Source: a virus. Taken from it: 38,852 bases of DNA. The notes under the pieces were generated by a model, which was not told the DNA's origin, did not search any database, and worked only from the letters and a program-made list of their open reading frames with translations. Numbering within the stretch: position 1 is the first letter of the stretch; each line of letters begins with the position of its first letter. The stretch is taken from IMG/VR virus record IMGVR_UViG_3300030099_004535, positions 1 to 38,852 of that record; one strand, given 5' to 3'. Position numbers and translations under genes: made by a program. Below, piece after piece: positions 1-38,852 of this stretch.

Positions 1-366
1 AGAGCAGCAATAAACCTTGGTGTAGACGCAGGATATATTGAAAAACAAAATAAAGATAGAACTGTGTTTGGAACAAAAACAGAAGAACTTGTTTATGAAG
101 GAATATTTGAAGATAGATTAGACTCTAAATATGAAAGATTTATGAGTTCACAGTTTACGCCTACCAAAGTCCCAGAAGGTCGTAAAGAAACCTATCAAAA
201 AAACACTGAAGAAATGGCAAGAACTGGTAATTTAACTGGTATAAGAAAAGTTGACTGGAGTAAATTTGAAGAATTTTATAATCGACTTGCTGTTAGCTCA
301 CTCAATTTACAAAAAGATTGGGATAGTCAAACAGAAGAATTAGTCTCTGCATTTTTAGCGAGATGA
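1..366 (+). CDS. Unknown protein, 3' end only (partial)
   Basis: The frame is open from the first base of the window to a TGA at 364-366, so this is the C-terminal part (121 residues visible) of a gene starting to the left. A GTG at 64 could be mistaken for a start, but the frame continues upstream without a stop. The visible part is charged, rich in Glu, Lys and Thr, with no membrane segment. It converges tail to tail with the replication operon, overlapping the minus-strand nuclease gene by 40 bp. I do not recognise the family. By position it may be the last gene of a plus-strand late block, which is inference only. Confidence 0.6.
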   Translation, partial: RAAINLGVDAGYIEKQNKDRTVFGTKTEELVYEGIFEDRLDSKYERFMSSQFTPTKVPEGRKETYQKNTEEMARTGNLTGIRKVDWSKFEEFYNRLAVSSLNLQKDWDSQTEELVSAFLAR

Positions 367-1040
367 TACTTCTCTACTCTGTTTAGCCATAGTTTTGCAT
401 ACGCTTCAAACTCTTCTTTCTCTACAATAAACTCTTGATAAATCATGTCGACAGAGCACATGAGAACAACACCTTTTTTAATATCTGTGCCATATAGCTC
501 GTTATGTGCAAGAGCATACGCAGATAATTGACAGAAATAATCTCCTACCCACTCTCTTCTTTTAGGTTTGTTAGTCTGCTTAAAATCCATAATGGCAGGT
601 TCTCCTTCGAATACACCAATAACGTCTGCTCTACCTGCATACTTTTCTGGATAGTACAAAGGTATCTCCAAGCCATACACTTCTTGTATTCTTGGAAACG
701 CATTTAGTTTTATAGTGTTAGCCATTTTAAAAGCTATCTTTTCCTCCGCCGTTGTTGGCGTGTACTGCCAAGCGTCGCCATGCCCTATAATATTCTCTAG
801 TATATAGTGCATGTGCGACCCTCTACTTGCTGCTTCGTTTCTAATTCTATTTGCTTCTTCTTCGCCTACTCGTTTTATCCAATTATCTAAAGTTTTTTGT
901 TTATCTTCGTCTTTAGTTCCAGACAATACTGTTGTGACAGAAGGTAACTTCTGTCCATTACAGTCATAGAATCGACCATTATCGGTGTCTTCACTGCTGA
1001 ATTCACCGTATTGGTAGGGGCATTCTTTTAGTAGTTTCAT
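327..1040 (-). CDS. RecB/Cas4-type PD-(D/E)XK exonuclease
   Basis: 237 residues. The RecB-family nuclease signature is visible: RGSHMH at about 73-78, GRAD with Asp139, the core pair Asp152 and Lys154 (MDFKQ), and QLSAYA with Gln171. This single-domain form is common in phages, where it serves as the 5'-3' exonuclease for recombination or host DNA breakdown. The assignment rests on these motifs; the exact role is inferred from position as last gene of the replication operon. Its ATG overlaps the stop of the upstream mini-gene (ATGA), indicating coupled translation. Confidence 0.85.
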   Translation of the reverse strand: MKLLKECPYQYGEFSSEDTDNGRFYDCNGQKLPSVTTVLSGTKDEDKQKTLDNWIKRVGEEEANRIRNEAASRGSHMHYILENIIGHGDAWQYTPTTAEEKIAFKMANTIKLNAFPRIQEVYGLEIPLYYPEKYAGRADVIGVFEGEPAIMDFKQTNKPKRREWVGDYFCQLSAYALAHNELYGTDIKKGVVLMCSVDMIYQEFIVEKEEFEAYAKLWLNRVEKYHLAKNAETNSSV

Positions 1041-1207
1041 GTTTTGACTACGTCCTTTACAACACCGTTTTCTATGTCTTCTTCTAAACGTTTCACAGCA
1101 AATGCAATAACATTGCTTGTTGGACGTTCAGTCATTTTGCCTATCTTTTCTGCAATACCTACAATATCTCTACGTATTGCAACACTTTTCCATCTATTAG
1201 TATCCAT
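1037..1207 (-). CDS. 56-residue ribbon-helix-helix-like protein
   Basis: A 56-codon gene between polymerase and nuclease. ATG at 1207 is preceded by AGGAG in good position, and the stop overlaps the next start (ATGA). The protein has a short beta-like stretch (KSVAIRRD) followed by two amphipathic helices, a pattern resembling CopG/Arc ribbon-helix-helix DNA-binding proteins. It may be a small autoregulator of the operon. The gene is supported by its ribosome site, gap-free fit and coupling; the fold is a guess from pattern. Confidence 0.7.
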   Translation of the reverse strand: MDTNRWKSVAIRRDIVGIAEKIGKMTERPTSNVIAFAVKRLEEDIENGVVKDVVKT

Positions 1208-1215
1208 ATTGGCTC

Positions 1216-3081
1216 CTAGTTATCGGACGACTGCATAGAGTCGCCCCAGTTTTTTCCTAACTCAACGTCTACCTTATTTGGAATAGATAAAGGTACAGCG
1301 TTTTCCATTAGGGTTTTTATTTTAGGTACTGCTTCTTCATCAGGTACAGAAAACACTAGTTCATCATGTACCTGTAGAAGTGGCATATACCCACCATTAT
1401 AGCAGTCAATCATGGCTTTCTTAGTCATGTCTGCTGCTGAGCCTTGAATTAATTTATTCAAAGCTTTATACACAAAAGCTCTTTTTATTTCGCCGTTGTA
1501 TTCGTGTACTGCCTCTCTGTATTTCATGGGTCTACCCATGCCATACTTAAGAGGTTCCCACATGTCAAAGTGACAACGTCTACCTAACAGAGTTTTGATG
1601 TATCCTTTTTGGTTTGCACTACGCATAACCGAATCTGCTAACTCCCTAACAAAAGGAGCGTATGTATTAAATTTACTTAGTATGTCTGATGCTTCGTCTA
1701 CTGTAACTGCAAGTTGGTCTGCTAATTTACCTTTACCCATGCCATACATAATCCCAAGACCAATAGTTTTTGCTGTCTTTCTATCAATATCCACTAGGTT
1801 AGCAACCTCTTGATGAAAGTCTGCGTCGCCTTCTAGGTACGCTTCTGCAATATTAGAAGCTCCGTCATACTTAGATAAGTGTGAATAGTGTGTAAGTATT
1901 CTTGGCTCTTGTTGACTAAAGTCTGCTGAACACCACGTATGATTTTCTTCTGGGAGAAACAAAGAACGTATAAGTGGTCCTATGTTTTTATTACGTGCAG
2001 GTACTTGCTGTAAGTTTGGATTGCTCATGGACAACCGACCAGTGACTGTACCACCAGACTCGCCTTTTAGTTGTCTAATCTCTGCATGTATTCTCCCGTT
2101 GTGTTGGTGCTTTAGTATAGAGTCTATAAACGTGCTGTGTGACTTGTTTAGTTCTCTAGCTTCTCTTATCAAACTAGCTACAGGGTGTGTATGATTTTCT
2201 AAAAATGCTTTGGTAAAACTAGGCTGACCTGTAGGTGTTCTTAAATAACTTAGCTTAAGTGCATCAAACACTTGAGCTAAAGAACGAGCCGCCCACAGCT
2301 GTAAATCTTTTACGCCAGATTGGTCTTGTATAGACTTAATTAAGTTCTTTTCTTTTGTAATTAGTTCTTTCTTTATCTTCTCTGCTCTTTCTAAATCTAC
2401 TCTTACACCTACTCTTTTCATTTCTATAATAATAGGTAGCAGTTCCATTTCTAAATCAAATACGTTCCACAGATTTTGTTTTTCTATCTCTACCTTAAAG
2501 TAGTCCCAAAGCTTCAACGTCAACACTGCATCTTGTGTTGCATACGTTCCTACATATGCAGAAGGCAAACGCCACATCTCTGCTTTAGGGTCTAGTCCCC
2601 ACTCTGCAGCAGCAGCATTTAACTCTGCTTCTGTCTTGCCTTCATTTAGATACTCTCTACCCAAACCATTTAGTGAGTAGTAAAACTGATTCTCGTCTAT
2701 CAAAGGTGCAACTATCATAGTGTCAACAATTTTACCGTTTACTTTTATACCTAAAGTTCTAAGCCAACCTATATCATAAGGTGCATTGTGAAACACTTTA
2801 GTATTATCACTAGCACAGACTTTCTTAAAAAAATCTACAACTTTATTTTTAGGAAAGTTAAATCCTGTTTCATGACCAAAAGGAAAGTAACCTTCAAAAC
2901 CATCACAAGCTACAGATATACCTACGACTTCTCCGTCGCCTCTTATGTAACCCGGACCAATACTAGTTAGGTTAGGGTCTCTGGTTTCTGTATCTATTGC
3001 TATCTGTTTAGCATTTATTAATAGTTCTGTTGGAAACACATCTGGTGCTATCCATTCTGTTGCTGGTTTAAATGTGCTCAT
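1216..3081 (-). CDS. polA: DNA polymerase family A with 3'-5' exonuclease
   Basis: 621 residues: the replicative polymerase. The N-terminal half is a DnaQ-like proofreading domain with AIDTET (Asp30, Glu32), NAPYDIGW and YATQDAV as the three exonuclease motifs. The C-terminal half has motif A (ADFSQQEPRIL, Asp387), motif B (RKTAKTIGLGIMYG, from Arg434) and motif C (QVHDEL, His572-Asp573). There is no 5'-3' nuclease domain, as usual for phage enzymes. The residue matching E. coli Phe762 is Leu442, a variant common in marine viral polymerases. ATG overlaps the upstream helicase stop (ATGA). Confidence 0.95.
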   Translation of the reverse strand: MSTFKPATEWIAPDVFPTELLINAKQIAIDTETRDPNLTSIGPGYIRGDGEVVGISVACDGFEGYFPFGHETGFNFPKNKVVDFFKKVCASDNTKVFHNAPYDIGWLRTLGIKVNGKIVDTMIVAPLIDENQFYYSLNGLGREYLNEGKTEAELNAAAAEWGLDPKAEMWRLPSAYVGTYATQDAVLTLKLWDYFKVEIEKQNLWNVFDLEMELLPIIIEMKRVGVRVDLERAEKIKKELITKEKNLIKSIQDQSGVKDLQLWAARSLAQVFDALKLSYLRTPTGQPSFTKAFLENHTHPVASLIREARELNKSHSTFIDSILKHQHNGRIHAEIRQLKGESGGTVTGRLSMSNPNLQQVPARNKNIGPLIRSLFLPEENHTWCSADFSQQEPRILTHYSHLSKYDGASNIAEAYLEGDADFHQEVANLVDIDRKTAKTIGLGIMYGMGKGKLADQLAVTVDEASDILSKFNTYAPFVRELADSVMRSANQKGYIKTLLGRRCHFDMWEPLKYGMGRPMKYREAVHEYNGEIKRAFVYKALNKLIQGSAADMTKKAMIDCYNGGYMPLLQVHDELVFSVPDEEAVPKIKTLMENAVPLSIPNKVDVELGKNWGDSMQSSDN

Positions 3082-4637
3082 ATGTTGTACCTATACTTAT
3101 CATTTCTAGATTGCACTAAATACAGACTGTCTAATGCTCTGGTTACGGCTACATAAAATTGTCTGTGTAACCCATCAGGATGAAGCATAGAGTGATTTTT
3201 CTGTGCAGGAGATAAATCTAATAACACTGCAACATTCTCTGCTTCTCCACCTTTTGCTTGATGTATGGTAGATATTGCTACTCTTGGTTCTGAGTATAAG
3301 TCTTCGCCGTTACCAATAGCTTTCTCTATAAAAGACCTTCTAGCTACATCTATTGTCCTAGTAAATACATCTTTCCATTCTTTCTCTAGACACTCTTCCA
3401 TTAGTCCATAGTTATCTATTGCTTCTTGTCTGGTTATCTTTTGTGCTTTGTTTGGGTCATTTATTACTTTAGTTATAAATCCTCTTTTTATCTCTGTCTT
3501 ACCTAAGTAGTTGTAAAGGTCTGCAAGTTCTGACATGGTTAACACGCTTTCTGTACTTTTTGTCAGTTTGTTCCATACATCTACTGCTGCAATCATCTTC
3601 AAAGGTATGTATCTGTAGTGATTGTGTGAGAATGGAATACCCTTCTTTATTAAGTCATGACGTATGCCGTAACCTTTAGAAGAGTCCTGCAACATGTAAT
3701 CACATGACGCTAATATCAGCCATTGCCCTCTATCTATCGGCAACATGTCAGTATGAGATACTCTCTCTACCAAACCTTCTTTATCTCTAGGTTCATAATC
3801 TTTCTCTTGCCTGTTTTTTATACGTTTAGATATTTTCTCTGCTAATGTATGTACTTTCTTAGGAATTCGAAACGATTGGTCAAGGACCACGGACTCGCCA
3901 GAAAAACTTACAAACCTCTCTGGTTTTGCTCCGTTCCATTCGTAAATGGCTTGGTCATCATCTCCTGCAATATATATGGTAGGTATATCTCTGGCTAACT
4001 TCTCTACAAGTCTCCAGTTTAGTTCTGCTAAATCTTGTGCTTCATCTACAACTAATACATCTAACGGAGGTGTCTTACCTTTCTCTATAAATACCTCAAT
4101 CATATCTGCAAAAGAATGTATCTCTGGCAGTGTATCTTTTCTAAATATCTCCCACGCCTCCGCAATAGCCATAAGTATTGTAGGGTTTACACCATCTCTT
4201 TCATTCAAAGGAGTTTGTAGTCGCTCTTCTTCAACTGTTCTACAATTTATTTTTGCGTTCTCGATAATCTTAAAGTATGGGTCGTCTTGTAATGAAGCGA
4301 TAGAACCTCTGCTAGTCATCAGATAGTTTTTAGTTAGCGTAAAACTATACTTTTCTAGAAAGTCTTTTATGTCTGCACCAATCATAACACGCCCAATATT
4401 CATAGCTCTCTTACAGAAAGCATGACTGGTGCAGAAGTATGGCATTTCGTCCATACCTAAACCTAATTTAATCTGTGCTCTAGTCTTAGCTTCGTTTGCA
4501 GCTTTGACTGAGTAGCTAATAAATGCAACTCTATCTGGTTGCACACCTTCTTCCAAGTGTTTTTCAACTAAGTTAAGTAGCTTAGTGGTCTTTCCTGTAC
4601 CGGGAGGACCAAAAAATTTCTTTGTATTATTCATCAT
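3078..4637 (-). CDS. SF1 (UvrD/Rep-like) DNA helicase
   Basis: ATP-dependent DNA helicase. Visible motifs in order: Walker A GPPGTGKTT near the N-terminus, VVDEAQDL (motif II), YIAGDDDQAIYEW (motif III), STIHQAKGGE (motif V) and YVAVTRALDSLYLV (motif VI). I start it at the ATG at 4637 or the adjacent ATG at 4634, because these overlap the stop of the upstream zinc-ribbon gene. An upstream in-frame ATG at 4664 would intrude into that gene and lacks support. It sits between primase and polymerase and is the main candidate replicative helicase on this strand, since no DnaB-type helicase was seen. Confidence 0.9.
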   Translation of the reverse strand: MMNNTKKFFGPPGTGKTTKLLNLVEKHLEEGVQPDRVAFISYSVKAANEAKTRAQIKLGLGMDEMPYFCTSHAFCKRAMNIGRVMIGADIKDFLEKYSFTLTKNYLMTSRGSIASLQDDPYFKIIENAKINCRTVEEERLQTPLNERDGVNPTILMAIAEAWEIFRKDTLPEIHSFADMIEVFIEKGKTPPLDVLVVDEAQDLAELNWRLVEKLARDIPTIYIAGDDDQAIYEWNGAKPERFVSFSGESVVLDQSFRIPKKVHTLAEKISKRIKNRQEKDYEPRDKEGLVERVSHTDMLPIDRGQWLILASCDYMLQDSSKGYGIRHDLIKKGIPFSHNHYRYIPLKMIAAVDVWNKLTKSTESVLTMSELADLYNYLGKTEIKRGFITKVINDPNKAQKITRQEAIDNYGLMEECLEKEWKDVFTRTIDVARRSFIEKAIGNGEDLYSEPRVAISTIHQAKGGEAENVAVLLDLSPAQKNHSMLHPDGLHRQFYVAVTRALDSLYLVQSRNDKYRYNI

Positions 4638-4785
4638 TTTGTTTTGGATAATAAACCTCAACATAGGATTTGCAGTTAGGACACGACAAGTTAGTCACTA
4701 TTGAATACTCTTCTTGTACACCATACTCTTCGCCGTCAAAATCACCGCCCCAAATAAGTTGTGTACCACAATGCCAACAGTTCAT
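4627..4785 (-). CDS. 52-residue zinc-ribbon protein
   Basis: A small gene exactly filling the space between primase and helicase. ATG at 4785 overlaps the primase stop (ATGA), and its TAA overlaps the helicase start region. Two CxxC pairs, Cys3/Cys6 and Cys35/Cys38, form a zinc-ribbon pattern around an acidic loop. It may tether replication proteins or bind nucleic acid; that role is inference. Coupled start and stop plus four spaced cysteines make it a real gene. Confidence 0.8.
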   Translation of the reverse strand: MNCWHCGTQLIWGGDFDGEEYGVQEEYSIVTNLSCPNCKSYVEVYYPKQNDE

Positions 4786-6374
4786 TCCCATTCTTTTGTT
4801 TCTTCTTGTTTTCTAAAATCATCTGCCGTTACATGAGAGTTATCAATCTCAATAACATTCAGACACCAAATACTTTTATTACCAATGGACTTATCAATCC
4901 ATTTGACCATATTGTTTGCACCCATTTTTTTAAGTTCATCAAAAATCTCTGCTTCTTTTACATTCTTCATGCCTTTGTAGTTTTGTATGTAAGTAACAAC
5001 ATCTTTACCTCTAAACCACCACTCGTCCTTTTCATTTTCTATTTCGTTTCTAAACACACCATTAGATAGTATGTTTAATCTAGATGTAGACTCACTACTT
5101 ACACAAAAATCTAATATAGCTTCTTCTACTAGACCACTCTTAGTCATATCAGAAGGCATATCTACTTCTTGTACGTCTTGTAATAAATTATTTAATCTTG
5201 CCACCCAATCAATCTTCTTCATATCAGGGGGACAAACATTCAATACTTCCATACATCTTTGTTGGAACATTGAAAAGTTATGTAATTGTTTTGTTTCTAA
5301 TACTATTGTTTGCCCGTCCATATCTAAATGCCATAGTGGTGGGTCAGTAAGATACTTTCTTAGACCACCAAACACAGGGTCTCTTTCAGAAGCATCAATA
5401 CCAAACCTTCTTGTGACACAAATACCACTCTGACAGAAGTCTACAAGAGGTGGTTGACTGCATTGATACTTGTAATCTGACGTTTCTAAACTCTGTATTA
5501 ATGCTGTAATTTCACTGTGAGAGAGCGGTCGAGAGCACACTTTCTTGTTAGTTTCGTGTAGTTTGTCCTTCCATTCTTCACTCTCAGGATGCACTTTTTT
5601 AAAGAACACACCATACGAAAACAAAGCAACGTTACGACAACCCTCAGGCACACCATTTAGTTTCATGTGCACTAAACAAGGCGGTGCTTGATTCCAAATG
5701 TCATCAGTATCTTTTGCAATCAGTTTTCTTCTAGACTTTTTAACTGGAACTATCTCATCTAATTTTTTCTCTGTAATAGATTTCTTTTCTACTGCTTCTA
5801 TAAACTCATCTACTGACAAAGAGTTGGCTTCTTTGTCCAAACCATATCTAGTTGTATCTTCTCCTGCAAAGTATGGCATGTTCAACCAATTACCAGTTTG
5901 TCTTTCTTTTGGTAGTTGGTCTGACCACTGATACTGTTTTGGAAAAATTTCATCTCCTGTTCTACCCATAGCTGCAGCTATCTCTTCTAATTTACTTTGT
6001 ACCTTTATTGCAGGTACAGGTTCTTTAGTAAAAAGAAACAAATGCACACCACCTGATTTAGTAGAGCAGGGTATCAACGGTAAATTCATTTCTTCTACTT
6101 GTTTTATTATTCTCTTAATATCTATGGGGTACTCATCTATATCTATGCACCCCCACTTACAATTCTCATCATCTCTAAGAGGTATAACGCCAATGGACTT
6201 ATTACCCTCCAAGTGTTGTTGCCACAAATCTACTGTCATGGACTCTTGCACAGTTCTACCTTTGCCGTCTTTTTTAATGCCTTTTGCTGTATTTTTAGAC
6301 CCTGTAATCTCATATATTCCGTATGCTCTTTCCAATCCTAAAAATATTTGATGTAGCTTTTCTGCTTGTTCCAT
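4782..6374 (-). CDS. Archaeo-eukaryotic primase, TOTE-type
   Basis: 530 residues. The N-terminal 170 residues match an AEP/PrimPol primase of the TOTE type: GVIPLRDDENCKWGCIDID with metal-binding Asp78 and Asp80, the SGGVH box at 107-111, DEIFPKQ at 141-147 and GNWLNMPYF at 161-169. A middle region holds Cys233, Cys280, Cys305, Cys314 and Cys319, which could bind an Fe-S cluster or zinc as in PriCT-type primase tails. The remaining C-terminal region is not assigned. It should make primers for the family A polymerase encoded two genes on. ATG is preceded by AAAGGAG. Confidence 0.85.
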   Translation of the reverse strand: MEQAEKLHQIFLGLERAYGIYEITGSKNTAKGIKKDGKGRTVQESMTVDLWQQHLEGNKSIGVIPLRDDENCKWGCIDIDEYPIDIKRIIKQVEEMNLPLIPCSTKSGGVHLFLFTKEPVPAIKVQSKLEEIAAAMGRTGDEIFPKQYQWSDQLPKERQTGNWLNMPYFAGEDTTRYGLDKEANSLSVDEFIEAVEKKSITEKKLDEIVPVKKSRRKLIAKDTDDIWNQAPPCLVHMKLNGVPEGCRNVALFSYGVFFKKVHPESEEWKDKLHETNKKVCSRPLSHSEITALIQSLETSDYKYQCSQPPLVDFCQSGICVTRRFGIDASERDPVFGGLRKYLTDPPLWHLDMDGQTIVLETKQLHNFSMFQQRCMEVLNVCPPDMKKIDWVARLNNLLQDVQEVDMPSDMTKSGLVEEAILDFCVSSESTSRLNILSNGVFRNEIENEKDEWWFRGKDVVTYIQNYKGMKNVKEAEIFDELKKMGANNMVKWIDKSIGNKSIWCLNVIEIDNSHVTADDFRKQEETKEWE

Positions 6375-6392
6375 GACTCCTTTGATGTAGTG

Positions 6393-6427
6393 GTGCGAGA
6401 AGTTTAGACAGGCTAAACCTCTCGCAC
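6393..6427. promoter_or_regulatory. Long hairpin in primase 5' region
   Basis: GTGCGAGA (6393-6400) pairs with TCTCGCAC (6420-6427), then one mismatch, then GTTTAG pairs with CTAAAC: 14 pairs plus one mismatch closing a 5-nt loop. It lies between the SSB-like gene and the primase ribosome site in the minus-strand transcript. There is no U-tract after it, so it is not a standard terminator; RNA processing, stability or translational control is more likely. Confidence 0.6.
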
Positions 6428-6434
6428 AGATTAA

Positions 6435-7235
6435 CTAGTAAAGACCGGTTTCTTCAGTCTTACTAGATTTATCTTCTATCGCAGCAGAACTCGAAGGACC
6501 ACCAATCGAATTCATACCGCCACCTGCACAAAACTCCGCAAAGTCTTTTGCCTCATTAAACAGTTCCGCTTCTTTTTCATTCAACGGTCTGTCTTGAGAA
6601 ATGTCGTAGGAATACCAAGACCCACGGTCATTAGACTCAGGTTGAGTTTTGAGACTGTACACGTGAGAGTAAGAAGGCGGGGTAAATAACCCTTTCGAAC
6701 CCTCAATCTTTGTACCTTGTATCAAAGTATTAAAGTACCTAGAGTGTTTTAACTGCGAACCAGTCATATTAATTACACACTTTGTAGGTACGCCATCAAT
6801 GAGTGCAAACCCATAGTGATTAGCCGTAGTGGTAATCTGAGTTTCTCCCGAAGGAGTAATCAGTCTACCTTGACTATCACGCTGACAACGGTTGATGATG
6901 TCAGAGTTAGAGCCATGCACATTCACAAGACCACCACCTTTCTCACGCAGCTTCCATTCAACTAAGGTTTTGTCATACCATACTGGTATAAAACCAAGTC
7001 CTTCACTACCGTTTACCACGGTATTCGTACCTGAGAAAAATATATCTCCTTCCTCTGCGTCTGGCTGATACTCAGAGCTGTCTTTCTTCCTTTGTGGAGA
7101 CAACGCCTGAATAATAGATATACGCGGAGTACGGAGGTCTTCGGCTTGAACTTCACCAAAACCAGTTTCGGCTACTTGTTCAAACATTGAAACAATGGAG
7201 GTACCATTGCCGTTACTTTCTTTCTTATTTGCCAT
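6435..7235 (-). CDS. Conserved phage replication protein, SSB-like candidate
   Basis: 266 residues, soluble, with an aromatic and Gly-rich central region and a low-complexity tail (Gly/Ser run, then acidic residues and Tyr at the end). It resembles a widespread phage family that follows early genes, with patterns such as EDLRTPRISIIQALSPQ and TANHYGFALIDG. Position directly before primase, helicase and polymerase, and the acidic tail, suggest a single-stranded DNA-binding role. No OB-fold motif can be proved by eye, so the function is tentative. ATG at 7235 has GAGG about 10 nt upstream. Confidence 0.6.
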   Translation of the reverse strand: MANKKESNGNGTSIVSMFEQVAETGFGEVQAEDLRTPRISIIQALSPQRKKDSSEYQPDAEEGDIFFSGTNTVVNGSEGLGFIPVWYDKTLVEWKLREKGGGLVNVHGSNSDIINRCQRDSQGRLITPSGETQITTTANHYGFALIDGVPTKCVINMTGSQLKHSRYFNTLIQGTKIEGSKGLFTPPSYSHVYSLKTQPESNDRGSWYSYDISQDRPLNEKEAELFNEAKDFAEFCAGGGMNSIGGPSSSAAIEDKSSKTEETGLY

Positions 7236-7249
7236 TTTTTCGTTCCTCG

Positions 7250-7819
7250 TTATTTGACAATTTTAGTTCGTTTGCCCTCATAGATAGAAAACAATTCTCT
7301 AGCTTTTTGGTCAAACACCTGATTAGCACCTTCAATTTGCTCTCTTGCAAAAGCTTTCAAGGTACTAGGATGAACGCTCTCTTTTTGCTCAGCGTCTAAG
7401 CCTTGCTCAAATAGTTCGGTCATCACTTTTTTTGCACGGTCATCCTCACCACGACCGAAAGAAACAGACACGACGTTCTTTATAATATCGCCGTGACCAT
7501 TATCTCGTAGCCATTGGTGAGCATCATCAGTCTTTTCAGCTGTGATACGTGCGGCGTAAAAAGGTTCAGCGGATATACGAGACCCGTCAGCAAGTTTAAT
7601 GTCTAGGACACCAAACTCTTCCAATTTACTTGGTATTATCTGTTCAGATAATTCTTTCTCTTTTTGCTTTAGAGTTTTTAACTCTTGCTCTTTGGAACCT
7701 ATCTTGCCTTGCAAGACTAAAAGTTCCTGACATAGATTAGATATGTCTTTTATATTACCGTCAGTAAGACTTTCTACTTTTCTTTCTGACGCTTCTTCGA
7801 ATAAAGTTTCTATGGACAT
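7250..7819 (-). CDS. Unknown protein with N-terminal coiled coil
   Basis: 189 residues. Residues about 25-62 are rich in Leu, Glu and Lys in heptad-like spacing, so a coiled coil is likely; the rest is mixed alpha/beta and charged. I do not recognise the family. A Gam-like nuclease inhibitor was considered because of the coiled coil and operon position, but nothing specific supports it. It is second in the replication operon, with GAGG before its ATG and a 1-base gap after the preceding gene. Confidence 0.65.
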   Translation of the reverse strand: MSIETLFEEASERKVESLTDGNIKDISNLCQELLVLQGKIGSKEQELKTLKQKEKELSEQIIPSKLEEFGVLDIKLADGSRISAEPFYAARITAEKTDDAHQWLRDNGHGDIIKNVVSVSFGRGEDDRAKKVMTELFEQGLDAEQKESVHPSTLKAFAREQIEGANQVFDQKARELFSIYEGKRTKIVK

Positions 7820-7820
7820 G

Positions 7821-8105
7821 TTATTTCCTCTTAAATGGTATTACGTTAGTCGGTTTACTATCATCAAGTTTCTTCTGTAGTTTTTCATCAGGTTGGAAAA
7901 CTACTTCTGTAGTGTCTTCGACACTGACAACTTGAATAGGGTTGAAGAGAAACTTCTCGGGCATGTGGTAGTACACATACTCAAGAGCATCATTTAGAGT
8001 TGGAAATCCGCCTACGATTTGTGTGACCCTGTTAAACTTGTAGAATACAATGTGTTCTTTATCGAGAGCCTCTACGTGGACTTGAATTATTTCTCCTTTC
8101 TTCAT
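7821..8105 (-). CDS. Unknown small protein, first gene of replication operon
   Basis: 94 residues, mixed beta/alpha, with a basic C-terminal tail (VIPFKRK). No family recognised. It is the promoter-proximal gene of the minus-strand replication operon. The putative promoter TTGACT-16 bp-TATAGA ends only 12 nt before the ATG, so the mRNA leader would be about 5 nt and there is no room for a ribosome-binding site. Confidence 0.65.
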   Translation of the reverse strand: MKKGEIIQVHVEALDKEHIVFYKFNRVTQIVGGFPTLNDALEYVYYHMPEKFLFNPIQVVSVEDTTEVVFQPDEKLQKKLDDSKPTNVIPFKRK

Positions 8106-8106
8106 C

Positions 8107-8135
8107 TTGTGTGCATTCTATATCTATTCTATAAT
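8107..8135 (+). promoter_or_regulatory. Promoter for SNF2 helicase
   Basis: TTGTGT (8107-8112), a 17-bp spacer and a perfect TATAAT (8130-8135). Predicted transcription start is near 8142, giving about 43 nt of leader with AAGGAG before the ATG at 8185. It overlaps the minus-strand promoter face to face. Confidence 0.55.
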
Positions 8136-8144
8136 ATGAGTCAA
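8117..8144 (-). promoter_or_regulatory. Promoter for minus-strand replication operon
   Basis: On the minus strand TTGACT (8144-8139), a 16-bp spacer and TATAGA (8122-8117). It shares bases with the plus-strand promoter, so RNA polymerase cannot occupy both at once; the two operons probably compete or are regulated together. Confidence 0.5.
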
Positions 8145-8184
8145 GACAAATTATAAAATATTTTAACAACGAAGGAGAAATCTT

Positions 8185-9633
8185 ATGAATATCGAAGAAT
8201 ATAATTTTAAAACAGAACCTTACCAACATCAAATAGATACATTGAAGCTAAGTGCAAATGAAAATTTGTATGCTTTGTTTTTGGAGATGGGTTTAGGTAA
8301 GTCAAAAATACTACTTGATAATATTGCCATTCTTTTTAAAGAAGAAAAAATTTCTGGTGCCGTTATTGTAGCACCAAAAGGTGTATTAGATAACTGGGGA
8401 CGTAATGAGATAGATAAACATTTACCTGATGACGTAGAAAGAGAGGTCCTAGTATGGCAACCGAATCACACGCAACGGTGGACCAAGGACTTCAAAAGAA
8501 TGGTAGAAGAGGACAGTACAGGTAAATTAAATATCTTTCTTATAAATGTAGAAGCACTGGCTACAGACAAAGGTTGTAAACATGTAGAACACTTTATGGT
8601 TACTCATGACACCATGCTAGTCATAGATGAGTCTACAACTATAAAAAATCCAAAAGCCAAGCGTACTAAAAATTTAATTAAGTTAGCACCCTTAGCAGAC
8701 TATAGAAGAATACTAACGGGTTTCCCAATAACAAAAGCTCCACTAGACCTATACTCACAATGCTATTTCTTGAGTCCAGAACTTTTAGGCTACAGTAGTT
8801 TCTATGCGTTCCAAGCAAGATATGCAATAACGCAAAGAAAAAGACTAGGTTCACATAGTTTTGACCATGTAATAGGCTATCAACGTTTAGATGAGTTACA
8901 AGACCAACTGCAAAACTTTTCTATTAGATATAGAAAAGAAGACTGCCTTGATTTACCTGAAAAGGTGTACACCAAAAGGTATGTAGATTTATCTGATGAA
9001 CAACTAAAAGCTTACGTACAGATGAAACAAAAAGCTATCATGGAGATAGAAGGCACAACTTTTTCTTCTGTTAATGCACTGACTCAACTGATGAGACTAC
9101 AGCAAGTGGTTGCTGGTAGTCTGAGAGATGATGATGGTCAGGTAATACATCTGAAAAATAATCGACTACAGGCGGTATTGGATATACTGGAAGAGACGGA
9201 TGGTAAGGTTGTGATATTTGCAGTATTCCAGACAGACATAGAAAGATTACAGGAAGAAATAGCAAGAAAATACGGAATAGAATCAGTAGCGACATATTAT
9301 GGTCAAACTCCTCAAAATGAACGTCAAGATATAATTTCACGCTTTCAGGACCCTGAGAGCGATTTAAAGTATTTTATCTCAAACCCTCATACTGGTGGTA
9401 GAGGTATCACACTTACAGAAGCAAAAGTTCTAATCTTTTATTCGAATAGTTATGACCTAGAGCTAAGAATACAAGCAGAAGACAGAATACACCGTATCGG
9501 TCAAAACCACAGTTGTACTTACATAGATTTAGTATCTAAAAATACTGTTGATGAAAAAATACTTGACTCTCTTTTAAAGAAAGTAGACATCAGTAATCAA
9601 ATACTCGGAGAAGTTCGCCAATGGTTTGAATAG
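8185..9633 (+). CDS. SNF2-family DEAD-like helicase/ATPase
   Basis: 482 residues. Two RecA-like domains are visible: motif I EMGLGKSK (36-41), motif Ia VAPKGVLDNW, motif II DEST (147-150), motif III-like LTGFP, and in the second domain TGGRGITL and QAEDRIHRIGQ (motif VI), the signature of SNF2 proteins. Such short phage SNF2 proteins are common; roles proposed include strand displacement, fork remodelling or recombination. ATG has AAGGAG 8 nt upstream. It is transcribed away from the replication operon from the shared promoter region. Confidence 0.92.
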   Translation: MNIEEYNFKTEPYQHQIDTLKLSANENLYALFLEMGLGKSKILLDNIAILFKEEKISGAVIVAPKGVLDNWGRNEIDKHLPDDVEREVLVWQPNHTQRWTKDFKRMVEEDSTGKLNIFLINVEALATDKGCKHVEHFMVTHDTMLVIDESTTIKNPKAKRTKNLIKLAPLADYRRILTGFPITKAPLDLYSQCYFLSPELLGYSSFYAFQARYAITQRKRLGSHSFDHVIGYQRLDELQDQLQNFSIRYRKEDCLDLPEKVYTKRYVDLSDEQLKAYVQMKQKAIMEIEGTTFSSVNALTQLMRLQQVVAGSLRDDDGQVIHLKNNRLQAVLDILEETDGKVVIFAVFQTDIERLQEEIARKYGIESVATYYGQTPQNERQDIISRFQDPESDLKYFISNPHTGGRGITLTEAKVLIFYSNSYDLELRIQAEDRIHRIGQNHSCTYIDLVSKNTVDEKILDSLLKKVDISNQILGEVRQWFE

Positions 9634-9642
9634 ATGTATAAT
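9614..9642 (+). promoter_or_regulatory. Putative promoter giving a leaderless mRNA
   Basis: TATAAT at 9637-9642 with a weak -35 (TTCGCC, 9614-9619) at 17 bp. The ATG at 9649 is exactly 7 nt after the last base of the -10 box, the usual position of transcription start, and no ribosome-binding site precedes it. Confidence 0.4.
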
Positions 9643-9648
9643 TAAATC

Positions 9649-9927
9649 ATGGCACTTAAACCAGATGAAATACTAGCTGAGTTTGGTGTGAATGATAGAG
9701 TTGCATCTGCCATAGAAAAGACCAAGCCTGTTCTAAATGAAGTAAGAACTGAAACTGGAGCGGAAGCTTGGGACATGGTTACAGTATTACTTGTTCATTT
9801 AGCATCACTACACTCTTCGGAAAGACTAGACAAAGACGTTATTATCACTATGCTGTGGTACATGATGTTGCAGAACGAAAACATGCTAGATTCTTTTTTA
9901 GATAAAAAAGCAGAATTATTACACTAA
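9649..9927 (+). CDS. Unknown 92-residue helical protein
   Basis: Predicted mostly helical, with a hydrophobic stretch rich in Val, Leu and Met (VTVLLVHLASL and IITMLWYMML) that may be amphipathic rather than spanning a membrane. Not recognised. It sits directly before the giant protein gene, whose ATG overlaps its TAA (TAATG), so the two are probably co-translated. It lacks a Shine-Dalgarno sequence and may be read from a leaderless mRNA. Confidence 0.65.
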   Translation: MALKPDEILAEFGVNDRVASAIEKTKPVLNEVRTETGAEAWDMVTVLLVHLASLHSSERLDKDVIITMLWYMMLQNENMLDSFLDKKAELLH

Positions 9928-12900
9928 TGGTAGATGAAGTAGAAGAAAAGTCGGCTATCGACAACGACGACGTTTTAAGTAGGTTTGGCAAAGCTTTACA
10001 GTTTGGTTTAGACCAACCGCTTGAAAGAATAGCAGATACTTTTAAGGTATTTGGTTTTACTGACACCGAAAAATTTCTTAGAGACTTAACAGAAGAACCT
10101 GAAAACTATATCTCCGCTGCAGAAAAATTTATGCAGGGTAATGGCATAAATTATGGTTGGGAGTATTTACCCAGAGCAATTGTAGAACAAATAGGTAGTT
10201 TAGCTGGAAATGTTGCTACCAGAGTAGCAGGAGCTGGTATTGGAGGTGCTGTGGCTGGTCCGGGAGGGGCTGTTGCAGGAGCTTTTGCCGCTCCAGTTTT
10301 ATTTGAAGCATTACAAATACTTGGACCAACTGCTTATGAAAGAGCTAGAAATGAAGGTAGAGAACAGCCTACTTTAGAAGATTGGATGGCAATAGCACCT
10401 ACAACTGCTATTAGTTCTTTTTTAGGCTCTCTTGGTGCACAGAACATTGCAAGACTAAACAGCATATCTAAGTTTGGTATCCCCGGAAACATGAGCAGGA
10501 CTACTAGAGGAGTTTTAGAAGAAGGTCTTACAGAAGGTGCTCAATCTCTTGTAGAACAAACAGGAACTACAGCATTTACTAAAAATGGTTATGAGGTAAA
10601 TTTAAGAGATGCTTTGGGTGAAGGTATTATTGGAGCAGGTACTGGTGGTGGAACTAATGCAATATTCGATATTGCTGGGGGTGTGAGTAAACTTAGAAAC
10701 TTCGAACCACAAGATGCTCAATTTAAAGATGAAAACACAAATATTACCGGGGTAGAGCTGATAAAAGGTCAACCAAAATATAAAGATTTGAAAAGACAGA
10801 AAAATGTTTTTAGAGGTAGTGGAGTAGATTATGATGTTAGTAGAACTGACACAGAGTCTCCAATAGATTATCTAAATAGGTTAGATAGAGAATTAGGTTT
10901 AGGGGGCGGTAATTTAACTAGAGAAGACTTAATCCCAACCACCCCAGCACAACTAGCCTTTAACTTAGGTTTAATTACTAATGTAAATCCTTTTGAAAAT
11001 CCATTAGAAAGTTTATCAAATGAACAACAAGAATCTCTTAACAATGCTCTTGATGAACAGTACGCTAATAATAAAGTTGTTAAAATTAATAAAGCCCTTG
11101 AAGACTTAAATTATTTAAGCGACTATCAACGAGCAACAATTGCTGTAGCAATACAAAATGCTGTTGAAGAAGCCCAACAAGTTGCTGGTCTCTATCCTAA
11201 TTTAGATATAACTCAAGCTTTACCAACAGGAACAAGAGCAGGTAAGGAAATTTTGTCAACGGGAAATATAACTGCTTTAAGGGACTTGCCCCCAATAACA
11301 AACATAACTAATCATACCGATTACCGTGAACTTCAAAGGGCTGTAGAGGAAAACCAAAATTTAACTCCAATAGAAGCACAACTTGTATTAGCAAAACAAA
11401 CTTGGGCTAAGGACAAAAGCTACAGTGGTTTAGAAACAGATTTAAATTTAACTTATTACGAAGATAAAACAGGACAGAGGTATCAAAGAACTCCAGAAGA
11501 ACAAGCAGTAATTATTGAAGGAATTAATGATTATTTTAATTACAGTTTTTTATCAGATAAGTATACCCCAGAAACCGGAACTCGAAATTTAGGTTTAGTT
11601 TTAAATTCAGAATTTGATGTAGATAATCCAGACTATGTTCATGTTGAAAGAAGACTTACGCCGGTACTGAATAAAGTTCTTCAAAAATACGTTGACAGAG
11701 GCACAGCAGAATTAGAGTTTAATAGAATAGCAAACACTTTTCCGGTAGCAACTACTTTTAAAAATAACTATGCAGACCTAGATTTAAGAAGACAAGAATT
11801 AGGTTCTAAAGCAAAAGACTTTATAACGCAGTTAAATGATTATTTTGGAAACTTGATTATAACTGAGAATATTGAAGATGCTGGATACGGCAGTGACATA
11901 GAAATAGCGAGAGTCAAAAAAATAAGTGACTATCCTGAATTTTATACTATGGGAGGTCTATTTTCGTCAACCAGCAGCCCTGAGACTCAGCCACTATACA
12001 TAAGACAACTTTTTAAAAAAAATAGACAAAACCAAGAACTTATAGCTCAAATCTATACAGAAGCTTTTAATCCACTTGCTGACCAATCATTTATGCGTTA
12101 CACAATGGACTTGAAAACACTGCAAGGAGTATTTAATGATAGTACTACAGGAATTGATACTTATAAATTTTTAAATGCCAGAGTAAATTATTTTTCTCTT
12201 CCCCGTGAACCTGAAGGCACATCTTTCAATAAGCTACAAGAAGCTCTAAGACAAGAAGTTATAAATGCTTTTGATAATTATGTTACTAATCCAGCTATAA
12301 GAGAATCTGCGGAGAAAATCATAACCGATAATTTTAACAAAGCTAAATATTTTAGAACTAGAAACGAAATTCAAAAAAACTTTGATGAGGCTTTTATAAA
12401 AACTTATTTTGATGATGCTGAAATGGAGAACGTTGTAAACACCGAACTTAACGAAATAATAGATAGTGCTTTACAAGAAGTAGCTACAACAAACCCCCAA
12501 CTTGCTCAAGAACTGCAAAATAAAGCAAATGAAATTTTAAATAACGAAGACCTTGATGTAATAAGCGGAATATTGAATAGCGTAAAATACAGCACTAAAA
12601 GGTATATGGAAGAACACCCGGCTGAGTTTAGAGGTAGCCCAGAAGACGGTCCAGTGCCTCCAGAAGTAGTTAAAGAAAGAATACAAGCTATTGTGCAAAA
12701 TGAAGTTTCAGGTTCACGTCCTTTTACTAAAAACTTTGGCTTTTTAACCAACGCTATAAAACAACTAGCTTTAAAAGAAAGATACGAGCCCAATGCGGGA
12801 GTAAAAATAGGTAGAGACCAAGACGTATCTAAACCTGACTATTGGCAGTTTTTAGAAAGAACTTCTCCGGAACTATTTCAAGTAGTGGATAGATTAGGTC

Positions 12901-15587
12901 TTCAAGAATATGGTGATGTAATGGCAGAAGTTGCCATAAAAGAAGCTGGTAATAGACCTTTTGCTACACCTGTCAATCCAGTATTTATGTCTACTTACTT
13001 TATAAATGAGAATATACAAAAGCTAGTTCCCGGTAGACCTTACGATTCTAAAGAGATGCTTAAATTTTTAGTAACTCCACACAAGCAAGAAAAACCAATC
13101 TATCCAACAGATTCAGGCGGTAAAGAAATTCCAGTACTAGGAAGAGATGGACAACCAGTGCTTGATGAACAAGGTCAACCAAGAACTAGAACACAAAGAA
13201 AATCAGAAGATAGGTCATTGACTGCCAGAGAGTTATTTGGAGCAAATAACAACCCAGACATTAATCAAGATTTTTATAACGAAGCGAGGAAAGAAATTGT
13301 AGATACAAACATAGCTAATCTTTTAATTCAAAGAGCTGCAGATAACAGACCAGTAACTAAAGAAGAACTAGAGCTTCTTTTAAATAATGATGCAAACAAA
13401 ACTTTAATGACAGTATCTAGAAAGTCAACAGGTCCACGTAATATTAATGCGGGAATGTTATATGAAACAGGTCACAACGTAGACCCTGTATTATCTGAGT
13501 TAGCTGATGATTATTACACAATACATTTGTTTAACGATTACTCAAAAAGTAAAAATGAAACAGTAAAACAAATGTCAATGACTGATAGTTATGACCTTGG
13601 CAGAATGAATGATAAATATGCTGATAAGTCTCAATCGGGAACCAATAGAAATCAGTACAAAATGGGAGGTCACCCTCCGGGTAGATTTTGGTCAAGGCAT
13701 TATGAAATAGTAGCTAACGTTGGTGAGTTAATGTTAAGGGATTACCAAACTCAACAGCCAATAGATGATGTGACTGGTATCAAAACTTTAAATGAATCTC
13801 AAAATGATTCTGAATATTTTAGAGGCGAGAATGTCAACAGGTTAACAGAAGCCACTTTTCCAATAATGTTAAATAAAGTAAAAGAAAGTCTTAAAAAACT
13901 GTTACCAAATGAATCTCCTGCAGACATAGATGAAATTGTTGATGGAATAAATTCACAACGAGCAGGGATAGAGGAATACAGAGATGCAGATGCTCAACTT
14001 GAAGACTACGTAATTGAAAAGTTTCGAGAGAAACGTGGTTTGGGAGCGACCACACCAACACCAGAACAGAAAATAGTTCTTAGAGAAATAGATACATTTT
14101 TAGATGATGTAATTGATGTCGCTCATCTGGGTCAAGTATATGGTGATGTCGAACCAGATGGAATTAGAACTAATATGGATAAATTAAATAAGTTCTTAGA
14201 TTTTACACAGATGGGCGGCTTTAATGAAATTTTTCCAAATGCACATGAGCTTTCTGATGCCGATATAGATACTAGGATACTAGGTAAAAAGTATATTTCC
14301 CTTAGGGAAGATGTAGACTTAACACCGTCAAATCTTATACATACGCGTATTTCTAGAAGTAAGTCTATAGACGATTTGATGAATATGTATGGAGCAGCTC
14401 TTACTTTGTCCCCAGATAATTTAAAAGGATTGAGAGAAACAATCGGTCTTGTACAAGTTATCGACAATGATGAAACTGGCTCTTCGTATAGAGATATTGA
14501 TTTTAATTTTATAGAAAATATTTATGGTTGGTTGACTAATAACCAAAATTTAACAGGTGCCGATTTAAGTATGGAAAAAGATAACAATTCAGCTGCTAAA
14601 AACTTTTTATTTCATGCAATGATTTTAGATACTATACAAGGCAATCGACCTTTATTAAGAGAAGATGCAGATGATTTTTTCAATAGAATAAACAGAGAAA
14701 AAGATTTACCACCTTATAAATTTTTAAAATCTGTACTGCCTAGCCCAGAATTAAATAGAGACAATCCGCAAGAAGTGGAAAAAGAAGCAAAAAGAATATG
14801 GGGTAACTGGGTCAAAGCGGTTAAAGATTTTGAAAATTATACTCCTGCAATACCATTACTAGCAGCTTTGAAAAACGACCCTTTTTACAAATCTATAACT
14901 AAAGTAGATGAATTAGACCAAATGGACAAAACGTTTGATGACGTTAAGGAGGTTGTTAGTAACACAACACAATCTACTTTTGAAACTCCTTACGTGGGTA
15001 TTGGACAAAATGAACTTGGTTCAACACCAATGAGAGAAGGTTTGGGTCAGTCTTATACTAAAAAATCTGTGCGTATGATGTTAAAAGAAGCTATTGAACT
15101 TGGTGACCCGAATGTATCTCACATTTTAGTACCAACTAGATATGTAAATGAAAAGTATGGACAAATAATGGGAGCACATGAAAACTTTGACAGAGCTAGA
15201 AATGAATTGCAAAACATAGCAGAACAAAATGGTGTGGAGTTACGAATAGTTAATTATGGTGAGGGTACTCCTGACAATTTCTCTCCTTCTAGTAGCCAAA
15301 TTGAAAGAGTAGCTGAAAAATACTCTCGTAGTATAAAAGAAGATTTAATAAACCGTTTTTTAGAGTCTGACTTAGAATTTAATATAGCGAATAACAATCT
15401 TAATGGTATAAGAACTGGTTATCTCTTGCCTTTAGAACCATTTAGAGTTAGAGATGACAGCACACCTTCTGGTTTTAAAATGAAAACTGTGTTTAGAGGA
15501 ATGAAACTCGGTGGTTTCGTAGGTAAAGGTATAGTAGGATTAAGAGATGAGATATACAACTCGCCACTATCAAAATATGTTACGTAA
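9927..15587 (+). CDS. Giant 1886-residue protein, probable internal virion/ejection protein
   Basis: By far the largest gene. Residues about 85-125 form a Gly/Ala-rich hydrophobic zone (GAGIGGAVAGPGG, then AGAFAAPVLF), followed by a pattern (TAYERARNEGREQPT, EEGLTEGAQSLVEQTG) seen in very large polyvalent or internal virion proteins of T7-like and related marine phages. The long remainder is charged and Asn/Glu-rich with no catalytic motif I can name; no lysozyme or transglycosylase signature was found. The C-terminus ends in a GGFVGKG motif. I infer a protein packed in the particle and ejected with DNA, the glycine-rich zone possibly inserting into the membrane. It lies far from the other structural genes. 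Confidence 0.6.
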   Translation: MVDEVEEKSAIDNDDVLSRFGKALQFGLDQPLERIADTFKVFGFTDTEKFLRDLTEEPENYISAAEKFMQGNGINYGWEYLPRAIVEQIGSLAGNVATRVAGAGIGGAVAGPGGAVAGAFAAPVLFEALQILGPTAYERARNEGREQPTLEDWMAIAPTTAISSFLGSLGAQNIARLNSISKFGIPGNMSRTTRGVLEEGLTEGAQSLVEQTGTTAFTKNGYEVNLRDALGEGIIGAGTGGGTNAIFDIAGGVSKLRNFEPQDAQFKDENTNITGVELIKGQPKYKDLKRQKNVFRGSGVDYDVSRTDTESPIDYLNRLDRELGLGGGNLTREDLIPTTPAQLAFNLGLITNVNPFENPLESLSNEQQESLNNALDEQYANNKVVKINKALEDLNYLSDYQRATIAVAIQNAVEEAQQVAGLYPNLDITQALPTGTRAGKEILSTGNITALRDLPPITNITNHTDYRELQRAVEENQNLTPIEAQLVLAKQTWAKDKSYSGLETDLNLTYYEDKTGQRYQRTPEEQAVIIEGINDYFNYSFLSDKYTPETGTRNLGLVLNSEFDVDNPDYVHVERRLTPVLNKVLQKYVDRGTAELEFNRIANTFPVATTFKNNYADLDLRRQELGSKAKDFITQLNDYFGNLIITENIEDAGYGSDIEIARVKKISDYPEFYTMGGLFSSTSSPETQPLYIRQLFKKNRQNQELIAQIYTEAFNPLADQSFMRYTMDLKTLQGVFNDSTTGIDTYKFLNARVNYFSLPREPEGTSFNKLQEALRQEVINAFDNYVTNPAIRESAEKIITDNFNKAKYFRTRNEIQKNFDEAFIKTYFDDAEMENVVNTELNEIIDSALQEVATTNPQLAQELQNKANEILNNEDLDVISGILNSVKYSTKRYMEEHPAEFRGSPEDGPVPPEVVKERIQAIVQNEVSGSRPFTKNFGFLTNAIKQLALKERYEPNAGVKIGRDQDVSKPDYWQFLERTSPELFQVVDRLGLQEYGDVMAEVAIKEAGNRPFATPVNPVFMSTYFINENIQKLVPGRPYDSKEMLKFLVTPHKQEKPIYPTDSGGKEIPVLGRDGQPVLDEQGQPRTRTQRKSEDRSLTARELFGANNNPDINQDFYNEARKEIVDTNIANLLIQRAADNRPVTKEELELLLNNDANKTLMTVSRKSTGPRNINAGMLYETGHNVDPVLSELADDYYTIHLFNDYSKSKNETVKQMSMTDSYDLGRMNDKYADKSQSGTNRNQYKMGGHPPGRFWSRHYEIVANVGELMLRDYQTQQPIDDVTGIKTLNESQNDSEYFRGENVNRLTEATFPIMLNKVKESLKKLLPNESPADIDEIVDGINSQRAGIEEYRDADAQLEDYVIEKFREKRGLGATTPTPEQKIVLREIDTFLDDVIDVAHLGQVYGDVEPDGIRTNMDKLNKFLDFTQMGGFNEIFPNAHELSDADIDTRILGKKYISLREDVDLTPSNLIHTRISRSKSIDDLMNMYGAALTLSPDNLKGLRETIGLVQVIDNDETGSSYRDIDFNFIENIYGWLTNNQNLTGADLSMEKDNNSAAKNFLFHAMILDTIQGNRPLLREDADDFFNRINREKDLPPYKFLKSVLPSPELNRDNPQEVEKEAKRIWGNWVKAVKDFENYTPAIPLLAALKNDPFYKSITKVDELDQMDKTFDDVKEVVSNTTQSTFETPYVGIGQNELGSTPMREGLGQSYTKKSVRMMLKEAIELGDPNVSHILVPTRYVNEKYGQIMGAHENFDRARNELQNIAEQNGVELRIVNYGEGTPDNFSPSSSQIERVAEKYSRSIKEDLINRFLESDLEFNIANNNLNGIRTGYLLPLEPFRVRDDSTPSGFKMKTVFRGMKLGGFVGKGIVGLRDEIYNSPLSKYVT

Positions 15588-15762
15588 GGTCAATGAGTTT
15601 GACATAGAAGTCTACTGCATAGAGAACCCGGAAGAAGATATAACAGAAATGCGTAAAGCTAAAAAGAGAGCAATCTTACAATTATCTGCTACAATACAAG
15701 CTAAACGAATAATAAATAAACTGGTACAGACATGGCACAAACCGCAGACCAAACAGGCATAG
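15547..15762 (+). CDS. Unknown small basic protein overlapping giant gene
   Basis: Up to 71 residues, Lys/Arg-rich and helical, overlapping the giant gene by 41 bp in another frame. A second in-frame ATG at 15577 would shorten the overlap to 11 bp. It also overlaps the next gene by 31 bp. Tight packing suggests a real coupled gene; function unknown. Confidence 0.5.
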   Translation: MRYTTRHYQNMLRKVNEFDIEVYCIENPEEDITEMRKAKKRAILQLSATIQAKRIINKLVQTWHKPQTKQA

Positions 15763-16253
15763 CATCCTTAGGCATGTTGGACCGAATGATGGGTCCACTC
15801 AAAGCAGAAAAAGCTAGAAATGTAATTACAACTATAGGTGATATGACTCCTATGGCTCCCGAAGTACGTAAAATGATGGGTAAAGAACCTATAGGTATGG
15901 GAGACATGTTAATGGCTAGTACAGGTTTGATAATAGGTTTGCCTATAAAAGTAGCTGGGGCTTTAGCCAAAGGCACTGGTGCCTTAGATGAAGCTTTTGA
16001 CATACTTAAAAGTTTTAAAAGCACCGATGATATTGAAGCTACTCTTTCAAGTATGTTTAAAGAAGGCATGAAAAAGAGAGCAGCGGCTAGTGCAGATGAT
16101 GTAGCTAGTCCAGACTTTATAGAAGGCACTAATCTAACTAACAACGCTCAAAGATTACTTAGAAAAGCACAGGACGAAGGACTCGTAAACCGTAACTTTA
16201 GTTTGCAAGTACCTGAAAACTTAAAAGCTGGAGGCTACGTCTACAAAGACTAA
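15732..16253 (+). CDS. Unknown Met-rich protein, partner of giant gene
   Basis: 173 residues with a Met-rich N-terminal half and one hydrophobic stretch (MLMASTGLIIGLPIKVAGAL, around 57-76) that could insert in a membrane. It ends in LKAGGYVYKD, echoing the GGFVGKG tail of the giant protein. Close linkage suggests another particle or ejection protein. Its stop overlaps the next ATG (TAATG). Confidence 0.55.
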   Translation: MAQTADQTGIASLGMLDRMMGPLKAEKARNVITTIGDMTPMAPEVRKMMGKEPIGMGDMLMASTGLIIGLPIKVAGALAKGTGALDEAFDILKSFKSTDDIEATLSSMFKEGMKKRAAASADDVASPDFIEGTNLTNNAQRLLRKAQDEGLVNRNFSLQVPENLKAGGYVYKD

Positions 16254-16381
16254 TGGCTGTCCGCAGAGAGCAGAAGCTCCACATTTCCCGAGCTAAATAC
16301 AAAAAGACTTCACAGGGCAAACGCAATGTGAAGTTTAGCACTATGAATAAGCACAAAAGACGTATGTATTACGGCAGGTAG
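16253..16381 (+). CDS. 42-residue highly basic mini-protein
   Basis: ATG overlaps the upstream TAA (TAATG) and the gene fills the gap up to the oxygenase gene. More than a third of residues are Arg, Lys or His, spread along the chain, so it could bind nucleic acid, for example packaged DNA. Not recognised. Support comes from coupling and fit. Confidence 0.55.
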   Translation: MAVRREQKLHISRAKYKKTSQGKRNVKFSTMNKHKRRMYYGR

Positions 16382-16382
16382 T

Positions 16383-16979
16383 TTGAAACACCCATACTTT
16401 ATACTTCCAGATGTCCTACCAGATATGGTGGTAGACGACATAAAAAACATTGTTTTGAATTACGAAGAAATAGACGGTGGTGTAGGTGGTAATGTGACTC
16501 TGCAAGAAGATGCTAAAGTAGATAATCAAATAAGGAGATGCAAACAACGTTGGATTCCACCTAACGCAGATGACACTAGAAAGATACATAATCTTTGTAC
16601 CGAAATATTTGAAGAAGCAAACAGAAGATGTTTTAGCGTAGATTTAGATAGAGTATTTAATATGTTTTATGCTGAGTATCGAGCAAATGACAAGGGCTAT
16701 TACGCTAAACATAAGGACTCTAACTTAGGTATTAATGGTGAACTGTATGATAGAAAACTTAGCATGACGATACAACTATCAGACTCTGCTGAGTATGAAG
16801 GTGGTGACTTTGTTTTTTATGACGACTTGCATGGTTGGGCACAACCTGAAAAAGAACGCATTAGAAAGAAAGGTGCAGTATTTGTTTTTCCTTCTTTTTT
16901 AGAACATGGTGTAAAGCCTGTAACCAAAGGAGTTAGAAAATGTTTTATTGCTTTTATTGAAGGACCTCAGTGGAGATAA
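16383..16979 (+). CDS. 2-oxoglutarate/Fe(II)-dependent oxygenase
   Basis: 198 residues of the prolyl-4-hydroxylase-like fold. The iron triad is His110-x-Asp112 (YYAKHKDSN) and distal His175 (FLEHGVKPV); Arg185 (TKGVRKCF) should bind the 2-oxoglutarate carboxylate. The start is TTG at 16383; no ATG lies upstream in frame after the previous stop. Such enzymes recur in marine phages, where substrates (protein side chains or DNA bases) are largely unknown. Its neighbours do not point to a substrate. Confidence 0.85.
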   Translation: MKHPYFILPDVLPDMVVDDIKNIVLNYEEIDGGVGGNVTLQEDAKVDNQIRRCKQRWIPPNADDTRKIHNLCTEIFEEANRRCFSVDLDRVFNMFYAEYRANDKGYYAKHKDSNLGINGELYDRKLSMTIQLSDSAEYEGGDFVFYDDLHGWAQPEKERIRKKGAVFVFPSFLEHGVKPVTKGVRKCFIAFIEGPQWR

Positions 16980-16985
16980 TTCAAT

Positions 16986-17026
16986 GGGGCAAAGCGAGGG
17001 AGAAATTGATTAACAAGCTTTGCCCC
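16986..17026 (+). terminator. Inverted repeat after oxygenase gene
   Basis: GGGGCAAAGC (16986-16995) pairs perfectly with GCTTTGCCCC (17017-17026) around a 21-nt loop. It starts 7 bp after the oxygenase stop. No clear U-tract follows, so it may be a weak or factor-assisted terminator or an RNA-stabilising end. The first arm shares GCAAAGCGA with the conserved accessory hairpins, and the loop contains GATTAACAA, also found in accessory leaders. Confidence 0.5.
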
Positions 17027-17073
17027 TAGGGGAGATGTTATAAATTAACTCTGTAATTCTATAACAAATTTTA

Positions 17074-17102
17074 TAGACAATACAACACTTTTCGTAGATA
17101 AT
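17074..17102 (+). promoter_or_regulatory. Promoter for DUF1289 gene
   Basis: TAGACA (17074-17079), 17-bp spacer, GATAAT (17097-17102): five of six consensus bases in each box. The ATG at 17110 lies 8 nt after the -10 box, so the mRNA would have essentially no leader. Confidence 0.55.
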
Positions 17103-17109
17103 CCGGAAT

Positions 17110-17328
17110 ATGACATTGAGATTAGATGGGTCAGTGTCTAATTTGGCTGATAGCCCTTGCACTGGAGTGTGTTCGACGACACAATTTGGACACAAAAGGT
17201 GTAAAGGTTGCGGCAGATACGACTTTGAGATAGTTTCTTCTTATTGGAGTGAACTCACAGAGTTAGAACGTAAACTAATAAACCTAAGAAATGCAGCTCA
17301 AGGTTTCAAAATTAGACATTTACGCTAA
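17110..17328 (+). CDS. DUF1289-family protein
   Basis: 72 residues. The pattern SPCTGVC (Cys17, Cys21), CKGCGR (Cys31, Cys34) and a following helix with Trp is the signature of DUF1289, a small cysteine-rich family common in proteobacteria. Cellular function is unknown; metal binding is likely from the four cysteines. In a phage it is probably host-derived. No Shine-Dalgarno; see the promoter just upstream. Confidence 0.75.
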   Translation: MTLRLDGSVSNLADSPCTGVCSTTQFGHKRCKGCGRYDFEIVSSYWSELTELERKLINLRNAAQGFKIRHLR

Positions 17329-17572
17329 AGACGACCCTCAAAATCTTTTGGCTTATCAAAAGTCTAGGTACCCTGTGCACTTTTTAGATGTTGAATACGA
17401 AGCAGAAATAGAACTTGATGGGGAAATTATTACCCGCCGAGTACACAACTGTTTATCATTTGAAGACGCTTATAGAAAGACAAAAAGGTCTGAGCCGCAT
17501 GGCATTGTCCGCAAAATAACCAACGTTGAAGACCAATCTTTTACAATTTATCGTTATAAATCAAAGGGTTAG
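17291..17572 (+). CDS. Unknown 93-residue protein
   Basis: Overlaps the DUF1289 gene by 38 bp in another frame. Predicted beta-rich with charged surface; no membrane segment or known motif. It could start later, but no better start with a ribosome site was seen. It is the last plus-strand gene before the dyad-rich non-coding region. Confidence 0.55.
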   Translation: MQLKVSKLDIYAKDDPQNLLAYQKSRYPVHFLDVEYEAEIELDGEIITRRVHNCLSFEDAYRKTKRSEPHGIVRKITNVEDQSFTIYRYKSKG

Positions 17573-17600
17573 GGACGAAGGACCACGGACCAAGGACCTA
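17573..17600 (+). repeat. Four tandem heptamers
   Basis: Four head-to-tail 7-bp units (GGACGAA, GGACCAC, GGACCAA, GGACCTA) begin immediately after the stop of the preceding gene and run into the first GACCTAAGGTC dyad. Iteron-like short tandem repeats of this kind often bind an initiator or regulator. Confidence 0.7.
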
Positions 17601-17832
17601 AGGTCAAAAAACTGCAGAAATTAGGTAGAAATGAGGTAAAAAAGCCTTAAAAACCCTTTCCTATATAGACATAAATAGTATAAAACCTAATTCCTAAGGT
17701 GAAAATTTACAAAAAATACAAAAGAACTATCAAAATTTTGCAAGAAAATGACCTTATGACCTTAGGTTAAGCTGTAGACCCTGTCCTTAAAGGGTTTTTA
17801 CCTCATTTCTATGACCTTAGGTAGACCTGAGG
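17595..17832. other. Dyad-rich AT-rich region, candidate origin or packaging site
   Basis: Copies of the odd palindrome GACCT-W-AGGTC or close variants occur at 17595-17605, 17693-17700, 17758-17767 and 17813-17822, with degenerate copies at 17750-17756 and 17824-17832. A perfect 17-bp inverted repeat (TAGAAATGAGGTAAAAA, 17626-17642; its complement at 17795-17811) flanks the core and extends to 23 bp if an 11-nt insertion in the left arm is looped out. The core 17661-17750 is very AT-rich. No gene fits here. Repeats, dyads and an unwinding-like core suggest a replication origin; being next to the small terminase gene, a pac/cos or operator role is also possible. Confidence 0.55.
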
Positions 17833-17863
17833 CGAATTATGTGGATATTTATGCAAAAAGTCT

Positions 17864-17869
17864 TATAAT
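17864..17869 (+). promoter_or_regulatory. TATAAT box before possible small RNA
   Basis: Perfect TATAAT; the -35 region is weak (GTGGAT at 17 bp). Transcription would begin near 17876, just where the first paired segment of the candidate RNA starts. Confidence 0.4.
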
Positions 17870-17875
17870 TACAGT

Positions 17876-17941
17876 ATCAATCCTTCCTAAAATTTCTCCT
17901 TTGGTGATTGATGCTAGGCAGTAGCAATACTGCCTAGTTTT
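17876..17941 (+). ncRNA. Candidate small RNA or attenuator leader
   Basis: About 66 nt with two predicted stems: ATCAATC (17876-17882) with GATTGAT (17906-17912), then the strong hairpin 17914-17937. The loop of the first stem contains AATTTCTCCTTTGG, an anti-Shine-Dalgarno sequence complementary to AAAGGAGAAAT-type ribosome sites used by several genes here (for example 8171-8180). It could be a trans-acting RNA or a leader controlling the small terminase gene starting at 17958. No RNA data; prediction only. Confidence 0.4.
17914..17941 (+). terminator. Strong GNRA-loop hairpin before small terminase
   Basis: CTAGGCAGTA (17914-17923), loop GCAA, then TACTGCCTAG (17928-17937) and TTTT: a perfect 10-bp stem closed by a GNRA tetraloop and a short U-run. 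It would end upstream transcripts or act as an attenuator before the gene at 17958. Confidence 0.65.
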
Positions 17942-17957
17942 AGGGTATCATTCCCAC

Positions 17958-18449
17958 ATGGCAAAACAACTAACTGCTAGTCAAAAGAAATTTGCTGAAG
18001 AATTCGTAATGAATGATGGTAGCAAAACGAAAGAGGAGTGTGCCTTGTCGGCTGGTTACTCCAAGTCTTCCGCCCGGGTCAGAGCCTCTGAACTAACTAA
18101 TCCACAAAAATATCCCGAAGTCTGTAAATATATAGAAGAACTACAGACTCAAGTAAATCAAAAATACAATGTGACTTTTGGTAGGCATGTCAAGAAACTT
18201 GCTGAGATACGAGACGCTGCTTTAGATAAAGGCAACTACACGGCTGCTGTTGCAGCTGAGACACAAAGAGGTCGTGCAGCAGGACTGTATGTAGAAAGAA
18301 AAGAAGTTAGGACTGGGTCTTTAGAGTCGTTGAGTGAAGTAGAACTTAAAAAGAAAATGAGAGAACTAGTATTAGATTACAAACCTATGCTCGAAATCGA
18401 GAACGCACAACTGGTCGAGCCACCTTCTTCGGATATTCTCGACCCATAA
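17958..18449 (+). CDS. terS: Terminase small subunit
   Basis: 163 residues. The N-terminal region (LTASQKKFAEEFVMND, then ALSAGYSKSSARVRASELTNP, ending with YIEEL near residue 60) matches the Terminase_2 family, a helix-turn-helix DNA-binding domain that recognises the packaging site; the C-terminal part is helical and should mediate ring assembly and contact with the large subunit. There is no good Shine-Dalgarno; a TATCAT box ends 7 nt before the ATG. Unusually, the large subunit lies 7.3 kb away across an opposite-strand accessory block. Its 3' end overlaps a minus-strand gene by 65 bp. Confidence 0.85.
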   Translation: MAKQLTASQKKFAEEFVMNDGSKTKEECALSAGYSKSSARVRASELTNPQKYPEVCKYIEELQTQVNQKYNVTFGRHVKKLAEIRDAALDKGNYTAAVAAETQRGRAAGLYVERKEVRTGSLESLSEVELKKKMRELVLDYKPMLEIENAQLVEPPSSDILDP

Positions 18450-18633
18450 TATCTTCGTATATCTCTTTTTGAGCTCGTCGCTTGTCCTCTTTAGAAAGCT
18501 TGTCAAGTATCCCAACATCTTGTAGCTGCGGCTTGTAGGTTTTCCATATGTTTGCCTTGTCGTTTTTCCAATACCAACTTACCATCCCGAGCGACTCGCT
18601 GGTATGTCCGAATATGTAGCGTGGGGTTTTCAA
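18385..18633 (-). CDS. Unknown 82-residue protein, last gene of micro-operon
   Basis: Begins with TTG immediately after the TAG of the upstream gene, with no gap. Aromatic N-terminal half and a strongly basic C-terminus (KKVARPVVRSRFRA). The 3' end overlaps the small terminase gene on the other strand. No family recognised; basic composition contrasts with its acidic operon neighbours. Confidence 0.5.
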   Translation of the reverse strand: MKTPRYIFGHTSESLGMVSWYWKNDKANIWKTYKPQLQDVGILDKLSKEDKRRAQKEIYEDIMGREYPKKVARPVVRSRFRA

Positions 18634-18879
18634 CTATTGAAGAACAGAGGGTACGGCAATGTCGCCGTCAATGTCATTTAGAACGGTTATAAAATGTCTA
18701 TAACCATTATTTTGAATAAACAAGCTATCGGTTATGGGTACATCAGAAATTTGATTTTGTAATTTTATGGGTAAGCTGTCGATAAAGAGTTCTGCTGTAG
18801 CCATGCTGTCAAAAGTTTGCACATAGCTCAACTCTCCTTCTATAAAAACTGTAATGACATGAATAAATCTTTCTTTCAC
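18634..18879 (-). CDS. Unknown 81-residue protein
   Basis: GTG start at 18879 overlaps the stop of the preceding gene (GTGA). Predicted beta-alpha-beta with an alternating hydrophobic first strand (FIHVITVFIEG). Not recognised. Confidence 0.6.
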   Translation of the reverse strand: MKERFIHVITVFIEGELSYVQTFDSMATAELFIDSLPIKLQNQISDVPITDSLFIQNNGYRHFITVLNDIDGDIAVPSVLQ

Positions 18880-19013
18880 TTAACTAAAGTTCCTTCTTTT
18901 TCATACTGTAAAATAATTTTACTTCTTGATACGGGACAACTTATGTAAAGAAGTGATACTAGCTTGTCGCCTTCATAACCTTCTATGCAAGTTTCTTTTA
19001 CTTTATAAGTCAT
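18876..19013 (-). CDS. Unknown 45-residue protein
   Basis: ATG at 19013 overlaps the upstream stop (ATGA) and is preceded by AGAGG; the TGA overlaps the next GTG. Two cysteines, mixed charge, beta-rich. Support is the coupling on both sides. Confidence 0.6.
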   Translation of the reverse strand: MTYKVKETCIEGYEGDKLVSLLYISCPVSRSKIILQYEKEGTLVK

Positions 19014-19096
19014 AATTTACCTCTTCTTTTTAAAGCGTTTCGTATTTTTTGTAGCTGTTCTGGAGTAAGCTTACCGTTGTGCCATGATTTAGTCAT
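19010..19096 (-). CDS. 28-residue micro-protein
   Basis: Start and stop both overlap neighbours as ATGA, so it fills the gap in the coupled chain exactly. It has a basic C-terminal helix (LTPEQLQKIRNALKRRG) that could bind nucleic acid or a protein partner. Very short, so the evidence is mainly architectural. Confidence 0.5.
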   Translation of the reverse strand: MTKSWHNGKLTPEQLQKIRNALKRRGKL

Positions 19097-19293
19097 TTTA
19101 TTTCTAACCACCTATCATCATAAAACTCAAACTCCAACTCTGTGCTGAGTCGTTCTACTCCGTCTTTGATAGGTTTGCCCGTGTGTCCGATACTCTCGCC
19201 AAGCTTGTCGACTCCTTCTTCTATTGTGTCTGCCTCAACTTCGTAAGTGTGATACACCTTTTCAAGCATTATTATTTTTTGCTTTTTAGCCAT
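19093..19293 (-). CDS. Small acidic protein, beta-beta-alpha start
   Basis: 66 residues. The start (KIIMLEKVYHTYEVEADTIEEG) has the strand-strand-helix pattern with an E-A-D-T-x-E-E core seen in DpnD/PcfM-like small phage proteins, and resembles the gene at 20579-20782. Function unknown. It overlaps the upstream gene by 8 bp. Confidence 0.6.
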   Translation of the reverse strand: MAKKQKIIMLEKVYHTYEVEADTIEEGVDKLGESIGHTGKPIKDGVERLSTELEFEFYDDRWLEIK

Positions 19294-19510
19294 TGTTTTC
19301 TCCTATTATAATTATGTAACCGTCTTCTTTTTGAAATTTATATGTGGTACTGCCGTCCACTAAGCCGTCGCATTCTTGACAAATTTGTTGCACTTCAATC
19401 CCACTTTCTCGTTGCATAGTTTCCCAACCTTCCTTGCAGTTATCACATTCATCAATAACTTCAAAGACTTGGTCTTCTAATCTAACTTTCATACCTGATT
19501 TGTATTTCAT
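19286..19510 (-). CDS. Small zinc-finger-like protein
   Basis: 74 residues with Cys22/Cys25 and Cys44/Cys47 as two CxxC pairs, giving a likely zinc site resembling half of a DnaJ-type zinc finger. The N-terminal part is strand-rich and may form a small barrel. Start overlaps the upstream stop (ATGA). Confidence 0.65.
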   Translation of the reverse strand: MKYKSGMKVRLEDQVFEVIDECDNCKEGWETMQRESGIEVQQICQECDGLVDGSTTYKFQKEDGYIIIIGENNG

Positions 19511-19704
19511 GCTTCTTCCTCTTCATATTTAAATCTATGCAAAATTTCTTTATGTAAAATTAATCTTCTTATTACATTTTCTAAAATATCTTTATCTCTT
19601 TCCTTGCTCTCATCAACAAGTCCTTCTTCGTGTATAACTTTTAAAGCACTTATTACAAATTCAAGTCCGCTTTCTGCTTCTCTTGTTGCTCTGTAAATGT
19701 CCAT
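19507..19704 (-). CDS. Unknown 65-residue helical protein
   Basis: All-helical and charged, with an acidic end (YEEEEA). Its ATG overlaps the upstream TAA (TAATG) and its stop overlaps the next ATG. Not recognised. Confidence 0.6.
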   Translation of the reverse strand: MDIYRATREAESGLEFVISALKVIHEEGLVDESKERDKDILENVIRRLILHKEILHRFKYEEEEA

Positions 19705-19868
19705 TATTCTTCCTCTAAAATTAATTTTCTTTTACCAATTTTTATATAACCTTGTTCCGTATCTACAAGAACACTTTTATATTTTGTAAAATCTCTAACC
19801 TTGTGTTGTGTGTTTTTCATTAAAGTATCGTACACATCATCTAAGAAATTTTTATCTGCTTGTTTCAT
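19704..19868 (-). CDS. Unknown 54-residue protein
   Basis: Start set at the ATG at 19868, which has AAGGAG 6 nt upstream and overlaps the upstream stop (ATGA); a longer reading from 19895 would overlap that gene by 31 bp. Lys-rich with an acidic C-terminus. Not recognised. Confidence 0.6.
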   Translation of the reverse strand: MKQADKNFLDDVYDTLMKNTQHKVRDFTKYKSVLVDTEQGYIKIGKRKLILEEE

Positions 19869-19993
19869 GTGTTCTCCTTCAGTTCGTACTTCCAAAATTT
19901 AATCAAAGTATTTAATTTATTAGTGAATACTTTAATATCATCTTTATTAGACTTAATTAAAAGTTCTAAATCTTTTATCATTTGGTCTTCCAT
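19865..19993 (-). CDS. Unknown 42-residue helical protein
   Basis: ATG at 19993 overlaps the upstream TAA (TAATG) and the TGA overlaps the next ATG. Heptad-like Leu/Ile spacing suggests a short coiled coil. Too short for family assignment. Confidence 0.55.
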   Translation of the reverse strand: MEDQMIKDLELLIKSNKDDIKVFTNKLNTLIKFWKYELKENT

Positions 19994-20316
19994 TATTCTT
20001 CTCCCTCCTGAACAAAATAGTCCTCGTTATCTGCCCTGACACTTTCGTACTTGTCTTTAATAGCAATAGAAGTAGTCCATTCTTCTTCGAAGTCTTTCTC
20101 CTCTAACTTACCGAAGCCTGAAGCGTCTGTATCTATAGGAAGAAAAATGTCTGCATCAACTTCTTCAATAGTAAAGTCTGTAATCAACTCAGGGTCTTCT
20201 CCGTCGCCAACTCTTAATTTATTATTTATCTCCAACCACCTTTTACTATCATTGGTAATTGCAATCAGTTCTGTTTGCCCATATGGGTCTGTCCAAAATA
20301 TAGCGTTTAGTTTCAT
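19993..20316 (-). CDS. Acidic 107-residue protein
   Basis: Strongly acidic (many Asp/Glu, few Lys/Arg), mixed beta/alpha, with aromatic residues near the N-terminus (NAIFWTDPYGQTELIAITND). Acidic compact phage proteins sometimes mimic DNA to block host nucleases; here that is only a compositional hint. Starts 4 bp inside the upstream gene. Confidence 0.6.
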   Translation of the reverse strand: MKLNAIFWTDPYGQTELIAITNDSKRWLEINNKLRVGDGEDPELITDFTIEEVDADIFLPIDTDASGFGKLEEKDFEEEWTTSIAIKDKYESVRADNEDYFVQEGEE

Positions 20317-20582
20317 ATCTCCCCCAATTCATTCATGTCTTCGTCATAAGCATAAGTTTTTTCTGGGAATTTCCAATCTGTTTCAAACTCATGGTATTCG
20401 TCAATTGTAATTTGCTTTCCATTTACTAGATTAATATGCAAAGTCGCCCATTTAACATACATCTCCTCTACATCATCATAATCTATCCCTAATTTGTCCC
20501 AATCCACCTCAAACTCAAGGGATTGAGTGTAGTATGTTTGCACATATTTGGGTCTTTCTTTTGTCTTTGCTTCAACCGTCAT
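20313..20582 (-). CDS. Acidic 89-residue protein
   Basis: Acidic and aromatic, predicted beta-rich (LEFEVDWDKLGIDYDDVEEM, then ATLHINLVNGKQITIDEYHEF). No family recognised. Start overlaps the previous stop and the stop overlaps the next start, both by 4 bp. Confidence 0.6.
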   Translation of the reverse strand: MTVEAKTKERPKYVQTYYTQSLEFEVDWDKLGIDYDDVEEMYVKWATLHINLVNGKQITIDEYHEFETDWKFPEKTYAYDEDMNELGEI

Positions 20583-20782
20583 TTTTCTTCCTCCAAGTTT
20601 TCAGGCATTTTTATACATTTACAATCAGTAAAATGCACATCTACTGTTGTAATGTTGCTGTCGTCATAATTGTTTTGAACAAACAAATCTTCAAACTTAT
20701 TTTCTGCTTCTTCATAGTTTTCTGCTTCTATAGTTACATGGTCAGTTTTTTCTAACACTACTTCAAAAACATATTTCTTCAT
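20579..20782 (-). CDS. DpnD/PcfM-like small acidic protein
   Basis: 67 residues with the strand-strand-helix pattern FEVVLEKTDHVTIEAENYEE typical of the DpnD/PcfM-like family found beside restriction genes, plasmids and phages; function unknown. AAGGAG lies 5 nt before the ATG and runs into the stop of the upstream gene. The family call is by pattern only. Confidence 0.6.
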   Translation of the reverse strand: MKKYVFEVVLEKTDHVTIEAENYEEAENKFEDLFVQNNYDDSNITTVDVHFTDCKCIKMPENLEEEK

Positions 20783-20791
20783 TATTTCTCC

Positions 20792-20953
20792 TTATATATT
20801 TAATCTGTTTTTTATTATATTCAAAGCGTGGTATCTCCTTTGAGATGATTTCTCATACTCTAAACTAGACTCCACTAAGAATGCTTGGTCATCTGCTTTA
20901 TCAATTGTTTCTTTCACAATTTCAAAAGCTTCTGATATTGTTGAAATGGTCAT
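20792..20953 (-). CDS. Unknown 53-residue helical protein
   Basis: ATG at 20953 overlaps the upstream stop (ATGA); TAA at 20792-20794 is followed directly by the next gene's ribosome site. Helical, mixed charge. Not recognised. Confidence 0.6.
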   Translation of the reverse strand: MTISTISEAFEIVKETIDKADDQAFLVESSLEYEKSSQRRYHALNIIKNRLNI

Positions 20954-21213
20954 AAGTCATACTCCCTCAATGTAATTTCATGCAACTGCCTTATCACTTC
21001 TTTAGGTAATCTATATAAGAGTTCTTCTAAAGAGTCCTCACAAATAAATTTATTTGTGTTGAAGTCTAGGTAAGTCATCATATTACCGCCTTCAATAATC
21101 TGTTTATGAAAATGTTCGCCTTGTAATTGTGGGATGAAAATATTATCTCCAAAGGTATGGTCTTCTAATATTTCAACTATGTAATTTATCTCTCCTTGTA
21201 ATGCGTGGCTCAT
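20950..21213 (-). CDS. Unknown 87-residue acidic protein
   Basis: Acidic, with two His-containing segments (GEHFHKQI and LHEITL). No cysteine-rich site or membrane segment. 4-bp overlaps with both neighbours. Not recognised. Confidence 0.6.
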   Translation of the reverse strand: MSHALQGEINYIVEILEDHTFGDNIFIPQLQGEHFHKQIIEGGNMMTYLDFNTNKFICEDSLEELLYRLPKEVIRQLHEITLREYDL

Positions 21214-21392
21214 TGTACTGTCCCCTTCAAATCATCAGTAGGATAGCCCATAAATCCTAGCTGTCTTATTATTCGTTTCTTACTTTGTGTTGATAATTCA
21301 TGCCAACAATCGTTAGTAATCCATTCTATGACTTCTTCTAACTTATGTTCGGTAGTCATGTTTTCAAATAACTTCTTTTCTTGACTGCTCAT
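21210..21392 (-). CDS. Unknown 60-residue helical protein
   Basis: Helical, with a Trp/Cys segment (EWITNDCWHEL) and a basic patch (KKRIIRQLGFMGYP). Could be a small binding domain; not recognised. 4-bp overlap at both ends. Confidence 0.6.
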   Translation of the reverse strand: MSSQEKKLFENMTTEHKLEEVIEWITNDCWHELSTQSKKRIIRQLGFMGYPTDDLKGTVQ

Positions 21393-21640
21393 ATGCTTTC
21401 TATCTCCCCATTTAAGATGTCTTCGATACTAGCAAACTCACTTCCCCACCAATTTATTGTGTATGTACCATTCTTCATTGGGTGTATTTCGTAATTGAGT
21501 TTTAGTTCGTAAAGAGCAGTCATGTTTTCGTAAATCCAATCTTGGAAAGTTTCTGCTTCCTTTTGATTTACTGATAAAGTTTCATACTCATTTGTGTAGA
21601 ATTCATTACCTTCTACTATTGTTTTACTTCTTGCTGTCAT
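21389..21640 (-). CDS. Unknown 83-residue protein, first gene of micro-operon
   Basis: Start set at the ATG at 21640 because AAAGGAG lies 5-6 nt upstream; an in-frame ATG at 21685 falls inside the promoter region. Acidic, aromatic, mixed fold. It heads a run of 16 overlapping genes down to 18385. Confidence 0.65.
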   Translation of the reverse strand: MTARSKTIVEGNEFYTNEYETLSVNQKEAETFQDWIYENMTALYELKLNYEIHPMKNGTYTINWWGSEFASIEDILNGEIESI

Positions 21641-21675
21641 ATTTTCTCCTTTGATAGCGTTAATTAATAGTATAT

Positions 21676-21704
21676 AAAATACCAAAAATATCTCATAAAA
21701 GCAA
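21676..21704 (-). promoter_or_regulatory. Promoter of the micro-operon
   Basis: Minus strand TTGCTT (21704-21699), 17-bp spacer containing TTATGAGATAT, and TATTTT (21681-21676). The -10 is poor; the nearby TATATA at 21676-21671 could serve instead. The spacer motif recurs in other accessory promoters. Confidence 0.45.
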
Positions 21705-21739
21705 CTTTATTTTTAACAGTAATATATACTCTCTGTTAC

Positions 21740-22141
21740 ATGGCAAAAAGCGAAACTAATTTTTGGCAACAAGTCAAGAAAAATCTTAAAGAGTTTCAAT
21801 GGCTACGCCTTGAGTCTTGGGCATCTCAGGGCGTTCCCGACTTGTTAGGCACAACTAAAAATGGGCAACTCTTTACTGTTGAATTGAAAGTAATAAAAAG
21901 TAATAAACCAAACATCTCGCCACATCAAATTGCTTTCCACTTACAGCGTAAAAACTCGCCGTGTTTTATCCTGATTTCGTCCCTCGTCCAATCAACCTCC
22001 AAAAAATCTCAGCTCTATCTAGTTCCTTCGTCCGAGCTAGAAAATCTTTTGGACGAAGGTCTTTCGTCCAAGTATCTCTGTTCTTCGTTTGCTGATGTTG
22101 GTCAAAGGATTAAAAATTATTGGGGGGATTGTGGGGGGTAG
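21740..22141 (+). CDS. VRR-NUC-type nuclease
   Basis: 133 residues. GVPDLLG (Asp34), FTVELK (Glu48 and Lys50) and the following Gln63 (SPHQIAF) make the PD-(D/E)XK core of VRR-NUC/Holliday-junction-resolvase-like nucleases, often encoded by phages as a single domain. It probably cuts branched or recombining DNA. It is the only plus-strand gene in the accessory block and diverges from the micro-operon. TATACT ends 10 nt before the ATG and there is no Shine-Dalgarno, so its mRNA leader would be about 3 nt. Confidence 0.8.
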   Translation: MAKSETNFWQQVKKNLKEFQWLRLESWASQGVPDLLGTTKNGQLFTVELKVIKSNKPNISPHQIAFHLQRKNSPCFILISSLVQSTSKKSQLYLVPSSELENLLDEGLSSKYLCSSFADVGQRIKNYWGDCGG

Positions 22142-22152
22142 GCTTGTCGCTT
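22141..22152 (+). repeat. Solo half-copy of accessory hairpin arm
   Basis: GGCTTGTCGCTT matches the right arm of the hairpin at 25077-25135. No matching left arm was seen nearby, so it looks like a decayed or recombined copy just after the nuclease stop. Confidence 0.4.
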
Positions 22153-22210
22153 CATTGTTGATTTCCTGAACTCACCGAAGCCATCTGGCTTCAGGGCTTC
22201 AGGACGAAAA

Positions 22211-22242
22211 AAAGCCCGAACAGCTGAAGCCATTCGGGCTTT
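22211..22242. terminator. Bidirectional terminator
   Basis: AAAGCCCGAA (22211-22220) pairs with TTCGGGCTTT (22233-22242). On the minus strand a run of Ts follows, ending the gene at 22264-22434; on the plus strand it can end the nuclease transcript. Confidence 0.8.
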
Positions 22243-22263
22243 ATGATTAACAAGCTCTGAAGT

Positions 22264-22434
22264 TTATTCGCGTGAATTTTTAGTGATATGGTCTGCAAAT
22301 CTTTCTCTATTAAATCTCGGGTTATCCGTCTTCAATAGATTTTCGAAATCTTTTCGAAACTCTGCAGAAACACCTCTTTTGTGTTCAGCAAATAAATTGG
22401 CGAACTTTATATAATACTTTCTTGATAAGGGCAT
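22264..22434 (-). CDS. Small phage protein of a recurrent family (56 residues)
   Basis: ATG at 22434 has AGGAG 8-9 nt upstream. The protein (MPLSRKYYIKFANLF, then DNPRFNRERFADHI) resembles a short helical protein seen repeatedly in phages with a DNPRFxRERF ending; its function is unknown. It is the sole gene of its transcription unit: promoter at 22544-22572, terminator at 22211-22242. Confidence 0.7.
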   Translation of the reverse strand: MPLSRKYYIKFANLFAEHKRGVSAEFRKDFENLLKTDNPRFNRERFADHITKNSRE

Positions 22435-22543
22435 TATATTTCTCCTATTTATTTAGTTGTGGCAACAACATGGAGTTCAGGGTTCAGTCGTTTTTAAGGC
22501 GTGTTAGTATAGCTATGCTCTCCACTTACTCCACCACATAAGA

Positions 22544-22572
22544 ATTATGGCATATATCTTATAAAATAGCAA
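22544..22572 (-). promoter_or_regulatory. Accessory promoter A
   Basis: TTGCTA (22572-22567), 17-bp spacer with TTATAAGATATA, CATAAT (22549-22544) with an extended TGC before it. The leader of about 100 nt contains an 8-codon reading frame MWWSKWRA starting 4 nt after the -10 box. Confidence 0.6.
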
Positions 22573-22587
22573 GGGGTTTTGGGGTTG

Positions 22588-22646
22588 ATAAAAGCGACGA
22601 GCCATGTCTAGCAAATGAGGAACGAGTGTTGGCTCGTCGCTTTTAT
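22588..22646. repeat. Conserved accessory hairpin, copy A
   Basis: ATAAAAGCGACGAGCCA (22588-22604) pairs perfectly with 22630-22646 around a 25-nt loop. It lies just upstream of promoter A. GC-rich core with A/T tracts at both ends, so it can terminate transcription in both directions. Confidence 0.85.
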
Positions 22647-22696
22647 TATGATGTTTGGGAGCATGGTCGTGCAGCAAGAGACGCTGGGCGTAAAAA

Positions 22697-22726
22697 AAGG
22701 GCGACTACATTTCTGTTGTCGCCCTT
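22697..22726 (-). terminator. Terminator of gene 22772-22921
   Basis: AAGGGCGAC (22697-22705) pairs with GTCGCCCTT (22718-22726); on the minus strand the stem is followed by seven Ts. Confidence 0.8.
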
Positions 22727-22771
22727 CGCCTAGGGTTAAAGGTTAAGAACCTAGGACTTCTTTGGGACTAT

Positions 22772-22921
22772 TTAATTATCATTGAAGTGAACTCCCTTTC
22801 TTAAGCTCTCGTAGTAGTCAGGAGTTAAATTTTCCTTCAAAACTTTAAGAACTAAATCTGCTTGATATTGGTCAACACATTCTATCCAAATCGTGTGAGT
22901 GTATTCTTCGCGTTCTTCCAT
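22772..22921 (-). CDS. Unknown 49-residue acidic protein
   Basis: Start set at the ATG at 22921, preceded by CGAGG; a longer reading to 22981 would cross the promoter. Acidic, with the pattern YTHTIWIECVDQYQADLVLK (strand then helix). Not recognised. It has its own promoter and terminator. Confidence 0.65.
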   Translation of the reverse strand: MEEREEYTHTIWIECVDQYQADLVLKVLKENLTPDYYESLRKGVHFNDN

Positions 22922-22951
22922 GTTTACCTCGTTGTTGTTAATCAATAATGT

Positions 22952-22981
22952 ATTATGGCATATGTCCCATAAAAAAGTCAA
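22952..22981 (-). promoter_or_regulatory. Accessory promoter B
   Basis: TTGACT (22981-22976), 18-bp spacer, CATAAT (22957-22952) with extended TGC. The leader carries GATTAACAAC (22943-22934) and a GAGG ribosome site. Confidence 0.65.
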
Positions 22982-22997
22982 GGGGAAAAAGGGGTTG

Positions 22998-23056
22998 ATA
23001 AAAGCGACGAGCCATGCGTAGCAAACGAGGTACGAGTGTTGGCTCGTCGCTTTTAT
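22998..23056. repeat. Conserved accessory hairpin, copy B
   Basis: The same 17-bp stem as copy A (22998-23014 with 23040-23056) and a 25-nt loop nearly identical to that of copy A, implying recent duplication or gene conversion. Confidence 0.85.
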
Positions 23057-23108
23057 TATGATTTTTTCCCGCTACGGAGGAACGCCTCAAAAACGCTGGG
23101 GCATAAAA

Positions 23109-23143
23109 AAAGGGACGACTAACATCTCTGCTGTCGTCCCTTT
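23109..23143 (-). terminator. Terminator of gene 23205-23477
   Basis: AAAGGGACGAC (23109-23119) pairs with GTCGTCCCTTT (23133-23143); a T-run follows on the minus strand. Adjacent ACGCTGGG is shared with the terminator region near 22681. Confidence 0.8.
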
Positions 23144-23204
23144 GCCTAAGCTGAAAAAAAATTGAAAAGACTTAGGACTTCGTGGGAAAATTACTTCCTC
23201 ATAA

Positions 23205-23477
23205 TCATGACACCACCTCTCCTAAGTTTTGTTGTTGCACTCCTTCGGCGTAATCGTCGAAGCCCATATCTAAGAACACACTACCGCTTCCGAAAGATAA
23301 CTGTACTCTCATTTCAATATCATTGTGAACAAAGTCCATAATGACTGGGAATAAAGTATCTTCGGTAAAGTCCTCGAAGAACTCATCAGTAATCGTTCTA
23401 TTCCTACCTTCGTCAATGGACTTTTGATTAATCCTTTTGACATCTTGGTAGGTCATAAAGCTAACTGTGTTATTCAT
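23205..23477 (-). CDS. Unknown 90-residue acidic protein
   Basis: Acidic with a Phe/Asp-rich centre (FFEDFTEDTLFPVIMDFV). Not recognised. The ATG lies exactly 7 nt beyond the -10 box of a strong promoter and no Shine-Dalgarno is present, so translation of a leaderless mRNA is predicted. Confidence 0.65.
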   Translation of the reverse strand: MNNTVSFMTYQDVKRINQKSIDEGRNRTITDEFFEDFTEDTLFPVIMDFVHNDIEMRVQLSFGSGSVFLDMGFDDYAEGVQQQNLGEVVS

Positions 23478-23483
23478 ACATAA

Positions 23484-23512
23484 ATATTAGGATATATCTC
23501 ATAATATGTCAA
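23484..23512 (-). promoter_or_regulatory. Accessory promoter C (leaderless)
   Basis: Perfect TTGACA (23512-23507), 17-bp spacer containing TTATGAGATATA, TAATAT (23489-23484). Predicted start of transcription coincides with the A of the ATG at 23477. Confidence 0.7.
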
Positions 23513-23530
23513 GGGGGATTTGTGGGGGTT

Positions 23531-23585
23531 AAAAGCGACGAGCCAACAGTGACGAGGGACGAGTAAGCGTTGGCTCGTCGCTTTT
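23531..23585. repeat. Conserved accessory hairpin, copy C
   Basis: AAAAGCGACGAGCCAAC (23531-23547) pairs with 23569-23585 around a 21-nt loop. It lies immediately upstream of promoter C. Confidence 0.85.
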
Positions 23586-23643
23586 ATCATGATTTTTCTG
23601 GGCTGCAGGATGGTGTGGCTGCTGGGGAAATGACAGATATGAA

Positions 23644-23667
23644 AAAGGGAGACCGAAGTCTCCCTTT
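23644..23667 (-). terminator. UUCG-tetraloop terminator
   Basis: AAAGGGAGAC (23644-23653) pairs with GTCTCCCTTT (23658-23667). On the minus strand the loop is C(UUCG)G, an exceptionally stable tetraloop, and Ts follow. Confidence 0.85.
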
Positions 23668-23692
23668 CCATGATTGACAACAACATCATTCT

Positions 23693-24082
23693 TTAGTCCA
23701 TAGGAACAAATACAGGGGGTTGTAGATATTCTTCTGTTTTAAGAAGTCCCTTAGGCAATCTAATACTTTGCATGTAGTATTCAATCGGCATGATTGGGGA
23801 AGTGTTGTTCCCTTGGTTATCAGTGCCGACAACGATACCTCTGCCAAAATAGGCGTTATCGTTAAAACTAAAAGCATAGTTTTCGTCAATCAATAATCCC
23901 TCATCATCAATGTAAATAACATCAGTGTTATCAGGATTTGAATAATCTCTAACCGCGTCTATACAGTTGACATCTTTAATGTCAGTGGACAGAAGCTTAT
24001 AGATTTTATCTAAGCCCAACTCACTGCCTACCGCTACTTGAGCGACAGTCTTGAAGTCAGGTTGAATAATATAAATGTTCAT
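23693..24082 (-). CDS. DUF3846-like protein (tentative)
   Basis: 129 residues, soluble, acidic. The layout (IDDEGLLIDENYAFSFNDNA, then GRGIVVGTDNQGN) resembles the DUF3846 pattern of an acidic strand, an N-A/P segment and a Gly-Val-Val-Gly strand. Function of that family is unknown. ATG at 24082 follows GAGG and the GATTAACAAC leader motif. Single-gene unit with its own promoter and terminator. Confidence 0.6.
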   Translation of the reverse strand: MNIYIIQPDFKTVAQVAVGSELGLDKIYKLLSTDIKDVNCIDAVRDYSNPDNTDVIYIDDEGLLIDENYAFSFNDNAYFGRGIVVGTDNQGNNTSPIMPIEYYMQSIRLPKGLLKTEEYLQPPVFVPMD

Positions 24083-24112
24083 ATATTCCTCTTTGTTGTT
24101 AATCGAATTACG

Positions 24113-24141
24113 ATTATAAGATATTTTTTATAAAAATGGAA
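24113..24141 (-). promoter_or_regulatory. Accessory promoter D
   Basis: TTCCAT (24141-24136), 17-bp spacer, perfect TATAAT (24118-24113); the leader has GATTAACAAC (24104-24095). Confidence 0.6.
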
Positions 24142-24158
24142 GGGGAAAAGGGGTTGAC

Positions 24159-24219
24159 AGAAAAGCGACGAGCCGACAGTTATTTCCTAATGTGTCCTTT
24201 GTCGGCTCGTCGCTTTTCT
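24159..24219. repeat. Conserved accessory hairpin, copy D
   Basis: A perfect 20-bp stem (24159-24178 with 24200-24219) containing AAAAGCGACGAGCC, with a 21-nt loop. It lies between the gene at 24225 and promoter D and probably also terminates that gene, since no other terminator is present there. Confidence 0.85.
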
Positions 24220-24224
24220 TATGA

Positions 24225-24446
24225 TTAGACCTTAGGTTCTTTGTACCAAACTCTGACTTTGCCATTCGGTTGAATTTTTAAAGCGGGTAGTTTGTTAAGA
24301 CCTCTAAGAGCATTTGCCAAAGACACTGCCCTCGGATAACTTTCCATAAGTACGCTATCGCCAACCTTCATACACTCGGCAGTAAATTTAATCTTGCCTT
24401 GCTTACTCTCGATTGGGATGCCCTTTTCTATTTTATATGTCTCCAT
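24225..24446 (-). CDS. Unknown 73-residue basic protein
   Basis: ATG at 24446 has GGGAGG upstream. Lys-rich, beta-alpha-beta, ending KVRVWYKEPKV, with a central helix (RAVSLANALRGLNKL); this could bind nucleic acid. Not recognised. Confidence 0.65.
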   Translation of the reverse strand: METYKIEKGIPIESKQGKIKFTAECMKVGDSVLMESYPRAVSLANALRGLNKLPALKIQPNGKVRVWYKEPKV

Positions 24447-24573
24447 TTATTTCCTCCCAACGCATGTCGTCTCGAATCTCTTGCAGTCTGTGAATTTCTC
24501 TGCTGAGTTCTCGTTTCTGTGCTTTCTTTTCTTTAATCATCTTGTCGATTTGTGTAGATAATAAAAATGTCAT
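24433..24573 (-). CDS. Possible 46-residue coiled-coil protein
   Basis: An open frame with heptad-like charged helix (DKMIKEKKAQKRELSREIHR) overlapping the next gene by 14 bp. It begins inside the T-run of the preceding terminator and has no Shine-Dalgarno, so expression would need read-through. Kept at low confidence. Confidence 0.4.
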   Translation of the reverse strand: MTFLLSTQIDKMIKEKKAQKRELSREIHRLQEIRDDMRWEEINGDI

Positions 24574-24585
24574 AATAAAAAAAGG

Positions 24586-24601
24586 GGAGTCCTAAGACTC
24601 C
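24586..24601 (-). terminator. Terminator overlapping a stop codon
   Basis: GGAGTC (24586-24591), loop CTAA, GACTCC (24596-24601); seven Ts follow on the minus strand. The stem includes the last codons and stop of the gene ending at 24592. Confidence 0.7.
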
Positions 24602-24750
24602 TCCTTTTCCTCCTCTGTAATTTTAAGTTGATTATCAAGAAACGCTTTGACAAGTCTTAGGTTTCTCTCGTTAAGTTGGGCAATGCTACCTATAGCACTG
24701 CCCACCATTGCATCTTGAAAAGATGACTCTTTATCTAAATCAATAACCAT
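24592..24750 (-). CDS. Unknown 52-residue helical acidic protein
   Basis: ATG at 24750 overlaps the upstream TAA (TAATG). Helical with an acidic tail (ITEEEKEES). Second gene of the unit driven by promoter E. Not recognised. Confidence 0.6.
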   Translation of the reverse strand: MVIDLDKESSFQDAMVGSAIGSIAQLNERNLRLVKAFLDNQLKITEEEKEES

Positions 24751-24941
24751 TAATTTAAATCTCCATTTGGCAATTGAAGATTGTCCATACCTCTAAGAGA
24801 CATGATTTCTTCAACTGCGGTTGTATTTACATTGCCATTGGATACAACGACAACACCATTTATAACTAACTCAGTTAAGTTAGTCTCGACTCCAGCGAGT
24901 TCTCCGCCTTGGTCAAGTTTTAAAACAAAAGTAAATTTCAT
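24750..24941 (-). CDS. Unknown 63-residue protein
   Basis: ATG at 24941 is preceded by CGAGG and the GATTAACAAC leader motif. Beta-rich N-terminus (MKFTFVLKLDQGGEL) and a repeated Val/Asn segment (INGVVVVSNGNVN). Not recognised. Confidence 0.65.
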   Translation of the reverse strand: MKFTFVLKLDQGGELAGVETNLTELVINGVVVVSNGNVNTTAVEEIMSLRGMDNLQLPNGDLN

Positions 24942-24991
24942 ATTTCCTCGTTTAGTTGTTAATCAATATGTATATAATACAGATGTATGTA

Positions 24992-25020
24992 ATATATGCA
25001 AGTATATCTCATAAAGTTTT
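24992..25020 (-). promoter_or_regulatory. Accessory promoter E
   Basis: Weak AAAACT (25020-25015) and ATATAT (24997-24992) boxes, but with the shared motif TTATGAGATATA (25014-25003) in the spacer. Alternative TTGCAT/TATTAT boxes lie just downstream. Leader includes GATTAACAAC (24964-24955). Confidence 0.4.
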
Positions 25021-25076
25021 TAGATTATTTTATTATATAAGATTGCTCTTATATAACTGGGGGGCATAAGGGGGGC

Positions 25077-25135
25077 AAAGCGACAAGCCGACAGTCAAAC
25101 AAGTCGAGGAAACGAGACTGTCGGCTTGTCGCTTT
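25077..25135. repeat. Conserved accessory hairpin, copy E
   Basis: A perfect 20-bp stem (25077-25096 with 25116-25135) and a 19-nt loop. Its core is AAAGCGACAAGCC, one base different from the other copies but changed in both arms, so pairing is preserved. It marks the outer edge of the accessory block. Confidence 0.85.
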
Positions 25136-25286
25136 GATTATGATAGTAGCAGAGGGGGGAGCCCCCCCCAAACAAAATAACATCCATATATACAGGTATA
25201 TAAGTAAAGATATATACAAAAACTCTGGTATCAAAAACTTTGCGTATGACACCCCCCTTATGTAGTATAAGCCGCAGGAGTCCCAG

Positions 25287-25787
25287 ATGGAGAAAAAAAT
25301 TTCTAGTTCCAAAAAATGCACCTCTTGCAAAAAGGAATTATCTTTATCAGAGTTTTTAACTAAGAATGACCGTGGTACAGTTCTTTCAAAAAAGTGTAAA
25401 ACTTGTTCGTATGCGGTACGACAGAAGAATGCTAGTGCAACTCCTCAAAATTATTTAACTCGTTTATTTGGTCAACTCAAACACGCAAGAACTAAGAAAA
25501 AAGACAAAAAAGTTGAATGGGATATTGAACTAGAAGATGTTTTAGAACTATGGGAAAAACAAAAAGGTAAGTGTGCATTGACTGGTTTATTTATGACATA
25601 TCATAAAGATGGTAGTGGTAACCGAGATTTGAATGCTTCTATTGACCGAATAGACCCAGATATTAATTATGTAATTACTAATATTCAGCTAGTTTGTAGT
25701 AGAGCAAACATGTTGAAACATACATTAAAAGAAGATGAGCTTTATTGGTGGGCTAAAAATATAGTAGAATTCAAAGAAAATGAGTAA
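25287..25787 (+). CDS. HNH endonuclease with N-terminal zinc finger
   Basis: 166 residues. Zinc finger with Cys11/Cys14 and Cys37/Cys40, then an HNH-type core: CALTG at 96-100, SIDRID at 118-123, NIQLVCSRANMLK at 132-144. ATG has GGAG 6-7 nt upstream and the gene overlaps the large terminase by 8 bp (ATGAGTAA). HNH proteins beside terminases take part in packaging-site cleavage in several phages; a free-standing homing nuclease is the alternative. The 147 bp before it hold a G-run/C-run hairpin near 25154-25169 and no convincing promoter. Confidence 0.85.
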   Translation: MEKKISSSKKCTSCKKELSLSEFLTKNDRGTVLSKKCKTCSYAVRQKNASATPQNYLTRLFGQLKHARTKKKDKKVEWDIELEDVLELWEKQKGKCALTGLFMTYHKDGSGNRDLNASIDRIDPDINYVITNIQLVCSRANMLKHTLKEDELYWWAKNIVEFKENE

Positions 25788-27273
25788 AGATTTAGATATA
25801 GACCTAGAAACTCTAGCCGAACAATATCCTGACGCAGCTAAAAAGTTTCTTGCTTTGAAAGAAGCATTAGATTCCAAGACACTACAACGAGAAGGCAAAG
25901 ATAATTTTCTTCGTTATGTCAAACACATGTGGTCTGATTTTATTGAAGGTGAGCACCACAAGATATTTGCTCAAAAACTAGAAGATGTAGCTAATGGCAA
26001 GATAAAAAGACTAATAGTCAACATGCCACCAAGACATACAAAGTCAGAATTTGCTTCTACTTTCTTTCCTAGTTGGTTGCTTGGCAGAAATCCAAAGCTA
26101 AAACTTATGCAAATCACTCACACCGCAGAACTAGCCTTTCGTTTTGGTAGAAAAGTGCGTGACATTATTGACTCGGAAGAATACAAACAGGTTTTTCCTG
26201 ATGTTTCTTTGAAACAAGACAGTAAATCAGCAGGAAGGTGGGAAACCAACAAAGGCGGAGAGGCGTTTTACTCTGGTATTGGTGGTGCAGTAACTGGACG
26301 TGGTGCGGATTTGCTAGTTTTAGATGATATTCACTCGGAACAAGACGCACTTTCACCAAAAGCATTGGACAATGCTTGGGATTATTACAGTTCTGGACCA
26401 AGACAACGTCTACAACCGGGTGGTTCTATTGTTGTAGTGATGACTAGATGGTCGACCAAGGACTTAACAGGTAGATTATTGGCTGCCCAGACGGACCCGA
26501 AGGCAGATAAGTGGGAAGTAGTAGAGTTTCCAGCCATTTTTCCAGACACAGGCAACCCATTATGGAAAGAATTCTGGAGTATTGAGGAATTAGAGAGTAT
26601 CAAAGCGTCTTTACCTGTCTCAAAGTGGTCAGCACAGTGGTTACAGAACCCAACTTCCGAAGAAGGAGCCATTTTAAAGCGTGAATGGTGGCAAAAATGG
26701 GACAAAGACCAGATTCCTAACATGCAATACGTGATTCAAAGCTATGATACGGCATTTTCTAAGAATGAAACCGCAGATTACTCGGCAATCACTACTTGGT
26801 GCGTGTTTTATCCAGAAGAAGCCCTAAGTGCACCAGCAATTTTGCTACTAGACGTGAAAAAAGGACGGTGGGACTTCCCAGAACTCAAAGAAGAAGCATT
26901 GAAACAGTATAAATACTGGGAACCAGACACAGTTATCATAGAAGCCAAGGCATCTGGTATGCCACTAACACATGAACTACGTCAAATGGGCATACCTGTC
27001 GTAAATTACACACCGAGCAGAGGACAAGACAAGGTTGCTAGAGTAAATGCAGTATCACCAATACTAGAATCAGGTATGGTGTACGCTCCTGAGGAACGTT
27101 GGGCAGAAGAATTGATAGAAGAGTGTGCTGCTTTTCCATTTGGCGACCATGATGATTTAGTAGACTCGACCACACAAGCTTTGTTAAGATATAGACAAGG
27201 TGGTTTCATAGGTCTCCATAATGACGAGAAACTAGAGGAACGTGAACCAAGATTAATAAAAAGTTATTACTAG
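25780..27273 (+). CDS. terL: Terminase large subunit
   Basis: 497 residues: the ATP-driven packaging motor and nuclease. Walker A-like PPRHTKS (84-90), Walker B LLVLDD (178-183), and an RNase H-like nuclease domain with SYDTAF (Asp323), VIIEAK (Glu388) and GDHDDLVD (Asp456-Asp459). Full length for the family. It follows the HNH gene with an 8-bp overlap and is followed after 3 bp by the portal gene, the usual packaging-head order. Confidence 0.95.
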   Translation: MSKDLDIDLETLAEQYPDAAKKFLALKEALDSKTLQREGKDNFLRYVKHMWSDFIEGEHHKIFAQKLEDVANGKIKRLIVNMPPRHTKSEFASTFFPSWLLGRNPKLKLMQITHTAELAFRFGRKVRDIIDSEEYKQVFPDVSLKQDSKSAGRWETNKGGEAFYSGIGGAVTGRGADLLVLDDIHSEQDALSPKALDNAWDYYSSGPRQRLQPGGSIVVVMTRWSTKDLTGRLLAAQTDPKADKWEVVEFPAIFPDTGNPLWKEFWSIEELESIKASLPVSKWSAQWLQNPTSEEGAILKREWWQKWDKDQIPNMQYVIQSYDTAFSKNETADYSAITTWCVFYPEEALSAPAILLLDVKKGRWDFPELKEEALKQYKYWEPDTVIIEAKASGMPLTHELRQMGIPVVNYTPSRGQDKVARVNAVSPILESGMVYAPEERWAEELIEECAAFPFGDHDDLVDSTTQALLRYRQGGFIGLHNDEKLEEREPRLIKSYY

Positions 27274-27276
27274 ATT

Positions 27277-29667
27277 ATGGTAGACGAAATAAAAGCTCCC
27301 ACTAATATTGAGAATATTTCTCAACTTTACGACAAAGACCCAACGACACAAAACGTTACTGACACTTTTGTAGAGATAGATTCCCCACTTACAGGCGACG
27401 AAGAAGTAAATGTAGAACTTGCCCCAGACGGCTCTGCAGAAGTAGATTACTTTCCAGAGGATATGCCACAAGAACCAGCAATTCCTTTTGATGCGAACTT
27501 AGCTGAGTTTATTGAGGACCAAGATTTAGATATGTTGAGTAGCGAATTAATTAGTGGCTACGAAGATGACAAAGCTAGTAGACAAGAGTGGGAAGACACT
27601 TACATTCAAGGACTAGACTTACTTGGTTTTAAAATAGAAGATAGAGAAACTCCGTTTCCCGGAGCATCAGGTGTCACACATCCATTACTATCAGAAGCAG
27701 TAACTCAATTCCAAGCACAAGCTTTTAAAGAACTACTACCAGCAAAAGGTCCAGTCAAAACACAAGTTATGGGAGCAGCAACTCCTGACATACAGCAACA
27801 AGCTGCAAGAGTGCAGGACTTTATGAACTATCAAATAACTTGCATTATGGAAGAGTACACTCCAGAAATGGACCAACTACTTTTCTATCTACCACTTGCT
27901 GGTTCTGCATTTAAAAAAGTTTACTACGACCCAATGACGCAAAGACCTTGCAGTCACTTTATCCCTGTAGAAGATTTACTAATACCATACGAAGCTAGTG
28001 ACTTAGAAACTTGTTCTAGAATTACTCAAGTTGTGAAAATGAGTCACAACGAAATACGTAGTCAACAACTAGCAGGTGCATACAGAGATATAGATGTAAA
28101 ACCTGCTTACGTAAATGAAGGTTCTGATGTCAAAGAAAAAGTAGATGAGTTAGAGGGTATTACTGCTTCTGGTAATGACATGATGTATGACTTACTAGAA
28201 GTACATGCAACTCTAGACCTAGCAGGATTTGAAGACCCAGACGGTATGCACTTACCGTATGTCATAACCATTGACCAAACTTCTGGCGAAGTATTGTCTA
28301 TTCGTAGAAACTACAGAGAAGGCGACCCCCTCAAAAGAAAAATAAACTATTTTGTACACTACAAGTTTTTACCGGGTCTTGGTTTCTATGGCTTTGGTCT
28401 AATCCACATGATTGGTGGTTTATCTAAAACTGCTACCGCAGCATTAAGACAACTAATTGACGCAGGTACTTTATCTAACTTACCAGCAGGTTTTAAAGCT
28501 AGAGGATTAAGAATCAGGGACGACGAAACTCCACTAGAGCCGGGAGAATGGCGTGATGTAGACGCACCGGGCGGAGCACTTAGAGAATCACTAGTACCAC
28601 TACCATACAAAGAACCATCAGGCACATTACTGCAACTAATGGGTATTTGTGTTGATGCTGGTAGAAGGTTTGCTTCGATTACTAATTTAAATATTGGTGA
28701 AGGTAATCAAGAACTACCAGTAGGTACAACTATGGCTCTATTAGAACAAGGAACTAGAGTCATGTCAGCAGTGCATAAAAGATTACACTATGCACAGAAA
28801 ACAGAATTCAAAATATTAGCTAGACTTTTTGCAGAGTTTCTTCCGCCTGAGTACCCTTACTTGGTGGCGGGGGCTGATGCCACAATAAAACAGACAGATT
28901 TTGATGAAAGAGTAGATGTTCTTCCGGTAAGTGACCCTAACTTTTTCTCTATGTCTCAAAGAATATCACTGGCTCAACAAGAGCTTCAGTTAGTACAAAG
29001 CAATCCACAGATACACAATATCAAAGAAGCATACCGAAGAATGTATGAAGCTTTAGGTACAGAAAATGTTGAACAATTATTTATGCCAGACCCACCACCA
29101 CCAAGTCCAGTAGACCCAGTGATGGAAAATGCAAACGCTTTAGCAGGTGTACCTCTTGTCGCATTCCCTGACCAAGACCACCAAACACACATAGAGGTGC
29201 ACCTGACTTTCTTAGATAACGATTTTGTGAAGTCTAATCCTGTAGCAGTACAAGCTTTAGTTAGCCATATCTTGCAGCACGTTTCCCTAATGGCACAAAA
29301 CGAAGCACAAGAAATGGCTATGCAAGACCCAGCTATGATGCAACAGCTGCAACAAGAACAAATGCTGATGGACCAAGGACAACCAGTACCACCTAATCCT
29401 GCTATGGCAAATTATGTAGCTACTGCAGAACTAGGAGCATTACAAGAAATTATGCCAAGACTAGAAGAAATACTAGACGTAGAAGATGGCGTAGTAGCAC
29501 TGAAGAATAAAGAACTAGATATACGTGAACAAGAAAACGAAGATGATAAAGAAATAGCTGAAAGAAAATTAGAATTAGAAGAAGAGAAAATAAAATCTCA
29601 AGAAGATATTGCCGCCCTAAGAGCTGGTGTCGACAGAGACCGCAATAGACGTGGAGGCAAATCATAG
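27277..29667 (+). CDS. Portal protein
   Basis: 796 residues. Acidic N-terminus, then the conserved portal region (FPGASGVTHPLLSEAV, LPLAGSAFKKVYYDP, VPLPYKEP-type strand, SITNLNIGEGNQELPVGTT), and a long charged coiled coil at the C-terminus (about 730-790). It forms the dodecameric DNA channel at one head vertex. Length and arrangement fit P22-like large portals. No clear ribosome site precedes the ATG. Confidence 0.9.
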   Translation: MVDEIKAPTNIENISQLYDKDPTTQNVTDTFVEIDSPLTGDEEVNVELAPDGSAEVDYFPEDMPQEPAIPFDANLAEFIEDQDLDMLSSELISGYEDDKASRQEWEDTYIQGLDLLGFKIEDRETPFPGASGVTHPLLSEAVTQFQAQAFKELLPAKGPVKTQVMGAATPDIQQQAARVQDFMNYQITCIMEEYTPEMDQLLFYLPLAGSAFKKVYYDPMTQRPCSHFIPVEDLLIPYEASDLETCSRITQVVKMSHNEIRSQQLAGAYRDIDVKPAYVNEGSDVKEKVDELEGITASGNDMMYDLLEVHATLDLAGFEDPDGMHLPYVITIDQTSGEVLSIRRNYREGDPLKRKINYFVHYKFLPGLGFYGFGLIHMIGGLSKTATAALRQLIDAGTLSNLPAGFKARGLRIRDDETPLEPGEWRDVDAPGGALRESLVPLPYKEPSGTLLQLMGICVDAGRRFASITNLNIGEGNQELPVGTTMALLEQGTRVMSAVHKRLHYAQKTEFKILARLFAEFLPPEYPYLVAGADATIKQTDFDERVDVLPVSDPNFFSMSQRISLAQQELQLVQSNPQIHNIKEAYRRMYEALGTENVEQLFMPDPPPPSPVDPVMENANALAGVPLVAFPDQDHQTHIEVHLTFLDNDFVKSNPVAVQALVSHILQHVSLMAQNEAQEMAMQDPAMMQQLQQEQMLMDQGQPVPPNPAMANYVATAELGALQEIMPRLEEILDVEDGVVALKNKELDIREQENEDDKEIAERKLELEEEKIKSQEDIAALRAGVDRDRNRRGGKS

Positions 29668-29861
29668 ACGAACTTAATTTCACGTACTTAGTTCAACGTG
29701 CTATCTCTAATAAAGAGGAACAAATAAAAGAAATAATGGCTAGTGGCGGTGTAGAAAACCACGAGCATTATCAGAACTTAGTTGGTCAAATCCAAGCACT
29801 GAACTTCTTGCGTGAAGAAATTAAATCTTTATTAGATAGGATGGAGCAAGAAGATGAGTAA
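29664..29861 (+). CDS. 65-residue conserved phage protein with AUA start
   Basis: No ATG exists in the first third of this frame, yet the protein reads well from ATA at 29664 (M)DELNFTYLVQRAIS. GGAGG lies 6 nt upstream, and ATA overlaps the portal stop as ATAG, mirroring the ATGA overlaps elsewhere. The end overlaps the Cpn10 start (ATGAGTAA). Short helical proteins of this type (SGGVxxxxxYxxLVGxIxALxxLREEIKxLL) commonly follow phage portal genes; function unknown. The first ATG (29736) has no ribosome site and would drop a third of the protein. Confidence 0.7.
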   Translation: MDELNFTYLVQRAISNKEEQIKEIMASGGVENHEHYQNLVGQIQALNFLREEIKSLLDRMEQEDE

Positions 29862-30318
29862 ATCAGCTTTAGAAGAAAAGTGGGAAGCCAAATCAGAAGA
29901 AGGCATTTTAGATAAAGCCTATGTTGGTGGCAAAAAGAAGGGCGACCCCAAATCATTAGACCCAGAAAAACTAGAAGAAAGCGTCATAGACCAACTTCCA
30001 GAACCTACTGGGTGGCGTATATTAGTTTTACCGTATAAAGCTAAACAAAAAACCAAAGGTGGTATCTTGTTAGCAAATGAAACTTTAGACAGACAACAAG
30101 CAGCAACTACATTGGGTTATGTTTTAAAAGTAGGAAGTTTAGCGTATACTGGAGACAGATTTTCCACAGGTCCGTGGTGTAAGAAGGGCGATTGGATATT
30201 GTTCGCACGATATGCAGGGTCAAGAATCGACATAGACGGTGGAGAAATAAAGATACTGAATGACGACGAGATTATAGCCGTAGTGCCTGAACCCGAGTCC
30301 ATTCTGCATAACTTTTAA
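29854..30318 (+). CDS. GroES/Cpn10-like co-chaperonin
   Basis: 154 residues; residues about 50-145 match the GroES fold: GWRILVLPYKAK (first strand), mobile-loop-like KTKGGILLANET, GYVLKVG, KKGDWILFARYAG and the closing EIIAVVPE strand. An extra N-terminal charged extension of about 45 residues is present. Phage co-chaperonins such as T4 gp31 replace host GroES for capsid protein folding; its place among head genes fits that role. Confidence 0.85.
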   Translation: MSKSALEEKWEAKSEEGILDKAYVGGKKKGDPKSLDPEKLEESVIDQLPEPTGWRILVLPYKAKQKTKGGILLANETLDRQQAATTLGYVLKVGSLAYTGDRFSTGPWCKKGDWILFARYAGSRIDIDGGEIKILNDDEIIAVVPEPESILHNF

Positions 30319-30335
30319 CTACATGGAGAGGTACC

Positions 30336-31241
30336 ATGCAAAATGAAATGACCACAGACCGAGCTGAAGAGCTAGTGCCATTAGACACAGACGGCAATGA
30401 AGTAGAGGTCGAATTAGAAGAATCTAAAGTCACGGAAGTGATTGAAGAAGAAGCTACCCCAGAACCAGAAGCTGTAGAGGAAGAGGATTCTTCCGAACAT
30501 GAAGAATACAGCAAGAAGGTTGAAACCCGCATAAATAAACTTACTGCAAAATTAAGAGAAGCTGAACGTAGAGAAGAAGCTGCTACTACTTTTGCTAAGT
30601 CTATGCAGGAAGAAAATAAAACATTAAAAACAAGAACGACGGACTTAAATACAAACTACCTAACTGCAGAAGCTCAAAGGATTACTGCAGAAACCGAAAG
30701 AGCAAAGAATGAGCTAAGACTAGCTAACGAATCAAGCGATACAGAAAAACAAACAGAAGCCCAATCTAAGATTGCGGCATTGGCAGTGGAAGCTCAAAGA
30801 ATTACTGAGTTAACTAAAGCCGTTCCTGAAACAGCAGAAACAGAAGTTGAAGTGCCAGAAGCACCTCAACAGCAACAAGAGTATGCTACTCCTACACCTG
30901 ACCCTAAAGCTCAAGAATGGGCTGACAGCAATGATTGGTTTGGTTCAGATAGAGCAATGACTATGACTGCTTTTGCAATTCACGAGGATTTAGTTAATGA
31001 AGGAATTGACCCTACTACAGATGACTATTATACTGAAGTAGATAACAGAATTCGTAACGAGTTTCCTCATAAATTTAATGATGAGGACTCTTCGCAGAAA
31101 AGCCGACCCGTTCAAGCGGTAGCACCAGTTAAAAGAGGTGCGAAAACTGGACGCAAATCTGTGAAACTCACACCTTCACAGGTAGCAATAGCTAAAAAAT
31201 TGGGTGTGCCACTTGAAGAGTACGCGAAATATGTTAAGTAA
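30336..31241 (+). CDS. Scaffold protein
   Basis: 301 residues. Very acidic N-terminus, a long predicted coiled coil (about 65-165), a proline-rich linker and a basic C-terminal segment (KRGAKTGRKSVKLTPSQ, then KKLGVPLEEYAKYV), the usual make-up of phage scaffolds whose C-terminus binds the coat protein. GGAGAGG before ATG. It lies just before the capsid genes. No protease was found in the window to remove it. Confidence 0.8.
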   Translation: MQNEMTTDRAEELVPLDTDGNEVEVELEESKVTEVIEEEATPEPEAVEEEDSSEHEEYSKKVETRINKLTAKLREAERREEAATTFAKSMQEENKTLKTRTTDLNTNYLTAEAQRITAETERAKNELRLANESSDTEKQTEAQSKIAALAVEAQRITELTKAVPETAETEVEVPEAPQQQQEYATPTPDPKAQEWADSNDWFGSDRAMTMTAFAIHEDLVNEGIDPTTDDYYTEVDNRIRNEFPHKFNDEDSSQKSRPVQAVAPVKRGAKTGRKSVKLTPSQVAIAKKLGVPLEEYAKYVK

Positions 31242-31255
31242 CGTGGAGGTAACAT

Positions 31256-31732
31256 ATGGCAGATAACAGAAAAAAAGACGCAAACCGTCAACCACGCGAA
31301 GCCCAGAGTAGAGAGCTTAGCTCTGAAAGAAAACCTTGGGCACCCCCGTCCGCTTTGGATGCACCTAATCCCCCTGAAGGATATATTCACAGATGGGTGA
31401 GAACAGAGGTCAGAGGATATGATGACCGTAAGAACATGTCAGCCAGACTTAGAGAAGGCTGGGAACCTGTTCGAGCAGACGAATATCCTGACTTTGAATC
31501 TCCCTCACTTGATGAAGGTAGATATGCAGGAGTGATTGGCGTAGGTGGACTAATTCTTTGCAGAATTCCTAAGGAAACTGTGGATGAAAGAAGTGAATAC
31601 TTCAAAGCAAAGACAAGGGACCAAATGTTGTCAGTAGACAACGATTTGATGAAAGAAGAGCATCAAGCCATGCCTATTAATAAAAATAGACAAAGTCGCG
31701 TAACATTTGGCGGAACTCAATCGAAAGATTAA
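31256..31732 (+). CDS. Conserved head-region protein of unknown function
   Basis: 158 residues, charged, with Arg/Pro-rich N-terminus and a central conserved-looking segment (IHRWVRTEVRGYDDRKNMSA, then REGWEPVRADEYP). Similar proteins occur between scaffold and capsid genes in marine phages; function unknown. GGAGG 6-7 nt before the ATG. Confidence 0.7.
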   Translation: MADNRKKDANRQPREAQSRELSSERKPWAPPSALDAPNPPEGYIHRWVRTEVRGYDDRKNMSARLREGWEPVRADEYPDFESPSLDEGRYAGVIGVGGLILCRIPKETVDERSEYFKAKTRDQMLSVDNDLMKEEHQAMPINKNRQSRVTFGGTQSKD

Positions 31733-31771
31733 GTTCTATAATTTTAATTTGTTTGAATTTAGGATAATTTT

Positions 31772-32353
31772 ATGGCAAATGTAGATTCAGCTTTTGGACT
31801 AAGACCTTACGAGGGCTTATCTCCATCAGGTGCTATTCCACAAGCTAGAAAATACCTTATCAACCCATCAGGTTTCGGCTCTAACATCTATCAAGGTGAC
31901 TTAGTTAAATTTAACGGCGGCTACATTGAACAAGCTGGTGTTAGTGACGCAAACATTGTTGGTGTTTTTAATGGTGTTAACTATCAAAGTTCTGACGGTC
32001 CAGTATGGAGCAATTTCTACACAGCTAGTACAACTGCTAGTTCTGGAGACATTGAGGTCTACATTTATGATGACCCCAATACATTGTTTATCATACAAGG
32101 TGATTCTGACACAGCAACTACTCAAGCTGCTGTAGGAAGAAACGCTGATACTGTTGGTACAGGCGGAAGCACTACAACTGGTTTATCATCCAGAGAATTA
32201 GACGTAAGCACACTAGCGACTACTGCAGGTTTACAACTTAAAGTAGTTGGTGTTGTGGACAATCCAAAAAATGGAACTATTGCAGGAACACACGCTAATT
32301 TGATTGTTCAAATTAACGAACACGCCTACAAAGGTCCAGTAGCAGGTACATAA
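31772..32353 (+). CDS. Head decoration-type structural protein
   Basis: 193 residues, Gly/Ser/Thr-rich and beta-rich. The start (DSAFGLRPYEGLSPSG) and the IYQGDLVKFNGG segment are like the small structural protein preceding capsid genes in many marine phages. Probably a capsid decoration or stabilising protein. A TATAAT at 31737-31742 might be an internal promoter but lacks a good -35. Confidence 0.7.
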   Translation: MANVDSAFGLRPYEGLSPSGAIPQARKYLINPSGFGSNIYQGDLVKFNGGYIEQAGVSDANIVGVFNGVNYQSSDGPVWSNFYTASTTASSGDIEVYIYDDPNTLFIIQGDSDTATTQAAVGRNADTVGTGGSTTTGLSSRELDVSTLATTAGLQLKVVGVVDNPKNGTIAGTHANLIVQINEHAYKGPVAGT

Positions 32354-32355
32354 TC

Positions 32356-33264
32356 ATGGCTATATCAAGAGCACAATTAGTTAAGGAATTAGAACCCGGA
32401 CTAAATGCACTTTTTGGTCTCGAATACGACAAGTATGAAAACGAACACGCCGAAATTTTCGACGCGGAGTCTTCAGACAGAGCATTCGAAGAAGAAGTGA
32501 TGCTAACAGGCTTTGACGCTGCACCAGTAAAATCAGAAGGTTCAGGAGTGGCATTTGACTCTGCTCAAGAATCTTTCACTGCTAGATATACACACGAAAC
32601 TGTGGCATTAGCTTTCTCTATTACAGAAGAAGCTATTGAAGATAACTTGTATGACAAGTTATCTGCTCGTTACACTCGTGCGTTAGCTAGAAGTATGTCT
32701 ACAACTAAGCAAATTAAAGCAGCCTCAGTTTTAAACAATGCGTTCAACAGCAGTTTTGCTGGAGGCGACGGTAAAGAGCTCTGTGCTACTGACCACCCAA
32801 CTATCGGTGCCGGTAACTTTAGAAATGAGCTTTCTACTGCTGCTGACTTAAACGAAACTTCTTTAGAACAAGCATTGATTGACATTGCGGCGTTCATTGA
32901 CGAACGTGGATTAAAAATAGCTGTACAAGGAACTAAGTTAATTATTCCAAAAGAGCTACAATTCACTGCTGACAGATTGCTTGAAACTAACTTAAGAGTG
33001 GGTACTTCTGATAACGACTTAAACGCTATCAGAAACATGGGCATGATTCCTCAAGGATACGTGGTCAACCACTACTTAACAGACACTGATGCTTTCTTTA
33101 TTAAGACTGACGCACCTAACGGATTTAAAATGTTCGAAAGGTCACCTGTCAGAACTTCTATGGAAGCAGACTTTGATACTGGTAATGTGCGTTACAAAGC
33201 TAGAGAAAGATACTCATTTGGGTTCTCTGACCCAAGATGTGTCTTCGGTTCTCCGGGAGCGTAA
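32356..33264 (+). CDS. Major capsid protein
   Basis: 302 residues. The patterns YTHETVALAFSITEEAIEDNLYDKLSA (split by a helix), CATDHPTIG and YVVNHYLTDTDAFFIKT resemble the Mu gpT-like branch of HK97-fold capsid proteins. Length, location after scaffold and decoration genes, and a terminator-like hairpin after it (high-expression gene) all agree. Confidence 0.88.
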   Translation: MAISRAQLVKELEPGLNALFGLEYDKYENEHAEIFDAESSDRAFEEEVMLTGFDAAPVKSEGSGVAFDSAQESFTARYTHETVALAFSITEEAIEDNLYDKLSARYTRALARSMSTTKQIKAASVLNNAFNSSFAGGDGKELCATDHPTIGAGNFRNELSTAADLNETSLEQALIDIAAFIDERGLKIAVQGTKLIIPKELQFTADRLLETNLRVGTSDNDLNAIRNMGMIPQGYVVNHYLTDTDAFFIKTDAPNGFKMFERSPVRTSMEADFDTGNVRYKARERYSFGFSDPRCVFGSPGA

Positions 33265-33290
33265 CCTAGTCGTTTAACTTAAGGAACCTC

Positions 33291-33318
33291 TGGCGGGGGT
33301 TTCTCACTCAACCCGCCA
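33291..33318 (+). terminator. Terminator-like hairpin after capsid gene
   Basis: TGGCGGG (33291-33297) pairs with CCCGCCA (33312-33318), with extra GTT/AAC pairing inside; ACTTTTAC follows. Probably a partial terminator giving more capsid than tail message. Confidence 0.65.
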
Positions 33319-33327
33319 ACTTTTACT

Positions 33328-33534
33328 ATGGACAAAATAAACCCTCAACACTACAAAGATGGCTCAATCGAGTGTATTGATGCTATTCAATCAGCCATGT
33401 CTGAGAAAGCTTTCTCTGGCTACTTAAAAGGTAATGTACTTAAATATATGTGGCGATACGAAAAGAAAAACGGTAAAGAAGACTTAGAAAAAGCTAGGTG
33501 GTATTTGAATAAGTTACTTGATACAATAAAATAA
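33328..33534 (+). CDS. DUF3310 family protein
   Basis: 68 residues matching DUF3310: NPQHYKDGSIECIDAIQ, then LKGNVLKYMWRYEKKNG and a helix with KARWYLNKLL. Often annotated as a SaV-like or nucleotide-kinase-associated small phage protein; actual activity is unknown. It is odd among structural genes. No ribosome site; it starts just after the capsid terminator. Confidence 0.8.
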   Translation: MDKINPQHYKDGSIECIDAIQSAMSEKAFSGYLKGNVLKYMWRYEKKNGKEDLEKARWYLNKLLDTIK

Positions 33535-33610
33535 CATTCCGAGCATTCGAATAACACTGTATGACTGGCTCGGCAGACTTAATCGACATGCAGTAATTTA
33601 AGGAGCTAAT

Positions 33611-34090
33611 ATGGCAACTTCAACATTCAATGGTCCAATTCGTTCAGAAAATGGATTCAAAACTATAATTAAAAATAGTTCAGGCGGTCTCACTAATGAG
33701 ATGACTCTTTCAACTTACAGCACTTCTATCACTATCGCTGCTTCAGGTACTGACCACAAGGAAAGTTCAATAGGTATACCATCAAACTTTATACCTATGG
33801 GTGTAGCAATTACTGTAACTAGTGCCGCTGCTAACAACGTAAACTTAGTAGACATTGGTACTGATGCAGATACTGATGGTTTTGTAGATGGTATCTCCGT
33901 AGCTATTAACTCAACTGGTTTCAAAGGATTTTTCCCTTGTAACGGAGTTTTAGGTATGTCTGGTGGTACTACAACTGCAGCCACTGAAACAGCTGATGAA
34001 GTAGAAGTAGTTATTTCTGGAACAGCAGGAGCTGGTGGAGTAGTAGCGTTAAAATTCTTTGGAATTGCGTCTGACTCACCAACTGCATAA
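33611..34090 (+). CDS. Structural protein, beta-rich
   Basis: 159 residues, Gly/Ala/Thr/Ser-rich with few charges, ending in a strand-rich Gly-Ala segment. Typical of small particle-surface proteins of marine phages. AAGGAGCTAAT before the ATG closely matches the leader of the next gene. Exact role unknown. Confidence 0.65.
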   Translation: MATSTFNGPIRSENGFKTIIKNSSGGLTNEMTLSTYSTSITIAASGTDHKESSIGIPSNFIPMGVAITVTSAAANNVNLVDIGTDADTDGFVDGISVAINSTGFKGFFPCNGVLGMSGGTTTAATETADEVEVVISGTAGAGGVVALKFFGIASDSPTA

Positions 34091-34102
34091 TAGGAGCTAA
34101 CT

Positions 34103-34390
34103 ATGGCAGGACGAATGACAGGTTCTGATGTTGTAACATCATCTGTAACTTCAACTGGTGACATGACTACTAAGCGTTCAAGGCTTCGTGGTTTTGTTGT
34201 GTCAGGTGGGTCTTCAGATGGCACAGTTACTTTTAAAAATACTAGTTCAGGTTCAACATTATTAGTTTTACCTGTAAGTGCTAATGCTACAGAAACATTA
34301 AATATTCCAGACAATGGGATATTATTTGTAGATGGTATACATGCAACACTATCTAATATAGATAGAGTAACTATATTTTTTACAGGGTAA
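34103..34390 (+). CDS. Small structural protein
   Basis: 95 residues, beta-rich (LRGFVVSGGSSDGTVTFKN, then LNIPDNGILFVDGIHATL). Likely a particle surface or adaptor protein; similar single-domain proteins recur in marine phages. TAGGAGCTAAC precedes the ATG. Confidence 0.65.
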   Translation: MAGRMTGSDVVTSSVTSTGDMTTKRSRLRGFVVSGGSSDGTVTFKNTSSGSTLLVLPVSANATETLNIPDNGILFVDGIHATLSNIDRVTIFFTG

Positions 34391-34393
34391 TTA

Positions 34394-35041
34394 GTGGCAA
34401 CTTCGGGTACTACAGCCTTTGACTTGAGCGTTGATGAGCTTATTGAAGAAGCTTATGAGCGTTGTGGAGTTGAATTAAGAACAGGGTACGATTTAGAAAG
34501 TGCAAGAAGGTCATTAAATATTATGATGGCTGATTGGGCTAACCGTGGACTTAATCAATGGACAATAGAACAACGCTCAGTCACAGTTACCTCAGGAACC
34601 AATTTTATAGATATTGGTACTGACGTAGTTGATATTACCGAAGCTGTAATTAGAAGAAGTGGCACCGATATACAATTAAGCAGAATTAGTCGTTCTGATT
34701 TTTTATTTACACCGTCCAAAGATAGTACAGGCAGACCGAATCAGTATTTTTTAGACAGACAAACAACACCTAGAATTTTTTTGTTTCCAACACCAGAAAA
34801 TTCTACTGATACATTAATTTACAATGCGTTAACTAGAATACAAGATGTAGGAGACTACACAAACAACATGGAAATAGTATTTAGATTTATACCTTGCATG
34901 GTAGCGGGACTAGCATATTACTTAGCTATGAAAAGAAACCCTGCAGCTTTAGCAAATCTAAAAACAGTTTATGACGAAGAATTTAATAGAGCAGCATTCA
35001 TGGATAGAGAAGGAGGTAGCTCTAAATTTGTAGGTTCTTAA
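34394..35041 (+). CDS. Head-tail adaptor, gp4-like
   Basis: 215 residues, GTG start with AGGG upstream. The N-terminal helix pair (VDELIEEAYERCGVE, then SARRSLNIMMADWANRGLNQW) followed by beta segments is the pattern of phage head-completion or tail accessory factors of the P22 gp4 type. It would dock under the portal. Confidence 0.75.
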   Translation: MATSGTTAFDLSVDELIEEAYERCGVELRTGYDLESARRSLNIMMADWANRGLNQWTIEQRSVTVTSGTNFIDIGTDVVDITEAVIRRSGTDIQLSRISRSDFLFTPSKDSTGRPNQYFLDRQTTPRIFLFPTPENSTDTLIYNALTRIQDVGDYTNNMEIVFRFIPCMVAGLAYYLAMKRNPAALANLKTVYDEEFNRAAFMDREGGSSKFVGS

Positions 35042-35042
35042 C

Positions 35043-35840
35043 ATGAGTTTCGCTACGGCAAAATACGCATACGGTCTGTGTGACCAATGTGGTCAGAGAT
35101 ACAAATTAAAAAGACTCAAAAAACAATGGGACGGCATAAAGTCTTGTCCACAATGTTTTGATACAAAACATCCACAACTACAACCTAAGAATAGACCAGC
35201 TGACCCAGAAGCTTTACGTGACCCCAGACCAAACACAGATGTAGAAATATCTACTGGCAAAATAATTAGTGATGATGTTATTGGTAGCAACCTTAATGGT
35301 CTTAGAATAGTAAGTAGTTTGGGAAGTGTAGAAGCGGGAGCAGGTGTAGTAGCTAATCCAGATACTTCAAGTGTTACAACAGCTTTGACAGGTCAAAGTT
35401 TAACAAGTTCATTGGGTACACTAACTATAAACAGTAATGTTGCTAACTTCTCTGTAAGCGGACTAACTGCAACAGGTTTATTAGGCACACCAACTCTTTC
35501 TACAAATGTAACTACATACACAGTTACTGTAGCATCCTTCTATGGAGGAAACAGATTTTACATAGACGGAGTTGTATACCCTACTCTTAGTTTATCAGAA
35601 GGTAGCACATATAGATTTGACCAATCTGATAATAGTAACTCTGGACACCCATTTAGATTTTCAACAACATCCAATGGTAGTCATGGCGGAGGCTCTGAAT
35701 ACACTACAGGAGTGACTACAAGCGGAACTCCGGGAAGTGCTGGAGCTTACACACAAATAACAGTAGCAGTTGGAGCACCAACACTTTATTATTACTGTAC
35801 TAATCACTCTGGCATGGGTGGACAAGCAAATACACCATAA
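35043..35840 (+). CDS. Zinc-ribbon and cupredoxin-like virion protein
   Basis: 265 residues in three parts: a zinc ribbon (Cys13, Cys16, Cys35, Cys38), a low-complexity Ser/Thr linker, and a C-terminal domain of about 95 residues like plastocyanin/amicyanin. That domain keeps His202 (SGHPFRF), Cys252, His255 and Met258 (YYYCTNHSGMGG), the spacing CxxHxxM of an amicyanin-type copper site. The domain recurs in marine phage structural proteins. Copper binding is inference from ligands. Confidence 0.75.
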   Translation: MSFATAKYAYGLCDQCGQRYKLKRLKKQWDGIKSCPQCFDTKHPQLQPKNRPADPEALRDPRPNTDVEISTGKIISDDVIGSNLNGLRIVSSLGSVEAGAGVVANPDTSSVTTALTGQSLTSSLGTLTINSNVANFSVSGLTATGLLGTPTLSTNVTTYTVTVASFYGGNRFYIDGVVYPTLSLSEGSTYRFDQSDNSNSGHPFRFSTTSNGSHGGGSEYTTGVTTSGTPGSAGAYTQITVAVGAPTLYYYCTNHSGMGGQANTP

Positions 35841-35860
35841 ATTTAATGATATAATCAACT

Positions 35861-36529
35861 ATGAGTTTTACTTACGGCACACTAAAAACAACTGTACAAA
35901 ACTATTTAGATACAGAAGAAACTGCTTTTGTAGCCACTCTACCTACTTTTATAACTACAGCAGAAGAAAGGATTTTAAAAAGTGCAAACTTAAATGTATT
36001 TAGAAAAAATGTAACTGGGCAACTAACAGCTGGTAATACTTACCTAACTAAGCCAACAGATTTTATAAGAACCTTTAGTTTAGCTGTGATAGAAAACAAT
36101 GTTTATGATTACTTATTACTAAAACACGCTAGTTTTATGAGAGAGTATTCAAATGACGCAACTACAGTAAGTAAAAGAGCTAAACCTAAATACTATGGTC
36201 AGTTTGATGAAACTACTTTTATCTTGGGTCCAGTGCCAGACCAAGCATACAATATAGAACTACATTACTTTTATGAACCCGCTTCTTTAACAGCAGGTTT
36301 AGATAATGGTACAACGTGGCTATCTCAAAATGCTAGAGATGCTTTGCTTTATGGAACTTTAGTTGAAGGAGCAATGTTTCAAAAACTACCATTAAATGAA
36401 GTACAAGCCTATGAAAGTAGGTTCCAAGAAGCATTGGTTAAGTTAAAAGCAGAGCAAGAACTACTTGGTACAAGACAAGAATATTATACGGACAGACCTA
36501 GAGCTAATAATTTAGCTGGTAAAGCATGA
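35861..36529 (+). CDS. Tail adaptor/connector protein
   Basis: 222 residues. The start (YGTLKTTVQNYLDTEETAF, then FITTAEERILKSANL) and DARDALLYGTL-like segment resemble a common phage adaptor family linking portal complex and tail, equivalent by position to tubular/gatekeeper proteins. TATAAT at 35850-35855 ends 6 nt before the ATG, and no ribosome site is visible. Confidence 0.75.
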   Translation: MSFTYGTLKTTVQNYLDTEETAFVATLPTFITTAEERILKSANLNVFRKNVTGQLTAGNTYLTKPTDFIRTFSLAVIENNVYDYLLLKHASFMREYSNDATTVSKRAKPKYYGQFDETTFILGPVPDQAYNIELHYFYEPASLTAGLDNGTTWLSQNARDALLYGTLVEGAMFQKLPLNEVQAYESRFQEALVKLKAEQELLGTRQEYYTDRPRANNLAGKA

Positions 36530-36819
36530 GTTTTGAGATAAAAGTTACCTCTAATTTAGGGGACATTTCAGTAGCCACAGTAGATGAAAAGGGACACTCA
36601 GCGGAGTATCTAGCACAAAGATGTGCAGATAAAATTTGCGGCATTTCAGAGAACGCTGCTCCTGAAGTTAGACAACAAGCAGAAGCTTTTAAGGTAGCTA
36701 TTTACAATACAATCCTTTATTATATGAAACAAGCTATCACTAGTGATAGGACAACAGTGACAGGGCTTCTTAAGAAGCAGGGTCATAATGATTTAGCTAA
36801 AATTATTAAGGAGCTTTAA
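36526..36819 (+). CDS. Conserved small phage protein
   Basis: 97 residues, beta N-terminus then helices with conserved-looking AEAFKVAIYNTILYYMKQAI and TTVTGLLKKQGHNDLAKII. Found beside adaptor genes in marine phages; function unknown. ATG overlaps the previous stop (ATGA). Confidence 0.7.
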   Translation: MSFEIKVTSNLGDISVATVDEKGHSAEYLAQRCADKICGISENAAPEVRQQAEAFKVAIYNTILYYMKQAITSDRTTVTGLLKKQGHNDLAKIIKEL

Positions 36820-36820
36820 C

Positions 36821-37249
36821 ATGGCAATAACTTCAACTTTGACAACTAGTTTTAAAACCGAACTTTTAACTGGTACTCATAACTTCACCAATAGTAGTGG
36901 AGATACTTTTAAATTAGCACTTTTCACAAGTTCTGCTACTTTAGGAGCAGCTACTACAGCTTTTTCAACTACTAATGAAGTTTCTGGTTCTGGTTACACT
37001 TCAGGTGGAGGAACTCTTACTAACGTTACTCCGTCAGCTGATGGAACTACTGCAATTACAGATTTTGCAGACTTAACTTTTAGTAGTGCCACAATAACCG
37101 CTAGAGGTTGTTTAATTTATAACAGTTCTGATTCTAACAAAGCAGTAGCTAGTATAGATTTTGGTGGAGACAAAACATCTACTAACGGCGACTTTACTAT
37201 TCAGTTTCCAGCAGCAGCAGCTAGTACAGCTATTATAAGAATAGCGTAG
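36821..37249 (+). CDS. Beta-rich tail structural protein
   Basis: 142 residues, Thr/Ser/Gly-rich, no charged clusters. The start (LTTSFKTELLTGTHNFTN) and ARGCLIYNSS segment match a small tail or fibre-associated family common in marine phages. AAGGAG 8-9 nt before the ATG. Confidence 0.7.
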   Translation: MAITSTLTTSFKTELLTGTHNFTNSSGDTFKLALFTSSATLGAATTAFSTTNEVSGSGYTSGGGTLTNVTPSADGTTAITDFADLTFSSATITARGCLIYNSSDSNKAVASIDFGGDKTSTNGDFTIQFPAAAASTAIIRIA

Positions 37250-37258
37250 GAGGAGAGC

Positions 37259-38683
37259 ATGGCTCTTGTCCTTAACGATAGGGTAAAAGAAACCACTACC
37301 ACTACTGGTACAGGCACCATAAATTTAGCTGGAGCCGAAACTGGCTTTGAGACTTTTGTACAAGGAATCGGTAATTCTAATACTACCTACTACGCTATTG
37401 TTCATCAAAGTTTAGACGAGTTCGAAGTTGGATTAGGCACAGTTACTGATGCTTCTCCAGACACACTATCTAGAACTACAATCATAAGTAGCACTAACTC
37501 TGACTCTGCAGTAGATTTCTCTGCAGGAACTAAAAACGTATTTTGTACGTTACCTGCAAGTAAAGCCATAGTAGAAGATGGCTCTGGAAATTTAGAAATA
37601 GATATTTCAGGAATTATAGTTTTAGATGCTGATAACGCAGGTGTTGTACAGCTTAAAGATGGAGGCTCACATTACGGTAGCTTTTACACTTCGTCAGATA
37701 CGTTAAACATTCAGTCTAATATCAACAACGCAGATATGAATTTCATAGGCAAAGATGACAATACGAACATCACAGCCCTTACTTTTGATATGTCTGACGC
37801 AGGTAAAGCAACTTTTAATGATGGAGTCAAAGCAGATTATTTTAAAGCAACTGGTTCAATACCTTCTGAAACTTCAGCTAGTACAGCATATTTAGATTTT
37901 GCTTCAGGCAATGCAAGAATAGTCACAAAAGGTGCAGATGGTAGCACTCAAGGTGGTTTTCAAATATTACAACAAGCATCTGATGGTTCGCCTAACAACA
38001 CTCCTTTACATATTAGCTCAGATGGAAAAATTGGTATTGGTACAACCGACCCAGATACAGATGGATATTCTTATGCAGAAGATTTTGTGGTTAAAGCAGG
38101 AGTTTCTGCTGATGATGGCGTAGGTATTACACTTCAATCTAACACTAGAAGATATGGCGTACTTGCTTTTGGAGATAGTGCAGATACTAATGCAGGAGAA
38201 TTGTGGTACGACCATACTTTAAATAGTTTAAATATGAGAACTTCAGGTGTAAGTAGGTTTCTATTAGACTCTAGCGGTAACGCAACTTTTACAGGAAATG
38301 TTACAGCTTATGGAAGCGTTTCAGATGAAAGACTAAAAGAAAATATTAAAGTTATAGAAAACCCTATTGAAAAAATAAAAGATTTAAAAGGTGTCACTTT
38401 TACTTACAAAAAAGATGGAGAAAAAAGTACAGGACTTATAGCACAAGATTTAGAAAAAGTATTACCAGAAGCAGTATATACCTCCGAAACTATAGCAGAC
38501 GAAAGAGAAGGCGAGGAGTCAGAAGAACACCTAGCCATTCGTTATGGCAACACAGTAGGTTTATTAGTAGAAGCTATTAAAGAACAACAAAAACAAATAG
38601 ATACTTTAAATGACTATGTAAAATTACAGTCAGCTACAATCATGGATATGGAAAGAAGACTGAATGAATTAGAGGATAAGTAA
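37259..38683 (+). CDS. Tail fibre with S74 self-cleaving chaperone
   Basis: 474 residues. A beta-rich N-terminal domain (ALVLNDRVKETTTTTGTGTI) attaches to the tail; a repetitive shaft follows; the C-terminus is a peptidase S74 intramolecular chaperone. The Ser-Lys dyad is intact: Ser355 and Lys360 in SDERLKENIK, followed by GLIAQDLEKVLPEAV and a terminal coiled coil (QQKQIDTLNDYVKLQ). The chaperone helps trimer folding and then cleaves itself off. GGAGGAG before the ATG. Confidence 0.88.
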   Translation: MALVLNDRVKETTTTTGTGTINLAGAETGFETFVQGIGNSNTTYYAIVHQSLDEFEVGLGTVTDASPDTLSRTTIISSTNSDSAVDFSAGTKNVFCTLPASKAIVEDGSGNLEIDISGIIVLDADNAGVVQLKDGGSHYGSFYTSSDTLNIQSNINNADMNFIGKDDNTNITALTFDMSDAGKATFNDGVKADYFKATGSIPSETSASTAYLDFASGNARIVTKGADGSTQGGFQILQQASDGSPNNTPLHISSDGKIGIGTTDPDTDGYSYAEDFVVKAGVSADDGVGITLQSNTRRYGVLAFGDSADTNAGELWYDHTLNSLNMRTSGVSRFLLDSSGNATFTGNVTAYGSVSDERLKENIKVIENPIEKIKDLKGVTFTYKKDGEKSTGLIAQDLEKVLPEAVYTSETIADEREGEESEEHLAIRYGNTVGLLVEAIKEQQKQIDTLNDYVKLQSATIMDMERRLNELEDK

Positions 38684-38852
38684 TGGCTTTATCAAGTTCA
38701 GGTTCAATATCCATGAGTCAAATACAAGCTGAGTGGGGTGGTAGTATTCCTATCAGCATGAGCGAGTATTATAGTGGTGCTTTATCCAACGCAACCAATG
38801 ATTTGTCAGACTCTCAATCCCCTTCCATTTCAAGTCACAGCACAAGTGTCTA
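38683..38852 (+). CDS. Tail-associated protein, 5' end only (partial)
   Basis: ATG overlaps the fibre stop (TAATG) and the frame runs off the window; 56 residues visible. The start (SSSGSISMSQIQAEWGG, then PISMSEYY) matches a motif at the front of many marine phage tail or fibre proteins. Full length unknown. Confidence 0.7.
   Translation, partial: MALSSSGSISMSQIQAEWGGSIPISMSEYYSGALSNATNDLSDSQSPSISSHSTSV

Follow-up and report, generated by a model that had tools for sequence, protein, structure and literature searches.

T4-like phages carry promoter early stem-loops (PeSLs), in which a repeated stem-loop is joined to a promoter and which are said to mediate gene shuffling (PMC4503421); the title of a paper cited there terms them "composite promoter-terminator motifs". 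In the archaeal virus HGTV-1 a TATA-like box and an inverted repeat precede most ORFs of one part of the genome, an arrangement that has been likened to PeSLs (PMC3950731). Cluster O mycobacteriophages contain 17-bp dyad repeats (7-3-7 bp) of unknown function, present genome-wide in more than 30 copies of which about a third lie in coding sequence, and some deletions have been attributed to recombination between copies (PMC4351075). The parS site of plasmid pSM19035 consists of contiguous 7-bp repeats with the sequence WATCACW, direct or inverted, that overlap promoters (PMC9499535).

Here we analyze a hairpin array in a window of 38,852 nucleotides, the IMG/VR virus record IMGVR_UViG_3300030099_004535. 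Like the PeSLs, the array joins a stem-loop and a promoter-like sequence in one repeated intergenic module, and conserved genes flank the variable stretch of small ORFs in which it sits. Unlike the PeSLs, it has five copies within one 3-kb array, its hairpins have long perfect arms, a conserved core and a loop that ranges from 3 to about 143 nt, and its carrier is HTVC023P-like and not a T4-like myovirus. Because TerL and portal best match phages of the HTVC023P/HTVC027P type, to which the window was assigned, the array was not filed as a PeSL; judged from its sequence it appears to work like the T4 PeSLs without being one, as a variant in another phage group. The motifs of the archaeal virus HGTV-1 resemble the modules by description, and the hairpins share with the Cluster O repeats that they are dyad-symmetric phage repeats, although the 7-3-7 palindromes are dispersed over the genome and the paired core described here is confined to the array. 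Searches of the open-licence literature listed no paper whose title and abstract point to the array or to the CAAGC heptads discussed below; the words hairpin, stem-loop, terminator and promoter are all absent from the main text of PMC9599517, as are hairpin, heptad and promoter from PMC11066056.

Anatomy and distribution of the hairpins

The array contains the following hairpins and one single arm:

22588..22646, unstranded: hairpin A, 17-bp arms, 25-nt loop
22998..23056, unstranded: hairpin B, 17-bp arms, 25-nt loop
23530..23586, unstranded: hairpin C, 18-bp arms, 21-nt loop
24159..24219, unstranded: hairpin D, 20-bp arms, 21-nt loop
25076..25136, unstranded: hairpin E, 21-bp arms, 19-nt loop
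22141..22153, minus strand: lone arm GAAGCGACAAGCC with no pairing partner, at the F4 stop codon, followed by C-tracts

The original prediction of five perfect hairpins is borne out, except that the arms measure 17-21 bp and not 17-20 bp. As had been noticed, the arms share a core, the 13-base AAAGCGACRAGCC, which has exactly ten occurrences in the record, one in each arm; hairpin E has A/T in place of G/C in both arms of the core, and the loops of A and B are nearly identical. Complementary 14-mer pairs at hairpin distance number 22 in the window vs a total of 2 over 100 dinucleotide shuffles, and the five hairpins are far beyond chance. The predicted RNA folds reach -27 to -40 kcal/mol from either strand. 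Single copies of the inner 11 bases of the core occur at 22142, in what may be the remnant of a sixth element, and at 18473; such unpaired matches outside the array are also found in records G002, G003 and G007, while in G001 (59,063 bases) the 11-base core is present in the array region only. Searches of the window returned no Rfam match at gathering score and no tRNA.

The array is also present in 11 further non-identical haplotypes, all 12 including the window being IMG/VR assemblies; the counts below are without L011, whose hairpins are identical to those of the window. The design recurs, built on other arm sequences, in a second clade, whose TerL, where present, is 73-86% identical. Contig L229 (117 kb), in which the core pattern was present and marker-protein matches were absent, was set aside. 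A DNA similarity search of a phage collection with the array gave no match, and no core-bearing hairpin was listed among the TerL loci at 60-68% identity (59/80, many of them not reaching the region). Upstream of TerL, three of the four phages HTVC027P, HTVC023P, DSL-LC04 and 023Pt_psg01 have stems of 10-13 bp; the exception is HTVC027P, and the stems of the other three do not hold the core. The cultured relatives HTVC023P and HTVC027P have SAR11 as host; the record of another relative is filed under Gammaproteobacteria.

Putative promoters and terminators

A promoter had been predicted after each hairpin, and the following candidates, like the terminator-like stems listed after them, all lie on the minus strand:

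22544..22572, minus: promoter-like, unit A, TTGCTA-17-CATAAT, consensus scan and conservation
22952..22981, minus: promoter-like, unit B, TTGACT-18-CATAAT, consensus scan and conservation
23484..23512, minus: promoter-like, unit C, TTGACA-17-TAATAT, consensus scan and conservation
24113..24141, minus: possible promoter, unit D, weak TTCCAT-17-TATAAT, conserved in relatives, missed by the scan
25032..25060, minus: possible promoter, unit E, TATAAT with no recognisable -35, missed by the scan
22211..22242, minus: terminator-like stem behind the unit A gene, on the scan list
22692..22725, minus: terminator-like stem behind the unit B gene, not on the scan list
23105..23143, minus: terminator-like stem behind the unit C gene, not on the scan list
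23642..23667, minus: terminator-like stem behind the unit D gene, not on the scan list
24586..24601, minus: terminator-like hairpin inside unit E, on the scan list, without the conserved hairpin element

The consensus scan thus places sites after hairpins A, B and C and none after D and E, where unit D has a good -10 with a weak -35 and unit E an AT-rich -10 only. The scan is unspecific and without power here (22 sites found vs 24.3 expected), and better support for putative promoters comes from the stretch between hairpin and -10, which is conserved at the same position in relatives; promoter-like sequence lies downstream of the hairpin in both clades.

Terminators had been noticed at the ends of units, with copy D doubling as one; ordinary terminator-like stems are found before A, B and C, and hairpin D directly adjoins the stop codon of ORF 24225-24446. 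Since ordinary terminators already precede A-C, a second sense terminator would be redundant there. The T count in the 8 bases behind the core was higher on the antisense side in 49 of 67 elements, equal in 18 and lower in none. On the sense side T are few, with means of 3.36/8 at hairpin E and 3.08/8 in the second clade, which makes sense termination doubtful in both. Loops of 19-25 nt, and up to 143 nt at position C, are long for an intrinsic terminator. Hairpin D is missing in haplotypes L013, L021 and L090, which have at that place a different hairpin with T6 before the -10 box, and this suggests a functional replacement of D.

We propose that small transcription units, leftward and probably early, are lined up in this region, each opening with a composite block made up of a hairpin, C-tracts, a sigma70-like promoter and a leader. 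The hairpins would act as transcription insulators on both strands, and the block would serve as a homology patch for the exchange of small ORFs; to this reading as a whole we give about an even chance. The hairpin, whose fold can form from either strand, would halt polymerase that comes in from the unit upstream, and its tails suggest a stronger stop for antisense polymerase from the promoter side; hairpins A-C would do so behind the terminator of the upstream unit and hairpin D in place of one. Based on pairing and T-tails, insulation is a plausible role for the hairpins and the best supported one.

CAAGCNN heptads in related phages

The arms could instead be binding sites of a phage or host DNA-binding protein, made of inverted heptads (CAAGC-GA-CAAGC) for regulation at the DNA level, with the hairpin partly a by-product. 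In 76 loci picked by TerL only, 28 runs of at least three CAAGCNN heptads were found in 8 loci (L092 and L093 being identical at the heptad locus), and TTGACA lies within 25 nt downstream of 10 of the 28 runs vs 1.25% of random places. Such promoter-linked heptads, which resemble the arms, stand at the array locus of some relatives including HTVC027P. Moreover, CAAGCNNCAAGCNNCAAGCTTGACA matches at least 120 IMG/VR stretches; among the matches listed, 86 of 119 loci encode a relative of the array-flanking F4 gene and 51-53 of 119 a TerL relative. The second-clade arms hold CAAGCGACAAGC exactly, whereas the arms of the window's clade (AAAGCGACRAGCC) fit the heptad only with changes. A run of three heptads is absent from the window, from the 11 other array haplotypes and from the four second-clade loci checked, as well as from the 25-kb stretches of HTVC023P, DSL-LC04 and 023Pt_psg01. 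Of 19 window proteins and one relative scanned with Pfam, none matched a ribbon-helix-helix protein or another known regulator. The likeness to the pSM19035 operators concerns the heptads of the relatives; the sequences differ (CAAGCNN vs WATCACW), and the pSM19035 repeats, whose cognate protein is of the ribbon-helix-helix type, are on a plasmid. Pairing reaches past the heptads and is kept where the heptads change, and a pair of protein sites would need neither; we regard binding sites as an unlikely explanation of the arms.

Conservation of pairing

Pairing retained through sequence change had been anticipated, and it is seen in 58 elements with 928 cells, 897 of them Watson-Crick, 31 mismatched and none G-U, a count in which anchoring accounts for the pairing of 4 of 16 columns (a quarter), with elements that are related to each other and were mostly first found as perfect stems. 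The 23 distinct stems have 352 of 368 positions paired vs a mean of 279 and a maximum of 304 when right arms were reassigned. Related phages with the same gene content and hairpins absent or unpaired were not found. The absence of G-U fits a fold that is needed on both strands, but it is only suggestive because ordinary terminators in this region are also poor in G-U (10 of 213 pairs, and 0 of 75 in one set).

The same lack of G-U, with arms perfect even in their outer A/T part and loop length changing abruptly while the arms stay (from 4 to about 143 nt at position C of the other haplotypes), would also follow if pairing were kept by mutation, namely by quasipalindrome correction in which one arm templates the other during replication, the hairpins being mainly recombination-prone repeats. 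This appears improbable, since it leaves unexplained why the hairpins keep one place ahead of promoter-like sequences in two clades and why the T-tails are polar, and since a mismatch at position C stays uncorrected in 7 of 12 haplotypes.

Turnover of small genes and position of breakpoints

The units contain the following ORFs, and none of the unit genes matches a Pfam family above cut-off:

22264..22434, minus: unit A gene, family F2, 56 aa, no Pfam or PHROG match
22772..22921, minus: unit B gene, family F12, 49 aa, replaced or joined by F11 (about 98 aa) in relatives
23205..23477, minus: unit C gene, family F5, 90 aa
23693..24082, minus: unit D gene, family F6, 129 aa, DUF3846-like just under cut-off
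24225..24446, minus: unit E gene, family F7, 73 aa
24433..24573, minus: unit E ORF, 46 aa, one weak PHROG match of unknown function
24592..24750, minus: unit E gene, family F10, 52 aa
24750..24941, minus: unit E ORF, 63 aa, with an F8 gene (63 aa) at the same place in several relatives

The predicted one to three genes per unit do not hold for unit E, which has four ORFs and the internal terminator-like hairpin. Between conserved modules, genes have been replaced, gained or lost in relatives, as was expected of cassettes. The second slot holds F12 alone, F11 alone or both (F12 in the window, L014 and L015; F11 in L100, L090, L033, L019 and L020), hairpin D and F6 are both present in 9 and both absent in 3 of 12 haplotypes, and in L022 the promoter-F2 unit adjoining hairpin A is deleted. 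All four combinations of long or short hairpin A loop with F11 or F12 occur (the window; L100, L090, L033 and L020; L015; L019). A few hairpin alleles are common to several positions, in line with the predicted homology among units: a hairpin with a tgac loop is found at A of L014 and at B of L090 and L022, and with arms one base shorter at C of L022. Among 54 of each kind, 53 promoter segments, 50 upstream spacers, 48 hairpins and 43.8 loops (ties shared) have their nearest neighbour at their own position.

Over the 12 haplotypes, hairpins hold 32 of 167 clustered breakpoints (19% vs 10% at random, p<0.001), and 25% vs 15% fall within 20 nt of hairpins (p<0.001). The variable hairpin at position C contributes 22 of the 32; once it is excluded, the excess is gone (10 of 145 vs 10.0 expected), and junctions at hairpins had to be rejected as a rule. 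For comparison with the shuffling junctions of the PeSLs, the array offers one unit deletion next to hairpin A, that of L022, and otherwise no enrichment at hairpins outside position C. In the window, an ORF end is no more than 15 nt away from 7 of 16 breakpoints, where 2.4 would be expected (p 0.006). Since the haplotypes are assemblies of a repetitive region, chimeric joins can mimic shuffling.

It is highly improbable that the hairpins are nothing special, being conserved intergenic terminators of the ordinary kind, in an early region that evolves fast, with differences due to divergence, indels and assembly chimeras: the unenriched breakpoints at A, B, D and E, the excess at ORF ends in the window and the 48 of 54 same-position hairpins would suit this, but the same alternative genes (F11, F12) recur in separate contigs and one hairpin is found unchanged at more than one position. 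Insulation combined with cassette exchange, as originally predicted, is partly supported, by pairing, gene change, shared alleles and promoter-like sequence, and lacks hairpin-bounded junctions as a rule. Given its repeated occurrence and its conservation among relatives, the whole terminator-hairpin-promoter block, roughly 200 bp, is likely to act as the homology patch; the small ORFs between blocks would be replaced, gained and lost, and some hairpin alleles would come to be shared between positions, presumably by homologous recombination.

Implications

A wider and quite tentative idea is that some HTVC023P/HTVC027P-like phages share a 7-bp code, CAAGCNN, tied to the promoters of one array of early genes. 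The code would stand either as direct runs at TTGACA (in some phages, HTVC027P among them) or, in two other clades including that of the window, rearranged into inverted pairs that are now perfectly paired, G-U-free hairpins. One phage regulator might read both forms, and the array might be a regulated platform for exchanging small, perhaps host-directed genes. HTVC027P makes the heptad part testable, and for many uncultivated marine phages the heptads offer a short sequence by which promoters may be located.

SAR11, the host of the cultured relatives, ranks with the most abundant bacteria of the sea. Should the modules function as we propose, PeSL-like cassette exchange would extend to the HTVC023P/HTVC027P-like phages, and the array would mark the site of the fast-changing small genes of this phage group.

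Array and relatives

The window (an IMG/VR virus record of 38,852 bases, GC 37.5%) gave PHROG matches to DNA polymerase, helicases, primase, exonuclease, an endonuclease VII-like HNH protein, TerL, portal and tail fibre, and its TerL and portal proteins are 61-63% and 48-57% identical, respectively, to those of 023Pt_psg01, HTVC027P, DSL-LC04 and HTVC023P. A 94-aa protein encoded on the minus strand at 7821-8105 resembles the p6 histone-like protein family (PF17548; E 0.00033, below the curated cut-off). The array consists of small minus-strand genes with five perfect hairpins, A to E, between them, whose abundance is far above chance, and it lies between the plus-strand gene F4 and the plus-strand HNH-TerL genes. 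Two features mark its F4 border:

21740-22141, plus: gene F4, nuclease-like; PHROG match names are DNA helicase, endonuclease and Holliday junction resolvase
22141-22153: one hairpin arm without a partner; it overlaps the F4 stop codon, and C-tracts follow

A scan of IMG/VR with the paired pattern yielded 12 stretches in 11 contigs, and from the 131 relatives found by a TerL search 80 loci were retained. Among TerL relatives at 97-100% identity the array is present in all nine that extend to the region, while L023, L034 and L065 end short of it. We compared 12 haplotypes: the window, L100 (record of L009 and L012), L013, L014, L015, L090 (record of L016), L017, L021 (contig of L010), L033 (contig of L018), L019, L020 and L022; L011, with hairpins identical to those of the window, was dropped. 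Some are partial, so that A is covered in 10, B and C in 12, D in nine plus three lacking it, and E in 11. A looser pattern gave 27 stretches, among them a second clade with arms ACAAGCGACAAGC or near variants, whose TerL (encoded in six of ten loci) is 73-86% identical to that of the window over best segments; L026, L029, L031 and L032 also belong to it (TerL 82-84% identity).

Pairing and unit architecture

When 58 hairpins (54 from the clade of the window, 4 from the second) were aligned over 16 pairs on the anchors GCNAC (left arm) and GTNGC (right arm), 897 cells were Watson-Crick, 31 mismatched and none G-U, four of the 16 columns being paired by the anchoring itself. Both stem ends and two inner positions carry the mismatches; one of the inner positions has C opposite T in seven copies of hairpin C and one of hairpin D. 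Of the 368 pairs possible in the 23 distinct stems 352 are formed; when the right arms were reassigned 2000 times, the mean was 279 and the highest value 304. Most elements were originally detected as perfect stems, a bias towards pairing. The six C elements with long loops, seen in the syntenic alignment but cut out by arm motifs, still form 14-16 of the 16 pairs. Among 213 pairs of ordinary terminators from the same loci, a weak control, 10 are G-U, unevenly distributed. Predicted folding of the hairpins is -27 to -40 kcal/mol on both strands. Of 67 elements, 49 have a higher T count on the antisense side in the eight bases behind the 13-base arm core; the two sides are equal in 18, and in none is the antisense count lower. 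The elements are not independent, since their flanks are inherited. The inner 11 bases of the core also occur as unpaired single copies outside the array, at window 18473 and in the further records G002 (2373), G003 (17183) and G007 (1188).

Read along the minus strand, a typical unit follows the terminator of the one before it and a variable spacer; then come ATCATAAT, the hairpin (left arm, loop and right arm), a pair of C-tracts (e.g. CAACCCCTTTTTCCCC), the -35 and -10 boxes, the leader and the gene. Promoter-like sequences are recognisable at A, B and C, with a weak -35 at D and a -10 only at E, and a terminator-like hairpin lacking the element lies inside the E unit. Many second-clade hairpins have TTGACA or TTGACG downstream at a similar distance, others no clear promoter; in this clade (L222-L232, L029) a direct extra arm copy (ACAAGCGACAAGT...CAGAT) precedes many hairpins, giving three copies in a row. 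All ten haplotypes aligned at 22141-22153 retain the single arm, L090 and L022 each with a different variant base; it may be a relic of a sixth element. The unit A leader (window 22435-22543) has a long form in the window, L014, L015 and L090, which may contain a lost or tiny gene, and a short form in L013, L033, L100, L019 and L020. At position C the loop reaches about 143 nt in L100 (7791-7961), L021 (698-868) and L020 (12518-12688), with the outer arms kept, and itself resembles a long inverted repeat.

Gene traffic and breakpoints

Slot 2 holds family F12 in the window, L014 and L015 (a divergent F12 in L022), F11 in L100, L090, L033, L019 and L020, and both in L013. L022 lacks the unit of promoter and F2, the unit A gene, beside hairpin A. 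The unit C gene F5 is found in 11 of 12 haplotypes, the ORF caller having chosen other ORFs at its place in L015. Hairpin D and its gene F6 are jointly present in nine haplotypes and jointly absent in three; in these a -10 box is preceded instead by a terminator-like hairpin that has a T-run.

The original prediction placed the recombination homology in the hairpins. The 12 haplotypes gave 167 clustered breakpoints, many of them inherited in common; 19% fell in hairpins against 10% of random places (p<0.001); within 20, 40 and 60 nt the values were 25% against 15% (p<0.001), 25% against 21% (p 0.12) and 33% against 26% (p 0.03). Position C contributes 22 of the 32 hairpin breakpoints, and without it the excess vanishes both in hairpins (10 of 145, 10.0 expected) and within 20 nt of them (17 of 145, 16.4 expected). 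The analysis of ORF ends covered the window, where 7 of 16 breakpoints are no more than 15 nt from such an end (2.4 expected, p 0.006); 2 of the 16 fall in a hairpin (1.6 expected). Six of 54 hairpins have their nearest neighbour at a different position, as do four of 54 upstream spacers and one of 54 promoter segments; this one segment is from L022 A, itself without a promoter.

Possible relation to CAAGCNN heptads

The main rival, which we regard as rather unlikely, is that the arms are protein sites related to runs of the heptad CAAGCNN, for which we found no description in the literature searched. Such runs occupy this part of the genome in some more distant relatives, including the cultured HTVC027P (L096, 7925-9145; other loci are L070, L082, L085, L086, L092, L093 and L102-L220), near F4 relatives and in some cases abutting the -35 box TTGACA. 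Among 76 loci chosen by TerL, many of which end outside the region, 28 runs of at least three heptads occur in 8 loci, two of them identical there; TTGACA lies within 25 nt of 10 of the 28, against 1.25% of random places. No runs were found in the 25-kb stretches searched of HTVC023P, DSL-LC04 and 023Pt_psg01, nor in the 12 array haplotypes and the four second-clade loci examined. Three heptads plus TTGACA match at least 120 IMG/VR stretches. Among the matches listed, 80 loci (L102-L181, chosen for the motif) contain 279 runs, 160 of them without TTGAC within 25 nt, and heptads therefore occur elsewhere too; of 119 heptad loci, again among the matches listed, 86 encode a relative of F4, 105 a relative of HTVC027P gp33 and 51-53 a relative of TerL. 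Two exact heptads lie inside many second-clade arms, and sequence, promoter linkage and locus together suggest a common origin of arms and heptads.

Interpretation

The design of the array works like the PeSLs of T4; the phage, by contrast, is not T4-like, and its junctions give a mixed picture, with a unit deleted beside hairpin A in L022 and no excess of breakpoints at hairpins outside position C. For these two reasons the array is not classed with them. Motifs resembling PeSLs have already been reported beyond T4, in HGTV-1 (PMC3950731). Because every array comes from IMG/VR assemblies, the evidence for shuffling is exposed to a real risk of assembly chimeras. The reading we favour, with about even confidence, is that of an insulator in a block open to gene exchange, and it is compatible with heptad-related protein sites: each promoter would be preceded by an insulating fold, and the whole block would serve as the homology through which small genes swap.
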